A DNA stretch of 52,914 nucleotides, taken from assembly GCA_017463365.1 (NCBI GenBank), contig JAFTPH010000047.1, positions 1 to 52,914 of the forward strand, read 5' to 3'. Shown here piece after piece: positions 1-52,914 of the stretch. This stretch comes from Bacilli bacterium (GTDB taxonomy: Bacteria > Bacillota_I > Bacilli_A > ML615J-28 > CAG-313). The number at the start of each line of letters is the position of its first letter. Position 1 is the first letter of the stretch. The notes beneath the pieces are model-generated. The model was not told the origin of the DNA. It saw only the letters and a list, made by a program, of their open reading frames with translations, and did not search any database. The position numbers and the translations under genes are program-made.

Positions 1-57
1 AGGTATAGAGGTCAAACAGTACCAATAAGACAAAAAATCAAGTTAACAACGAAATGA
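1..57 (+). CDS. possible C-terminal end of an upstream gene (partial)
   Basis: Frame 1 is open from the left edge to a TGA at 55-57 and would encode an 18-residue basic tail ending in KIKLTTK. The other two forward frames close within 27 bases. A terminator-like hairpin follows at 110-137, as expected after a gene end. The fragment is too short to assign to a family, and an open frame of this size could be chance. Confidence 0.3.
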   Translation, partial: RYRGQTVPIRQKIKLTTK

Positions 58-109
58 TTCATGTATAACTTGATAATTTGCTTCTTATAAAACAAGGGAT
101 TTAGCTCTT

Positions 110-137
110 AAGTGATTTTTGAATAAAAAATCATTTT
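110..137 (+). terminator. probable intrinsic terminator upstream of dacF
   Basis: An 11-bp stem (110-120 with 126-136, one G-T wobble) encloses a short GAATA loop and runs into a TTTTG tract. It probably ends the transcript entering from the left and separates it from dacF. I see no clear sigma-F or sigma-H promoter between it and dacF. Confidence 0.5.
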
Positions 138-185
138 GTTCTAATATTCTGTATTTTTTACGCATATATTAAAGTGGTGAATAAA

Positions 186-1295
186 ATGAAAAAAATAATT
201 GGAATATTATTAATCTTTCTTATGTTTGCTTGTCCTTATTATATATGTAATGCGGAAGTTGAATTAGTTCTTAATTCTAAAAGTGCAATTTTAATTGAAC
301 CAACTACTGAAAGTATTGTTTATACTAAAAATGCTCATGAAAAAAGGTCTCCCGCAAGTATGACAAAAATAATGAGTTTAAAAATTATTTTTGATTGTTA
401 TAAAGATGGTAAATTTAAAATGGAAGATTTAGTTACAACCTCAGAATATGCATCAAGTATGGGAGGTTCACAAATTTTCTTATCAGTTGGGGAACAAATG
501 ATTGTTGAAGATTTAATTAAATCAATCATCATTGCTTCAGCTAATGATGCTTGTGTAGCAATGGCTGAATTTACTTATGGAAGCGAAGAAGCTTTTGTTG
601 AACAAATGAATAAAGAAGCGAAAAACTTAGGTTTAACTAATACTAATTTTGTAAATTGTACTGGTCTACCAACAAATAATCATTATACAACTGCTCACGA
701 TATGGCTCTAATCGCCTGTAGTTTATTAAATAATCACGCAGATGAAGTTTTACCAATATCTTCAAGATATGATGATTATATTAGAGAAGGAACAGAAAAG
801 CAGTTTTGGTTAGTAAATACGAATAAATTAGTTAGATTCGTTGAAGGAATAGATGGGTTAAAAACTGGTTGGACGGTTGAAGCAGGTTACTGTTTAACAG
901 CAACAATGTGTAAAAATGATATACGTTTTGTTGCTGTAGCGATGGGAGCTGAAACTCCTCAAAAACGAAATAGTGATATTGTTAATATGTTACAATATGG
1001 GGTTAGTAATTACGAAATTGTTTCCTTATATAATAAGGACGATAGTGTTAAAGAAGTTGAAGATATCTTATCAAGACCTAACAAATATCATTTAGTTGTC
1101 CCTAAAGATATCAATATTCTTAAAAGAAAAGGTGTTGATTTAGGGGAAGTTTCAACAAAAATTAATAAAAATGAATTGGAAATTTATATTGATGATAAGT
1201 TCTTTCAAAGTGTTAAATTAGAAATAAAAGAAGTATTAAGTAAAGCTAATTTCTTAGAGATATTTTTAGAAATTATTGGACAAATGTTTGGATGA
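186..1295 (+). CDS. dacF: D-alanyl-D-alanine carboxypeptidase (DacF type)
   Basis: This is a serine D,D-carboxypeptidase that trims the terminal D-Ala from peptidoglycan pentapeptides. The 369-residue protein has a signal peptide (about residues 1-23, hydrophobic core ILLIFLMFA). It also has the three penicillin-binding active-site motifs: SMTK at 58-61, SAN at 118-120 and KTG at 226-228. The C-terminal third matches the PBP5-type beta domain and ends in an amphipathic segment typical of membrane-attached low-mass PBPs. I chose ATG 186 over the in-frame GTG 174 because GGTGA at 176-180 then acts as the ribosome binding site and the signal peptide begins with MKK. In Bacillus dacF lies directly before spoIIAA. 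Here one kinase gene intervenes, so a role in forespore cortex maturation is inferred from context. Confidence 0.9.
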   Translation: MKKIIGILLIFLMFACPYYICNAEVELVLNSKSAILIEPTTESIVYTKNAHEKRSPASMTKIMSLKIIFDCYKDGKFKMEDLVTTSEYASSMGGSQIFLSVGEQMIVEDLIKSIIIASANDACVAMAEFTYGSEEAFVEQMNKEAKNLGLTNTNFVNCTGLPTNNHYTTAHDMALIACSLLNNHADEVLPISSRYDDYIREGTEKQFWLVNTNKLVRFVEGIDGLKTGWTVEAGYCLTATMCKNDIRFVAVAMGAETPQKRNSDIVNMLQYGVSNYEIVSLYNKDDSVKEVEDILSRPNKYHLVVPKDINILKRKGVDLGEVSTKINKNELEIYIDDKFFQSVKLEIKEVLSKANFLEIFLEIIGQMFG

Positions 1296-1299
1296 TAAA

Positions 1300-2427
1300 A
1301 TGAGAGAAAAAGAATATCTTTTAGAAGTGTGTGAAGAATTTTTTGACCCTAAAAATGTTATTGAAATAAAAGAGCTTACAACTGGTAATATTAATGAGAC
1401 ATATTTAATAAAATTTGCTGATTGTAAATATATTTTACAATTACTTAATTCTCATGTATATTATTCTCCGATTGGGGTTATGAATAATACTCGATTAATT
1501 GTCGATCATATTCGTAAAAAATGTATTTATCAAGGGAAAAATCCTCACAAAGCTGTTTTAAACTTTATTAAAACAAGATTTGGTCAAGATCTTGCGATTG
1601 TCAATGATGAATATTGGCGATGTAGCGAATATATTGAAGATGCTTATAGTCTAGAAAAAGTAAGTGATGAACAGGAATTTTATGAAATTGGGAAAGCAGT
1701 AGGTAATTTCCAACAACTATTAAGTGACTTTCATCCAGAAGTGTTAGATGATACAATTAAACAATTTCATGATACCCCAGAACGATTTAAAAAATTGAAA
1801 GAACTTATTGATTTAAATTACTATGATCGAGTTAAAAATTGTCAAAATGAAATTGAATTTATATGTATGCGTCAAAATAAATTTGATATTCTAATTAAAG
1901 AACTTAAAAAAGGCTCCATCCCTAAAAGAGTAACTCATAATGATACAAAAGCTAGTAATATTATGCTAGATAGTCGTACGAAAAAATATTTATGTTTGAT
2001 TGATTTAGATACAGTGATGAAAGGGACCCTTTTATTTGATTATGGAGATGCTTTAAGATTTGGTGCTTCAAATGCTAGTGAAGATGAAATAGATCTTTCA
2101 CATGTTGATCTTAATTTAGATTTTGTTAAAGCTTTCACAAAAGGATTTTTAGAAGAATTAAAAGGTGAAATTACCCCTTTTGAAATTGCTTTATTATATG
2201 AGGGACTATGGATTATCACAATTGAACTTGGAATGAGATTTTTGAGTGACTACTTAGATGGAGACAAATATTTTCGAACTAGCAAATTAGATCATAATTT
2301 AATCAGAGCCAAGAATCAATTAGATTTAACTAATAAAATTGAACAAAAAGAGCTTCAAATTAAAAAAATAATTAATGATGTATTAAAAGAATTAGGATAT
2401 GAAAATGAATATTTGATAAGATTATAG
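1300..2427 (+). CDS. NahK-like sugar kinase (aminoglycoside phosphotransferase fold)
   Basis: This 375-residue cytoplasmic kinase has the APH/choline-kinase fold. The catalytic loop reads VTHNDTKASNIM, with the HND in place of HGD, and is followed by the metal-binding segment LIDLDTVMKG and DYGDALRFGA. Those two segments closely match N-acetylhexosamine 1-kinases (NahK) and their relatives, which phosphorylate amino sugars at C1. The actual substrate cannot be read from sequence. ATG 1300 is preferred over the upstream TTG 1276, which would overlap the end of dacF by 20 bases; GGATGAT at 1290-1296 is a weak ribosome binding site. It sits between dacF and spoIIAA, where Bacillus has nothing, which suggests recycling of wall amino sugars during sporulation. 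That link is inference. Confidence 0.7.
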   Translation: MREKEYLLEVCEEFFDPKNVIEIKELTTGNINETYLIKFADCKYILQLLNSHVYYSPIGVMNNTRLIVDHIRKKCIYQGKNPHKAVLNFIKTRFGQDLAIVNDEYWRCSEYIEDAYSLEKVSDEQEFYEIGKAVGNFQQLLSDFHPEVLDDTIKQFHDTPERFKKLKELIDLNYYDRVKNCQNEIEFICMRQNKFDILIKELKKGSIPKRVTHNDTKASNIMLDSRTKKYLCLIDLDTVMKGTLLFDYGDALRFGASNASEDEIDLSHVDLNLDFVKAFTKGFLEELKGEITPFEIALLYEGLWIITIELGMRFLSDYLDGDKYFRTSKLDHNLIRAKNQLDLTNKIEQKELQIKKIINDVLKELGYENEYLIRL

Positions 2428-2500
2428 GTATTTTGATAAAATGCTAAATAATCCATCATAGTTTTTAAGAAATAGACCAAACGATTAAAGTCGCTATTTT

Positions 2501-2528
2501 AGAGCCTTTGTCGAAGGTCTTTTTTTTA
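2501..2528 (+). terminator. intrinsic terminator after the NahK-like gene
   Basis: A stem with one bulged G (AGAGCCTTT against GAAGGTCT, loop GTC) is followed by eight T residues. It separates the dacF/kinase transcript from spoIIAA, so the spoIIA genes need their own promoter between 2528 and 2560. A TATGAT at 2544-2549 could serve, but I see no convincing sigma-H match. Confidence 0.65.
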
Positions 2529-2569
2529 TTTGGATGATGTGATATGATAGTTTAGAAAGGAAGAGAAGT

Positions 2570-2920
2570 ATGGGACTAAATGTACAAATGGCATTAAAAA
2601 AGAATGTTTTAATTATTCGTCTCAAAGGCGAACTTGATCAATCAAGCGTTACTAATTTGAAATATCGCGTTAGTGAGATTATCGATAAATATCATATTAA
2701 GAATTTAGTTATTAATATGCAAGAAGTGGCGTTTATGGATAGTAGTGGGATAGGGTTTATTATAGGACGTTATTCACAGATAAAAAAACGTAAAGGGCAT
2801 ATTGTTATATGTTCAATGAATGAAATGGTTCAACGAATTTTTAATTTGTCGGGATTAAAAAAAATTTGTTTTGTAACAAAAAATGAAATTGAAGCGGAAG
2901 AAAGGTTGGAGATTGCGTAA
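2570..2920 (+). CDS. spoIIAA: anti-sigma F factor antagonist SpoIIAA
   Basis: SpoIIAA is a STAS-domain protein. In its unphosphorylated form it binds SpoIIAB and releases sigma-F in the forespore. The 116-residue length matches Bacillus SpoIIAA. The phosphorylation motif MDSSGIGFIIGRY places the target serine at residue 58, the same number as in B. subtilis. A ribosome binding site (AAGGAAGAG) lies just before ATG 2570. It is the first gene of a spoIIAA-spoIIAB-sigF-spoVA run, and its TAA shares a base with the spoIIAB ATG, implying translational coupling. Confidence 0.95.
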   Translation: MGLNVQMALKKNVLIIRLKGELDQSSVTNLKYRVSEIIDKYHIKNLVINMQEVAFMDSSGIGFIIGRYSQIKKRKGHIVICSMNEMVQRIFNLSGLKKICFVTKNEIEAEERLEIA

Positions 2921-3354
2921 TGAAAAATTATATGAAAGTTTCTTTTTCAGCGAAGGTAGAAAATGTGGTATTTACTAGAACTGTTGCTTTAGGCTTTTTA
3001 GTAAATCTTGATTTGGAAATTGGGATTTTAAATGAAATTAAAACTGCTATTTCCGAAGCAATAACAAATGCGATTGTTCACGGATATCAAAATGATGAAA
3101 CTAAAACAGTTGATTTAATAATGTATTATGATGATACAAAAATTACAATGGAAGTTATTGATTATGGAATAGGTATTGAAAACATTGAAAAAGCAAAAAC
3201 ACCACTTTTTTCATCGAAAGTTGAAGAAGAAAGAGCAGGACTTGGTTTTACCATTATGGATGTCTTTAGTGATGAACTTATTGTGGAATCTGAACTTGGA
3301 AAAATGACTAAAGTAGTGATGGTGAAAAATTATCATGAATCAAGAGAACATTAG
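2920..3354 (+). CDS. spoIIAB: anti-sigma F factor / serine kinase SpoIIAB
   Basis: SpoIIAB binds and inhibits sigma-F, and phosphorylates SpoIIAA using ATP. The 144-residue protein has the GHKL ATPase boxes: N box SEAITNAIVHGY (Asn50), G1 box DYGIGI (Asp81) and G2 box AGLGFTIM (about 106-113). The start codon overlaps the spoIIAA stop by one base and the 3' end overlaps sigF by 20 bases. This overlap keeps the stoichiometry of the partner-switch module under coupled translation. Length and motifs agree with the family. Confidence 0.95.
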   Translation: MKNYMKVSFSAKVENVVFTRTVALGFLVNLDLEIGILNEIKTAISEAITNAIVHGYQNDETKTVDLIMYYDDTKITMEVIDYGIGIENIEKAKTPLFSSKVEEERAGLGFTIMDVFSDELIVESELGKMTKVVMVKNYHESREH

Positions 3355-3928
3355 TAGTTATGAATATTTAATAAAGGAGAATCAAGGGTTAGTTTATCAT
3401 GTGGTTAAAAGATTCCATGTATCATCATTTGATCGTGATGATTTAATACAAGCGGGATTAATGGGATTATTAGAAGCTGCTAAAAAATATGATGTGTATC
3501 GAGATTCATCATTTAGTACATATGCTATTCCTTATATTATAGGTAGTGTTAAAAAAGAATATTCGAAACAAAACTATATTATAACGGGTGACTACTACCG
3601 TAAATTAATCAAAAATGTTCAAAATGATAACGATAAGTTAAGTTATTTAGAACTTGCTAAAAAGTATAAAACAACAGTTGAAAATGTAATTGTTGCTTGT
3701 AATTTTCACAATAATATTTCATTCTTAAAAGAGGAAGAGGTAGATTTAATAAAAGATAATAGTACATCTAAACTAGATTTAAGTTGCCTTGATAAAGAGG
3801 AATTAATTATTTACCAAATGTGGGTTAATATGAAATGTTCTCAAAAAACAATTGCTGAAAGACTAAATGTAAATCAAAGTACTATAAGTAGAAAACTAAA
3901 AAAGATTGCGAAAAAAGTATTGGATTAA
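3335..3928 (+). CDS. sigF: RNA polymerase sigma-F factor (short form)
   Basis: This is the first forespore-specific sigma factor of sporulation. Region 2 is clear (DRDDLIQAGLMGLLEAAKKY, then FSTYAIPYIIGSVKKEY), and region 4 has a helix-turn-helix (CSQKTIAERLNVNQSTISRK) near the C-terminus. At 197 residues it is well below the roughly 255 of Bacillus SigF. The N-terminal extension is missing and the region 3 plus linker part is compressed. Gene order after spoIIAA and spoIIAB makes the assignment secure despite the divergence. ATG 3335 lies inside spoIIAB, with GGTG upstream as a weak ribosome binding site. The spoVA genes follow after about 45 bases, an arrangement typical of Bacilli. Confidence 0.9.
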   Translation: MNQENISSYEYLIKENQGLVYHVVKRFHVSSFDRDDLIQAGLMGLLEAAKKYDVYRDSSFSTYAIPYIIGSVKKEYSKQNYIITGDYYRKLIKNVQNDNDKLSYLELAKKYKTTVENVIVACNFHNNISFLKEEEVDLIKDNSTSKLDLSCLDKEELIIYQMWVNMKCSQKTIAERLNVNQSTISRKLKKIAKKVLD

Positions 3929-3973
3929 GAATAAATAACACAATTTTTGGCAACAATAAAATTGGTGATAATT

Positions 3974-4429
3974 GTGAATCGAAATGATGAAAAACAAATA
4001 TTTAAAAAAGCATTAGACAATAATAAAGTAAAACGACCAGTCTTAAAAAATACGTTAAAAGCCTTTTTGGTTGGGGGGATAATTTCAGTTATTGCAGAAG
4101 CATTTCTTTCATTTTACTTAGAAGTATTAGGCCTTGATAAAGATATAAGTAGTAGTTTGATGAGTATCACGATGGTTTTTATCGCATCTTTATTAACTGG
4201 TTTAGGAGTTTACGATCGTCTTGGACAATTTTCTGGAGCTGGGACTATTGTGCCAATAACTGGTTTTTCTAACTCTATGACTTCTTCCGCATTAGAAAGC
4301 AAAAGCGAAGGTTTAATTCTTGGGGTAATGACTAATATGTTTAAACTTGCAGGAGCAATCATTGTAGCAGGAGTGGTAAGTGCGTTTGTGGCGGGTAATA
4401 TTATATATTTGATTGGGATTTTGGTATGA
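3974..4429 (+). CDS. spoVAC: stage V sporulation protein AC
   Basis: SpoVAC is a membrane subunit of the SpoVA complex, which imports Ca-dipicolinate into the forespore and releases it at germination; in Bacillus it behaves as a mechanosensitive channel. The 151-residue protein has a hydrophilic N-terminus and several membrane segments (AFLVGGIISVIAEAF, SLMSITMVFIASLL and a C-terminal helix pair). I use GTG 3974, with GGTGAT at 3964-3969. It gives the usual family length and N-terminus; a TTG at 3947 would add nine residues. The stop overlaps the spoVAD start as ATGA. Confidence 0.9.
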   Translation: MNRNDEKQIFKKALDNNKVKRPVLKNTLKAFLVGGIISVIAEAFLSFYLEVLGLDKDISSSLMSITMVFIASLLTGLGVYDRLGQFSGAGTIVPITGFSNSMTSSALESKSEGLILGVMTNMFKLAGAIIVAGVVSAFVAGNIIYLIGILV

Positions 4430-5436
4430 GAAAAGTAGGAAAAAATAGCGTAGCATTTGATAATGTTTTCTTGCATAGTTGGGGGACTTCATGTGGCCCA
4501 AAAGAAAAAGAAGGGCCGATTGGAACATATTTTGATGTTAGTTTTAATGATTTATATTGTGATGAAAAAACATGGGAGACCGCAGAAATGAATTTAATGC
4601 GTACCGCGTTAGTTGAAGCAATAAGAAAAGGCAATTTAAGTATTTCAGAAGTGGAACTAGCCGTTGGAGGCGATTTAAATAATCAGATTGCGGTATCGAA
4701 TTATTTAATGAATGATTTTCCTATTCCGTTTATTGGAATATATGGAGCATGTAGTACAGCTGTACTTAGTTTAATTAATGCATCTACCTTTATTGATTCT
4801 GGATATGGTAAATATATAGCTTGTATGACTAGTTCTCATAACTCAACTAGTGAACGACAATTTCGTTATCCTACAGAATATGGGGGACAAAGACCGCCAA
4901 GTATTACAACGACAGTAACTGGATCAGGGGTCGGAATTTTAACAAATAAAAAAACAGAAATTAGAATATCTAAAGCGACAATTGGTTGTGTAACAAGTTC
5001 AGGTGAGAATGATGCTAATGATATGGGTCGGACTATGGCTCCTGCTGCTTCAATGACTTTAAAACAGCATTTAGAAGATTTTAAGATTTCGCCAGATGAA
5101 TATGATTTAATTGTTACAGGAGATTTATCTTTATATGGTTCAAAAGTTTTTAAAGATATTTTAAAAGAATATAAAATAGATGTGGAAAATAATTATCAAG
5201 ATTGTGGATTGATGATATATGACTTACAAAACCAAGATGTAATTGCTGGAGGATCAGGGTGTGGATGTGCAAGCTTAGTGATGTATGGATACATTTGTAG
5301 TTTACTTCGTTCTAAAAAATTAAAAAAAGTCCTCGTTATTGCAACAGGAGCTTTGTTAAACCCAGTAATGGTAGCTCAAGGAAAAGAGATTCCTTCAATT
5401 GCTCATGCGGTATGCTTAGAGGGGGTAAGTGAATGA
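4426..5436 (+). CDS. spoVAD: stage V sporulation protein AD
   Basis: SpoVAD is the soluble, membrane-associated subunit that binds dipicolinic acid. It has a thiolase/ketoacyl-synthase fold. The 336-residue length equals that of Bacillus SpoVAD (about 338). The fold signature IGIYGACSTAVLSLINAS is present, with Cys109 at the position of the thiolase nucleophile, and so are the C-terminal glycine-rich GGSGCGCASLVMYGY segment and the internal TVTGSGVG turn. ATG 4426 overlaps the spoVAC stop and the 3' end overlaps the spoVAE start, both as ATGA, so the three are translationally coupled. Confidence 0.95.
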   Translation: MRKVGKNSVAFDNVFLHSWGTSCGPKEKEGPIGTYFDVSFNDLYCDEKTWETAEMNLMRTALVEAIRKGNLSISEVELAVGGDLNNQIAVSNYLMNDFPIPFIGIYGACSTAVLSLINASTFIDSGYGKYIACMTSSHNSTSERQFRYPTEYGGQRPPSITTTVTGSGVGILTNKKTEIRISKATIGCVTSSGENDANDMGRTMAPAASMTLKQHLEDFKISPDEYDLIVTGDLSLYGSKVFKDILKEYKIDVENNYQDCGLMIYDLQNQDVIAGGSGCGCASLVMYGYICSLLRSKKLKKVLVIATGALLNPVMVAQGKEIPSIAHAVCLEGVSE

Positions 5437-5783
5437 ACTTTTTAATGGCTTTTTTAATTGGTGGTTTAATTTGTGCATTTGCACAAATATTAATGGATGT
5501 TTTTAAACTTTTACCTATTTATATTACAGTTTTGTTTGTATGTGCTGGTTCTTTTTTAGAAGCATTTAATTTATATGATAAGCTTATCGAAATTGGTCAT
5601 GCAGGAGCAATGGTACCAATATCATCTTTTGGACATTCATTAACTCATGCCGCATTAGAAGCATCTGTTAATGATGGATATATTGGAATGTTACTAGGCA
5701 TTTTTGATTTAACGGCACCAGGTATTTCAGCAGCAATCCTTTTTGCTTTTATTATGTCATTAGTTTTTAAACCAAAGGGGTAA
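5433..5783 (+). CDS. spoVAE: stage V sporulation protein AE (SpoVAEb)
   Basis: This 116-residue membrane protein is homologous to SpoVAC and corresponds to Bacillus SpoVAEb, the third essential component of the minimal AC-AD-AE dipicolinate channel. Three to four hydrophobic helices are visible. The conserved stretch GHAGAMVPISSFGHSLTHAA resembles the AGTIVPITGFSNSM segment of the neighbouring SpoVAC, showing the shared fold. No separate SpoVAEa gene follows. It overlaps spoVAD by four bases and is followed four bases later by spoVAF. Confidence 0.93.
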   Translation: MNFLMAFLIGGLICAFAQILMDVFKLLPIYITVLFVCAGSFLEAFNLYDKLIEIGHAGAMVPISSFGHSLTHAALEASVNDGYIGMLLGIFDLTAPGISAAILFAFIMSLVFKPKG

Positions 5784-5787
5784 GAAT

Positions 5788-7170
5788 ATGCGTGAATATG
5801 ATTTCATAAAAGATACAACAAGACTTGATCAAATCTTAGGAATTGGTCAAGTTTTTGATATTAGTAAACGAGAATTTATTATTGATAATAAACAAGCTAT
5901 ATTATATTTTATGCCATTTTTGGTTAATGCTTCAGATATTATTGATTTATTTTTTGGTTTTTACATGACTGAAGAGTCATCATTACCACTAACTTCTAAA
6001 ATGGCTCATCAAAGTATTACTTTGGAACAGTCTCTTGATAAAGTTGCTTTAAGTATTCTTGAGGGATTAGTGGCCGTAGTAATTGAGGGAGAAAATGATA
6101 TTTATTTATTAGACAGTCGTAATTATCCAAGTAGAGGGATTAACGAACCTGAAACCGAAAAAGTTGTAAGGGGTAGTCGTGATGGTTTTTGTGAGACGAT
6201 GGCAATAAATATCGCACTAGTAAGAAGAAGAATTAAAACTGGTAATTTAAGAACTAAACTTTACCGAATTGGAAAATTATCTGAAACTAATGTAGCTTTA
6301 ATATATTTAGAAGATTATGTTGATAAAAAGGCTTTAAAAAGTATTGAAAAAGCTTTAGATAGGGTTGATATCGTTGAACTTACAATGACTGATAAAGCAC
6401 TAGAAGAAATTGTAATTGGACATAAGTATACCCCATATCCTTTAGTTCGTTATACAGAACGACCTGATACCTTTTCAGCTCATTTATATCAAGGGATGTT
6501 CGGTTTAATTGTTGATAATTCTCCTAGTGCTATTTTGGGACCTGTTTCTATTTTTGACCATATGCAGCACGCTGAGGAGTTTCGTCAGACTCCGATTGCG
6601 GGAACATATTTGCGTATTTTAAGATTTATAGGTATTTTAGCTTCCTTCTTATTAATGCCACTTTGGTATATGTGTATTAAAATGGATTATTTACCATTCC
6701 CTTCTAAACTCTTTGAAATAGATAGTTCTGAAAACTTATTCTTACAAGTAATCTTAATAGAAGTGGGGATAGAACTTTTAAGAATGGCCTCCATTCATAC
6801 TCCTAATGCTTTATCTACCTCAATGGGTTTGATAGCTGGAATTGTAATTGGTAATATTGCGATTGAACTGGAAATTTTCACTAATGCTATTGTTTTTGTA
6901 GGGGCAATTTCCGCTATTGGAACATACATTACGCCTAGTTATGAACTTGGTCTTGCAAACAAAATATTAAAAATTGCTTTATTATTTTTCATTTATTTAT
7001 TTGATTTTTGGGGTTTAGTTGCGGGAATAGTGTTTTTAATAATTTATCTTGCAAGTTTAAAGAGTTTTGATCGCTCATATTTATTTCCATTAATACCATT
7101 TAATTTTAAACAATTAGTTAAACAAGTAATTAGAGTTCCATATCAAAATAAACATCCTAAAAGAAAGTAA
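5788..7170 (+). CDS. spoVAF: stage V sporulation protein AF (GerA-A family)
   Basis: SpoVAF belongs to the A-subunit family of spore germinant receptors. In Bacillus it sits in the inner spore membrane and, with partners, helps amplify ion release in germination. The 460-residue protein has a soluble N-terminal part to about residue 265, with DSRNYPSRGINEPETEKVVRG as the typical GerA-family signature. A C-terminal membrane domain of about five helices follows and ends in a basic tail. It is slightly shorter than Bacillus SpoVAF (about 490). It is the last gene of the unit; the next promoter is at 7180. No spoVAA or spoVAB is present upstream. Confidence 0.9.
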   Translation: MREYDFIKDTTRLDQILGIGQVFDISKREFIIDNKQAILYFMPFLVNASDIIDLFFGFYMTEESSLPLTSKMAHQSITLEQSLDKVALSILEGLVAVVIEGENDIYLLDSRNYPSRGINEPETEKVVRGSRDGFCETMAINIALVRRRIKTGNLRTKLYRIGKLSETNVALIYLEDYVDKKALKSIEKALDRVDIVELTMTDKALEEIVIGHKYTPYPLVRYTERPDTFSAHLYQGMFGLIVDNSPSAILGPVSIFDHMQHAEEFRQTPIAGTYLRILRFIGILASFLLMPLWYMCIKMDYLPFPSKLFEIDSSENLFLQVILIEVGIELLRMASIHTPNALSTSMGLIAGIVIGNIAIELEIFTNAIVFVGAISAIGTYITPSYELGLANKILKIALLFFIYLFDFWGLVAGIVFLIIYLASLKSFDRSYLFPLIPFNFKQLVKQVIRVPYQNKHPKRK

Positions 7171-7179
7171 ATAATTTAT

Positions 7180-7208
7180 TTGATAAATAGTAATTAATTT
7201 GGTAAAAT
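7180..7208 (+). promoter_or_regulatory. sigma-A promoter for RNase J
   Basis: TTGATA (7180-7185) and TAAAAT (7203-7208) are separated by 17 bases, with TGG before the -10. This places a start site about 30 bases upstream of the RNase J ribosome binding site. Confidence 0.7.
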
Positions 7209-7246
7209 ATAGTTAATAAGAAATAAAACAAATAATGAGGAGACAT

Positions 7247-8911
7247 ATGAGCAAAATTAAAATCTACGCGCTTGGTGGTCTAGGTGAAAATGGAAAAAAC
7301 ATGTTTTGTGTTGAAGTAGATGAGCGTATTTTTGTTTTTGATGCGGGGTTAAAATATCCAGAAAAAGATATGTATGGAATTGATGCGGTTATCCCGAATA
7401 TTGATTACTTAATTCAAAACAAAGAACGAATAGAGGGAATTTTTATCTCTCATGGCCATGATGACCATATTGGAGCGTTACCATATTTATTAAAAAATAT
7501 TAATTTACGAGTTTACGCAACTCATTTCACAATGTGTTTAATTGAATCTTTACTTCAAGAAAACAATATGAATATTAAACGTTATAAATTATATCGAATT
7601 AATGATACGAAAGTTTTAAAATTTGGTGATGTCAGCATTTCGTTCTTTAATACTACGCATAGTATTCCTGAATCAGTCGGAATTGTGGTATCAACTAAAG
7701 ATGGAAATATTGTATTCGCTCCAGACTTTAACTTTGGAATTGAAAAAAATGCTAAATATTTAACATCATTTGAGAAGATTACTAATAATAAAAATGTATT
7801 AGCTGTTTTAGCAGAAAGTATTGGTATTAGTGATATTGACCGTTCAACAAATGATTTATTATTTGAACATACTTTTAAAAACATTTTAGATAGCAATGAA
7901 CATCGCATATTTGTATCCGTTTTTTCAACTGATTTGTCAAGAATTCAAAAAATGGTTGATATGTGTGTTGAGAAAAACCGTAAAGTTGCGTTTATGGGAC
8001 GAAAAGCCGAAGAAGTTGTTGGGATTGCGATTAACTCTGGATATTTAAAAATTCCAGATGAAATTTATTATCTTTTAAAACCATATGATGAAAACAATAA
8101 AAATGAAGTAGATAATCTTGTTGTTTTTGTTACAGGTACTTTAAGTGAACCATATAATAGTTTAAGTCGTATCTGTGCTAATAAAGATCGTTTTATTCGT
8201 TTTACTCCGAAAGATAAAGTAGTATTTATATCAGATCCAACAACAGTTACTTTACGAAATTATATTAAAACTATGGATGATCTTTATCGTAAAGATGTTG
8301 AAGTTGATACAATTTCTAAAAAGAAACTAAGAACATCTCACGCAACAGCAGAAGATTTATATTTACTTTATTCAATGTTGAAACCTAAATATATTTACCC
8401 AATTATTGGTGAATATCGTCACTTATATCGTCATAAAGATTTACTTAAAACATTTGGTTATGGTGATGAACAAATTGTTTTATTAGATAATGGAGAGGTA
8501 AGTGTCTTAGAAGGTGGAGAATTAGTTTCAAAAGAAATAATTCCAACTGGCGATGAATATGTTGATGGAACACTGATTGGAAATGTAAGTAGTGAATTAG
8601 TAAGTGAAAGAGAAAGACTTTCAGAAGAAGGGGTTGTAATTATTGTTGCTTATCTTGATATGCGTCGTAGAATAGTTGTTGAAAATCCCGTTATAAATTC
8701 TAAAGGTTTTGTCTATACAACAGATTTAGAAACTTTTAATCAAACAATAAGTGAATTCTTCTTAAGAATGATGAAGAACTCCTTAAATAAACCAAAATTT
8801 GATAAAGAACAAGTTATTTTATCTTTAAGTGAAGAAATTGGAAAAATAGTTTATCGTATTTCTAAAAAACGACCCGCTATTTTGCCGGTATTAATTGAAA
8901 TTAAAAAATAA
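7247..8911 (+). CDS. rnj: ribonuclease J
   Basis: RNase J is a metallo-beta-lactamase/beta-CASP nuclease with 5'-3' exonuclease and endonuclease activity in mRNA decay and rRNA maturation. The 554-residue protein has the metal motif SHGHDDHIGALPY (His69, His71, Asp73, His74) and FAPDFNFG. It also has the beta-CASP FVTGTLSEPYNSLSR region, a late HATAEDLYLLYSMLKPKY block and a C-terminal domain. I use ATG 7247, which lies four bases after the strong GAGGAGA (7237-7243); ATG 7235 would overlap that site. Bacillus RNase J2 (rnjB) lies near spoIIIE, and here a SpoIIIE-like gene follows about 1 kb downstream. J1 versus J2 cannot be settled by eye. Confidence 0.93.
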   Translation: MSKIKIYALGGLGENGKNMFCVEVDERIFVFDAGLKYPEKDMYGIDAVIPNIDYLIQNKERIEGIFISHGHDDHIGALPYLLKNINLRVYATHFTMCLIESLLQENNMNIKRYKLYRINDTKVLKFGDVSISFFNTTHSIPESVGIVVSTKDGNIVFAPDFNFGIEKNAKYLTSFEKITNNKNVLAVLAESIGISDIDRSTNDLLFEHTFKNILDSNEHRIFVSVFSTDLSRIQKMVDMCVEKNRKVAFMGRKAEEVVGIAINSGYLKIPDEIYYLLKPYDENNKNEVDNLVVFVTGTLSEPYNSLSRICANKDRFIRFTPKDKVVFISDPTTVTLRNYIKTMDDLYRKDVEVDTISKKKLRTSHATAEDLYLLYSMLKPKYIYPIIGEYRHLYRHKDLLKTFGYGDEQIVLLDNGEVSVLEGGELVSKEIIPTGDEYVDGTLIGNVSSELVSERERLSEEGVVIIVAYLDMRRRIVVENPVINSKGFVYTTDLETFNQTISEFFLRMMKNSLNKPKFDKEQVILSLSEEIGKIVYRISKKRPAILPVLIEIKK

Positions 8912-8919
8912 TAAATAAG

Positions 8920-8950
8920 AAAACCCCTCATATAATTATATGAGGTGTTT
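8920..8950 (+). terminator. hairpin after RNase J that includes the next ribosome binding site
   Basis: A perfect 20-base palindrome (8926-8945) is flanked by AAAAC and GTTTT that extend the stem past one mismatch and give a short T tract. It looks like an intrinsic terminator. The GAGGTG at 8942-8947, six bases before ATG 8954, lies in its 3' arm, so the hairpin would also hide the ribosome binding site of the next gene on a read-through transcript. Confidence 0.65.
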
Positions 8951-8953
8951 TAA

Positions 8954-9562
8954 ATGTTTGTAAATAATATAAAAGATTATAATTTAGCGTCTTTATTTCA
9001 AGTTGTTAATATTTTAAATGAAAAGCATCCTTTATGGTGGCAAACATTCTTAGAAAAAGTAATGTTTAATTCAAGTGTTACTTTTGTTAATTATACAACT
9101 TTGATAATTAGAATTTATGATTTAGAAATACATAATCTAGTTATTCTCTATAATGTTTTAAAATTATTGAAAAAATACCGTTTAGTAAATAAAGTGATTA
9201 ATAAAAAAGAATTTTTAATTGTTCATTTAAATGACGAAAAAATAATAAGTTACCTAACAGATTCTAAAAAATGGCTTAATCTTGTGGTATATAAATATTT
9301 AAGTGATGTTTATGATCTAAATACACTCACTCTAGAACCAACTGAAGATGAAAATTTACGTTTTGTATATCAGGGAACAATCTATCATATTTATACCTCT
9401 CCAAAAGAAAAGATGAATTCTAATAAATATCATAAATATATTTATTTGTATAAAGATAAAGGGAAAACATCGTCTGTTTTACTAGATAATGAGCTAAAAT
9501 ATGTACGAAATAAGTACGATTTTATTAAAGATTTTAAACGATTAGTTGAAAAAAATTTTTGA
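8954..9562 (+). CDS. hypothetical protein, 202 residues
   Basis: I do not recognise this protein. It is soluble-looking, basic and rich in Tyr, Lys, Asn and Leu, with no signal peptide or clear membrane segment. It looks alpha-helical in its N-terminal half (SLFQVVNILNE, LVILYNVLKLLKKYRL) and beta-rich after about residue 110. ATG 8954 has a GAGGTG ribosome binding site inside the terminator-like hairpin that follows RNase J. It occupies the place between RNase J and the SpoIIIE-like gene, where Bacillus carries tepA and ylzJ, but I see no resemblance to either. A function should not be assigned. Confidence 0.65.
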   Translation: MFVNNIKDYNLASLFQVVNILNEKHPLWWQTFLEKVMFNSSVTFVNYTTLIIRIYDLEIHNLVILYNVLKLLKKYRLVNKVINKKEFLIVHLNDEKIISYLTDSKKWLNLVVYKYLSDVYDLNTLTLEPTEDENLRFVYQGTIYHIYTSPKEKMNSNKYHKYIYLYKDKGKTSSVLLDNELKYVRNKYDFIKDFKRLVEKNF

Positions 9563-9585
9563 TGTTAATTTATGATATGTTTTTC

Positions 9586-9614
9586 TTGCAATTTTAGGCA
9601 AAATGTATTATAAT
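9586..9614 (+). promoter_or_regulatory. sigma-A promoter for rpmG
   Basis: TTGCAA (9586-9591) and a perfect TATAAT (9609-9614) are spaced by 17 bases. It lies 31 bases upstream of the L33 start codon. Confidence 0.8.
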
Positions 9615-9645
9615 ATGAGAGATGTAATTTTAGGAGGAACAAAAA

Positions 9646-9801
9646 ATGCGTATCAATTTATTATTGAAATGTTCTGAATGTGGTAATGAAAATTATTTAA
9701 CAGAAAAAAATAAACGTAATACTCCAGATAGATTAGAGTATAAAAAGTATTGCCCACATTGCAAGAAATCAACTATCCATAAGGAAAAAACAAAAAAATA
9801 A
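9646..9801 (+). CDS. rpmG: 50S ribosomal protein L33
   Basis: L33 is a small 50S subunit protein. The 51-residue product starts [13 protein letters not shown]. It has the two zinc-ribbon pairs, CSEC (Cys9, Cys12) and CPHC (Cys36, Cys39), so this is the Cys-positive, zinc-binding form. ATG 9646 follows a near-consensus ribosome binding site (TAGGAGGAAC, 9631-9640). It has its own promoter and terminator. The usual neighbours secE and nusG are not next to it. Bacteria of this group often carry two or more L33 genes. Confidence 0.93.
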
Positions 9802-9831
9802 AAGAATTGGAATTATTCCAATTCTTTTTAT
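9801..9831 (+). terminator. intrinsic terminator after rpmG
   Basis: A perfect 12-bp stem (9801-9812 with 9816-9827, loop TTA) starts at the last base of the rpmG stop codon and ends in a T-rich tract. It makes rpmG a single-gene unit. Confidence 0.85.
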
Positions 9832-9903
9832 TTTTCTCTAGCATATAATTACATTTTTCTTATCTTCAAAAGTATACAATAGTATTGTTTAGGAGATGAG
9901 TTT

Positions 9904-11646
9904 ATGTCAAAAGAAAAAAGAATGGTTTTAGAACAAAATAAAAAGGAGTTAACTTTTTATTACGAATTAATTGGAGTTTCAACGATTTTATTATCGTTAT
10001 TAGCTTTGGCCCGTCTTGGTTTAGTAGGATATTACATTATGATGGCTTTTAGAATAATGTTTGGTGATTGGTATTTTGCTTTTTTGTTAGCATTATTATT
10101 ATTTGGAATATACTGTCTATTTAAACATCAACCATTAAATGTTAAAAATATGCGATCTGTCGGAATTATTTTATTAATGATTGCGGTTTTAACAATATCA
10201 CATTTTCCCATGCATGAATATGTAAATCAGTTTGGGACAAGCTATCTTAAAATGACATTTAGTTTATATTTGGATTATTTTAAAAACTATCAAGAAGGTA
10301 TGATTGTTGGTGGGGGAATAATCGGAATGCTTTTTTTCTATTTGTTTTATACACTTTTTTCAAGTGTAGGAACAGTGGTAATTGTTTTATTTATTGGTAT
10401 GGTTGGAGTTTCTTTTAGTTTTAATAAAACAATTGGTGAATCTTTAGGTTTTATTAAACGGATAAGTTTAAAAGTTTTCAAAATCTTTACGAAGTTTGGT
10501 AAGACTCTTAAGTATGGTATTGTAGTTAAAGGTAAAGCCCAAGAAGAGGTAAAACCTAAAAAGAAGGAACGCTTTCCTAAACTCACTATTGATTGTTTAA
10601 GTGAACCATTTCGTCGAAACTATGTTATTACCGAAGAAAAACACGCAGTTAGCTTAAAAAAAACTATTGCTAGTGTACTAAATAATATGAATGTCTTTTA
10701 TCAAGGAATAAGTTATATTGTAGGTGAACATGTAACAACTTGTAAAATTGAAACAGTTAGTAATATTAATTTGGATAAACTATATTTAAAATTAAAATCA
10801 ATTTTATCAGAACGTTTTTTAATTACTAAAGACATAGATAGTCCAAAAATTAAAATTGAAATTGATAATATTGATACTAATCCACCATTTATTAAAACGA
10901 TTCTCTTATTACAAGAAAAATATACCAACAATTTAAAACTCGGAATGGGAATTGATACAAATAATGAGTTAGTTGAAATAAATTTTTTAGAAGAAAATAA
11001 TTTTTTAATAATTGAAGCAAATGTTGATAATGTAGTTAAGTTAATGAATAGTTATATTTTAATGTTGATGATTAAATTAACTAAGATAAAATATGAAATA
11101 AAGTTTTTTGATGTAAATAATACTTATAAACAATTTGAAAAATGGGAATGCTATTATAAAGATTTAAACTTTGAATTTGTTGGAATTGGAAAAGATATTG
11201 AAAAAAGATTAGAATTGTTAAATCAATATAATTGTAATGATATTTATGAATATAATAAAAGAAGTAATGATAATTTCAGAATTAAATTTATTTTTATCCT
11301 TAATTTAGAAGCAATCTTAAAAAAACCTAAAGAATTAGAAATGTTGCTTTATTTTTTACGGGTGGGTAGTAAATGTGGATATTATTTTATTGTTCATTAT
11401 TTTGATAACTATAGTTTAAATAGTATTTTAGATAGTTTGTTTATGGTAAAAATATTTGGAAAAAACTCTGGAAAAGTTGGGGAACAATATATTGGAATTG
11501 ATCCAGGAAATTATTTATATGAAGATGAAGCATTTTACTTATGCAAAGATGAATTATTTAGATTTAGTTTAGTAAATATTACCGATGATGAACAAAATAA
11601 ATTACAAAAACTGATGGAATATGATATAAAATCACTAGCCAAATAA
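9904..11646 (+). CDS. SpoIIIE/FtsK-like protein with degenerate ATPase motifs
   Basis: The 580-residue protein is collinear with SpoIIIE/FtsK translocases. It has four to five N-terminal membrane helices (residues 20-175), a basic linker (about 205-225), an alpha-like domain (about 245-330) and a RecA-like domain (about 345-575). The usual LGxDxxG lead-in is seen as LGMGIDTNNE. Where FtsK has the Walker A GTTGSGKS, this protein reads ANVDNVVK (372-379), so the glycines and lysine are lost. Where FtsK has VDEFADL, it reads LNLEAIL (466-472). The ERRYxLM...YN helix is recognisable as EKRLELLNQYNCNDIYEYN. There is no C-terminal gamma domain, and SpoIIIE is longer (about 790). It lies downstream of RNase J, as spoIIIE does near rnjB in Bacillus. 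I infer an inactive or structural homologue. Confidence 0.75.
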   Translation: MSKEKRMVLEQNKKELTFYYELIGVSTILLSLLALARLGLVGYYIMMAFRIMFGDWYFAFLLALLLFGIYCLFKHQPLNVKNMRSVGIILLMIAVLTISHFPMHEYVNQFGTSYLKMTFSLYLDYFKNYQEGMIVGGGIIGMLFFYLFYTLFSSVGTVVIVLFIGMVGVSFSFNKTIGESLGFIKRISLKVFKIFTKFGKTLKYGIVVKGKAQEEVKPKKKERFPKLTIDCLSEPFRRNYVITEEKHAVSLKKTIASVLNNMNVFYQGISYIVGEHVTTCKIETVSNINLDKLYLKLKSILSERFLITKDIDSPKIKIEIDNIDTNPPFIKTILLLQEKYTNNLKLGMGIDTNNELVEINFLEENNFLIIEANVDNVVKLMNSYILMLMIKLTKIKYEIKFFDVNNTYKQFEKWECYYKDLNFEFVGIGKDIEKRLELLNQYNCNDIYEYNKRSNDNFRIKFIFILNLEAILKKPKELEMLLYFLRVGSKCGYYFIVHYFDNYSLNSILDSLFMVKIFGKNSGKVGEQYIGIDPGNYLYEDEAFYLCKDELFRFSLVNITDDEQNKLQKLMEYDIKSLAK

Positions 11647-11655
11647 AACAAAGTA

Positions 11656-11664
11656 TGGTATAAT
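11656..11664 (+). promoter_or_regulatory. extended -10 promoter for the LRR lipoprotein
   Basis: TGG followed by TATAAT (11659-11664) lies 25 bases before the start codon. No good -35 hexamer is present. TGN-TATAAT elements recur through this window, so an extended -10 seems to be a normal promoter form here. Confidence 0.6.
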
Positions 11665-11688
11665 AAGAACAATGTAAGGAGAGTTGTT

Positions 11689-12762
11689 ATGAAAAAAACT
11701 AGATTTATTTTATTATTATTAGTATTAATTGGATTAGTATTCGTAACTGGATGTAGTGAGCAACAACTTCCAGGTGATGATACTGATGATCCAGATGTAG
11801 TAGATTGTGAAAAAAATCCTGAACACGAATCTTGTAAGGATCCTGGAGATGATAAAGATCCAGATCAAAATCCAGATGGGGATTACCCATATTCATTAGG
11901 GTTTACAATTTATGAATTACAAGATAGCAATGGTAATCTCCTAAATGGTTATGCGGTTGGAGATTATAAAGGTACAGATACTGAAGTATTAGTTCCAGCT
12001 GTATGGAAAGATAAACCAGTTATTAAAATTATTGATAAAACATTTGAAAATAACGATAAAATTACAAAAGTAGTTATTCCATCAAGTGTTAAATTATTAG
12101 GTAATAATGTATTTGCAAAATGTAAGTCTTTAACAGAAGTAGAATTTGCAGGAGTAAGTGAATTACAAGTTATTCCAACAAATGCTTTCTATGAATGTAC
12201 TTCATTAAAAAGCTTTACTGTTCCTGCAAGTGTAATTAAAATTGAAAAAACAGCATTCTATGGATGTTCTAGTATTAGAGAATTAGCAATTCCTGCTAGT
12301 GTTAAAGCAATTGGTGAAGGTGCTTTTGCAGCAATGACATCTTTAAGCAAAATTACTTTACCATTTGTTGGTGGAGGAGCGACTGATAGTACTACTGCTG
12401 ATTTATTTGGGTTTGTGTTTAATACAGTTTATACCGAATACACAACACCTATTGACCAAAAAGTATCTGATAAGAACACAATTACTTACTATATCCCTAC
12501 TGCTTTAAAAACTGTTGAAATATTAGATGGGCCAATTGGTTTAGCGTATGGAGCATTTAGTGGTCTTACAAATGTGGAAAAACTTATTTTACCGAAGAGT
12601 ATTGAGCGCTTTGGAGATAATTGTTTCTATGGAGTAAAAGGATTAACTGATATTTACTTCCGTGGAGAAGATTATGAATGGGCAAAGATAGCTGGAAAAT
12701 ATACTGAAGGTAATGTGGATACGCTTGATGCGGTAGAAGTTACATTTAACTATGCTGAGTAA
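11689..12762 (+). CDS. surface lipoprotein with BspA-type leucine-rich repeats
   Basis: This 357-residue protein begins with a lipoprotein signal peptide, with lipobox VTGC and the lipidated Cys at 22. A strongly acidic, Pro- and Asp-rich linker follows (about 30-66) and should act as a flexible spacer from the membrane. From about residue 100 there are LRR_5/BspA repeats of the form VxIPSSVKxLGxxxFxxCxSL, about five to six copies including a divergent last one. Such domains mediate protein or host-surface binding, but no ligand can be read here. Strong ribosome binding site AAGGAGAG. It is a single-gene unit with its own promoter and a terminator shared with rarA. Confidence 0.85.
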   Translation: MKKTRFILLLLVLIGLVFVTGCSEQQLPGDDTDDPDVVDCEKNPEHESCKDPGDDKDPDQNPDGDYPYSLGFTIYELQDSNGNLLNGYAVGDYKGTDTEVLVPAVWKDKPVIKIIDKTFENNDKITKVVIPSSVKLLGNNVFAKCKSLTEVEFAGVSELQVIPTNAFYECTSLKSFTVPASVIKIEKTAFYGCSSIRELAIPASVKAIGEGAFAAMTSLSKITLPFVGGGATDSTTADLFGFVFNTVYTEYTTPIDQKVSDKNTITYYIPTALKTVEILDGPIGLAYGAFSGLTNVEKLILPKSIERFGDNCFYGVKGLTDIYFRGEDYEWAKIAGKYTEGNVDTLDAVEVTFNYAE

Positions 12763-12766
12763 AATA

Positions 12767-12800
12767 AAATATCCAAGTTCAAGTGAACTTGGATATTTTT
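12767..12800. terminator. bidirectional terminator between the LRR lipoprotein and rarA
   Basis: A 12-13 bp perfect stem (12769-12781 with 12784-12796) has A-rich sequence on its left and a T run on its right, so it can stop transcription from both converging genes. Confidence 0.85.
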
Positions 12801-14035
12801 TATTTTGCTTGTTTTTTCCATCTTTCGATTTGAAGATAGCGTTCTTTTAAACTGCTTTCTAATTTAGATGAATCTTTTGGAGTATAATATTTACTATCTT
12901 TTAAAGTATCGGGAAGATACTGTTGATTAACCCAGGCATTTGGATAATCATGAGGATATTTATAACTTTCTTGTTTAGGATTGAAAGAATAAGTATTTTT
13001 TAAGTGAAGAGGAAGGGTTCCACTCTTACCATTTTCGATATCTTCCATGGCTTTAGCGATTGCTAGATATGCAGAATTTGATTTTGGTGATAGAGCCATT
13101 TCGATAACAATTACTGATAGTGGTAATCTTGCTTCTGGATTTCCAAGCTCTCTTGCTGCATCAACTGCCGCTTTAACTCTTGGTCCAATTGTTGGATTAG
13201 CAAGTCCAATATCTTCATAAGCAATAGCTAAAAGTCTTCTTGACAAACTTTGTAAGTCATCAGCGATAATTAATTTAGCTAGATAATGTAAGGCCGCATC
13301 GACATCACTACCACGAATTGATTTTTGAAGACCACTTAAGGTATCATAATAGCTATCTTGATTTGCGTCAATCGATACATTTGGTTTTATCAAAGCAGAA
13401 GTTGCTTTGTCTAAAGTTATATCTTCATTAGGATAGATTGAGACAACCATTTCAAAGTTGTTGATTAAAGATCTAATTTCATAGCCAGAAATACCAACTA
13501 AATAATCATAAACCTCTTCATCAATTTTATTTGTTAATTTCATATTTACATATGCTCGGCGAAGAATGGTATGCATATCATCGCTATTTAATTCGTTTAA
13601 CTTAAAGATGTGACAACGTGATCTTATAGCTGGATTAACTGAGTGATAAGGATTAACTGTTGTTAAACCAATCATAATTAAGGTTCCGTCTTCAACATAT
13701 GGTAGTAAAAAATCTTGAATATCTTTTTTCATGCGATGAATTTCATCGACAACAATAATTGTATCTTTATTAAATCTAGCATCATTAACTATTTGTTTTA
13801 AAATATCTTTATTATCAGTAGATGCATTAAAATGGTGAGAAGGAATGTTTACCATCTTTCTTGTTGCTTCAGCAATCGTAGTCTTTCCACAACCTGGTTC
13901 TCCATAAAGAATAAATGAGAAAAGATGATTTGATTCGATCATTTTACGTAATACACCGTTTTTACCAACTAAATGATCTTGTCCCACAATTTCATCATAA
14001 TGTGTTGGACGCATGGCGTAAGCTAAAGGTTTCAT
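12800..14035 (-). CDS. rarA: replication-associated recombination protein RarA (MgsA)
   Basis: RarA is an AAA+ ATPase related to clamp loaders that acts at stalled replication forks. The 411-residue protein starts MKPLAYAMRPTHYDEIVGQ, the family N-terminus. It has Walker A GEPGCGKTT (45-53), Walker B VVDEIHRMKKD (Asp97, Glu98) and the RSRCHIF sensor region. C-terminally it has the MgsA motifs SIRGSDVDAALHYLA and RRLLAIAYEDIGLANP. I use the ATG at 14033-14035, preceded on the minus strand by GAGGTGAT; an in-frame GTG three codons upstream lies inside that site. It is transcribed toward the lipoprotein, with tRNA-Thr upstream on the same strand. Confidence 0.95.
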   Translation of the reverse strand: MKPLAYAMRPTHYDEIVGQDHLVGKNGVLRKMIESNHLFSFILYGEPGCGKTTIAEATRKMVNIPSHHFNASTDNKDILKQIVNDARFNKDTIIVVDEIHRMKKDIQDFLLPYVEDGTLIMIGLTTVNPYHSVNPAIRSRCHIFKLNELNSDDMHTILRRAYVNMKLTNKIDEEVYDYLVGISGYEIRSLINNFEMVVSIYPNEDITLDKATSALIKPNVSIDANQDSYYDTLSGLQKSIRGSDVDAALHYLAKLIIADDLQSLSRRLLAIAYEDIGLANPTIGPRVKAAVDAARELGNPEARLPLSVIVIEMALSPKSNSAYLAIAKAMEDIENGKSGTLPLHLKNTYSFNPKQESYKYPHDYPNAWVNQQYLPDTLKDSKYYTPKDSSKLESSLKERYLQIERWKKQAK

Positions 14036-14055
14036 ATTTATCACCTCGTTTTATA

Positions 14056-14129
14056 TGGTGCTCCTAGCCAGAATCGAACTAGCATTTCAGCATTACCATT
14101 GCTGCGTTCTACCACTGAACTATAGGAGC
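14056..14129 (-). tRNA. trnT: tRNA-Thr (anticodon GGT)
   Basis: The minus strand folds as a full cloverleaf. The acceptor is GCTCCTA/TAGGAGC, the anticodon stem CAGCA/TGCTG encloses loop ATGGTAA (anticodon GGT), and the T arm contains TTCGATT. A discriminator A and a genomically encoded CCA (14056-14058) are present. It decodes ACC and ACU. A TGT-TATAAT extended -10 lies just upstream on the minus strand (ATTATA at 14139-14144 on the plus strand). Confidence 0.93.
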
Positions 14130-14192
14130 TTACAAATTATTATAACATAATTTTTTAAAAAAACATTGTTAATTCATAATAAACATTTTAGT

Positions 14193-14225
14193 TCATATAA
14201 TTTTCACTTTAAAATCACTCTAAAA
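14193..14225 (+). promoter_or_regulatory. three tandem 11-bp direct repeats, candidate response-regulator site
   Basis: Units TCATATAATTT (14193), TCACTTTAAAA (14204) and TCACTCTAAAA (14215) abut one another without gaps. The last two differ at one base. The last ends 14 bases before the -10 of the response regulator gene. OmpR/PhoB-family regulators bind direct repeats with an 11-bp period, so autoregulation by the downstream regulator is a reasonable inference. Confidence 0.5.
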
Positions 14226-14236
14226 TATTAAAAGTA

Positions 14237-14245
14237 TGTTATAAT
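14237..14245 (+). promoter_or_regulatory. extended -10 promoter for the two-component operon
   Basis: TGT followed by TATAAT (14240-14245) lies 20 bases before the response regulator start. There is no good -35, which fits a promoter that needs an activator bound at the repeats just upstream. Confidence 0.6.
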
Positions 14246-14265
14246 ATTAGTAAGGAGATAGTATT

Positions 14266-14940
14266 ATGGATAGATTATTAATTGTAGATGATGAAAATAA
14301 TATTCGTGAATTAATTAAGAAGTATGCGTCATTTGAAGGATATGCTGTTGATGAGGCAATAAATGGACTTGACGCAATTAAAAAATGTGAAACTGAAAAC
14401 TTTGATTTAGTTATTATGGATGTTATGATGCCTGAACTTGATGGTTTTTCAGCTGTTAAAGAAATAAGAAAAAAGAAAAACATCCCAATTTTGATGTTAT
14501 CAGCTAGAGGTGAAGAATACGACCGTTTACATGGTTTTGACTTAGGAATTGATGATTATGTTGTCAAACCATTCTCACCTAAAGAATTAATGATGAGAGT
14601 TAATGCGATTTTAAATCGTTATCGTTCTAATTCAAATGTTGTAAATGAAAATTTTTATGTTTGTAATGAATTGAAAATTGACTATAATGCGAGAATTGTA
14701 TATATTAAAAATGAACGTATTGATATGACACCAAAAGAATATGACTTATTAACATATTTAATTAGAAATGAAAATATGGCAGTAACAAGAGAAAAATTAC
14801 TAGCAAATGTTTGGGGTTATGAATTCTTTGGTGATGATAGAACATTAGATACGCATATGAAATTATTAAGACGTAAGCTTGGGGAATATGGAAAGAATAT
14901 TATTACTTTAAGAGGGGTAGGTTATCGTTTTGAAAAGTAA
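14266..14940 (+). CDS. OmpR/PhoB-family response regulator
   Basis: This 224-residue protein has a receiver domain (1-120) with acidic pair Asp8-Asp9, phospho-acceptor Asp52 (VIMDVMMPELDG), switch Ser79 and Lys101 in VKPFSP. A winged-helix DNA-binding domain follows (about 130-224, MTPKEYDLLTYL and TLDTHMKLLRRKLG). The ribosome binding site is AAGGAGATAG. The histidine kinase gene starts inside its last codons and an HtrA-like protease follows, which suggests control of cell-envelope protein quality, like CssRS in Bacillus. The comparison is inferred from gene order, not from specific residues. Confidence 0.93.
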   Translation: MDRLLIVDDENNIRELIKKYASFEGYAVDEAINGLDAIKKCETENFDLVIMDVMMPELDGFSAVKEIRKKKNIPILMLSARGEEYDRLHGFDLGIDDYVVKPFSPKELMMRVNAILNRYRSNSNVVNENFYVCNELKIDYNARIVYIKNERIDMTPKEYDLLTYLIRNENMAVTREKLLANVWGYEFFGDDRTLDTHMKLLRRKLGEYGKNIITLRGVGYRFEK

Positions 14941-16351
14941 GCATATTTCTTTAACCTTAAAAACTTTTACATATTTTATTATTTTTGCTTTTGTAATTGT
15001 GTTAGTATTTTGGTTTTTAGAAATTGCGGTATTAGATCAATTTTATGCGGAAACGAAAAAAAATAACTGTTATGAAGTAGCTGAACAAATTGAGTATGAA
15101 TTATCAGAATATAATAAAGAGATGATGATTTATAATACTTCTGATTTGGCTAATGTATTTAGTGATTTAGAAAATGATAATGAAATGAATATTTGGTTGA
15201 TTCATAGATCAGAATTTGGATTAGTTACTAATATCTATGGGAAAACTTTAAACCCTATTACAGTTACAAATTTATGGAACAAAATAAAAAAATCAACTTT
15301 AAATGAAAATTTTACTGAAACAGGATCTGATTTTATATTTTCTAAAATTATTAAGTTAAGTGATTCAACGGAAGTATTAATAATTTTAGTATCAAGAATT
15401 GTTCCTGTTGATTCAATTGTACAAGTGTGGCGAAGACAGTTTTTTGTTATTTCGATTGTTATAATTGGGCTAACAGCGATTTTTGCAACCCTTGTTTCAA
15501 GAAGTGTATCTCGACCAATTGCATCTTTAAATAAAGCTGCTAGAAATCTAGCAAAAGGTAAATATGATACTAAGTTTGAGGCCCATGATTATGTGGAAAT
15601 TAAAGAACTCGCAGATACCCTTAATTATGCATCTAATGAACTTGGAAAATTAGATAATTATCAAAAAGAATTGATAGCTAATGTAAGTCATGATTTAAGA
15701 ACACCACTTACTCTTATCGCAGGATATAGTGAAATGATGAAAGACTATCCAAGTGAAATTAGCAAAGAAAATTTACAAATAATTATTGATGAAGCAAATC
15801 GCTTAACTTCTTTAGTTAATGATATTCTTAATTTAACGAAGATGCAAAGTGATACAACAACATATGAAAAAGAAGAGTATAATTTAACTGAGAATATAGA
15901 GGGTATTATTAATCGTAATGCGAAACTACTTAGTCAAGTTGGTTGTACAGTTACTTTTGAATATGAAGAAGATATTATAATTTATGCGGATATTCGAAAA
16001 ATAGAGATTGCTTTATATAATTTCTTGAATAATGCGGTAAACTATTGTGGTGAAGATAAACTTGTTATTGTTAAACAAGAAATTGAAGGATCATATGCCA
16101 AAATATCTTTCATTGACCATGGAATTGGTATTGATAAAGAACATATTGAAGATATTTGGAATCGTTATTATAAAGGTAATCAATCTCACAACCGAGGAAT
16201 TGGTGGTAGTGGACTTGGACTTTCGATTGTAAAAAGTGTTTTAGAAGGACATGGTTTCGAATATGGTGTTGATAGTGAATTAGGAAAAGGAAGTCAATTT
16301 TGGTTTAAAGTACCAGTCGTAAAGAAAATGGAGAGTGAAAAAAGTGAATAA
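14930..16351 (+). CDS. sensor histidine kinase
   Basis: This 473-residue membrane kinase has a first transmembrane helix (12-33), an extracytoplasmic sensor of about 135 residues with no domain I recognise, and a second helix (about 171-190). A HAMP segment (to about 245), the HisKA box VSHDLRTPL (His254) and a HATPase domain with N (YNFLNNAVNY), G1 (DHGIGI) and G2 (GSGLGLSIV) motifs follow. The start is TTG 14930, inside the regulator gene, with AGAGGGG upstream; it gives a short cytoplasmic N-terminus before the first helix. It pairs with the preceding regulator, and its 3' end overlaps the protease gene. Confidence 0.92.
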   Translation: MKSKHISLTLKTFTYFIIFAFVIVLVFWFLEIAVLDQFYAETKKNNCYEVAEQIEYELSEYNKEMMIYNTSDLANVFSDLENDNEMNIWLIHRSEFGLVTNIYGKTLNPITVTNLWNKIKKSTLNENFTETGSDFIFSKIIKLSDSTEVLIILVSRIVPVDSIVQVWRRQFFVISIVIIGLTAIFATLVSRSVSRPIASLNKAARNLAKGKYDTKFEAHDYVEIKELADTLNYASNELGKLDNYQKELIANVSHDLRTPLTLIAGYSEMMKDYPSEISKENLQIIIDEANRLTSLVNDILNLTKMQSDTTTYEKEEYNLTENIEGIINRNAKLLSQVGCTVTFEYEEDIIIYADIRKIEIALYNFLNNAVNYCGEDKLVIVKQEIEGSYAKISFIDHGIGIDKEHIEDIWNRYYKGNQSHNRGIGGSGLGLSIVKSVLEGHGFEYGVDSELGKGSQFWFKVPVVKKMESEKSE

Positions 16352-17588
16352 TAAGAAAATGTGGATTATTCCGGTAACAACAATAATTGGTTGTTGCCTA
16401 GTTGTTTGTTTATTGGTTGGGCTACTATTTCCATATAACGGAGGTTATGTTGGTAGTGATGTAACAAATAAAGTGACAAATGAGATAACTAATAAAGTAG
16501 TGGAATATGAAAATGTTTCAGTTGAAGACTTACAAACAGCGGTAAATGAAGCATATGAAAAAGTAGAACATGCGGTTATCGGTGTTACTTGTAAACAAGT
16601 AATGTCAACAGGTTTTGTAACTAGTGATGTTAATCATTCATTAGGTAGTGGAGTAATTTATAAACGTGAAGAAATTAAAACTAATGGAGAAATTAGTGGT
16701 TATAAATACTATGTTATTACTAATCGCCATGTTATTTTAGGTGATGATGAAACAAAAGAATATAAAATATTTGCTTATTTAGGTGAAGAAGATTTAGAAT
16801 TTCCAGCTACTATTGTTGGTTATGATAAAAAGGTTGATATTGCGGTTATAACATTTGAATGTACAAAATATATTCAACCAGTTAAAATTGCGGATAGCGA
16901 TGAACTTGACAAAGGTGATTTTGTAATTGCAGTAGGGAATCCAGATGGATATTATTACTACGGTTCTGTAACTTTTGGGGTAGTTAGTGGAGAAGCTAGA
17001 TATTTATCAAGCGATACTGATGATGATGGAATAGAAGATTTTTATTCTTTATATATTCAACACGATGTAGCTATTAACCCTGGTAACAGTGGTGGAGGAT
17101 TATTTAATTTATATGGTGAACTTGTGGGAATTAATACTTTGAAATTAGTTTCTGATGAAATTGAAGGAATGGGATTTGCGATTCCGTCAAATATTGTTAG
17201 TTTATTAGTAAATGAATATATTGAACCCGGAAAAGAAATTGTTCGTGCGAGACTTGGTGTTATGGGAGTTGAAGTTAGAAGTTTAACTGATTATGCTGTC
17301 GCAACAAGTGGAGGAGCATATAAAGAAATTCCTGACATCTATAATGGTGAGACAAGATATGGTATTTATGTAAGCGAAATAAGTAAAGAATCAACTTTAT
17401 ATAATAGTGGAATTGAGCCTCATGATATTATCCTAAGTGTTGGTGGCGTAAAAGCTTCTAGAACATATGTGATTAACGCTAAATTAAATTCTCTTGTTGA
17501 TTTCCAAGTAGGCGATGAAGTAGAAATTGTTTATTATTCTCGTATTAAAAATCGTGTTGTAACAACTACGGTTACATTAAAACCATAA
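16344..17588 (+). CDS. HtrA/DegP-like membrane serine protease with PDZ domain
   Basis: This 414-residue protease is anchored by one N-terminal helix (about 7-30), with the catalytic domain outside the membrane. The triad is His129 (TNRHVILG), Asp165 (KKVDIAVI) and Ser249 (NPGNSGGGLF). A C-terminal PDZ domain (about 305-410) has the GIEPHDIILSVGG motif. HtrA proteins degrade misfolded exported proteins. I use GTG 16344, with GGAGAG at 16330-16335; GTG 16335 would overlap that site. The gene overlaps the kinase by eight bases, so regulator, kinase and protease form one operon. Confidence 0.9.
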   Translation: MNNKKMWIIPVTTIIGCCLVVCLLVGLLFPYNGGYVGSDVTNKVTNEITNKVVEYENVSVEDLQTAVNEAYEKVEHAVIGVTCKQVMSTGFVTSDVNHSLGSGVIYKREEIKTNGEISGYKYYVITNRHVILGDDETKEYKIFAYLGEEDLEFPATIVGYDKKVDIAVITFECTKYIQPVKIADSDELDKGDFVIAVGNPDGYYYYGSVTFGVVSGEARYLSSDTDDDGIEDFYSLYIQHDVAINPGNSGGGLFNLYGELVGINTLKLVSDEIEGMGFAIPSNIVSLLVNEYIEPGKEIVRARLGVMGVEVRSLTDYAVATSGGAYKEIPDIYNGETRYGIYVSEISKESTLYNSGIEPHDIILSVGGVKASRTYVINAKLNSLVDFQVGDEVEIVYYSRIKNRVVTTTVTLKP

Positions 17589-17595
17589 GAAAAGG

Positions 17596-17630
17596 AAACA
17601 TGATATTCTTTGTGATATCATGTTTTTATT
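17596..17630 (+). terminator. intrinsic terminator after the htrA-like gene
   Basis: An 11-bp perfect stem (17596-17606 with 17615-17625) has an 8-base loop and runs into TTTTATTTT. It ends the two-component/protease operon. Confidence 0.8.
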
Positions 17631-17654
17631 TTAATGGCTTTTTTTTAGGAAATA

Positions 17655-17663
17655 TGATATAAT
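17655..17663 (+). promoter_or_regulatory. extended -10 promoter for the ABC-F gene
   Basis: TGA followed by TATAAT (17658-17663) lies 30 bases before the ATG and is followed by a strong AAGGAGG ribosome binding site. No clear -35 is seen. Confidence 0.55.
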
Positions 17664-17692
17664 AAGACGATTTTCTAAAAAGGAGGATTAAA

Positions 17693-19249
17693 ATGTTGCT
17701 ATCTGTTGAAAATTTATCGATGACATATGATAAAAAAACACTATATTCTAATGCTTCTTTTAGAGTATTTAAGAATGACAAAATCGGAATTGTGGGACAA
17801 AATGGAGTTGGGAAATCGACTTTAATTGAAATCCTTGGTCAAAAGATTATTCCTGATTCTGGAGACATAGTTTTTGATAAAAATATAAAAGTTGGATATT
17901 TAGATCAATATCTAAAAGTTGATAAAAAAATATCAATTATGGATTATCTAAAAAGTGCTTTTAAAAAAGAACTAGAAGATGCAAAAAGATTAGAAGAAGT
18001 AAATAAGGAAATTGCAGAAACGAAGGATAAAGAAGCATTAACTAAATTAGTAAACAAGGCAACAGCGATTCGAGAAGAATTAGAACGTGCCGATTTCTAT
18101 GCGATGGAATCAAATATTATGAGAGTTGCTAGCGGACTTGGTGTTACTAATTATGGGATGAATACAATGCTTGGTAATTTATCAGGTGGACAAAAAATTA
18201 AAGTAATACTTGCGAAATTATTACTTGAAAATCCTGATTTAATTATCTTAGACGAACCGACTAACTTTTTAGATACTAGCCATGTTGATTGGTTAGTTAA
18301 GTATTTAAAAGAATATAAAGGGACTTTTTTAATTGTTTCTCATAACCAAGAATTTTTAGATGATGTAGTAAATGTTATTTTTGATATTGAATTTGGTAAA
18401 ATAACTAGATATCGTGGGAATTATCAAACATATCTTGTTAAAAAAGCGATGATGATGGAAAATTATGAGCGACAATATGCATCAAATCAAAAAGAACGAG
18501 CAAAACTTGAAGAATATATTCAAAAAAATAAAGCAAGAGCTTCAACAGCGAACATGGCTAAGAGCCGTCAAAAGAAATTAGATAAAATGGAAGTATTGGA
18601 AAAACCAAAAAGTAGTAATACAAAAATATATCTAAATTTTAACTATCAAAGTATAAGTTCTCACAAGTTCTTAGAAGTTAACGATTTAGAAATTGGGTAT
18701 TATTCATCTCTTTTACCACCAATGTCATTTGAGATAAAAAGTGGAACAAAACTAGCAGTTGGGGGATTTAATGGAATAGGAAAAACTACTTTATTAAAAA
18801 CTTTAATTGGAGAACTTAAACCAATTACTGGCTCTTTTAGTTTCGTTGAAGATGCTAAAATTGCTTATTATGAACAAGACCATAATTGGGATAATCCTAA
18901 AGAAAGTGCTATGCAGCTAATATCTAATCTTTATCCCCAAATGAGTGAAAAAGAAATAAGGAGTGTATTAGCTCGTTGTGCGATAACTGGGGGCCTTGCT
19001 TTACAACCATTAGAAACTTTATCAGGAGGAGAACAATCAAAAGTAAAACTTTGTCTTGTAATGTTAAAAAAAGCAAATGTTTTAATTCTTGATGAACCTA
19101 CTAACCATTTGGATAGTTTGGCAAAAGAATCATTACTTGAAAGTTTACAAAAATATCCTGGAACTGTAATATTTGTTTCCCATGAACGTGATTTTGTTGA
19201 AAAACTTGCGACGCAAGTATTTAATATAGAAGATTTATTAACCGCATAA
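17693..19249 (+). CDS. ABC-F family ATPase (YkpA/YbiT-like)
   Basis: This 518-residue protein has two ATP-binding cassettes and no membrane domain, the layout of ABC-F translation factors that bind the ribosomal E site. Cassette 1 has Walker A GQNGVGKST (35-43), signature LSGGQKIKV and Walker B LILDEPTNFLD. Cassette 2 has GFNGIGKTT, LSGGEQSKV and LILDEPTNHLD. The linker between them is helical and rich in Lys and Glu (about 245-300). Length and the short C-terminus suggest the YkpA/YbiT group rather than antibiotic-resistance ABC-Fs, though subgroup assignment needs a tree. It is 12 bases upstream of the helicase gene and probably co-transcribed with it. Confidence 0.9.
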   Translation: MLLSVENLSMTYDKKTLYSNASFRVFKNDKIGIVGQNGVGKSTLIEILGQKIIPDSGDIVFDKNIKVGYLDQYLKVDKKISIMDYLKSAFKKELEDAKRLEEVNKEIAETKDKEALTKLVNKATAIREELERADFYAMESNIMRVASGLGVTNYGMNTMLGNLSGGQKIKVILAKLLLENPDLIILDEPTNFLDTSHVDWLVKYLKEYKGTFLIVSHNQEFLDDVVNVIFDIEFGKITRYRGNYQTYLVKKAMMMENYERQYASNQKERAKLEEYIQKNKARASTANMAKSRQKKLDKMEVLEKPKSSNTKIYLNFNYQSISSHKFLEVNDLEIGYYSSLLPPMSFEIKSGTKLAVGGFNGIGKTTLLKTLIGELKPITGSFSFVEDAKIAYYEQDHNWDNPKESAMQLISNLYPQMSEKEIRSVLARCAITGGLALQPLETLSGGEQSKVKLCLVMLKKANVLILDEPTNHLDSLAKESLLESLQKYPGTVIFVSHERDFVEKLATQVFNIEDLLTA

Positions 19250-19261
19250 AAAGGATGTAAT

Positions 19262-21106
19262 ATGGAAGAATTAGAGTTAAAATTTGAAGATTTAAATGTA
19301 AAAGAGAGTATTAAAAGAGCAATTGCTGATGTCGGATATATTGAAATGACTCCTATTCAAAAAGCTGCTTTACCAGTAGTTTTAGAAGGGCGAGATATTA
19401 TTGCTCAAGCTCCGACTGGAACGGGGAAAACTTGCTGTTTTGCGATACCAGGAATTGATATTGTTGATGTTGATAATCCTGATGTTCAAGTATTGGTTTT
19501 ATGCCCTACTCGTGAGCTAGCAATGCAAGTATCAGGGGAGTTTCAAAAATTAGCGAAATTTACCCAAGGATTAAGAGTTTGCACTGTTTATGGTGGACAA
19601 GATATCGAAAAACAAATAATGGCGTTAAAACGTAAACCACAAATTATTTGTGGAACACCTGGAAGAATAATGGACCATTTAAGACGTCGTACTATAAAAA
19701 TTAAGAAAATTAAAATGTTAATTCTAGATGAAGCTGATGAAATGCTTAATATGGGATTCCGTGAAGATTTAGATGTTATTTTAGAAAATGTTAAACATCC
19801 TCATCAAACCGTGCTTTTTTCAGCAACAATGCCTGAAGGAATTAAGAGAATTACTGAAAATTATCAAAAAGATGCTGTTACGGTAAAAACAACTTATAAA
19901 GATACAGATTTACCAGAAATTGATCAGTATTATGTAGAACTTGCTGAAAGCAATAAAATAGACTGTTTATCAAGAATGATTGATACATACAATTTTAAAC
20001 AAGCTTTAGTTTTCTGTCGTACTAAACGTAAAGTTGATGAACTTAGTTTTTCACTAACAAGTAGAGGATACCAAGTTGAATGTTTACATGGTGATATGAA
20101 ACAAACAAGTCGTGATAAAGTAATGGATATGTTTAGAAACGGGTTAATTCGTATCTTAATAGCTACAGATGTTGCGGCACGTGGTCTTGATATTAATGGT
20201 ATTGATGCGGTATTTAACTATGATATTCCTGATGACATTGAATATTATGTTCATCGTATTGGTCGTACAGCAAGAGCTGGTAGAACTGGAGCCGCATATT
20301 CATTTGTAGTTAAGAAAGAATTATATCGTATTAAGTCTTTCTCAAGAGAGTTAAAAACTTCAATTGTCCAAATAGCTCCACCATCTTATGCTCAAGCGAA
20401 AGATGCGAAAGTTAAAAATATTTTAAAAGAATTAATAAATAGTAATAAAGATACTAATTTAATTGAATATTTAAATTATATCTATATTACATTATCAGAT
20501 GAAGGGTATCCATTTGAACCTGAAATGATTGGAGCAGCATTCCTTAAACAATTAATCGATACTGATTCTCGTTTTAAAGATGCTGGACTTGATTTAAGTG
20601 TAACAAAAACTAAAAAATCTGGAACATTAGATGGTTATACAAGAGTGTTTATTAATTTAGGACGTATCGATCATCTAAATAAGGCTGAACTTGTGGATTT
20701 AATTACCCAAAATCATTTAGTTGAATCTGCTAAAATTATGGGAATTGATATTATGAATACTTATTCATTTTTTGAAGTTCCAACAAACAAAGTTGATTCT
20801 TTGCTTAAATTCTTAAATAACCGTATGTACAATGGTCGTGAAATTAATGTTGAGGTTTCGACTGGTAAGAAAAAAACAAGTTCGAAAAAAGAAGAAAAAA
20901 CAAAAAGAACAACTACAAAAACTAAAGAAACTAAAAAAGAAGAAAAACCTAAAAAAGAAAATGCAAAAACAAGAGGGACAAAAGATAAGTTTTTAACAGA
21001 ACACTCTAAAAAGAAAAAATCAAGTGATGCCCCAAAGAAAAAAGAAACAAAAGAAAAGAAAACAAGTGATAAAAAAACAAATAAAAGATTAGAAATTAAA
21101 TGGTAG
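19262..21106 (+). CDS. DEAD-box RNA helicase (DeaD/CshA type)
   Basis: This is an ATP-dependent RNA helicase, probably in ribosome assembly or mRNA turnover with the RNA degradosome. The 614-residue protein has the Q motif MTPIQKAALP (29-38), motif I APTGTGKT (50-57), Ia PTRELA, DEAD (156-159) and SAT (187-189). In its second domain it has HRIGRTARAGR (330-340). A DbpA-like RNA-binding domain follows (about 458-530). The last 80 residues are a low-complexity Lys, Glu and Thr tail, probably disordered and RNA-binding. It is spaced 12 bases after the ABC-F gene and 10 before the next gene, consistent with one operon. Confidence 0.93.
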   Translation: MEELELKFEDLNVKESIKRAIADVGYIEMTPIQKAALPVVLEGRDIIAQAPTGTGKTCCFAIPGIDIVDVDNPDVQVLVLCPTRELAMQVSGEFQKLAKFTQGLRVCTVYGGQDIEKQIMALKRKPQIICGTPGRIMDHLRRRTIKIKKIKMLILDEADEMLNMGFREDLDVILENVKHPHQTVLFSATMPEGIKRITENYQKDAVTVKTTYKDTDLPEIDQYYVELAESNKIDCLSRMIDTYNFKQALVFCRTKRKVDELSFSLTSRGYQVECLHGDMKQTSRDKVMDMFRNGLIRILIATDVAARGLDINGIDAVFNYDIPDDIEYYVHRIGRTARAGRTGAAYSFVVKKELYRIKSFSRELKTSIVQIAPPSYAQAKDAKVKNILKELINSNKDTNLIEYLNYIYITLSDEGYPFEPEMIGAAFLKQLIDTDSRFKDAGLDLSVTKTKKSGTLDGYTRVFINLGRIDHLNKAELVDLITQNHLVESAKIMGIDIMNTYSFFEVPTNKVDSLLKFLNNRMYNGREINVEVSTGKKKTSSKKEEKTKRTTTKTKETKKEEKPKKENAKTRGTKDKFLTEHSKKKKSSDAPKKKETKEKKTSDKKTNKRLEIKW

Positions 21107-21116
21107 AGGTAAATAT

Positions 21117-22085
21117 ATGGTTCATATGTTAATAGGTGTACCTGGTAGTGGTAAAAGTACTTATGCTTTAGAACTTTCTAAAACACTAAATTGTGATATT
21201 GTTTCCACTGATGTTGTAAGAATGGATAATCCGGATTGGCCAGAAAATGCCATTTGGCCAGAAGTTTACAAAAGAATAGCTGATGCCTTAAAAAATGAAA
21301 AAGATGTAATATTTGATGCGACAAATATTACACCTAGAGTTCGTAAAAGAATGGTTGATGAAGTTACAAAACTTGAAGCAAACATAAAAATGGGAGCATA
21401 CTTTTTTGACACTCCTGCTCATGTTTGTGCATCAAGAGTTGATAAAAGAAATAAAGACAAAACACAATATGAATTACCTGTTTCGGTTGTTTACTCTTAC
21501 TCATCATCAATTATTTATCCAACACTTGATGAAGGTTTTACTTTCATTAAAAGAATTGTTGATGGAAAAGAGGTATTAGATAATATGAAATTTAAACCAA
21601 TTGAACACAAAAAGTTTGATGATTGTTATCGTAAATTTAAAGATGACTGGGCTTTACTATCAGTTGGTAAATTAGATAATCATAACGCAATGACTATTGC
21701 TTGGGGGGGATTAGGTTATCTTTGGAAAAAAGAAGTAGCTTATATTTTTGTTCGTCCATCTCGTTATACGTATGAATTTACGGAAAATAATGATTTTTTT
21801 GCTTTATCATTCTTTGAAGATAAATATCGTGATGCCTTAACTTATTTTGGTACAAAATCTGGGCGAGATGTTAATAAAGATCAAGAATGTAATTTTCACC
21901 CCGTTGAAATAAACAATGTAACAGTTTATGAAGAAGCAAAGTATACGATTATATGTAAAAAAATTTATGCAGATGACATTAAACCAGAATTATTCTTAAA
22001 TGAAGATATTGATAAATGTTATCCAGATCATTCATATCACAAAATGTACATTTGTGAAGTGATTTCTATTTTAGAAAATGAATAA
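21117..22085 (+). CDS. P-loop kinase fused to a flavin reductase-like domain
   Basis: This single 322-residue frame joins two domains. Residues 1 to about 150 are a polynucleotide-kinase-like P-loop ATPase: Walker A GVPGSGKST (7-15), VSTDVVR and DATNITPRVRKRM as the lid/nucleotide region. Residues about 165-320 match flavin reductase-like split-barrel (flavoredoxin) proteins, with MTIAWGGLGYLWKKEVAYIF, VRPSRYTYEF, LSFFEDKYRDAL, FGTKSGRDV and a final HKMYICEV. Both domains look complete, with a linker at 150-165. I do not know a role for the pair. ATG 21117 has AGAGGT six bases upstream; ATG 21126 is too far from it. It is the last gene of the ABC-F/helicase run. Confidence 0.85.
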   Translation: MVHMLIGVPGSGKSTYALELSKTLNCDIVSTDVVRMDNPDWPENAIWPEVYKRIADALKNEKDVIFDATNITPRVRKRMVDEVTKLEANIKMGAYFFDTPAHVCASRVDKRNKDKTQYELPVSVVYSYSSSIIYPTLDEGFTFIKRIVDGKEVLDNMKFKPIEHKKFDDCYRKFKDDWALLSVGKLDNHNAMTIAWGGLGYLWKKEVAYIFVRPSRYTYEFTENNDFFALSFFEDKYRDALTYFGTKSGRDVNKDQECNFHPVEINNVTVYEEAKYTIICKKIYADDIKPELFLNEDIDKCYPDHSYHKMYICEVISILENE

Positions 22086-22112
22086 AACTCATCAATTAGA
22101 TGAGTTTTTTTT
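22084..22112 (+). terminator. intrinsic terminator after the kinase-flavin reductase gene
   Basis: A 10-bp stem (22084-22093 with 22099-22108) has a five-base loop and ends in eight T residues. The stop codon overlaps the stem. Confidence 0.88.
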
Positions 22113-22145
22113 GTTGTTTTTTCGAAAATGTGGTATAATAAATAA

Positions 22146-22171
22146 AAAAGACACCTATAGTTAGGTGCTTA
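22146..22171 (-). terminator. intrinsic terminator of tRNA-Lys
   Basis: On the minus strand, directly after the tRNA, GCACCTA and TAGGTGTC form a stem around an ACTA loop and are followed by a long T run (the A run at 22141-22149 on the plus strand). Confidence 0.8.
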
Positions 22172-22179
22172 AATCTAGA

Positions 22180-22255
22180 TGGTACACTCTCAGGGACTCG
22201 AACCCTGGACCCACTGATTAAGAGTCAGTTGCTCTACCAACTGAGCTAAGAATGC
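22180..22255 (-). tRNA. trnK: tRNA-Lys (anticodon CTT)
   Basis: The minus strand gives acceptor GCATTCT/AGAGTGT (with G-T pairs), D arm AGCTCAGTTGG, anticodon stem ACTGA/TCAGT with loop CTCTTAA (anticodon CTT), and T arm GGTTCGAGTCC. CCA is encoded (22180-22182). It reads AAG. It is a lone tRNA with its own promoter and terminator. Confidence 0.95.
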
Positions 22256-22267
22256 ATGTGCCTATAT

Positions 22268-22296
22268 ATTATATAATAAAATACCCTAAAAATCAA
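22268..22296 (-). promoter_or_regulatory. promoter of tRNA-Lys
   Basis: On the minus strand TTGATT (22291-22296) and TATAAT (22268-22273) are spaced by 17 bases, upstream of the tRNA 5' end. Confidence 0.75.
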
Positions 22297-22330
22297 GTTT
22301 TTTGATAATTCATGTGAAGGAGGTCAAACT

Positions 22331-23872
22331 ATGAAAAAGTTGATAAAAATATTATTTAGTAGATTTGCGATAATAAGTTTTTTAATTATTGTTCAATTTT
22401 TATTATTATTCATTGGAGCATATTATTTATCAGAAAGTTTTTTATATGTTTCATTAGGTATTAACATTTTAGGTATTATATGTTTATTAATACTTATTAA
22501 TCGTACTCAACCACCTTCAACTAAAGTGCCATGGGTTATGATAATTACGCTGCTTCCTTTAGGATGTTTAATTTATGCAGCCTTTGGGTTACATATGATA
22601 TTAAGTAACAAAAATAAAAAGAAATTTCACACTTTAACAAATGTAGTTACTAGATACTATTTTGAAAAAAATGAATGTATAGCTGAACTTGAGAATATAG
22701 ATTTAGGACTTGCTAATCAATCAAGATATATTAAAAATACTTCAGATTGTCCGTTGCATCATAATACAGAAGTCAAATACTTATCAAGTAGTGAAGAAAC
22801 TTTTGAATTAATGGTGGAGAAACTAAAAGGAGCTAAACACTTTATTTTCTTAGAATATTTTATTATAGAACGAGGAATTTTTTGGGATACTATTTTAGAA
22901 ATCTTAAAAGAAAAAGCTAAAGCTGGTCTAGATGTTCGTGTAATGTATGATGATGTTGGATCGATTAGTAAATTACCGAATAATTATTATAAAATATTGG
23001 AAAAAGAAGGAATAAAATGTGTTCCATTTAACAAGTTTGTTCCAATTGTATCGGCAGTTCATAATAATCGTGACCATCGTAAAATTATGATTATTGATGG
23101 TGACCAAGCCTTCAATGGAGGAATGAACATTGCTGATGAATATATCAATGTAAAAAAACCATATGGTCATTGGAAAGATACCAATGTTTATTTGTATGGT
23201 GAAGCAGTTAAGACTTTTACAACAATGTTTTTAGAAAATTGGAATGCCACTCGCTATACAGATGAAAACTATGATAAGTTTATGCCAAACTTCTATGAGA
23301 AGAAAGAGTATAAAAATGATGGATTTGTTCAACCATTTGGTGATGGGCCAAGACCTGTATATGATGAACGAATTGGTGAGAATGTTTACTTAAATATTAT
23401 TAACAATGCTAAAAAGTATTTGTATATTACTACGCCTTATTTGATTATTGATTACCATATCATTCAAGCCTTAAGACTTGCGGCCCTACGTGGAGTTGAT
23501 GTTAGAATTATCACTCCTCATATACCTGATAAGAAAAGCATTTTCTGGTTAACAAGAAGTAATTATTTAACGCTTGTTGAGGCAGGAGTTAAGATTTATG
23601 AGTATACACCAGGTTTTATTCACGCTAAAAGTTTTGTATGCGATGATAAAGTAGGAGTAGTGGGGACAATTAATTTAGACTATCGTAGCTTGTCTCATCA
23701 TTTTGAATGTGCAACATGGATTGCATATTCCAAGGCTATAAAAGATATAAAAAGTGATTTTTTACAAACAATGTTAGTATCAGAAGAAATTACACTAAAA
23801 AAATGTAAAAAGATATCTTATCCAGCCAAACTACTTAGTATTATTTTGGGATTATTTGCACCATTATTATAA
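22331..23872 (+). CDS. cls: cardiolipin synthase
   Basis: This membrane phospholipase D-family enzyme condenses two phosphatidylglycerols into cardiolipin. The 513-residue protein has two N-terminal membrane helices (about 10-33 and 36-56) and a third hydrophobic stretch (68-92). It has both HKD motifs: HRKIMIIDGD (His249, Lys251, Asp256) followed by GGMNIADEY, and HAKSFVCDD followed by GTINLDYRS near residues 428-450. A very strong ribosome binding site (AAGGAGGTC) precedes the ATG. It is a single-gene unit ending in a terminator at 23880. Confidence 0.94.
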   Translation: MKKLIKILFSRFAIISFLIIVQFLLLFIGAYYLSESFLYVSLGINILGIICLLILINRTQPPSTKVPWVMIITLLPLGCLIYAAFGLHMILSNKNKKKFHTLTNVVTRYYFEKNECIAELENIDLGLANQSRYIKNTSDCPLHHNTEVKYLSSSEETFELMVEKLKGAKHFIFLEYFIIERGIFWDTILEILKEKAKAGLDVRVMYDDVGSISKLPNNYYKILEKEGIKCVPFNKFVPIVSAVHNNRDHRKIMIIDGDQAFNGGMNIADEYINVKKPYGHWKDTNVYLYGEAVKTFTTMFLENWNATRYTDENYDKFMPNFYEKKEYKNDGFVQPFGDGPRPVYDERIGENVYLNIINNAKKYLYITTPYLIIDYHIIQALRLAALRGVDVRIITPHIPDKKSIFWLTRSNYLTLVEAGVKIYEYTPGFIHAKSFVCDDKVGVVGTINLDYRSLSHHFECATWIAYSKAIKDIKSDFLQTMLVSEEITLKKCKKISYPAKLLSIILGLFAPLL

Positions 23873-23879
23873 TAATATC

Positions 23880-23912
23880 AAGAATTAGTATTAATTTACT
23901 AATTCTTTTTTC
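23880..23912 (+). terminator. intrinsic terminator after cls
   Basis: An 11-bp perfect stem (23880-23890 with 23897-23907) encloses TTAATT and ends in a T-rich tract. Confidence 0.85.
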
Positions 23913-24005
23913 TTTATTAAAAGTAATTTTATTACATTTCTTTTTAAAAAATTAATTTTGATGTATAATTAATATGGATAGATATGTAAAAAAAGAGGTG
24001 CTATT

Positions 24006-25223
24006 ATGGCAAAAAATAAAAAGAAAAAAGAAAATGTTAGAGCGCCAAGATATATGGCTTTTCTATTAACATTTGTATCAAAAATATATTTAGGACTATT
24101 TTATAAAGTTAAAATTGATCGAAAAGCGTTAAAAGAACAAAAAAGAGGTTGTTTCTTAATTTACAATCATTATTCTAATAAAGATCACTATTTATCATCT
24201 GCAGCGGTAAATTATCGACGTGTTAATTATGTTATTAGTGGACACTTTTTCTTTAATAAGATTTTAGCAGTTGGATTACCACTAGCTAGAGCGATTAAAA
24301 AAGAACAATTTAAACCAGATTTAATGGCAATTCGTAAAATGCGTAAAGTAATTGAACAAAATGGAATTGTGGCGATTGCTCCAGCAGGACAAGTATCAAT
24401 TGATGGGGCGCCAATCTTCATTTCTAAAGCTATTGTTAAATTAATAAGAATGTGTAAAGCTGACGTTTTAGCGCTTAGAATGCAAGGAAGTCATTTATGC
24501 TTTCCTAAATGGCGTTTAGGTAAACGTAAATGTGATATGAATTTAACATTTGAAAAAGTTTTGGTCGCTGAAGAATTAGAAAATTATACTGATGATGAAA
24601 TATATGAAAAAGTTGTTAAATCAATTGGCGTAAATGAATATCTTGACCAATTAGAAATGAAACGTAAAATTAAGGGTAAAAATATCATCAGTGGTTTAGA
24701 AAATGTTTTAATTAAATGTCCTAAATGTGGAAGTTATTATACTCATATAGCAAGTAAAAACACTATGAGTTGTACAGCGTGTGGTAATACCGTTATTATG
24801 GATGAATATGGTTTCTTAAAACCTAAAACAAATGATGATGTTTGTTTTGAAGATGAAACTAAGTGGTATGATTATCAAAAGGCTGAATTGGAAAAAGAAT
24901 TAAATAACTCAGAATTTTCCTATTCAGCAAAAGTTAGAATGTCTAATAACTTAGCTAAAGAGAAAGTAATGGAACATGTTAGTGATGGAGTAATTACTTT
25001 AACTAATGATCGTTTTTATTATGAAAGTGAAAACTATGTTAAAGAATTTAATTACAATATGCTTATCCAATTACCATTCTCGATTAGTCCAGATAATAGA
25101 GTTTATTTTGAGGTTCCAGATAGTGAAGGAACGTTTAGTTTTTGTCCAATTGATGAACGAAAAGAAGTTATTCGCTTTGTTCAATATATTGACATAATTA
25201 ATTCAAAACGAGAAAAAGAATAA
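24006..25223 (+). CDS. PlsC-like acyltransferase with zinc-ribbon extension
   Basis: The N-terminal 210 residues match 1-acylglycerol-3-phosphate acyltransferases, with the HX4D catalytic motif NHYSNKD (His55, Asp60). The glycerophosphate-binding motif III, normally FPEGTRS, reads APAGQVS (125-131), so the conserved Glu is replaced. A zinc ribbon with CPKC (238, 241) and CTAC (256, 259) follows, then about 140 residues of unknown, probably beta-rich sequence. At 405 residues it is much longer than PlsC (about 240). It may be a specialised lipid or glycolipid acyltransferase; the substrate is unknown. The ribosome binding site is AAGAGGTG. It is followed 23 bases later by the methyltransferase gene. 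Confidence 0.8.
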   Translation: MAKNKKKKENVRAPRYMAFLLTFVSKIYLGLFYKVKIDRKALKEQKRGCFLIYNHYSNKDHYLSSAAVNYRRVNYVISGHFFFNKILAVGLPLARAIKKEQFKPDLMAIRKMRKVIEQNGIVAIAPAGQVSIDGAPIFISKAIVKLIRMCKADVLALRMQGSHLCFPKWRLGKRKCDMNLTFEKVLVAEELENYTDDEIYEKVVKSIGVNEYLDQLEMKRKIKGKNIISGLENVLIKCPKCGSYYTHIASKNTMSCTACGNTVIMDEYGFLKPKTNDDVCFEDETKWYDYQKAELEKELNNSEFSYSAKVRMSNNLAKEKVMEHVSDGVITLTNDRFYYESENYVKEFNYNMLIQLPFSISPDNRVYFEVPDSEGTFSFCPIDERKEVIRFVQYIDIINSKREKE

Positions 25224-25246
25224 TTAAAAAAGGAAAGGTTGTAAAT

Positions 25247-26569
25247 ATGAAGAAAATAACAGGTAAAATATTAACATACGATAATGAATTTAATGGTATA
25301 TTAAAAGACGGTAAAAATATTTACAGCATTCCTAATGTTATCTATAATGAAACTGTTGAAGTAGATGTTGAGGGGAAACCGTTAAGAGCTAAAGTTTTAG
25401 AAAAATCAACAAATAGAATAACACCTCCATGTGAAATCTATTATCAATGTGGTGGATGTAAGTTACTTCATATTAAATATGAAGAACAATTAAAAATGAA
25501 AACAGAACTTGTTAGAAAACTATTTGCTGATCGTTTTGGTAAAGGTAATTTAGTTAATTCTTGTTTAGGAATGGAAAAACCTTGTAACTATCGAAACAAA
25601 AACCAAGTGGTTTTTGGTAACCATCCAAAAGAAAAACTAATTAGTGGATTTTATGCTGAAAATTCTCATAAGATTATTCCTTTTAAAACTTGTTACGTTC
25701 AAGATGAAATAAGTGATAAGATTGTAGGGAAAATAAAAGATATTTTAATTAAAATGCACATAAGTGCTTACGATGAGGACCGTAAGCGTGGACTTATTCG
25801 TCATGTTATGGTTAAAAGAAGTTTTAAAACGAAAGAGACAATGGTTGTTGTGGTAACAGCTGAAGAAAACTTCCCAGGTCGTAGTAACTTTGTGAAAGCC
25901 GTTATTGCTCAATGTAAAGAAGTTACAACAATTGTTCAAAACATTAATACTCGTTCAACTAGTGCAGTACTTGGTAATAAAGAAAATATTCTTTATGGTA
26001 AAGGTTATATTATTGATGAACTATGTGGTAAGAAATTTAAAATCTCATCTAAATCGTTTTATCAAATTAACCCATATCAAACAGAAGTGTTATACAATTC
26101 AGCGATTAATAATGCAGGATTGAAATCAACTGATACTATTCTTGATGCATATTCAGGAGTTGGAACAATTGGTTTAATCGCATCAAGTAAGGTTAGAAAA
26201 GTGTTAAGTGTAGAAATTGAAAAGTCAGCTGTTATTGATGCTCAATTTAATGCGAAAATCAACAATATTAAAAATGTATCTTTCTTTAATGATGATGCTA
26301 GTAACTTTATTGTGAACTTAGCTAACAGAAAAGAACGTATGGATGCGATTATCATGGATCCACCACGTAGTGGAAGTGATGAACGTTTCTTAAAAGCGGT
26401 ATTAAAACTAGTGCCAGAAAAGATTATTTATATTTCATGTAATCCTAATACTCAAGTTAATGATTTAAAATTATTAATGGATAAATATGAAATTAAATAT
26501 ATTCAACCAGTAGACATGTTTCCGCACACAGCCCATGTAGAAAATATCGTAATTTTAACGAGAAAATAG
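25247..26569 (+). CDS. RNA (uracil-5-)-methyltransferase, RlmD/RlmCD (RumA) family
   Basis: This SAM-dependent enzyme makes 5-methyluridine in RNA. In Gram-positives the family covers both 23S rRNA (RlmCD) and some tRNA enzymes, so the target is open. The 440-residue protein has a TRAM-like N-terminus, four Fe-S cluster cysteines (62, 68, 71 in CEIYYQCGGC, and 149 in FKTCY), SAM motif LDAYSGVGTIG, catalytic motif DPPRSGSDE and nucleophile motif YISCNPNTQ, ending HVENIVILTRK. The ribosome binding site is AAAGGAAAGG. A broken gene fragment follows directly. Confidence 0.93.
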   Translation: MKKITGKILTYDNEFNGILKDGKNIYSIPNVIYNETVEVDVEGKPLRAKVLEKSTNRITPPCEIYYQCGGCKLLHIKYEEQLKMKTELVRKLFADRFGKGNLVNSCLGMEKPCNYRNKNQVVFGNHPKEKLISGFYAENSHKIIPFKTCYVQDEISDKIVGKIKDILIKMHISAYDEDRKRGLIRHVMVKRSFKTKETMVVVVTAEENFPGRSNFVKAVIAQCKEVTTIVQNINTRSTSAVLGNKENILYGKGYIIDELCGKKFKISSKSFYQINPYQTEVLYNSAINNAGLKSTDTILDAYSGVGTIGLIASSKVRKVLSVEIEKSAVIDAQFNAKINNIKNVSFFNDDASNFIVNLANRKERMDAIIMDPPRSGSDERFLKAVLKLVPEKIIYISCNPNTQVNDLKLLMDKYEIKYIQPVDMFPHTAHVENIVILTRK

Positions 26570-26583
26570 GATTATTTTTTGTA

Positions 26584-26706
26584 ATGTATCCAATAATTGT
26601 TGTTATACGGATCTTAAATGAAGAAAAACTTTTAAGTAAGGAATTAGTAGGATATGAAAAATACCATACGAAAGTAAAATATCGTTTAATTTCTTCTATT
26701 TGGTAA
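26584..26706 (+). pseudogene. remnant of an isoprenylcysteine carboxyl methyltransferase-family gene
   Basis: A 40-codon frame ends in RILNEEKLL...GYEKYHTKVKYRLISSIW. This is the C-terminal signature of the ICMT/phospholipid methyltransferase membrane family (RIxxEExLL...GYxxYxxxVxYRLIPxIW). The family is normally about 170-200 residues, and the frame continues upstream only to the end of the uracil methyltransferase gene, with no ribosome binding site. Everything but the last quarter of the gene appears to have been deleted. Motif conservation suggests a recent loss. Confidence 0.6.
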
Positions 26707-26709
26707 TTT

Positions 26710-26740
26710 AAACTACAAGAAAAATTCTTGTAGTTTTTTA
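26710..26740 (+). terminator. intrinsic terminator after the ICMT remnant
   Basis: A 12-bp perfect stem (26710-26721 with 26725-26736) has an AAA loop and a T run. It starts four bases after the remnant's stop codon, so it was probably that gene's own terminator and now serves the upstream methyltransferase. Confidence 0.88.
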
Positions 26741-26744
26741 TTTT

Positions 26745-26758
26745 GTTGAAATTTCAAC
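26745..26758. promoter_or_regulatory. 14-bp palindrome upstream of D-lactate dehydrogenase
   Basis: GTTGAAATTTCAAC is a perfect inverted repeat lying 22 bases before a TAAAAT -10 (26781-26786, preceded by TGG). It covers or abuts the -35 position, where a repressor dimer would sit. It does not match the Rex consensus well. An operator role is inference. Confidence 0.4.
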
Positions 26759-26812
26759 ATACTTTTTATTTATTATATGGTAAAATATAGTTGTAAATAA
26801 GGAGGTAAATGT

Positions 26813-27847
26813 ATGAGAATTGCATTTTTTGATACAAAACAATATGATAAACCATCATTTGATGAATATAGTAAATTAAATGATATTGAAATAAAATATT
26901 TTGAAACAAAGTTAACAGAAGATACTGCGAATCTTGCTAGAGGGTATGATGCAGTGTGTGTATTTGTTAATGACTATGTTAATAATAAAGTTATTGATAT
27001 TTTAGTTGAGGGAGGAGTTAAAGCAATTCTTCTAAGATGTGCAGGTTTTAATAATGTAGATATGAGATATGCGAAAGGTAAAATTCATGTATTTAGAGTA
27101 CCAGCATATTCACCATATGCGGTTGCGGAACATGCGATTGCGATGTTATTAACATCAATTAGAAGAATTCATAAAGCATATATTCGCACTCGTGATTTTA
27201 ATTTTAATTTAAATGGTATGACCGGTTTTGATTTATTTGGTAAAACAATTGGTGTTATTGGAACAGGTAAAATAGGGAAAGTATTTATTGATATTTGTTT
27301 AGGTTTTGGGATGAAAGTCTTAGCTTATGATAAATACCCAGATATTGAGTATGAAACTGATAAGGGAATAAAATACGTTTCTTTAGATGAGTTATTTGTA
27401 AATAGTGATATTATTTCATTACACTGCCCATTAACTGAGGAAACATATCATTTGATTGATAAAAATACATTAGCTAAATGTAAAGATAAAGTAGTAATTA
27501 TTAATACTTCACGTGGAGCATTAGTTGATGCGGAAGCATTACTTGAAGCAATTAAAAATAAAAAAGTTGGGGCAGCTTGTCTTGATGTGTATGAAGAAGA
27601 AGCTGATTTCTTCTTTGAAGATTTCTCAGGACATATTTTACGAGATGATACACTCGCAAGACTTATTTCAATGCCGAATGTTATTGTGACATCTCACCAA
27701 GCTTTTTTAACAGAAGAAGCTTTAGAGAATATTGCGGAAACAACTATCAATAATTTTGTGGGATTTATGATAAATAATTCACATATTAATGAGGTATGTT
27801 ATCGTAATGGCAACATTGAAGATTGTAAAGATGGTAAGTGTTTTTAG
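26813..27847 (+). CDS. ldhA: D-lactate dehydrogenase (D-2-hydroxyacid dehydrogenase family)
   Basis: This NADH-dependent enzyme reduces pyruvate to D-lactate. The 344-residue protein has the Rossmann loop IGTGKIGKVF (149-158) and catalytic Arg234 (NTSRGALVD), Glu263 (DVYEEEADFFFED) and His295 (TSHQAFLT). The VYEEEADFFFED segment and these positions are those of true D-LDHs rather than phosphoglycerate dehydrogenases. The C-terminus carries three Cys in a short tail (CYRNGN, then DCKDGKC). AAGGAGG precedes ATG 26813. It is a single-gene unit, with a possible operator upstream. Confidence 0.92.
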   Translation: MRIAFFDTKQYDKPSFDEYSKLNDIEIKYFETKLTEDTANLARGYDAVCVFVNDYVNNKVIDILVEGGVKAILLRCAGFNNVDMRYAKGKIHVFRVPAYSPYAVAEHAIAMLLTSIRRIHKAYIRTRDFNFNLNGMTGFDLFGKTIGVIGTGKIGKVFIDICLGFGMKVLAYDKYPDIEYETDKGIKYVSLDELFVNSDIISLHCPLTEETYHLIDKNTLAKCKDKVVIINTSRGALVDAEALLEAIKNKKVGAACLDVYEEEADFFFEDFSGHILRDDTLARLISMPNVIVTSHQAFLTEEALENIAETTINNFVGFMINNSHINEVCYRNGNIEDCKDGKCF

Positions 27848-27893
27848 ATAGGAAAAAATAAGTTAGTAAAAAAAGCTGTAAAATCATCCTTTT

Positions 27894-27927
27894 AAGATAG
27901 TTATTTTGATAATAACTATCTTTTTTT
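27894..27927 (+). terminator. intrinsic terminator after ldhA
   Basis: A 12-bp perfect stem (27894-27905 with 27911-27922) with loop TTGAT runs into seven or more T residues. It lies 47 bases after the stop codon. Confidence 0.9.
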
Positions 27928-27949
27928 ATTAGATGAAGTTTTTAAATAT

Positions 27950-27978
27950 TTGAATCCTTAATTAAAATGTGATATAAT
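27950..27978 (+). promoter_or_regulatory. sigma-A promoter for the 28011-31454 gene cluster
   Basis: TTGAAT (27950-27955) and TATAAT (27973-27978) are spaced by 17 bases, with TGA before the -10. It drives at least the helical-repeat membrane protein, and the close spacing downstream suggests the following four genes too. Confidence 0.75.
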
Positions 27979-28010
27979 AATAGTAATTAAACCATTTAGG
28001 AGAATATATT

Positions 28011-29093
28011 ATGGAAAAAAAGTTTAATGAATTAATGCAATCGGCAATAGAATTATCAAAAATTGAAAAATTTGAACGTGAAGTAAATTATCGTGCTTTT
28101 GAACTTGAAATTACAAAAATGGCTAGTTCTCACAAAATAAACGAAGAGGTTGAATCTTTTTTAGTATCTAAAATTGAAAGCAGTTATAAAACTGATAAAA
28201 AACTTGCTTTTGTATTATTCTTTGTATTATTTACAATGTGTCGTCGTCAAAACTATGGAGATATATTGGAACTTGTTCGAGAATATGATGATTTATTTAG
28301 AGAATATGAAATTATTAGACACATTACTTTAATGGCTGTATTAGTTAAGAGTACTGATGCTTCAACTATTTACAAAGCTATTAAAAATGGAACTAAGTTG
28401 GTAAGTATGAAAAATGATTTGTGTGATTTTACTAGTCATTCGGGGGTTTTAAATGCATATTCTGAACTTATTTGTAAGTATTTTGAGTTCCAACTTGATG
28501 AAAAAAATGAACCAGAAAATATTGAATATTTAAAAATAGGATTACAATGTATTAATAAAGCTATTGACCTTGAAATTAAAGATAAAGGTTCAAAAGAAAA
28601 GGTATATAGTAAATTTTATTTAAATCGTGGTCGTCTATTAATTTTATTAGGTAAATACTCTAAAGGAGAAGCGGATATTGTTAAATCAATTGAATTATTA
28701 CCATTATCAGCCGATCGTGAATCAAAAGTTACTGAATATAACCAATATTTAGTTAAAGCTTCAATTATTCATGCATATGATTTAAATGAAGAAAAAGTTC
28801 AAGACTTAGATAAGATTAAGGTTAGTAACTATAAATCTATTGCTTTAATGACAACATTATTAGGATTCTTATTAGGGGCTATTAACATTTTTACTACTGT
28901 TGAAAGTACTTATACGTTAGGAATGTTAATGTTATGTTATTTAGGGTTACTATTAATTCTTGTTGGTACAATCTTATTAGGATTTACATTAAACTTTAAA
29001 GAAAGAAAAAAGAGATTATATTTATATGACATTGCACTAATTGTTGTCGGGATTGTGATTTTTGTCTTCACAATGATTTTAATTAATAAATAA
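28011..29093 (+). CDS. helical-repeat membrane protein of unknown function
   Basis: I do not recognise a named family. The first 265 residues look all-helical and resemble TPR-type solenoids (FYLNRGRLLILLGKYSKGEADIVKSI is the clearest repeat-like unit, residues about 205-230). Three membrane helices make up the C-terminus (about 272-294, 303-327 and 337-358). A helical cytoplasmic scaffold tethered to the membrane is the likely form, suited to protein-protein contact. The ribosome binding site is AGGAGAA. It is followed 11 bases later by a PP2C-like phosphatase, so the two may work together. Confidence 0.7.
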   Translation: MEKKFNELMQSAIELSKIEKFEREVNYRAFELEITKMASSHKINEEVESFLVSKIESSYKTDKKLAFVLFFVLFTMCRRQNYGDILELVREYDDLFREYEIIRHITLMAVLVKSTDASTIYKAIKNGTKLVSMKNDLCDFTSHSGVLNAYSELICKYFEFQLDEKNEPENIEYLKIGLQCINKAIDLEIKDKGSKEKVYSKFYLNRGRLLILLGKYSKGEADIVKSIELLPLSADRESKVTEYNQYLVKASIIHAYDLNEEKVQDLDKIKVSNYKSIALMTTLLGFLLGAINIFTTVESTYTLGMLMLCYLGLLLILVGTILLGFTLNFKERKKRLYLYDIALIVVGIVIFVFTMILINK

Positions 29094-29104
29094 GGGATGA
29101 TTTT

Positions 29105-29905
29105 ATGAAAATACTTGCTAAAACAAGAAAATCGCATTTTTGGAATGAAGATCGTTTTGTTTTGGGGAAAAATTATGCTATGGTAATTGATGGCGCAACA
29201 CCACTTCTTAAAAGTAATCATTTTAATGAAGCATGCTGGATGGTTAATTACTTGAAAAAAAGACTTAATAAACTTGATGGACCTATTAAAAATCGTTTAA
29301 TGGTTTTATCGAAAGAGGCATTTGTTCAAATACCAGTAAAAATTAAAGAAGAAGATTATTTTCCATCAGCAGGAATGTCCTGGATAGAGTGGGATGATGA
29401 GTTTTTTTATGCTAGTGTTTTAGGTGATTGTGAAGTTACTTTTATAACAGTAGATAACGAAGTAATACGGTTAAATACTTCTGAACTTGGAAAACTTGAT
29501 GATTTTGCGATTGAAGAAATGGTTAAAATTGCTAAAGAAAAAAAGATTCATGTAAGTGAGGCTAGAACATTTATTTCACAAACGCTTTTAAAACATCGAA
29601 AATTAGTTAATAAACCAAATGGCTATAGTGCCTTTACATTATGTGATAATCCCATTATTAACGAAAAAAAAATAAAAATGCCTAAAAATAAAGTGAAAGA
29701 AATATATTTATATTCAGATGGTTTTGCTCAAAGTTTTGAAAATTTGAAAATATATGCTAGTCATCAAGAAATGTTTTCTAACTCGCTTGATTTAGATAAA
29801 GAAATTGCTATGATTGTTGAGACATCATTTGGGGATAAATATTGTGATAAATATCCTCGTTTTAAAAAAATTGATGATATTACTGTTATAAAAATTACAA
29901 TGTAG
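29105..29905 (+). CDS. PP2C-like (PPM family) phosphatase, divergent
   Basis: This 266-residue protein matches metal-dependent PPM phosphatases by motif order: NEDR (Asp16), VIDGAT (Asp29), SVLGDCEV (about 117-124) and the C-terminal IDDITVIKI. The metal-binding Asp residues are kept, but the usual DGMGGH and GDSR forms are altered, so it belongs to a divergent subgroup. It probably dephosphorylates a Ser/Thr protein in the cytoplasm; no partner kinase of the Hanks type is seen nearby. The neighbours are the helical-repeat membrane protein upstream and an APH-type kinase 14 bases downstream. Confidence 0.75.
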   Translation: MKILAKTRKSHFWNEDRFVLGKNYAMVIDGATPLLKSNHFNEACWMVNYLKKRLNKLDGPIKNRLMVLSKEAFVQIPVKIKEEDYFPSAGMSWIEWDDEFFYASVLGDCEVTFITVDNEVIRLNTSELGKLDDFAIEEMVKIAKEKKIHVSEARTFISQTLLKHRKLVNKPNGYSAFTLCDNPIINEKKIKMPKNKVKEIYLYSDGFAQSFENLKIYASHQEMFSNSLDLDKEIAMIVETSFGDKYCDKYPRFKKIDDITVIKITM

Positions 29906-29919
29906 ATTAAGAGGTTGTT

Positions 29920-30561
29920 ATGAGGATTCCAGCAGAAATTTTAGCTATTACTAAAAATATACCTTATACGATTGATAACATTGGTAGAAGTGATGATTTA
30001 GTGTTGGTATTTGAGAAACAATATGTTTTAAAAATATCTAATTCTTCTACTAGACTTTCGAAAGAAAAACAAGCAGTAGATTGGTTGGAAGGTAAAATTC
30101 CTGGTTCTAAAAGTCTTTGTTATCTTGAAAAAGATGGTAAGTACTATTATTTAAGAACTTGTATTGTTGGAGATAGTTTGATTAGTGAACGATTTATAAA
30201 AAATCCTCAGTTGTTAATCGAAGTTTTAGAAAAAGTAATTAATACATTAAAATCTTTAGATAATTACCAGTGTCCTTTTAAGTCTATGGATAATACAGGA
30301 TTAGATTTTGTCCATGGGGATTTATGTTTACCAAATATTTTTGTAAATGAACAAAACGAGTTTATTGGTTTCATCGATTTAGAAAATTCTGGTAAGGGAG
30401 ATCGTTGGTATGATTATGTTTGGTTACTTTGGAGTGTATGGTATAATTTAAAAACACTTAAGTATCATCAGGCATTAATTGATAAATTAGGTATTGTTTA
30501 TGATTATCAAAAAATCGCAGAGTATTTGCCGTTAGAATATCGCGAAAATTTGGAAATATAG
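29920..30561 (+). CDS. APH(3')-like phosphotransferase, short
   Basis: The 213-residue protein has the aminoglycoside phosphotransferase fold. The catalytic loop is VHGDLCLPNIFV (Asp134), and the metal-binding segment IGFIDLENSGKGDRWYD (Asp153) closely resembles APH(3') enzymes. It is about 50 residues shorter than APH(3') (about 264), lacking much of the substrate-binding helical insertion, so resistance to aminoglycosides should not be assumed. The nucleotide-binding N-lobe is abbreviated but keeps YVLKIS, with Lys38 as the likely ATP lysine. It is likely co-transcribed with the phosphatase. Substrate unknown. Confidence 0.7.
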   Translation: MRIPAEILAITKNIPYTIDNIGRSDDLVLVFEKQYVLKISNSSTRLSKEKQAVDWLEGKIPGSKSLCYLEKDGKYYYLRTCIVGDSLISERFIKNPQLLIEVLEKVINTLKSLDNYQCPFKSMDNTGLDFVHGDLCLPNIFVNEQNEFIGFIDLENSGKGDRWYDYVWLLWSVWYNLKTLKYHQALIDKLGIVYDYQKIAEYLPLEYRENLEI

Positions 30562-30574
30562 TAGGAATGATAAT

Positions 30575-31123
30575 ATGGTGAAATATATTGAACATAATCA
30601 TATCGTGCTGCGGAAGGCTAGAATGGATGATCTTAATGACCTATATAATAATTTATGGTCAAGCAAAGAAGTAGCAAAATATTTATTTTGGAAAGAATCG
30701 GATAGTTTAGAAGAAGCTAAAGAAAGATTACTGCGAACAATTGACTATCAAAGCAATAATCATGGTTTTGTTGTTGCTTTAAAAGATACAGATGAAGCGA
30801 TTGGAATTACGGGAATTTATGAGTATGAACCAAGTAGTTATCGAGAATCAGGTTTATGCATTGGAGAAAAGTTTCAAGGTAATGGTTATGGGAAAGAAAT
30901 GCTAGAAATGTTGTTATACCTAGCTTTTGAAGTATTTAAGGCTCATAAATTTCGTTATTCATGTATTACAGAAAATGTAAGATCGAAGAATTTATGTTCA
31001 AAATATGGTTTTAAATATTATGAATCAAAAAAAGAAGTACGTAAATGGGATAATCAAGAGTTTATGATAGATTACTTTTATTTAGATAAAAATAAGTATT
31101 TTGAATATAAACATAAGGGGTGA
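30575..31123 (+). CDS. GNAT-family N-acetyltransferase (RimJ/RimL type)
   Basis: This 182-residue acetyl-CoA-dependent acetyltransferase begins with HIVLRKARMDDLNDLY. It shows the pyrophosphate-binding loop QGNGYGKEML (about 106-116) and the late YSCITENVRSKNLCSKYGFKYY segment typical of RimJ/RimL-like enzymes. The substrate could be a protein N-terminus or a small molecule. It sits 13 bases after the APH-like gene and four before the small membrane protein. Confidence 0.85.
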   Translation: MVKYIEHNHIVLRKARMDDLNDLYNNLWSSKEVAKYLFWKESDSLEEAKERLLRTIDYQSNNHGFVVALKDTDEAIGITGIYEYEPSSYRESGLCIGEKFQGNGYGKEMLEMLLYLAFEVFKAHKFRYSCITENVRSKNLCSKYGFKYYESKKEVRKWDNQEFMIDYFYLDKNKYFEYKHKG

Positions 31124-31127
31124 AGAA

Positions 31128-31454
31128 ATGAATAAAAAAGAACTTGTTGGAATATATGGTTTAATAATTACTGTTATATTAGCAATAAGTAATTTACAAA
31201 GTTTATTTTTTACGATTTGCTTAGTGATTGAACAAATTCAAACTGGAATGGGCTTTGGAACCCTTCTAGAAATGTTTACATTGATGGTTTGGATAAGTCA
31301 TTTGATTTGTTTTCCAGCTATTTTAGGAAGTATTGGATACTTCATTTTACATATTATGTGGTCATCGGATCGTCGTGTTTTAATTGCTAATATCGCGTTA
31401 TTTTCCTTTTTGGTTTTTCAAATTCTTATAACAAACTTATTTATTTTAATTTAA
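31128..31454 (+). CDS. small hydrophobic membrane protein
   Basis: This unrecognised 108-residue protein has three probable membrane helices (about 6-32, 40-70 and 80-106). ATG 31128 has the good ribosome binding site AGGGGTGA just upstream; the ATG at 31101 lies inside the acetyltransferase gene and is less likely. It is the last gene before the pyr operon promoter. No terminator is obvious after it. Confidence 0.6.
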   Translation: MNKKELVGIYGLIITVILAISNLQSLFFTICLVIEQIQTGMGFGTLLEMFTLMVWISHLICFPAILGSIGYFILHIMWSSDRRVLIANIALFSFLVFQILITNLFILI

Positions 31455-31488
31455 GATATAGGGTAAATAAAATAATCTATTCTTATTG

Positions 31489-31517
31489 TTGAAAAATAAG
31501 TCATTTTGTAGTATAAT
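31489..31517 (+). promoter_or_regulatory. sigma-A promoter of the pyr operon
   Basis: TTGAAA (31489-31494) and TATAAT (31512-31517) are spaced by 17 bases. The start site should be near 31524, giving a leader of about 124 bases before pyrB. Confidence 0.85.
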
Positions 31518-31523
31518 ACTTAG

Positions 31524-31647
31524 GATAAAATCTTAAGGGCTTTTTAAAACTACATTGTTAATTTTGATAGTTTTAGAGTGAATATTATAAGAGAATTCTT
31601 AGTTTTCAAGTCTTTGAGATTTGAAAACTATTTTTTTGAGGTGAAAC
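31524..31647 (+). promoter_or_regulatory. pyr operon leader, candidate transcription attenuator
   Basis: The leader contains four complementary 7-mers: AAAACTA (31546), TAGTTTT (31568), TAGTTTT (31600) and AAAACTA (31624). Pairing 1-2 leaves 3-4 free to form a strong terminator (31600-31637) directly before the pyrB ribosome binding site. Pairing 1-3 or 2-4 would prevent it. This is the logic of an attenuator responding to pyrimidine supply. I do not find the PyrR-binding loop consensus and no pyrR is in the window, so the sensor is unknown. Confidence 0.6.
31600..31637 (+). terminator. leader terminator before pyrB
   Basis: A 14-bp stem (31600-31613 with 31617-31630, one G-T pair, loop TTG) runs into seven T residues. 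GAGGTG, the pyrB ribosome binding site, follows at once (31638-31643). A full terminator between promoter and first gene implies regulated read-through. Confidence 0.8.
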
Positions 31648-32520
31648 ATGAAAGGCTTACTAACATTAAAAGATTTAGAAACTAGTAAAATTGTTGAATT
31701 GATTGAATATGCGATTAAATTAAAAAATGGTCATTATGTTAGATATCCAGATAAGAAAGTCGCAACGTTATTCTTTGAAAATTCTACGAGAACTCATTAC
31801 TCATTTCAATGTGCATTAATGAATCTTGGTGTTAATGTAATTAGTTGTGATGTAGGTCGTTCATCAGTTCAAAAAGGTGAAACATTATATGATACAGTTA
31901 AAACTTTTGAAGCTTTAGGAGTAGATGGAGTTGTAATTAGATCAAGTGTTGATGAGTACTTTAAAGAACTTGAAAATATCAATATTCCAATTTTTAATGG
32001 TGGAGATGGTAAAACTAATCATCCAACGCAATCATTACTTGATTTAATGACTATATATGAAGAATATGGACATTTCGATGGTTTAAAATGTTGTATTATT
32101 GGTGATATCGCTCACTCAAGAGTTGCTCATACAAATATTGAAATTATGGAAAGACTTGGAATGAAAGTATACATTTCAGGGCCAGCTGAATTTAATGATA
32201 ATTGTGCTCCATTTTTAAGCATTGATGAAGCTTTAGAAGAAATGGATGTTATAATGTTACTTCGTGTTCAATTTGAACGTTTAGAAGAAGGAATGACTTT
32301 AACTAATGAAGAATATCATGAAAAATATGGTTTAACGCTTGAAAGAGTTGCCAAAATGAAGAATAACGCGATAATCATGCATCCAGCTCCAGTTAATCGA
32401 GGAGTTGAAATTGCTGATGATGTTGTTGAATGTGAAAAATCTCGTATTTTCAAGCAAATGACAAATGGTGTTTATATTAGAATGGCGGTAATTTCAGAAG
32501 CGATGGATGGTAAACTATGA
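31648..32520 (+). CDS. pyrB: aspartate carbamoyltransferase catalytic chain
   Basis: PyrB joins carbamoyl phosphate and aspartate, the first committed step to UMP. The 290-residue protein has the carbamoyl phosphate motif FENSTRTHYSF, the SSVQKGETLYDT loop with the catalytic Lys, HPTQSLLDL and the late MHPAPVNRGVEI segment. There is no pyrI regulatory chain, as usual in Bacillota. It is slightly shorter than the typical 300-310 residues but complete. Its stop overlaps the pyrC start as ATGA. Control is probably through the leader upstream. Confidence 0.96.
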   Translation: MKGLLTLKDLETSKIVELIEYAIKLKNGHYVRYPDKKVATLFFENSTRTHYSFQCALMNLGVNVISCDVGRSSVQKGETLYDTVKTFEALGVDGVVIRSSVDEYFKELENINIPIFNGGDGKTNHPTQSLLDLMTIYEEYGHFDGLKCCIIGDIAHSRVAHTNIEIMERLGMKVYISGPAEFNDNCAPFLSIDEALEEMDVIMLLRVQFERLEEGMTLTNEEYHEKYGLTLERVAKMKNNAIIMHPAPVNRGVEIADDVVECEKSRIFKQMTNGVYIRMAVISEAMDGKL

Positions 32521-33725
32521 TTTTAATTAAAAATGGATATATTGTTGAAAACAATGAATTAGTTAAAAAAGATGTTTTAATTGAAGGAAATAAAGTTGTT
32601 AAAATCGGTGATATTAATGATGATAAAGCATCGGTTTTAGATGCTAGCGGTTGTTTAATAATGCCAGGGGCAGTTGATGTGCACGTGCATTTAAGAGAAC
32701 CAGGTTTTGTAGAAAAAGAAACTGTTTTAACAGGGACCGCTTCTAGTGCTAAAGGTGGTGTAACAACAATAATGGCTATGCCAAATTTAAAACCATGTCC
32801 TGATAATTTAGAACATTTAAATTTAGAATTAGATATTATTAAACGTGATGCGGTTGTAAATGTTTATCCATTTGGAACAATTACCGTTAATGAAGAAGAT
32901 AAAGAGCTTGCTGATATTGATAGTTTTCATCATTTAGTAACAGCGATTACTGATGATGGACGTGGGGTAAATAATCTTAAAATTTTAGAAAAGGCATGTC
33001 TTAAAGCTAAAAAATATGGATTAGTTATTGCTTCTCATGCAGAAGATAATGTATATAAGTATTCACGTGAAGGTGAATATGTAGCAGTTTTAAGAGAAAT
33101 TGAACTTGCTAAAAAAACGGGATGTCGCTATCATTTCTGCCATATGTCAGTTAAAGAATCATTTAATGCTATCCGTAAAGCTCAAAAAGAAGGATATACA
33201 AATATTACATGTGAAGTTGCACCACATCATTTAGTTTTAAATAAGACAATGATAAAAGATGCTAATTTCAAAATGAATCCACCGTTAAGGGATGAATCTG
33301 ATCGTCTAGCAACAATTGAAGCTTTACTTGATGGTACAGCTTGTATGATTGCCTCAGACCATGCCCCACATACTGAAATTGAAAAATCACAAGAATATGA
33401 TAAATGTCCAAATGGAATTATTGGGCTTGAAACAATGATTCCAATTATCTATACAGAATTTGTTAAAACTGGTCTAATTAGTTTGGATCGTTTCTTAGAA
33501 ATTATGGTGTATAATCCGATTAAAGTATTTAACTTGCCAAAAAGAGATTTTGGAGTAGGAATGGTTGCGGATATCGCGGTTATCGATATTGAAAATGAAC
33601 ATACATATTCAAAAGAAGAAATTTTATCAAAAGGTAAAAATTCACCATTCATTGGTAACTCATATTATGGTTTTACTAAATATACACTTGTAAATGGTGA
33701 AGTAGTATATAAAAACAATAAATAG
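32517..33725 (+). CDS. pyrC: dihydroorotase
   Basis: PyrC cyclises carbamoyl aspartate to dihydroorotate. The 402-residue type I enzyme has the metal motif DVHVHLREPG, catalytic ITDDGRGV, metal-binding HAED and CHMS, and IASDHAPH with the catalytic Asp. It overlaps pyrB by four bases, so the two are coupled. Thirty-odd bases with a moderate AGAGGGAG ribosome binding site separate it from carA. Confidence 0.95.
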   Translation: MILIKNGYIVENNELVKKDVLIEGNKVVKIGDINDDKASVLDASGCLIMPGAVDVHVHLREPGFVEKETVLTGTASSAKGGVTTIMAMPNLKPCPDNLEHLNLELDIIKRDAVVNVYPFGTITVNEEDKELADIDSFHHLVTAITDDGRGVNNLKILEKACLKAKKYGLVIASHAEDNVYKYSREGEYVAVLREIELAKKTGCRYHFCHMSVKESFNAIRKAQKEGYTNITCEVAPHHLVLNKTMIKDANFKMNPPLRDESDRLATIEALLDGTACMIASDHAPHTEIEKSQEYDKCPNGIIGLETMIPIIYTEFVKTGLISLDRFLEIMVYNPIKVFNLPKRDFGVGMVADIAVIDIENEHTYSKEEILSKGKNSPFIGNSYYGFTKYTLVNGEVVYKNNK

Positions 33726-33758
33726 CTTTAAAAAAATAGCAAGAGGGAGTATTTGCAT

Positions 33759-34850
33759 ATGAATAATCGTAAATTAGTATTAGAAAATGGACGCGTATTT
33801 GATGGCGTTGGTTTTGGAAGTTTAAATGAAGTAGTAGCAGAAATTATTTATAATACCGCAGTAGTAGGATATCAAGAAATTATTTCTGATCCAGCCAATT
33901 GTGGTAAAATGGTATGCATGACATATCCGTTAATTGGTAACTATGGGTTAACTGATGAAGATTATGAATCTAAACACATTTGTACTAAAGGATTGATTGT
34001 TCGCGAATATAATGAAGTTCCGTCAAACTTCCGTTATACTCGTACATTAGGAGAAGTATTAGAAGAAAATAATGTTAGTGGTATTGAAGGTGTTGATACA
34101 AGAAGTTTAATGAAACTTATTAGTGAAAAAGGAAGCATGAAAGCTTTGATTTGTGACATTGATAAACCGCTTGAAGATTGTATGCAAATATTAAATGATT
34201 ATCAAGAAGCTGATGATTTAGCGTGCGAAGTAACTTCAAAGAAAGTATGGTATTCACGTACACCAAATCCAATTTATAATGTTGCTGTTATAGATTTGGG
34301 GACAAAACTTAATTTAATAAAAGGATTAAATAATGTTGGTTGTAATGTTATTAGTTTTCCTTACAACACAACAAAAGAAGAAATATTAAAATACAAACCA
34401 AATGGATTATTTATTTCAAGTGGACCTGGTAATCCAGAAAAATTAACTGAAGTTATTCAGCTAATTAAGAGTTTTATTGGCATTATTCCGATATATGGTG
34501 TTGGTTTAGGACATCAATTAATTGGACTAGCTTATGGTGCTTCAACTTATAAAATGAAGTGTGGGCATCATGGGTGTAACTATCCAGTTAAGAATTTAGA
34601 AACTGGTAGAATTGAAATTTCTACTCAAAATCATATGTATACTGTTGATAGAGAAAGCATTAAAAATACTAATCTAACAGTTACTCATGAAAATGTAATT
34701 ACTAAAGAAATTGAAGGATTACAAGACTTAAAAAATAAGGTAATGAGTATAGAGTTTGAACCAATTACAATTATTGATGAGAATACAGAAAATATATTTA
34801 AAAAATTTATTGACTTAATGAAAAACGGTGGAGGAAAGAAAAATGCCTAA
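33759..34850 (+). CDS. carA: carbamoyl-phosphate synthase small chain with inactivated glutaminase site
   Basis: CarA normally hydrolyses glutamine and passes ammonia to CarB. The 363-residue protein is otherwise well conserved: N-terminal [13 protein letters not shown] and TYPLIGNYG, then [31 protein letters not shown] and TQNHMYTVD. The nucleophile motif GxCLGHQ reads GVGLGHQ, so the catalytic Cys is Gly249 (codon GGT at 34503). The catalytic HPE is EFE (332-334, GAG at 34752), so the His is also lost. The protein should have no glutaminase activity. I use ATG 33759; a TTG two codons upstream is closer to the ribosome binding site and remains possible. It overlaps carB by eight bases. Confidence 0.92.
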
Positions 34851-37800
34851 GAGAACGGATTTGAAAAAAATAATGGTTATCGGTTCTGGTCCGATTGTTA
34901 TTGGACAAGGGGCTGAATTTGACTATGCAGGTACTCAAGCTTGTTTAGCTTTAAAAGAAGAAGGATATGAAGTTATTTTAGTCAACTCAAATCCCGCAAC
35001 AATCATGACAGATTCAAATATTGCTGATAAAGTTTATATGGAACCACTTGATTTAGAGCATGTTGCGAAAATTATCAGATTTGAACGACCTGATGGTTTA
35101 CTTTGCTCAATTGGTGGACAAACTGGATTAAATCTTGGGATGCAATTAGCAAGAAAAGGGGTTTTAGAGGAATGTCGTGTTGAATTATTAGGGACTAATG
35201 CGGAAGCAATTGAAAAAGCAGAAGACCGTGAATTATTTAAACAATTATGTATAGATTTAGGAGAACCGATTATTGAATCTGAGATTGCAACATCAATTGA
35301 AGAAGTAATTGAAGCTACAAATAAAATTGGTTATCCAGTTATCTTACGTCCAGCCTTTACATTAGGTGGAACAGGTGGAGGATTCGCTGAAAATGAAGAA
35401 GAATTATTGCCGCTTGCTAAAAATGCGTTAAAAATGTCACCAGTATCTCAAGTTTTAGTTGAAAAATCTATTAAGGGATTTAAAGAGATTGAATTTGAAG
35501 TAATGCGTGATAAAAATGATACATCAATTGTTATTTGTTCAATGGAAAACGTTGACCCAGTAGGTATTCATACTGGAGACTCAATTGTTGTTGCGCCTGC
35601 TCAAACATTAACTAATAAAGAATTCTCAATGCTTAGAGCATCAGCTTTAAAAATTATTAGAGGATTAAAAATTGAAGGTGGATGTAACGTACAATTTGCG
35701 TTAGACCCATATTCATTCAAATACTATTTAATTGAAGTTAACCCACGTGTTTCTCGTTCATCAGCTTTAGCATCTAAAGCATCAGGTTTCCCAATTGCTA
35801 GAGTATCAGCGAAAATCGCTTGTGGATTACACTTAGATGAAATTGAAATTGCGGCTACACCTGCCTCATTTGAACCAACAATTGATTATGTTGTTACTAA
35901 ATTCCCAAGATTCCCATTTGACAAATTTACAACTGCAAATCGTAGTCTAGCTACTCAAATGAAAGCTACTGGGGAAGTAATGAGTATTGGTCGTACTTTT
36001 GAGGAATCATTACTTAAATCTATTAGATCGCTAGAAAATAAGGTAAATCATCTAGAATTGAAATCATTAAAAGAATTAACAGTTGAAGAATTAATGGATT
36101 TTATAGCGTTACACACTGATGAACGTATTTTTGCAATCGGAGAAGCTTTCAGAAAAGGTGTAACGGTAGATGATATTTATTTCTTAACAAAGATTGATAG
36201 ATTCTTCCTAGAAAAACTTGTAAATATCGTTAAATTTGAAAAAGAATTAGAAGAAAATCCAATGTCGGTTGATGTATTATATAATGCGAAAAAGATGGGA
36301 TTTGCTGATTCATACATTGGAGAAAAATGGAATTTAACTGAAGAAGAAGTATATCATTTAAGAAGAGATAACAATATTTATCCAGTATATAAAATTATTG
36401 ATACATGTGCTGGTGAATATGATGCTTATGTACCATATTTCTATTCTACATATGAAATGTTTAATGAATCAATTAAAACCAATCGCAAAAAGATTGTTGT
36501 TTTAGGTTCTGGACCAATCCGTATTGGTCAAGGAGTAGAATTTGACTATACAACAGTTCATGCGATTTGGGCGATTAAAGAAGCGGGATATGAAGCAATT
36601 ATTATAAATAATAACCCTGAAACAGTATCAACTGACTATACTGTCTCAGATAAATTATATTTTGAACCATTAACATTTGAAGATGTTATGAATATTATTG
36701 ATTTTGAATCTCCTGAAGGGGTAGTTGTTGCTTTAGGTGGTCAAACAGCTATTAACCTTGCTTCTCGTTTAGATAAAGCTGGCGTTCGTATTTTTGGTTC
36801 ATCTGCTAAGAGTATTGATTTAGCTGAAGACCGTCAATTATTTGAAGAAGCAATGGAAGAAATCGGTATTCCAATGCCAAAAGGTGTAGGTGTATTCTCT
36901 GTGTCAGAAGCTGTAAAAGCTGCTGAAGAAATTGGATATCCAGTTTTAGTACGTCCATCTTTCGTATTAGGTGGAAGAATGATGCATATTGTATATGATG
37001 AAAAAGTCTTAAGAGCTAAAGTAAAAGAAGCTGTAGCATTTGACCGCAAACATCCGGTATTAGTTGATAAATATGTTGTTGGACAAGAATGTGAAGTAGA
37101 TGCTATTTGTGATGGCGAAAATGTCTTCATTCCAGGTATTATGGAACATATCGAAAGAACTGGGGTACATAGTGGAGATAGTATGTCAGTATATCCACCA
37201 TACTCTTTAAGTGAAGAAGTAAAAGAAGTTATTATTGATTATACAACAAAAATTGGGGTTAAATTAAACATGATTGGTTTATATAATATTCAATTTATTG
37301 TTGATAAAAATAATAAAGTTTATATTATTGAAGTAAATCCTCGTTCTAGTAGAACTGTACCATTCTTAGCTAAATCAACAGGACTTCCAATTGCTAATAT
37401 CGCAACAAAAGTAATGTTAGGGGCTAAACTTAAGGATTTAGGATATGTAGGAGTTGCACCTAATCGTAAGAGATGGTATGTTAAATCTCCAACATTCTCA
37501 TTTACTAAGATTACTGGATTAGATGCAGTATTATCACCAGAAATGAAATCTACTGGAGAAGCTATTGGATATGACTATTCATTAAATAGAGCTTTATTTA
37601 AATCATTAAAAGCTGCTGGTATTAGAGTTGCTAACTATGGTACTGTTTTAGCAACTATTAGTGATGCGGATAAAGAAGCGACATTGCCTTTAATTCGTAG
37701 ATTCTATAATTTAGGATTTAATATTGAAGCGACTGCAGGAACAGCAAAATTCTTAAAAGAACATGGTATTAAAACACGTGTTCGAGGTAAGATTTCTGAA

Positions 37801-38019
37801 GGTAGCGAAGAAATTTTAGATTCAATTAAAAAAGGTTATGTAACGTATGTTATTAATACATCAAGTGAAGGGGTAGGAACAAATGATGATGGTAGAAGCA
37901 TTCGTCGTGCTGCCATTGATAATAATGTTGCTATATTCACTTGTTTAGATACAGTTAAAGTATTACTTGACGTATTAGAAGAAATCACAATGGGTATTTC
38001 AGTAATCGATAAGGAGTAA
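34843..38019 (+). CDS. carB: carbamoyl-phosphate synthase large chain
   Basis: CarB makes carbamoyl phosphate from bicarbonate, ammonia and two ATP. The 1058-residue protein is full length, with two ATP-grasp halves. The first starts [19 protein letters not shown] and has [12 protein letters not shown]. The second starts [18 protein letters not shown] and has [13 protein letters not shown]-terminal MGS-like allosteric domain follows, with the TAGTAKFL motif, which in relatives binds UMP or other effectors. The synthetase sites look intact, in contrast to the CarA partner. ATG 34843 follows GGAGGAAAG; an in-frame GTG at 34828 overlaps that site. Confidence 0.96.
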
Positions 38020-38021
38020 TT

Positions 38022-38750
38022 ATGCAAAACGTTAATCTTAAGATCGAAAAAAATGTAAAAGTTGGAACTGATATTTATTTAATGAAATTAGTTGGTGATA
38101 CATCTAGTATTAAAAAACCTGGTGAATTTATTAACATTACTGTTCCTGGATATTATCTAAGACGTCCAATTTCTGTTTGTGATTATGGTACAGGATATGT
38201 TGATATCTTATACAAAGTATTAGGTCTTGGAACAAAAGATATGTCAACCTTCAAAGAGGGAATGATGCTTGATTGTTTAGTTGGTCTTGGTAATGGATTT
38301 GATATTACAAAAGCTCAAAAACCTCTACTTGTAGGAGGAGGAATTGGAATTGCTCCACTTGTAGGGTTAGCTCGTGCTTTTAATGAAAAAGGTATTAAAC
38401 CGATTTTAGTATTTGGGGCGAGATCTAAAAATGATATTGTATTAGTTGAACAATTGTCAGAATTATGTGATTTACATGTGTGCACTGATGATGGTTCATT
38501 AGGATTTAAGGGTAATGTTATTGAATGTATCAAAGCTAGTAATTTAGATTTTGATTACTATTATTCATGTGGACCACAAAAAATGCTTGAATTCTTAAGT
38601 AAAGCTTATCCAAATGGATGTGTAAGCTTAGAAGCGAGAATGGGATGTGGCTTTGGAGCATGTATGGGATGTTCAATTGAAACAACTAAAGGACCAAAAC
38701 GTGTTTGTAAAGAAGGGCCAGTGTTTGAAGCGACGGAGGTAATATTTTAA
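38022..38750 (+). CDS. pyrK: dihydroorotate dehydrogenase electron transfer subunit
   Basis: PyrK carries FAD and a [2Fe-2S] cluster and passes electrons from PyrD to NAD+. The 242-residue protein has the FAD motif YYLRRPISVCDY, the nucleotide motif GGGIGIAPLVGLA, and the C-terminal cluster cysteines in GCGFGACMGCSI and RVCKEGPVF. It lies two bases after carB and overlaps pyrD by one base (TAATG). Its presence shows that PyrD is the NAD-linked class 1B type. Confidence 0.95.
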   Translation: MQNVNLKIEKNVKVGTDIYLMKLVGDTSSIKKPGEFINITVPGYYLRRPISVCDYGTGYVDILYKVLGLGTKDMSTFKEGMMLDCLVGLGNGFDITKAQKPLLVGGGIGIAPLVGLARAFNEKGIKPILVFGARSKNDIVLVEQLSELCDLHVCTDDGSLGFKGNVIECIKASNLDFDYYYSCGPQKMLEFLSKAYPNGCVSLEARMGCGFGACMGCSIETTKGPKRVCKEGPVFEATEVIF

Positions 38751-39661
38751 TGAAAAATTTAAAAGTAAATTTTTTAGGTAAAGTTTTTAAAAATCCGATC
38801 GTTCCCGCATCAGGAACATTTGGTTTCGGTTATGAATTTAGTGATTTATATGATATTAATATTTTAGGTAGTATTTCTATTAAAGGAACAACTTTAGAAC
38901 CTAGATATGGTAATAAACTTCCAAGAATTGCGGAATGTCCTAGTGGATTAATTAATGCTATTGGACTTCAAAATCCTGGTGTTGATAAAGTAGTTACTGA
39001 AGAATTAGTAAAACTTGATGAGGTATATGCTGATCAAATAATTGCCAATGTTGGTGGTCATAGTACATATGAATACGTTGAAACAGTTAAAAAATTCAAT
39101 AATAGTGATAAAACTTTCGCTATTGAATTAAATATTTCATGCCCAAACGTAACTGGTGGAGGTATGGCATTTGGGGTTGATCCACAAACTGCTTATGATC
39201 TAGTTAAAGCTGTAAAAGAAGTTTCAACAAAACCAATTATTGTTAAACTTAGTCCAAATGTTACAAATGTTGTAGAAATGGCTAAAGCGGTTGAAAGCGC
39301 AGGAGCTGATGCGATTAGTTTAATTAATACTTTAGTAGGAATGCGTTTTAACTTAAAAACTGGTAAACCAATTATCGCTAATGTTAAAGGTGGTTATAGT
39401 GGACCAGGAATTTATCCGGTTGCTTTACGTATGGTATATGAAGTTTCACAAGCTGTAAACCTTCCAATTATTGGTATGGGTGGAGTAAGTACTGCATATG
39501 ACGTTATTGAAATGATGTATGCAGGAGCAAGTCTTGTAATGGTTGGAGCTCAAAACTTAATTGACCCTTATGCATGTAAAAAAATTATTGAAGATTTACC
39601 AAGAGTAATGGATGAATTAAATATTGAAAATTTAGAAGATATTATAGGAGGAAGAAAATAA
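38750..39661 (+). CDS. pyrD: dihydroorotate dehydrogenase (class 1B) catalytic subunit
   Basis: PyrD oxidises dihydroorotate to orotate using FMN. The 303-residue protein has the class 1B catalytic Cys131 in NISCPNVTGGG, and the late FMN-binding blocks IGMGGVSTAYDVIEMMYAGAS. It works as a heterotetramer with PyrK, encoded directly upstream. One-base overlaps at both ends couple it to pyrK and pyrF. Confidence 0.96.
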   Translation: MKNLKVNFLGKVFKNPIVPASGTFGFGYEFSDLYDINILGSISIKGTTLEPRYGNKLPRIAECPSGLINAIGLQNPGVDKVVTEELVKLDEVYADQIIANVGGHSTYEYVETVKKFNNSDKTFAIELNISCPNVTGGGMAFGVDPQTAYDLVKAVKEVSTKPIIVKLSPNVTNVVEMAKAVESAGADAISLINTLVGMRFNLKTGKPIIANVKGGYSGPGIYPVALRMVYEVSQAVNLPIIGMGGVSTAYDVIEMMYAGASLVMVGAQNLIDPYACKKIIEDLPRVMDELNIENLEDIIGGRK

Positions 39662-40347
39662 TGGGTGATGTAATTATCGCTTGCGATTTTAGTAATCAAG
39701 AAGCTTTATTTGAATTTTTAAAACCTTTTGAAGGGTTAAATCCATATTTAAAATTAGGTATGGAAATTATTTATAAAGAAGGACCACAATTAGTAAAAAA
39801 ACTACATGATATGGGGTTCAAAATCTTTTTAGATTTAAAATTACATGATATTCCTAACACTGTTGAAAAAGCAATGAGAAATATTGCGACACTTGGTGTT
39901 GAAATTACTAACTGTCATGCGGCTGGAGGAATTGCGATGATGGAAGCAGCTCGCCGTGGATTAGATTCAACTGAAGAGGGTAAGAAAACTAAATTAATTG
40001 CGGTTACACAACTTACTTCAACATCACAAGAAGTGTTAGAAAAAGAACTATTAATTGAAAAACCATTAGACGAAGTTGTTAAAACTTATGCTTTAAATGC
40101 GAAAAAAGCAGGTTTAGATGGTGTTGTGTGCTCTCCACTTGAAGCATCAATTATCAAAGAATTAGGATTAATTTCAGTTACACCTGGAATTAGATTCGCT
40201 GATGATTCTGCTAATGATCAAAAGAGAATTGCAACTCCAGCTTTCGCAAAAGAAAATGGTTCTACATACATTGTTGTAGGAAGAAGTATTACTGGAGCAG
40301 CTGATCCTGTTGCTGCATATAAAAAATGTGTTAAGGAGTTTTGTTAG
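39661..40347 (+). CDS. pyrF: orotidine 5'-phosphate decarboxylase
   Basis: PyrF converts OMP to UMP. The 228-residue protein has the substrate motif ACDFSN, the catalytic [13 protein letters not shown] block (Asp-Lys-Asp tetrad members), TPGIR and the phosphate-binding VVGRSITGA. It overlaps pyrD by one base and is followed after one base by the pyrE start. Confidence 0.96.
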
Positions 40348-40348
40348 T

Positions 40349-40993
40349 ATGGAAAATAATAAATTAGCCGTTGAAGTAGCTAAAAATCTACTTAAAATTC
40401 AAGCAGTATTCTTAAAGCCAAATAATCCATTTACTTGGGCATCTGGTATCAAATCACCAATTTATTGTGATAATCGTTTAACTTTATCTTATCCTGAAAC
40501 TAGAAAAGTAGTTGAAAATGGTTTAGCTGAAGTTATTAAGACTTACTTCCCTACTTGTGAAGTAGTTATGGGAACATCTACAGCAGGTATTGCTCATGCT
40601 GCATACGTTTCTGATATCTTAAACTTACCAATGGGTTATGTTCGTGGAGGCGCTAAAGACCATGGACGTGGAAACCAAATTGAAGGTGTTGTACCAGTTG
40701 GTAAAGATGTTGTTGTTATTGAAGACTTAATTTCTACAGGTGGATCTTCAATTGAAGTAGTAGATGTGTTAAGAGAAGCTGGATGTAATGTTTTAGGTAT
40801 TGCTTCAATCTTTACTTATAACTTACAAAAAGGTATTGATAAACTTGCAGCAGCAAATGTTATTAATCATTCATTATCTAATTTTGAAACATTAGTACAA
40901 GTTGCAGCTGATGAAAAATATATTTCTGATGCAGATATTAATAAAGTATTAAAGTTCCAAAAAAATCCTGGTGATCCAAGTTGGATGGAATAA
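40349..40993 (+). CDS. pyrE: orotate phosphoribosyltransferase
   Basis: PyrE attaches ribose phosphate from PRPP to orotate. The 214-residue protein has the PRPP-binding motif [13 protein letters not shown] and the orotate-site segment [14 protein letters not shown] use ATG 40349, with AAGGAG at 40333-40338; an upstream ATG at 40310 would overlap pyrF by 38 bases and add a non-family extension. It is the last gene of the operon, followed by a terminator. Confidence 0.95.
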
Positions 40994-41022
40994 AAGAGAA
41001 ACTTTTGTTTCTCTTTCTTTTT
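40993..41022 (+). terminator. intrinsic terminator of the pyr operon
   Basis: A 10-bp perfect stem (40993-41002 with 41007-41016) with loop TTTT is followed by CTTTTTG. It overlaps the pyrE stop codon. Confidence 0.88.
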
Positions 41023-41043
41023 GTTTTAAAAAAGAAGAATATA

Positions 41044-41052
41044 TGGTATAAT
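41044..41052 (+). promoter_or_regulatory. extended -10 promoter for the MATE gene
   Basis: TGG followed by TATAAT (41047-41052), 25 bases before the start codon. There is no clear -35. Confidence 0.55.
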
Positions 41053-41076
41053 AATTTAAGTTTAGAGAGGTAAGAT

Positions 41077-42432
41077 ATGACAGTAGAAAAAGACAACATA
41101 AGTATTAAAACTCTATTAAAGTTAACGATACCTGTATTTTTAGAACTTATTTTGCAAGTTTTATTAGGTAATGTAGATAAAATTATGGTTCGTAATGATG
41201 CCTCAGCAAATGCGATTAATCAAGCGAATTCGATTATTGATATGTTGACAGTATCGATATCTGTACTTGCTGCAGGAAGTTTGATTTTAATTAATCAATA
41301 TAAGGGGGCTGGAAATAAAAGAGCGGAAAATAAAATTTATTCTATTGCTTTTTACTTTACGTTAGTTTTAAGTTTTATTTTAGGAATAGTGTTATTAATT
41401 TTTGGACCAAGCATATTACGATTAATGAACGTAAGTAGTAGTTTTTTTGAAGAAACATTGATCTATTTACGAATAAATGGTGGTTTTTTATTTTTACAAG
41501 CTATAATTTTAACTTTATCTGCATTTCTTCGTAGTAATATGTTTATGATTCATGGTTTTATTGTTTCTGCGACCATAAATGTATTAAATGTGGGATTAAA
41601 TGCCTTATTTTTATATGTATTTAATATACCAGGAGTTATGGGTGTAGGTATAGCAACAATAATATCAAGAATTATAGGGTGTATTATTTTATTAATTTTA
41701 GTTAAAAAATTGGTTAAAATTAAATTATCTTTTAAAGAGGGGATGATATCTGTTAGAAAAGAATTAACGAAATTACTTAAAATTTCGATTCCTTCAGCAG
41801 GTGAATCATTTTCTTATTCATTATCTCAGATTGTAATTTTATCAATCATTAATATTATTGGATTAACAATGATAGCTGCTCCGACAGCTAAAACATATGC
41901 TAATATCATGGTTCAATTTTCTTTTATTTTTACCTCAAGTATTACTCAGGCGATGCAGATTATGTTGGGACGAGCTTTAGGGGCGAGAAATACGGTATTA
42001 GCCGAAAAGATGATTAATAAAACTCTTGTTTTAGCAATTGGTAGTTCATTATTAATATCTTTTATTCAAGCTCTTTTCGCAAAACCTATCTTTTCGCTTT
42101 TTACTAAAGATGTTGAAGTAATCAAATTATGTTCATATATTATGTGGATAGAAGTAGGGTTAGAATTAGGACGGGCTATTAACATAACGTTAGTTAGAGC
42201 TCTTCAAACGAGTGGTGATGTTTTGTTTCCTACAATTTTGGCAGTTGTTTTTTGTTGGAGTGTTGCGGTTGTAGGTAGTTATATCTTTGGTGTTGTTTTA
42301 AACCTTGGAATTGTAGGTGTATGGATTGCTATGACAATTGATGAATTGATAAGGGCATTAATCTTTATTATTAGGTTAAAAAAAGGTAAATGGAAAAATA
42401 TTAATCTGGTTTCAAATGTAATTATTAACTAA
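41077..42432 (+). CDS. MATE-family multidrug/cation antiporter
   Basis: This 451-residue membrane protein has about twelve hydrophobic helices in two homologous halves and the MATE hallmark start (IPVFLELILQVLLGNVDKIMV). The second half begins ISIPSAGESFSYSLSQIVIL. MATE proteins export cationic drugs or metabolites in exchange for Na+ or H+. The substrate cannot be read. The ribosome binding site is AGAGAGG. It has its own promoter and no close partner gene. Confidence 0.9.
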   Translation: MTVEKDNISIKTLLKLTIPVFLELILQVLLGNVDKIMVRNDASANAINQANSIIDMLTVSISVLAAGSLILINQYKGAGNKRAENKIYSIAFYFTLVLSFILGIVLLIFGPSILRLMNVSSSFFEETLIYLRINGGFLFLQAIILTLSAFLRSNMFMIHGFIVSATINVLNVGLNALFLYVFNIPGVMGVGIATIISRIIGCIILLILVKKLVKIKLSFKEGMISVRKELTKLLKISIPSAGESFSYSLSQIVILSIINIIGLTMIAAPTAKTYANIMVQFSFIFTSSITQAMQIMLGRALGARNTVLAEKMINKTLVLAIGSSLLISFIQALFAKPIFSLFTKDVEVIKLCSYIMWIEVGLELGRAINITLVRALQTSGDVLFPTILAVVFCWSVAVVGSYIFGVVLNLGIVGVWIAMTIDELIRALIFIIRLKKGKWKNINLVSNVIIN

Positions 42433-42455
42433 AAAAACAAGATAAAATTAAGAAA

Positions 42456-42464
42456 TGTTATAAT
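42456..42464 (+). promoter_or_regulatory. extended -10 promoter for the GH18 lipoprotein
   Basis: TGT followed by TATAAT (42459-42464), 31 bases before the start. No -35 is evident. Confidence 0.5.
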
Positions 42465-42495
42465 ATAATGTAAAAAAAGTGAGGTTTTAAGTTTG

Positions 42496-44721
42496 ATGAC
42501 AAAATGTTTTAAAATAATAAAAATTATGTTTGTATTATTTGTTGGATTTTTACTTATTGGTTGTGAAGAGGCTAAATTTACGCTTGAATTTAATCTTGAC
42601 GGAGGTTTAGTTGAAGGATTGACTGATTCTAAAATTTCGATCGCTCAGAAAGCCGAAAATAAGGAGGTAAATATCCCAATTCCTGTTAAAAATGGGTACA
42701 ATTTCTTAGGTTGGTATTTAAAAGGAGAATTATTTGAAGAAAAAATAATTACTTTAGATAGGGATATTACTTTGGAAGCTAAATGGGAAATAATTACTTA
42801 TCAAATTGGTTATTTATTGAATGGTGGTAAAATAGATAACAAAATTGAATCATATACTTGTGAAGATGAATTTGAATTGCCGATTCCTGTTAAAACAGGA
42901 TATAAGTTTATGGGATGGAATGGTGAACTTACAAAGATTGAAAAAGGTTCAACTGGTGATTTAATGCTGAAAGCAGTTTGGGAAATTGAAGAATTTGATA
43001 TTGTTTATGAATTAGATGGTGGTACATTAGAAAAACCTATTAATAAATTTACCTATAATGATGAAGTTGAGTTAGCAGAACCTAGCAAAACGGGTTATAT
43101 ATTTAAAGGTTGGTATGATAATCCTGATTTTAGTGGTGATATTGTTAGAAAAATCAATAAAGGTACATTAACTGACATCACTTTATATGCTAAGTGGTTA
43201 AGTGAAGAAGAAAGTTTTGAAATAGATTATGAACCAAATGGTGGAACGCTTTCGGAAGATGCTTCGTTTAATTATGAAATTGGGGTGGAATATTTTCTGC
43301 CAATTCCAGAAAAAGATGATTGTTTATTTATTGGATGGTATGAAACCTCTGATTTAAGTGGTAAAAAGGTTGAAAAAATTACTGTTTCTGATACTGGTAA
43401 TAAAAAATATTATGCGTCATGGGTTGAACTTGAAACGATTTTTAATAGTTTAGTTCCTGAAAAAGTAACTTCAAATATTGAATTATATAAGGTACATCCA
43501 GAAGATTCATCAATGACTATTTCTTGGAAGAGTTTGAATCCAGATTTAATTGATAATGAAGGATATATTATGCCTGGACATAAAACTTTATCTGCAAGTT
43601 TGGAAATGACTGTATCACAAAATGGAGCGACTGGAAAATATGTCGGAAAAATTGAGGTTGGACCAACTAATTTTGAGGATTTGACTATAGGTAATACTTT
43701 AGTTGGATATGTGTATTCAGGAACTTATTCAAGATGGGGATCAAGTAAATTCGAAGATGTTTTCTCTTTAACAGCTATCAATGCTTTAGATGTAGTTAAT
43801 TATGGATTTGCTACTATTAATGCTGCAGGGAATTTAACAATTGAAAATAATGGTTTTGATAGATATTTAAGTGAAGTGTTGAAACTTCGTAAATATGGAG
43901 TTAGAGTATTGCTTTGTATTGGAGAAAATAGTAAAAGATTTAGTGATATGGCATCAACTGATGCAGGTATTAAAAAATTTGTTTCTCAAGTGCTTGAGAT
44001 TGTTGAAAAATACCATTTTGATGGTGTTGACATTGATTGGGAGTTCCCAGGCGTAGATACTGGTCGCGATGTTGCAGTTGACCGACCTAATTTTACGAAA
44101 TTAATTAAGGCTTTAAGAGAAGAATTAGATAAGCACCAAGAAAAAGGTGGTAATCCTTATTTACTTACTGCAGCAATCCCAGGAACATCATGGGGTAGTG
44201 AACGTTATGAAATGAATATTTTAGATGAATATTTAGATTATGTAAATATGATGTCATATGACTTAAATAATGCTTCTATGGCTTGCCATCACAGTAATTT
44301 ATATACTTCAGATAAGGCTAAGGCATATGGATTTAGTATTGATTATGGAGTAAATCGCTTTGTATCTTTAGGATTTGATAAAAATAAAATTGTAGCAGGT
44401 ATGGCTTTCTATGGTAAATATTATAAAGATGCTGGCGGATTAGGATACGAGGCTAAATTCTCTAAAAATATTCATTATTCTGTAATTAGTAAAACATATT
44501 TGACAAATAGTGATTTTGAACAATTATGGGATGATGTAGCTTGTGCTCCTTATTTATATAATAAGAAAACAAAAGAATTTATTTCTTATGATAGTACAAG
44601 ATCAATTGCTGAAAAATGCAAATATTCAAAAGAATCAGGTATTATGGGAGTAATGTTTTGGGATTATTCGGAAGATATTACTGGTGAATTAATAGAGGCT
44701 GCATATAATGAGTTAAAATAG
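42496..44721 (+). CDS. GH18 glycoside hydrolase lipoprotein with InlB-type repeats
   Basis: This 741-residue surface lipoprotein (lipobox LIGC, Cys23) has four Listeria-Bacteroides (InlB B) repeats between about residues 27 and 310. Each has a GG turn, a GY.F.GW core and an AxW end. A spacer follows, then a glycoside hydrolase family 18 domain (about 400-741). The catalytic signature FDGVDIDWEFPG puts the acid at Glu516, with Asp512 and Asp514. GH18 enzymes cleave chitin or N-acetylglucosamine chains, including peptidoglycan or glycoprotein glycans; the InlB-like repeats probably mediate surface display or binding. The start is uncertain: ATG 42496 or the adjacent TTG 42493, which has better spacing from GTGAGG. 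Confidence 0.88.
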   Translation: MTKCFKIIKIMFVLFVGFLLIGCEEAKFTLEFNLDGGLVEGLTDSKISIAQKAENKEVNIPIPVKNGYNFLGWYLKGELFEEKIITLDRDITLEAKWEIITYQIGYLLNGGKIDNKIESYTCEDEFELPIPVKTGYKFMGWNGELTKIEKGSTGDLMLKAVWEIEEFDIVYELDGGTLEKPINKFTYNDEVELAEPSKTGYIFKGWYDNPDFSGDIVRKINKGTLTDITLYAKWLSEEESFEIDYEPNGGTLSEDASFNYEIGVEYFLPIPEKDDCLFIGWYETSDLSGKKVEKITVSDTGNKKYYASWVELETIFNSLVPEKVTSNIELYKVHPEDSSMTISWKSLNPDLIDNEGYIMPGHKTLSASLEMTVSQNGATGKYVGKIEVGPTNFEDLTIGNTLVGYVYSGTYSRWGSSKFEDVFSLTAINALDVVNYGFATINAAGNLTIENNGFDRYLSEVLKLRKYGVRVLLCIGENSKRFSDMASTDAGIKKFVSQVLEIVEKYHFDGVDIDWEFPGVDTGRDVAVDRPNFTKLIKALREELDKHQEKGGNPYLLTAAIPGTSWGSERYEMNILDEYLDYVNMMSYDLNNASMACHHSNLYTSDKAKAYGFSIDYGVNRFVSLGFDKNKIVAGMAFYGKYYKDAGGLGYEAKFSKNIHYSVISKTYLTNSDFEQLWDDVACAPYLYNKKTKEFISYDSTRSIAEKCKYSKESGIMGVMFWDYSEDITGELIEAAYNELK
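42570..43430 (+). repeat. four InlB B-type (Listeria-Bacteroides) coding repeats
   Basis: Four in-frame protein repeats of about 65-72 residues run through this part of the GH18 gene. Their shared marks are NLDGG/LLNGG/ELDGG/EPNGG near the start, GYNFLGW/GYKFMGW/GYIFKGW/CLFIGW in the middle and AKW/AVW/AKW/ASW at the end. DNA identity between them is low by eye, so they are old duplications. Confidence 0.8.
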
Positions 44722-44746
44722 AAGAGATTTATTTCTCTTCTATTTT
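44715..44746 (+). terminator. intrinsic terminator after the GH18 gene
   Basis: A 13-bp stem (44715-44727 with 44734-44746) overlaps the stop codon. It ends in TTTT and is A-rich on the left side. Confidence 0.75.
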
Positions 44747-44752
44747 AATATC

Positions 44753-44781
44753 TTGCTAATTTTTATTTAATTTGATATAAT
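44753..44781 (+). promoter_or_regulatory. sigma-A promoter for glpK
   Basis: TTGCTA (44753-44758) and TATAAT (44776-44781) are spaced by 17 bases, with TGA before the -10. A catabolite-response (cre) box was not recognised. Confidence 0.75.
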
Positions 44782-44816
44782 AATAGGTAGTTATATTATA
44801 TAAAGGAAAATGAAAT

Positions 44817-46316
44817 ATGAAAAAGTATATTCTTTCAATAGATCAAGGGACTACAAGTAGTAGAGCTATTATTTTTGATGAAAATGGTAAGTCTGTAACT
44901 GATAGTCAAATGGAAATAAGTTTAATATGTCCAAATAGTGGTTGGGTTGAACAAAATCCTTTAGAGATTTGGGAAACAGTATATGAAGTGATAAAAGAGG
45001 TAATTACAGAAGGTAAAATCGATTATCATGATATTGTTTGTTTAGGGATAACTAATCAACGAGAAACAACAATTTTGTGGGATAGAAAGACTGGGGTTCC
45101 GATTTATAATGCGATTGTATGGCAATCTCGTCAATCTCAAGAAATATGTGAAAAACTTATAAATGAAGGATATGAAAAAATAATTCAAAGTAAAACAGGA
45201 TTAATTATTAATCCTTACTTTTCAGCAACTAAAATTAAGTGGATTTTAGATAATGTTGAAGGTGCGAGGGATAAAGCTGATAATGGAGATCTTTTATTTG
45301 GAACAGTTGATACTTATTTAGTGTGGAAATTAACTAATGGTAAATATCATGTAACTGATTATACTAATGCTTCAAGGACTATGCTTTATAATATTCATAA
45401 TTTATGTTGGGATGAAGAACTATTGCAATTGCTTGATATTCCTATGAGTATCTTGCCGAAAGTTGTTGATTCTAGTGGTTATATTGGTGAAGCTGATAAA
45501 TTAAAAGATATCAAAAAAGATTTGATTTTGCCAATTACAAGTATTGTAGGAGATCAACAAGCTTCTCTTTTTGGACAAACATGTTTTTCTTTAGGAGATG
45601 TTAAGAATACTTATGGAACTGGATGCTTTATGTTAATGAATACTAAAGATAAAATTGTTGAGAGTAATAATGGTTTGCTTACGACAATTGCCTGGGGTAT
45701 TAAAGGGAAAATAGAATATGCGTTAGAAGGTTCGGTGTTTGTGGCAGGATCTGCGGTTCAATGGCTTAGAGATAATTTAAAAATGATTGAAAAATCTAAT
45801 GAAGTTGAAGATTATAGTGAACGAGTTGTTGGTAGTGATGGAGTTTATGTGGTACCTGCATTTGTTGGACTTGGTACTCCTTATTGGGACAATGATGCTC
45901 GTGGGGCAATTTTTGGTTTAACAAGAGGAACAAAAAAAGAGCATTTTATTAATGCTACAGTTGAATCAATTGCTTATCAGGCTAAAGATGTTATGGATGT
46001 AATGGTTAAAGAATCAGGGGTTAAAATTCACGAATTAACGGTTGATGGTGGAGCTTCTGTAAATAACTATTTGTTACAATTTCAAGCTGATTTATTAAAT
46101 TGTAAAATAAGAAGACCTAGTTGTTTAGAGACTACCGCATTAGGGGCAGCTTATATGGCTGGACTTGAAGCTGGAATTTGGAGTAGTTTAGAAGAACTTA
46201 AAAAATTGGGTGAAACTAATCAAATTTTTATGCGTCGCATGTCAGATAAAGAAGCGAGTGTTAAATATTTAGGATGGAAAAAGGCTGTAGAAGCAACAAG
46301 AATGTTTAAGTTATAA
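44817..46316 (+). CDS. glpK: glycerol kinase
   Basis: GlpK phosphorylates glycerol to glycerol 3-phosphate. The 499-residue length is typical. Motifs: N-terminal phosphate loop DQGTTSSRAIIFD, LGITNQRETT, WQSRQ, FSATKIKWIL, VGDQQASLFGQ, GTGCFML and the FGGY signature region DGGASVNNYLLQFQADLL. No glpF or glpD is adjacent. The product could feed the phospholipid enzymes encoded elsewhere in the window. The ribosome binding site is AAAGGAAAA. Confidence 0.96.
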   Translation: MKKYILSIDQGTTSSRAIIFDENGKSVTDSQMEISLICPNSGWVEQNPLEIWETVYEVIKEVITEGKIDYHDIVCLGITNQRETTILWDRKTGVPIYNAIVWQSRQSQEICEKLINEGYEKIIQSKTGLIINPYFSATKIKWILDNVEGARDKADNGDLLFGTVDTYLVWKLTNGKYHVTDYTNASRTMLYNIHNLCWDEELLQLLDIPMSILPKVVDSSGYIGEADKLKDIKKDLILPITSIVGDQQASLFGQTCFSLGDVKNTYGTGCFMLMNTKDKIVESNNGLLTTIAWGIKGKIEYALEGSVFVAGSAVQWLRDNLKMIEKSNEVEDYSERVVGSDGVYVVPAFVGLGTPYWDNDARGAIFGLTRGTKKEHFINATVESIAYQAKDVMDVMVKESGVKIHELTVDGGASVNNYLLQFQADLLNCKIRRPSCLETTALGAAYMAGLEAGIWSSLEELKKLGETNQIFMRRMSDKEASVKYLGWKKAVEATRMFKL

Positions 46317-46398
46317 ATATTAATTTTTAATATGAAATGCCAAAAAATAAAAGATTTTAAGGCTTTTTTAGAGAGATATAATGATTGGAGAAGATGTT

Positions 46399-47538
46399 AT
46401 GGAATATCGTAGTTTAGATAAATTAAATATTAAAACTTCACTTTTAGGGTTTGGATGTATGAGATTTCCGGTTAATGAAAATGGAAGTATTAATGAGGAA
46501 CTTGCTGAAAAGATGATTGATAAAACAATTGCATCCGGAGTGAACTATATTGATACCGCATATCCTTATCATAATGGAGCATCAGAACCATTTGTTGGTA
46601 AAGTTTTGGCGAAATATCCTCGTGAATCTTACTTTTTAGCTACTAAACTTCCAATGTGGGAGGTTAATAAGGCTGAAGATGTTGAGGAAATATTTGATAA
46701 GCAACTTGTAAGATTAAATAAGGAATATGTTGATTTTTACTTATTACATTCTATGAATAAGGGTGCTTTTGATAAAGTAAAGGAATTTAAAATAGTTGAA
46801 ATTTTAGAAAAATTAAGAAAAGAAGGTAAAATTCGTTATATTGGTTTCTCATTTCATGATTCATACGAAGTATTCGAAGAGTTAGTTAATTATTATAACT
46901 GGGATTTTTGTCAAATACAATTAAATTATGTGGATACACTAGAACAAGCTGGTTTGAAAGGTTATAAGTTGACTGAAGAAAAAGGGATTCCGCTAGTTAT
47001 TATGGAGCCAATTAAAGGTGGAACTCTAGCTACATTACCTGAAGATGTTAGTTCTATTTTTAAAGATACATTACCTGATAAAAGTATTGCATCTTGGGCT
47101 CTTAGATGGGTTGGAAGTTTACCTAATGTTAAAGTGATTCTAAGTGGAATGTCTACATATGATCAAGTTGTTGATAATTTGGATACATTTTCTAATTTTA
47201 AAGCGTTAAATGAAGCTGAGTATGCTTGTGTTGAAAAAGTAGTAGAAGTATTAAATGAAAGAACTAAAAATGGTTGTACTAATTGTAAATATTGTATGCC
47301 TTGTCCAGCGGGAGTTGATATTCCAGGTAACTTCTGGCTTTGGAACAATTATTATAAATACAATAGTTTATCTTATGTTGGCTATAAATATGCATCTATT
47401 CAAAGAAACAATGCTTTAGCGGATGTTTGTGTTAAATGTGGTAAATGTGAAAATATGTGTCCACAAAAAATTGAAATTCGTAAAGATTTAGAACGCGTTG
47501 TGGTGGATGTTATTTCAAAAATGAGAAAGGATAAATAA
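46399..47538 (+). CDS. aldo/keto reductase with C-terminal ferredoxin-type cluster domain
   Basis: This 379-residue protein has an aldo/keto reductase barrel (LGFGCMRFPV, YIDTAYPYHNGASE with the catalytic Tyr, TKLPMW with the Lys, DFYLLHSM with the His). A C-terminal 4Fe-4S region carries CTNCKYCMPCPAGV and CVKCGKCENMCPQKI. This architecture is common in anaerobes. The clusters may allow ferredoxin-coupled oxidoreduction; the substrate is unknown. I use ATG 46399 with GGAGAAG at 46387-46393; the ATG at 46381 precedes that site. The XRE gene follows after two bases. Confidence 0.92.
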   Translation: MEYRSLDKLNIKTSLLGFGCMRFPVNENGSINEELAEKMIDKTIASGVNYIDTAYPYHNGASEPFVGKVLAKYPRESYFLATKLPMWEVNKAEDVEEIFDKQLVRLNKEYVDFYLLHSMNKGAFDKVKEFKIVEILEKLRKEGKIRYIGFSFHDSYEVFEELVNYYNWDFCQIQLNYVDTLEQAGLKGYKLTEEKGIPLVIMEPIKGGTLATLPEDVSSIFKDTLPDKSIASWALRWVGSLPNVKVILSGMSTYDQVVDNLDTFSNFKALNEAEYACVEKVVEVLNERTKNGCTNCKYCMPCPAGVDIPGNFWLWNNYYKYNSLSYVGYKYASIQRNNALADVCVKCGKCENMCPQKIEIRKDLERVVVDVISKMRKDK

Positions 47539-47540
47539 AA

Positions 47541-48206
47541 ATGAGTATATTATCGAAAAATATTAAATTATTAAGAAAAGAATCATTTTTAAGTTTTGAA
47601 GAAATAGTTGAAAAAATTGGAGTAACAGAAGAAGAATTTTTAAAATGGGAAGAAGGGCTTGAAGAACCTAATGATTTGATTCTTGAAAGAGTTTGTCAAG
47701 TTTTAAAAATGCCTTTTGAAGATATTAAAGAAAGAGATTTGACGCTTGAAAGAGAAGAAGCTTTAAGTCAAATGAAGAAAACAGGTACTATTCGAAAAAA
47801 CTATGATTGGTATTTTGGTTCAAAAAGTGAGAAATTATTTCATATTGGGTATATTGCATACTTTATAATAGGACTTGTTGCTGCTTTTTTTGTGGCAAAT
47901 TTGTTACAAAAGAGTTATGGTGATTTAGAGGAATTATTAGAATTTTATCCAGGATATACCATTGAAGAACTAAAAATGGTGTTTTATTTCCAAAGTTTGA
48001 TTTCTTGTTTATCGGTTTATTCATTTGGAGCTAGTGTATTTATTTTGATATGGTACTTTAAACGTCATACTTTTACCTTTAGTTGGTGGTATATCTTATG
48101 GTTTAGCGTATTGTTGACGGTGATGACAATTATTGGCGCAATAGGTTGTATTCCATTCTTTATTTATTCGATTATTAAATTATTTCCTAAAAACAAGAAG
48201 GCGTAG
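47541..48206 (+). CDS. XRE-type HTH protein with three membrane segments
   Basis: This 221-residue protein has an N-terminal XRE helix-turn-helix (about 1-60) and a short linker. Three hydrophobic regions follow (about 101-120, 147-171 and 181-213, the last long enough for a hairpin). It resembles membrane-tethered XRE regulators of unknown signal. The HTH core SFEEIVEKIGVTEEEFLKWEEG is somewhat acidic for DNA binding, so a protein-binding role is possible. It lies two bases after the aldo/keto reductase and three before mntP, implying one operon. Confidence 0.78.
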   Translation: MSILSKNIKLLRKESFLSFEEIVEKIGVTEEEFLKWEEGLEEPNDLILERVCQVLKMPFEDIKERDLTLEREEALSQMKKTGTIRKNYDWYFGSKSEKLFHIGYIAYFIIGLVAAFFVANLLQKSYGDLEELLEFYPGYTIEELKMVFYFQSLISCLSVYSFGASVFILIWYFKRHTFTFSWWYILWFSVLLTVMTIIGAIGCIPFFIYSIIKLFPKNKKA

Positions 48207-48209
48207 GAT

Positions 48210-48770
48210 ATGGGGTTAATTGAAATTATAATGCTTGGAGTTGGTCTTGCGATGGACGCAACTGCAGTTAGTATGAGTGATGGGATGAATAATCGTAAAA
48301 TTGCTTTTCCAAAGGCTTTAATGATAGGATTAACTTTTGGTGTTTTTCAAGGATTGATGCCACTTCTTGGTTATCTATTTGGAACATTATTTTCTGATTT
48401 GATTATGGCAATTGATCACTGGATAGCTTTAATTCTACTTGGCTATTTAGGTGGGAAGATGTTGTATGATGGATTGAAAAAAGACGATGCTGAGGAAGAT
48501 AAAACTGAGTTGACTTTTAAAGGGTTGATGGTTCAAGGGATTGCGACTTCGATTGATGCTTTAGCGATTGGAATTTCACTTGCGACATTAAATGTTGAGA
48601 TTGTTCCATCGGTTTTATCTATTGGGATTATTACAGCGATTTTATCGGTTATTGGAGTTTATGTGGGCAAGAAGTTTGGGGATTTATTAAATAATAAAGC
48701 GGCAATTTTGGGAGGATTAATTCTAATTGCTATTGGCTTGAAAATTTTCATTGAACATATGTTCTTTTAA
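48210..48770 (+). CDS. mntP: manganese efflux pump MntP
   Basis: MntP exports Mn(II). The 186-residue protein has six hydrophobic helices and the two repeated signature motifs GLAMDATAVSMSDGM and GIATSIDALAIGISLA, with the conserved Asp residues in the membrane. Bacterial mntP is often controlled by a Mn riboswitch (yybP-ykoY). None is possible here because the gene starts three bases after the XRE gene, so it depends on the upstream operon promoter. Confidence 0.93.
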   Translation: MGLIEIIMLGVGLAMDATAVSMSDGMNNRKIAFPKALMIGLTFGVFQGLMPLLGYLFGTLFSDLIMAIDHWIALILLGYLGGKMLYDGLKKDDAEEDKTELTFKGLMVQGIATSIDALAIGISLATLNVEIVPSVLSIGIITAILSVIGVYVGKKFGDLLNNKAAILGGLILIAIGLKIFIEHMFF

Positions 48771-48771
48771 A

Positions 48772-48806
48772 AAAGACTACCATTCCTTTGGGAATGGTAG
48801 TTTTGT
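48772..48806. terminator. bidirectional terminator between mntP and the DUF885 gene
   Basis: An 11-bp perfect stem (48776-48786 with 48791-48801, loop TTTG) is flanked by A residues on the left and T residues on the right, so it can serve both converging genes. Confidence 0.85.
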
Positions 48807-50576
48807 TTAGTTTATTTTTTTATTTATATATTCATCAACAATAGTTTCAACAAATCTTAGCGGAACAGGACCACAATCTAAAATTAATTGATGGAATTCT
48901 AATTCACTAAAATTATCGCCTAAAGCAAGTTTTGTGCGATCGTACATATCTTGGATTTTAAAATATGTAAAGAAATAGATTTGGGAGTTTGTTGGCACTT
49001 CGATTAATTGTTCTAAAACGGCTTGAGCATGTTCTAATGAATATCCAGGAAGATATTTAGAAATGAATTCTAAAATATCATTTGCGTCCCAACCTTCGTA
49101 ATGAATTCCCATATCTAATCGACATTGTAGGGAACCGTAAAAGAGGTTATCTAATTTAATATATTCTGCTAAATCTTTATGCTCTTCATCACAGAAAGAA
49201 AAACTATACATTTCTACATATGTAGCCCAACCTTCAGTGTAACCACTTGATTTAATGATTTTTCTTAAAATATTGGCGTTTTGTGTTTTGAAATAAACAT
49301 TTTGATATAAATGACCAGGAATACCTTCGTGGGCTAAAGTATGGAATAAATAGTTGTAATCACCATCAATTGAAGCATTGTTTAAATAAATGTATTCATT
49401 TGAATAGTCATCGATTCGAGAATTTAAATAAGCTGCGGGGCTAAAGTGGTTTTCTATTGATTTATCGATATATTTTATGTTAATAGTTGGATATGATTCA
49501 ATTGTTGGGAAAATTCCTTTTGAAATTTCAATAAAATTATTAATTTGTTCTTCTGGTGTTGTATTCATAAGAGAAGAAGATTCGATTTCATCGAGGATAT
49601 CGGGATTATTTTTAACAAAACTTTGTAATTCATTATATGAGAAATTTAATTTTTTATCGATATATGTGATTGCATCTTCGATGTCTACATCGTATCCGGT
49701 TTCGTCTTTGAATAATTTTGTATAATATTCTTGACCTTCCTTATAATAATAAAGACCGAGATTATTAGTGGCTTTACCATATAATTGTCCAAGATTATTT
49801 TTAATATATTCATATCCTTCCTTTAAAGGTCCGGTTACTTTTTCATAATTCTCTTGTATCAAATCTTCTTTAGTTGTATCATAACCTGTTAAGTCCAGGT
49901 TTTTAATTCTATCTTCGAAGGTTTTAATTAAAAAATGATTGTCTACGTCGTCAATGAATTCTTTGCATTGATTAATTACTTTATCAATAACAAAATCTGG
50001 CATACCGTACCCTTCTTCAGCTTTTTCTATTTCAAAGTTTACATAACTTTCAAATGTTTCTGGCACTAAATCTATTAATCCGAAATAGTTGTACACATCA
50101 TATACATCATCAAATTTGTACTCGCTAAATAATAAAGGAAGTTGAGCTTGATATCCTAAGTATGATCCTAGATAATTGCTGCCTAAATAGGTCATTTCAT
50201 CTGTTTCATTCATAATGTTTTTATATAAGTTATCTAAAACGTTATAAGTCATTTGTTGATCGAAACTTAATTTGTTATAGTCGTATTTATATAGATCTTT
50301 AAAAACTTGTTTAATGATGAAGTTTCCAATTGCTGAATTTGTGGTAGGTACTGGAAGCATTAGTTCGCCTATCTTGGGCAAACCATAGTTTTCAGGATTT
50401 TTAAATAAGAAGTTGTTTGTGAGTTCATCAGCTCCAACGACCATATAAAATATATCGTTAGTATAATCATCAAATGTTGATGGATCTAACTCGGAATTAA
50501 ATAAATCACATGAAGAAAGTGAAATACTAAACACAAAACAAAGTATAGTTATTAATAGTTTCTTTATTTTTTTCAA
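48807..50576 (-). CDS. DUF885-family lipoprotein, putative metallopeptidase
   Basis: This 589-residue protein begins with a lipoprotein signal (lipobox SLSSC, Cys23), so it sits on the outer face of the membrane. The HEGIPGH motif (His416, Glu417, His422) is the zinc-binding signature of the DUF885 family, and a late Glu in GYTEGWATY is the likely third ligand. Members are thought to be carboxypeptidase- or oligopeptidase-like; the substrate is unknown. The start is TTG (50574-50576), nine bases after AGGAGG on the minus strand. An ATG one base after that site opens only a four-codon frame and is not the start. It is a single-gene unit. Confidence 0.85.
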   Translation of the reverse strand: MKKIKKLLITILCFVFSISLSSCDLFNSELDPSTFDDYTNDIFYMVVGADELTNNFLFKNPENYGLPKIGELMLPVPTTNSAIGNFIIKQVFKDLYKYDYNKLSFDQQMTYNVLDNLYKNIMNETDEMTYLGSNYLGSYLGYQAQLPLLFSEYKFDDVYDVYNYFGLIDLVPETFESYVNFEIEKAEEGYGMPDFVIDKVINQCKEFIDDVDNHFLIKTFEDRIKNLDLTGYDTTKEDLIQENYEKVTGPLKEGYEYIKNNLGQLYGKATNNLGLYYYKEGQEYYTKLFKDETGYDVDIEDAITYIDKKLNFSYNELQSFVKNNPDILDEIESSSLMNTTPEEQINNFIEISKGIFPTIESYPTINIKYIDKSIENHFSPAAYLNSRIDDYSNEYIYLNNASIDGDYNYLFHTLAHEGIPGHLYQNVYFKTQNANILRKIIKSSGYTEGWATYVEMYSFSFCDEEHKDLAEYIKLDNLFYGSLQCRLDMGIHYEGWDANDILEFISKYLPGYSLEHAQAVLEQLIEVPTNSQIYFFTYFKIQDMYDRTKLALGDNFSELEFHQLILDCGPVPLRFVETIVDEYINKKIN

Positions 50577-50605
50577 TTTGTCATACCTCCTAATGTTATA
50601 GCTAA

Positions 50606-50634
50606 ATTATACGTTAAAATGAAAAGTTTTTCAA
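50606..50634 (-). promoter_or_regulatory. sigma-A promoter for the DUF885 gene
   Basis: On the minus strand TTGAAA (50629-50634) and TATAAT (50606-50611) are spaced by 17 bases, about 15 bases upstream of the ribosome binding site. Confidence 0.85.
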
Positions 50635-50673
50635 GGAATGATAATATATTTTATGTAGAAAAAATGGGATGAA

Positions 50674-50703
50674 TACAAAAAAAGATGCCTTTTGGCATCT
50701 TTT
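50674..50703 (-). terminator. intrinsic terminator of mscL
   Basis: A 10-bp perfect stem (50680-50689 with 50694-50703, loop TTTT on the plus strand) is followed on the minus strand by a T run. Confidence 0.88.
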
Positions 50704-50708
50704 ATAAA

Positions 50709-51215
50709 CTATTTTGTTTCTTGATTATTCTTGGCTGCTAGTAAATCTCTAATTTCAGTAAGTAATTCTTCAGTTGTTGGCTTAGGTTCGACAGGTTCTT
50801 CAACAACTGGTTCTGATTCAACAACGGGTTCCTCTTTTTTCTTTAATTTTTCTGCTGCTTTTTCGGAAGCTTTTCTAATCCATTGGAAGATTTTTACGAT
50901 TGTGAATAGTAATAAAGCAATCATTAAGAAGTCGATAACTGCTTGGATAAATTCGCCATAATAAATAGCGGAAGAGTATAATTGGTTTCCATATGCGTCA
51001 ACTTGACCTTCTAATGCTTCAGCACCAGGAAGTGGGTAATATAAACTCTTTAAGTCTTTTGTTCCAAATAAATATCCAATAAAAGGTGTTAGAATAGATT
51101 TGTTAAGGGCGGTAACGATAGCGGTGAAGGCTCCCCCAACGATAACCCCAACGGCCATATCTAAAACATTTCCGCGAGTAATGAATTTTTTAAAATCACT
51201 AAAAAAACTTTTCAT
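50709..51215 (-). CDS. mscL: large-conductance mechanosensitive channel MscL
   Basis: MscL opens under membrane tension to release osmolytes. The 168-residue protein starts with the family N-terminal helix and first membrane helix (FKKFITRGNVLDMAVGVIVGGAF). A periplasmic loop rich in Tyr and Gly follows, then the second helix (AVIDFLMIALLLFTIVKIF) and a cytoplasmic helix. It exceeds the usual 130-150 residues by an acidic, Pro- and Glu-rich insert (about 128-150, with repeated EEPV/EPVV) before the final helix LLTEIRDLLA. The minus-strand ribosome binding site is AAGGAGATAT. Confidence 0.95.
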   Translation of the reverse strand: MKSFFSDFKKFITRGNVLDMAVGVIVGGAFTAIVTALNKSILTPFIGYLFGTKDLKSLYYPLPGAEALEGQVDAYGNQLYSSAIYYGEFIQAVIDFLMIALLLFTIVKIFQWIRKASEKAAEKLKKKEEPVVESEPVVEEPVEPKPTTEELLTEIRDLLAAKNNQETK

Positions 51216-51337
51216 ATATAATATCTCCTTTTTTTATAAATTATAACACAATATTTTATATTTGGCTATTTTTTTACATAAAATATTTGGATAGTATATT
51301 TTTTATTACCTTTTTAGTTTACTTTTTTTAGTGGAAA

Positions 51338-51346
51338 TGATATAAT
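51338..51346 (+). promoter_or_regulatory. extended -10 promoter of tRNA-Arg
   Basis: TGA followed by TATAAT (51341-51346), with TTTACT at 51318-51323 as a weak -35 at 17-base spacing. It lies 17 bases before the tRNA. Confidence 0.7.
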
Positions 51347-51362
51347 AGATGATGCTTGAGAT

Positions 51363-51439
51363 GTCTCGATAGCTCAGTTGGATAGAGCAACGGCCTTCTA
51401 AGCCGTGTGTCGGGGGTTCGAATCCCTCTCGGGATGCCA
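51363..51439 (+). tRNA. trnR: tRNA-Arg (anticodon TCT)
   Basis: The 77-base cloverleaf has acceptor GTCTCGA/TCGGGAT, D arm AGCTCAGTTGGATAGAGC, anticodon stem ACGGC/GCCGT with loop CTTCTAA (anticodon TCT), T arm GGTTCGAATCC, and encoded CCA at 51437-51439. It reads AGA, the favoured Arg codon in AT-rich genomes. Confidence 0.96.
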
Positions 51440-51450
51440 TTTGAAGTATT

Positions 51451-51484
51451 CGGGTTTCTATATATTATAGAAACCCGTTTTCCT
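51451..51484 (+). terminator. intrinsic terminator of tRNA-Arg
   Basis: A 12-bp perfect stem (51451-51462 with 51466-51477, loop TAT) is followed by TTTTCCTTT. Confidence 0.88.
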
Positions 51485-51530
51485 TTAATAAATATAGAAA
51501 ATATACATATAATAATATAAGGTGAAAAGT

Positions 51531-52649
51531 ATGATTGAAAAAATTGTGTTAATTCCGGATTCCTTTAAGAATACGATGGAAAGTCAAACTGTTTGTGATG
51601 TTATTAAAGAGACTATAAATGTACTTGATAATGATATGGAAATTTTGTGTTATCCTATCGCTGATGGAGGAGAAGGTACAGCATTAATTTTTTCACAATA
51701 TCTAAACCTAGAAATAAAGAAGATGTGCACAACTAATGCGTTTAATAAAAATATCGAAATTGAATATGGTAGTGATGGAAAAGTTGCTGTTATCGATATT
51801 GCTAGCGTGGTGGGATTTGCAGCTAACCCTAATGAAGTTTTAAATCCTCAAAAAGCTACGACATATGGTATAGGTAAAGTTTTAAAAGAATTAATTAATC
51901 AAAAACATAAAAAAATCTATATTGGATTAGGTGGTAGCATAACTAATGATTTAGGTATGGGAATGATTGCTGGAATGGGTGTAAAGTTCTACAATATGGA
52001 TGGTAATGAATTTATTCCATGTGGTAAGACTTTGAGCGATATTAAGAAAATTGATTGTGAAGAGTTTAATGTATCAGATTGTGAATTTATTTGTTTATCT
52101 GATGTGAAGAGTCCTTTGTTTGGTGAAACTGGAGCTGCAAGAATGTTCGCTAGACAAAAAGGTGCTGATGATGAAATGATCGAAGAATTAGAAAAAGATG
52201 CACGTGTGTGTGTTGAAACATTAAGCAAATATTATCCGGATTATTCTAATTATGAAGGAAGTGGAGCGGCAGGCGGTTTAGGGTTTGCTTTTAAAACTTT
52301 CATGAATGCTGAAATGAAGTCTGGAATTGCAGAGTTATTGTCTATTTCAAAAGTGGAAGAAGTGTTGGATCAAGATACGCTAGTAATTACAGGTGAAGGT
52401 AAATTTGATAAACAATCATTAGAAGGTAAAGTAATAAGTGGTGTAGTTGAGATGGTAGAAAAAACAAATGCACAATTAATTATTGTTGCTGGATGCGTTG
52501 AAGGTGATGTTTCGTATGGTGCTATAAAAAAAGTTTTTGCTTGTTCGGAACTTGGAAGAAGTATGGAAGAGGTCAAAAAAACGTGTGTTGAAGATTTGAA
52601 GCGAACCACTAAAGATGTGTATGAATATATTATAGAAAATAATTTGTAA
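51531..52649 (+). CDS. glycerate kinase (GarK/GlxK type)
   Basis: This enzyme phosphorylates D-glycerate, to 2- or 3-phosphoglycerate depending on subtype. The 372-residue protein has the family motifs IPDSFKNTMES near the N-terminus, PIADGGEGTA, GLGGSITNDLGMG and VITGEGKFDKQS. I use ATG 51531, with AAGGTGA at 51519-51525; the GTG at 51522 overlaps that site. There is no glycerate-producing enzyme nearby. It is a single gene between tRNA-Arg and the rRNA operon, and no clear terminator separates it from the rRNA promoters. Confidence 0.93.
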   Translation: MIEKIVLIPDSFKNTMESQTVCDVIKETINVLDNDMEILCYPIADGGEGTALIFSQYLNLEIKKMCTTNAFNKNIEIEYGSDGKVAVIDIASVVGFAANPNEVLNPQKATTYGIGKVLKELINQKHKKIYIGLGGSITNDLGMGMIAGMGVKFYNMDGNEFIPCGKTLSDIKKIDCEEFNVSDCEFICLSDVKSPLFGETGAARMFARQKGADDEMIEELEKDARVCVETLSKYYPDYSNYEGSGAAGGLGFAFKTFMNAEMKSGIAELLSISKVEEVLDQDTLVITGEGKFDKQSLEGKVISGVVEMVEKTNAQLIIVAGCVEGDVSYGAIKKVFACSELGRSMEEVKKTCVEDLKRTTKDVYEYIIENNL

Positions 52650-52676
52650 AAAAATAAAAATTTATTATCATTTTTG

Positions 52677-52705
52677 TAGACAAAAACGATGGAAAAGAGT
52701 ATAAT
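52677..52705 (+). promoter_or_regulatory. upstream rRNA operon promoter (P1)
   Basis: TAGACA (52677-52682) and TATAAT (52700-52705) are spaced by 17 bases. The -35 lies at the centre of an imperfect inverted repeat (52667-52677 with 52680-52690, one mismatch). Tandem promoters are normal for rRNA operons in Bacilli. Confidence 0.65.
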
Positions 52706-52779
52706 GTAAAGGATGTTGTTGAGGGACTTACAAAAAGATTGTTTAAGAAAAAAAGTTTTTACAAAATAGAGCATTTTTC

Positions 52780-52808
52780 TTGACAAGATAAATAAGTTTT
52801 GATATAAT
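52780..52808 (+). promoter_or_regulatory. main rRNA operon promoter (P2)
   Basis: TTGACA (52780-52785) and TATAAT (52803-52808) are perfect consensus hexamers at 17-base spacing, with TGA before the -10. This is the strongest promoter in the window by inspection. The start site should be near 52815. Confidence 0.92.
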
Positions 52809-52814
52809 ATTAGG

Positions 52815-52886
52815 GCAATGTGCGCAGAGCACATACAGAATAGGTCTTTGAAAACTGAACAGAACAGGTGGAGCAGGATAAAACTT
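52815..52886 (+). promoter_or_regulatory. pre-16S rRNA leader
   Basis: The leader has a small hairpin (ATGTGC/GCACAT, 52818-52834). The stretch TCTTTGAAAACTGAAC at 52845-52860 is a sequence typically found before 16S rRNA in Bacilli and Clostridia and takes part in antitermination or processing. Confidence 0.7.
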
Positions 52887-52914
52887 TTTATTGAGAGTTT
52901 GATCCTGGCTCAGG
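52887..52914 (+). rRNA. rrs: 16S ribosomal RNA, 5' end (partial)
   Basis: GAGAGTTTGATCCTGGCTCAG, the near-universal bacterial 16S 5' segment, begins at about 52893. The mature end is placed near 52887 by comparison with the Bacillus start TTTATCGGAG. The gene runs off the right edge. Confidence 0.95.

Follow-up and report, generated by a model that had tools for sequence, protein, structure and literature searches.

SpoIIIE is the textbook DNA pump of sporulation, which moves DNA into the developing spore, and the relation of its membrane role to its motor role has been argued from Bacillus subtilis mutants. The window analyzed here (the whole stretch of 52,914 nucleotides) raises the question of what a SpoIIIE is kept for once its motor has gone. 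On its forward strand, at 9904-11646, lies an open reading frame of 580 codons with an ATG start and an AGGAG ribosome site, whose product an earlier note on this DNA had read as a SpoIIIE/FtsK-like protein without working ATPase motifs. Judged by profile alignment, fold and its place in a clade of 36 similar proteins, we identify the 580-aa product as a motor-dead orthologue of SpoIIIE, and refer to this form below as dead SpoIIIE.

Most searches that started from the single sequence returned nothing. Pfam gave an FtsK_4TM match in the N-terminal part that was below the cut-off (E = 7e-4) and no match on the motor half, NCBIfam gave no match for the window protein, phmmer found no relative of it in the PDB, a single-sequence search of the genome contigs found none there, and BLASTP gave no match to the active FtsK of its own genome. 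A profile of 25 relatives, compared by hhalign with the active SpoIIIE of another family in the class, aligned across residues 17-577 (99.9%, E = 7.6e-35). We built an AlphaFold2 model from the alignment of these 25 relatives (mean pLDDT 85), and the best Foldseek matches of this model in the PDB were FtsK motor domains (6t8g, E = 7e-17, TM 0.75 on the target). The likeness to FtsK/SpoIIIE claimed earlier, from the membrane helices through the RecA-like domain, is thus borne out end to end. An unrelated family that merely resembles FtsK is ruled out by the profile alignment, the fold and the gene order described below.

The protein has an N-terminal four-helix membrane domain, recognized from the helices of the model, the FtsK_4TM match below the cut-off and the hhalign coverage. 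This FtsK_4TM-like domain spans residues 21-172 (9964-10419, forward strand, as are all features of the gene) and is the best conserved part of the protein among the dead forms. Within it are an FGDWY motif at residues 53-57 (10060-10074), a predicted outer loop that joins membrane helices 3 and 4, at residues 100-135 (10201-10308; topology inferred from SpoIIIE), and a GGGxxG motif where helix 4 begins, at residues 136-141 (10309-10326). The alpha-beta, RecA-like motor fold is also present, as the match to 6t8g indicates, with an alpha subdomain at residues 240-355 (10621-10968) and a beta (RecA-like) subdomain at residues 356-560 (10969-11583), both delimited from the model, Foldseek and hhalign.

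The catalytic parts of this fold have been erased. Aligned with active SpoIIIE, the Walker A site, GxTGSGKS in the active protein, reads EANVDNVV at residues 371-378 (11014-11037) and lacks even the lysine; the earlier note was right about the erasure and one residue off in its placement (ANVDNVVK, 372-379). The Walker B site (11287-11307), also reported as erased, does not follow the hhhhDE pattern and reads FILN, with L466-N467 in the place of DE. The gamma domain is missing as well, in agreement with the original reading: a median of 16 residues follows the last motor column in the dead proteins, vs approximately 117 in active SpoIIIE.

Orthologues, 514-633 aa long, came from the family and order of the window and also from other families of the class. 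Among the named carriers are Mycoplasmatota bacterium zrk6, Candidatus Bathyoplasma, Inordinaticella, Haloplasmataceae, relatives of Anaeroplasma and Acholeplasma, and a termite-gut "Erysipelotrichales" genome; a Candidatus Izemoplasmataceae-type family has orthologues too. Both Walker motifs were missing in all 36 orthologues of the tree set, none of which retained the D or the E of Walker B. Since the same losses recur in 36 of 36 orthologues, a local sequencing error or frameshift in the window is ruled out. The erosion is graded, from GNDINSKI and LILND (Walker A and Walker B sites) in Haloplasmataceae through GSKNSGIK and IIINH in family f2 to EANVDNVV and FILN in the window. At residue 483, an arginine that is invariant in active SpoIIIE gives way to tyrosine or phenylalanine, both aromatic, in 36 of 36 dead proteins, which on this alignment is a shared derived change of the dead clade.

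We built a maximum-likelihood tree from 64 proteins, in which the 36 dead ones formed one clade (100/100) inside the membrane-anchored, four-helix SpoIIIE, and the soluble SftA proteins formed a separate clade (100/100). This tree rules out an origin of the dead protein from SftA. The stem of the dead clade is long, and its exact position within SpoIIIE is therefore unsure. One assembly (G038) has two dead spoIIIE copies that are 93% identical, on contigs C11 and C183 (loci L009 and L076), either from two strains in the bin or from a duplication.

Gene order tells of the same descent. In a related family (G052), the active spoIIIE locus reads asd-dapG-dapA-RNase J-spoIIIE-bmp-nup, and two Haloplasmataceae loci (L086 and L087) have this gene order with the dead gene at the spoIIIE place. 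In most of the loci that we read, dead or active, RNase J was the immediate upstream neighbor. It lay upstream in dead loci of families f1, f4, f8, f21 and Lab288 and in active loci of families f6, f12, f14 and f19; in the dead loci of family f2, it was not adjacent. The place of the dead gene in a shared gene order settles its descent from spoIIIE, and by tree and gene order together it is a true orthologue. The window has its RNase J gene upstream, at 7235-8911 on the forward strand (Pfam RNase_J_b_CASP 2.5e-21, RNase_J_C 4e-17), as the earlier note had stated, with a 202-aa reading frame and the gene for ribosomal protein L33 in between.

A tree of the neighboring RNase J joins an active family, f12, to Haloplasmataceae, weakly supported (91/89), and a single clade of the carriers of dead SpoIIIE is not rejected (AU p = 0.107), so the motor may have died once or twice. 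We would place its death long ago, as a single event or a few at the most; if it happened twice, the two events would have been nearly simultaneous.

The immediate surroundings of the gene are less widely shared. The 202-aa protein (8954-9562) is of no known family; two related genomes have a relative of it at this position (L067, 29%; L068, 33%), and the other dead loci read lack it. The end of the L33 gene was recognized by eye at 9700-9801, and a strong terminator-like hairpin comes next, at 9800-9828 on the forward strand, one of four such hairpins found in the region vs 0.5 expected. With this hairpin just upstream, dead spoIIIE is probably transcribed on its own, from a promoter within 9829-9903. 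Directly downstream, at 11689-12762, is a gene for a BspA-type leucine-rich-repeat lipoprotein; relatives do not conserve it at this place and have RarA/MgsA next, on the opposite strand.

Is the gene decaying? In three close pairs, the only ones we used for this measure, as synonymous sites were saturated in more distant pairs, the dN/dS of dead spoIIIE was 0.084, 0.046 and 0.047. For the cytoplasmic part alone, it was 0.047-0.092 in the same pairs. The reading frame was open in every orthologue. A pseudogene is ruled out by the dN/dS and the open frames, and dead spoIIIE is a maintained gene under purifying selection, as had been proposed from the 580-codon frame of the window. We looked for each of three outcomes that speak against the original reading, namely a fold other than that of FtsK, orthologues with intact motifs and a dN/dS near 1, and found none.

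What selection acts on has changed. Mean pairwise identity of the membrane domain was 0.36 among dead proteins vs 0.25 among active ones; for the motor, it was 0.24 vs 0.61, and for the beta subdomain 0.24 vs 0.69. Of 630 dead pairs, 97% had a membrane domain better conserved than the motor; of 190 active pairs, none did. The predicted outer loop had an identity of 0.28 in the dead clade vs 0.14 in active SpoIIIE, and its H100 is invariant across the dead clade. The FGDWY stretch reached 0.56 vs 0.30; its G54 is invariant and its D55 present in 97% of the dead clade, a position that is unconserved in active SpoIIIE. Selection has shifted from the motor to the membrane domain.

The Mollicutes are regarded as bacteria that have no wall and do not sporulate. 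Beside the dead gene of the window, at 2570-7170 on the forward strand, Pfam identified spoIIAA, spoIIAB, a sigF-like sigma factor, spoVAC, spoVAD, spoVAE and gerA. Across 43 genomes of the order, 19 had both dead SpoIIIE and SpoIVA, three had dead SpoIIIE alone, one had SpoIVA alone and 20 had neither (Fisher P = 4e-8, kinship ignored). Dead SpoIIIE was thus present in 19 of the 20 genomes with SpoIVA and missing from 20 of the 23 without it, and the three genomes with the dead form alone are assemblies that are 70%, 82% and 87% complete. With Spo0A as the marker in the same genomes, the counts were 21 with both, one with dead SpoIIIE alone, three with Spo0A alone and 18 with neither. Class-wide, among sampled genomes of 90% completeness or more, the five families that have the dead form gave counts of 30/1/1/17, listed in this order (P = 5e-11, kinship ignored). 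Dead spoIIIE and the sporulation markers have been lost together in several separate branches, and in related families with SpoIVA but no dead form, an active membrane-anchored SpoIIIE takes its place. Dead SpoIIIE is therefore kept by spore-formers and tied to sporulation. One genome with SpoIVA, Spo0A and YunB (G020) yielded neither a dead nor an anchored active SpoIIIE, only the soluble SftA; either the assembly has a gap here or this spore-former has no SpoIIIE at all. According to a published survey, most Anaeroplasmataceae genomes contain sporulation genes; SpoIIIE and FtsK go unmentioned in its main text (PMC10868615).

The earlier note had proposed a search for an active FtsK in the rest of the genome. 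Besides the dead gene, one FtsK passed the family cut-off there, a protein of 704 aa (G000:C10, locus L001) with GTTGSGKS, IIIDE and a tail of gamma length; it has no membrane helix and is SftA-like. The two proteins belong to the same family and the same genome. Unlike the dead protein, SftA has no membrane helices, has intact Walker motifs and a gamma domain, and falls in a separate clade; the dead protein has the membrane domain and neither the intact motor nor the gamma domain. In the genomes with dead SpoIIIE in which another FtsK could be read, it was always soluble, and it was intact where complete, some copies being on broken contigs. SftA is present in non-sporulating genomes too, and we found no special N-terminal feature in the SftA of genomes with dead SpoIIIE vs that of non-sporulating relatives.

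Based on these patterns and on the B. subtilis literature, we propose that dead SpoIIIE probably serves sporulation as a motorless septal channel or membrane-fission scaffold. In B. subtilis, SpoIIIE unable to use ATP assembles normally and supports septal membrane fission, with DNA translocation failing, and fission needs SpoIIIE on both sides of the septum (PMC4423119). Its N-terminal domain localizes the protein and promotes fission (PMC4744071). The dead clade resembles the ATP-minus state made permanent in evolution. Fission by the ATP-minus protein, together with the pattern of the dead clade, leads us to this reading, in which the septal location, the fission or channel role and ring formation are what we infer. 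The motor would have died long ago in a spore-forming lineage related to the Mollicutes, the septal membrane part would have been retained, and the motorless protein would act at the septum as a channel or fission scaffold. An earlier guess of a septal scaffold, a channel part or a partner for an active paralogue fits the constraint on the membrane domain, the restriction to spore-formers and the soluble intact FtsK, and such a role is a putative one. It is important to note that nearly every one of these genomes also has FisB/YunB, a protein dedicated to fission, and fission therefore need not depend on SpoIIIE. The genome G020 and the unremarkable N terminus of SftA also count against our reading.

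How DNA would enter the forespore in these organisms is a separate matter. If DNA movement still occurs, its power may come from the soluble SftA-like protein, the sole intact FtsK found in these genomes. In B. subtilis, SftA, which has no membrane domain, does not rescue DNA trapped by the septum (PMC4744071), so pumping by SftA is a guess. It is conceivable, though clearly less likely than not, that the pump has been split into a motorless septal SpoIIIE channel and a soluble SftA motor, or that the chromosome enters the forespore without a septum-anchored pump.

A closer union of the two proteins is the strongest rival to a motorless channel or scaffold, and we consider it unlikely. Here dead SpoIIIE subunits would co-assemble with SftA into a mixed FtsK ring, anchoring or gating the active hexamer, and the two genes would amount to a split pump. 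Retention of the RecA-like fold under purifying selection agrees with such a ring, as does the finding that the only intact FtsK is soluble, making anchor and motor complementary. However, the residues common to active rings have mostly been lost in the dead clade, SftA looks alike in relatives without dead SpoIIIE, and its presence in non-sporulating genomes shows that it is not tied to sporulation.

A second rival, which we rate as more doubtful still, has dead SpoIIIE recruited to another sporulation conduit that joins the mother cell to the forespore, for example replacing the SpoIIIA-SpoIIQ feeding channel. SpoIIIAE was missing from all class genomes sampled (G000-G312) except those of family f12, which is what makes the idea attractive. 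Approximately 90 of the sampled genomes have SpoIVA and YunB/FisB, and these spore-formers appear to dispense with the SpoIIIA-SpoIIQ channel. However, SpoIIIAE is missing from families with active SpoIIIE as well; motor death and SpoIIIA loss are thus uncoupled, and loss of the SpoIIIA channel as the cause of motor death is unsupported.

Two further readings fare worse. Nucleotide binding or motor activity through non-standard motifs is very improbable: the half-eroded sites of Haloplasmataceae keep one lysine (in GNDINSKI) and an ND at the Walker B site, but no conserved motif exists at either site within the dead clade, and the window protein has neither the lysine nor the acidic pair. That the gene is a functionless relic heading for loss is hardly credible, since the fast divergence of the motor half (identity 0.24) and the loss of the gene in non-sporulating relatives are set against a dN/dS of 0.05-0.08 that is low in the motor half too, frames that are open across several families, and a membrane domain better conserved than that of active SpoIIIE.

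The reading as a motorless channel or fission scaffold can be set against known systems. SpoIIIE of Bacillus and of related families (e.g. G052, locus L090) shares with the dead form the four-helix membrane domain, the alpha-beta motor fold, the RNase J gene order and the link to sporulation; the dead protein differs in having lost Walker A, Walker B and the gamma domain, and in conserving the motor half poorly and the membrane half better. The ATP-minus mutants of B. subtilis (the SpoIIIE36 class) are likewise membrane-anchored and do not translocate DNA, and fission is kept in the B. subtilis mutant (PMC4423119). These are laboratory point mutants, whereas the dead clade is a natural loss of the motor in a protein kept by whole families. 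Degenerate Walker motifs in FtsK-type domains with structural or assembly roles also occur in EssC D3 and the EccC DUF (PMC9436818, PMC11154593). Those modules are extra ones, in a chain with active ATPases and devoted to protein secretion, whereas in dead SpoIIIE the whole DNA-translocase motor is dead. NCBIfam gave weak EssC/EccC matches in some dead proteins and none for the window protein, and the dead protein has a single FtsK domain instead of the EssC/EccC tandem array with FHA or DUF modules.

The earlier note knew of no described motor-dead SpoIIIE. This stands for the natural form, of which we found no description in the open-access literature, a search that is no proof of absence; it does not stand for the laboratory mutants of B. 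subtilis, which have been well studied (PMC4423119). Degenerate FtsK modules of type VII secretion and laboratory SpoIIIE mutants were already known.

The existence of this clade suggests that the job of SpoIIIE at the spore membrane is separable from DNA pumping. It puts the paired-channel/membrane-fission model to an evolutionary test, and it points to FGDWY, H100 and GGGxxG as working parts of the membrane domain. It also raises the question of which route the chromosome takes into the forespore without an anchored, ATP-driven SpoIIIE, and it bears on sporulation among the relatives of the Mollicutes.
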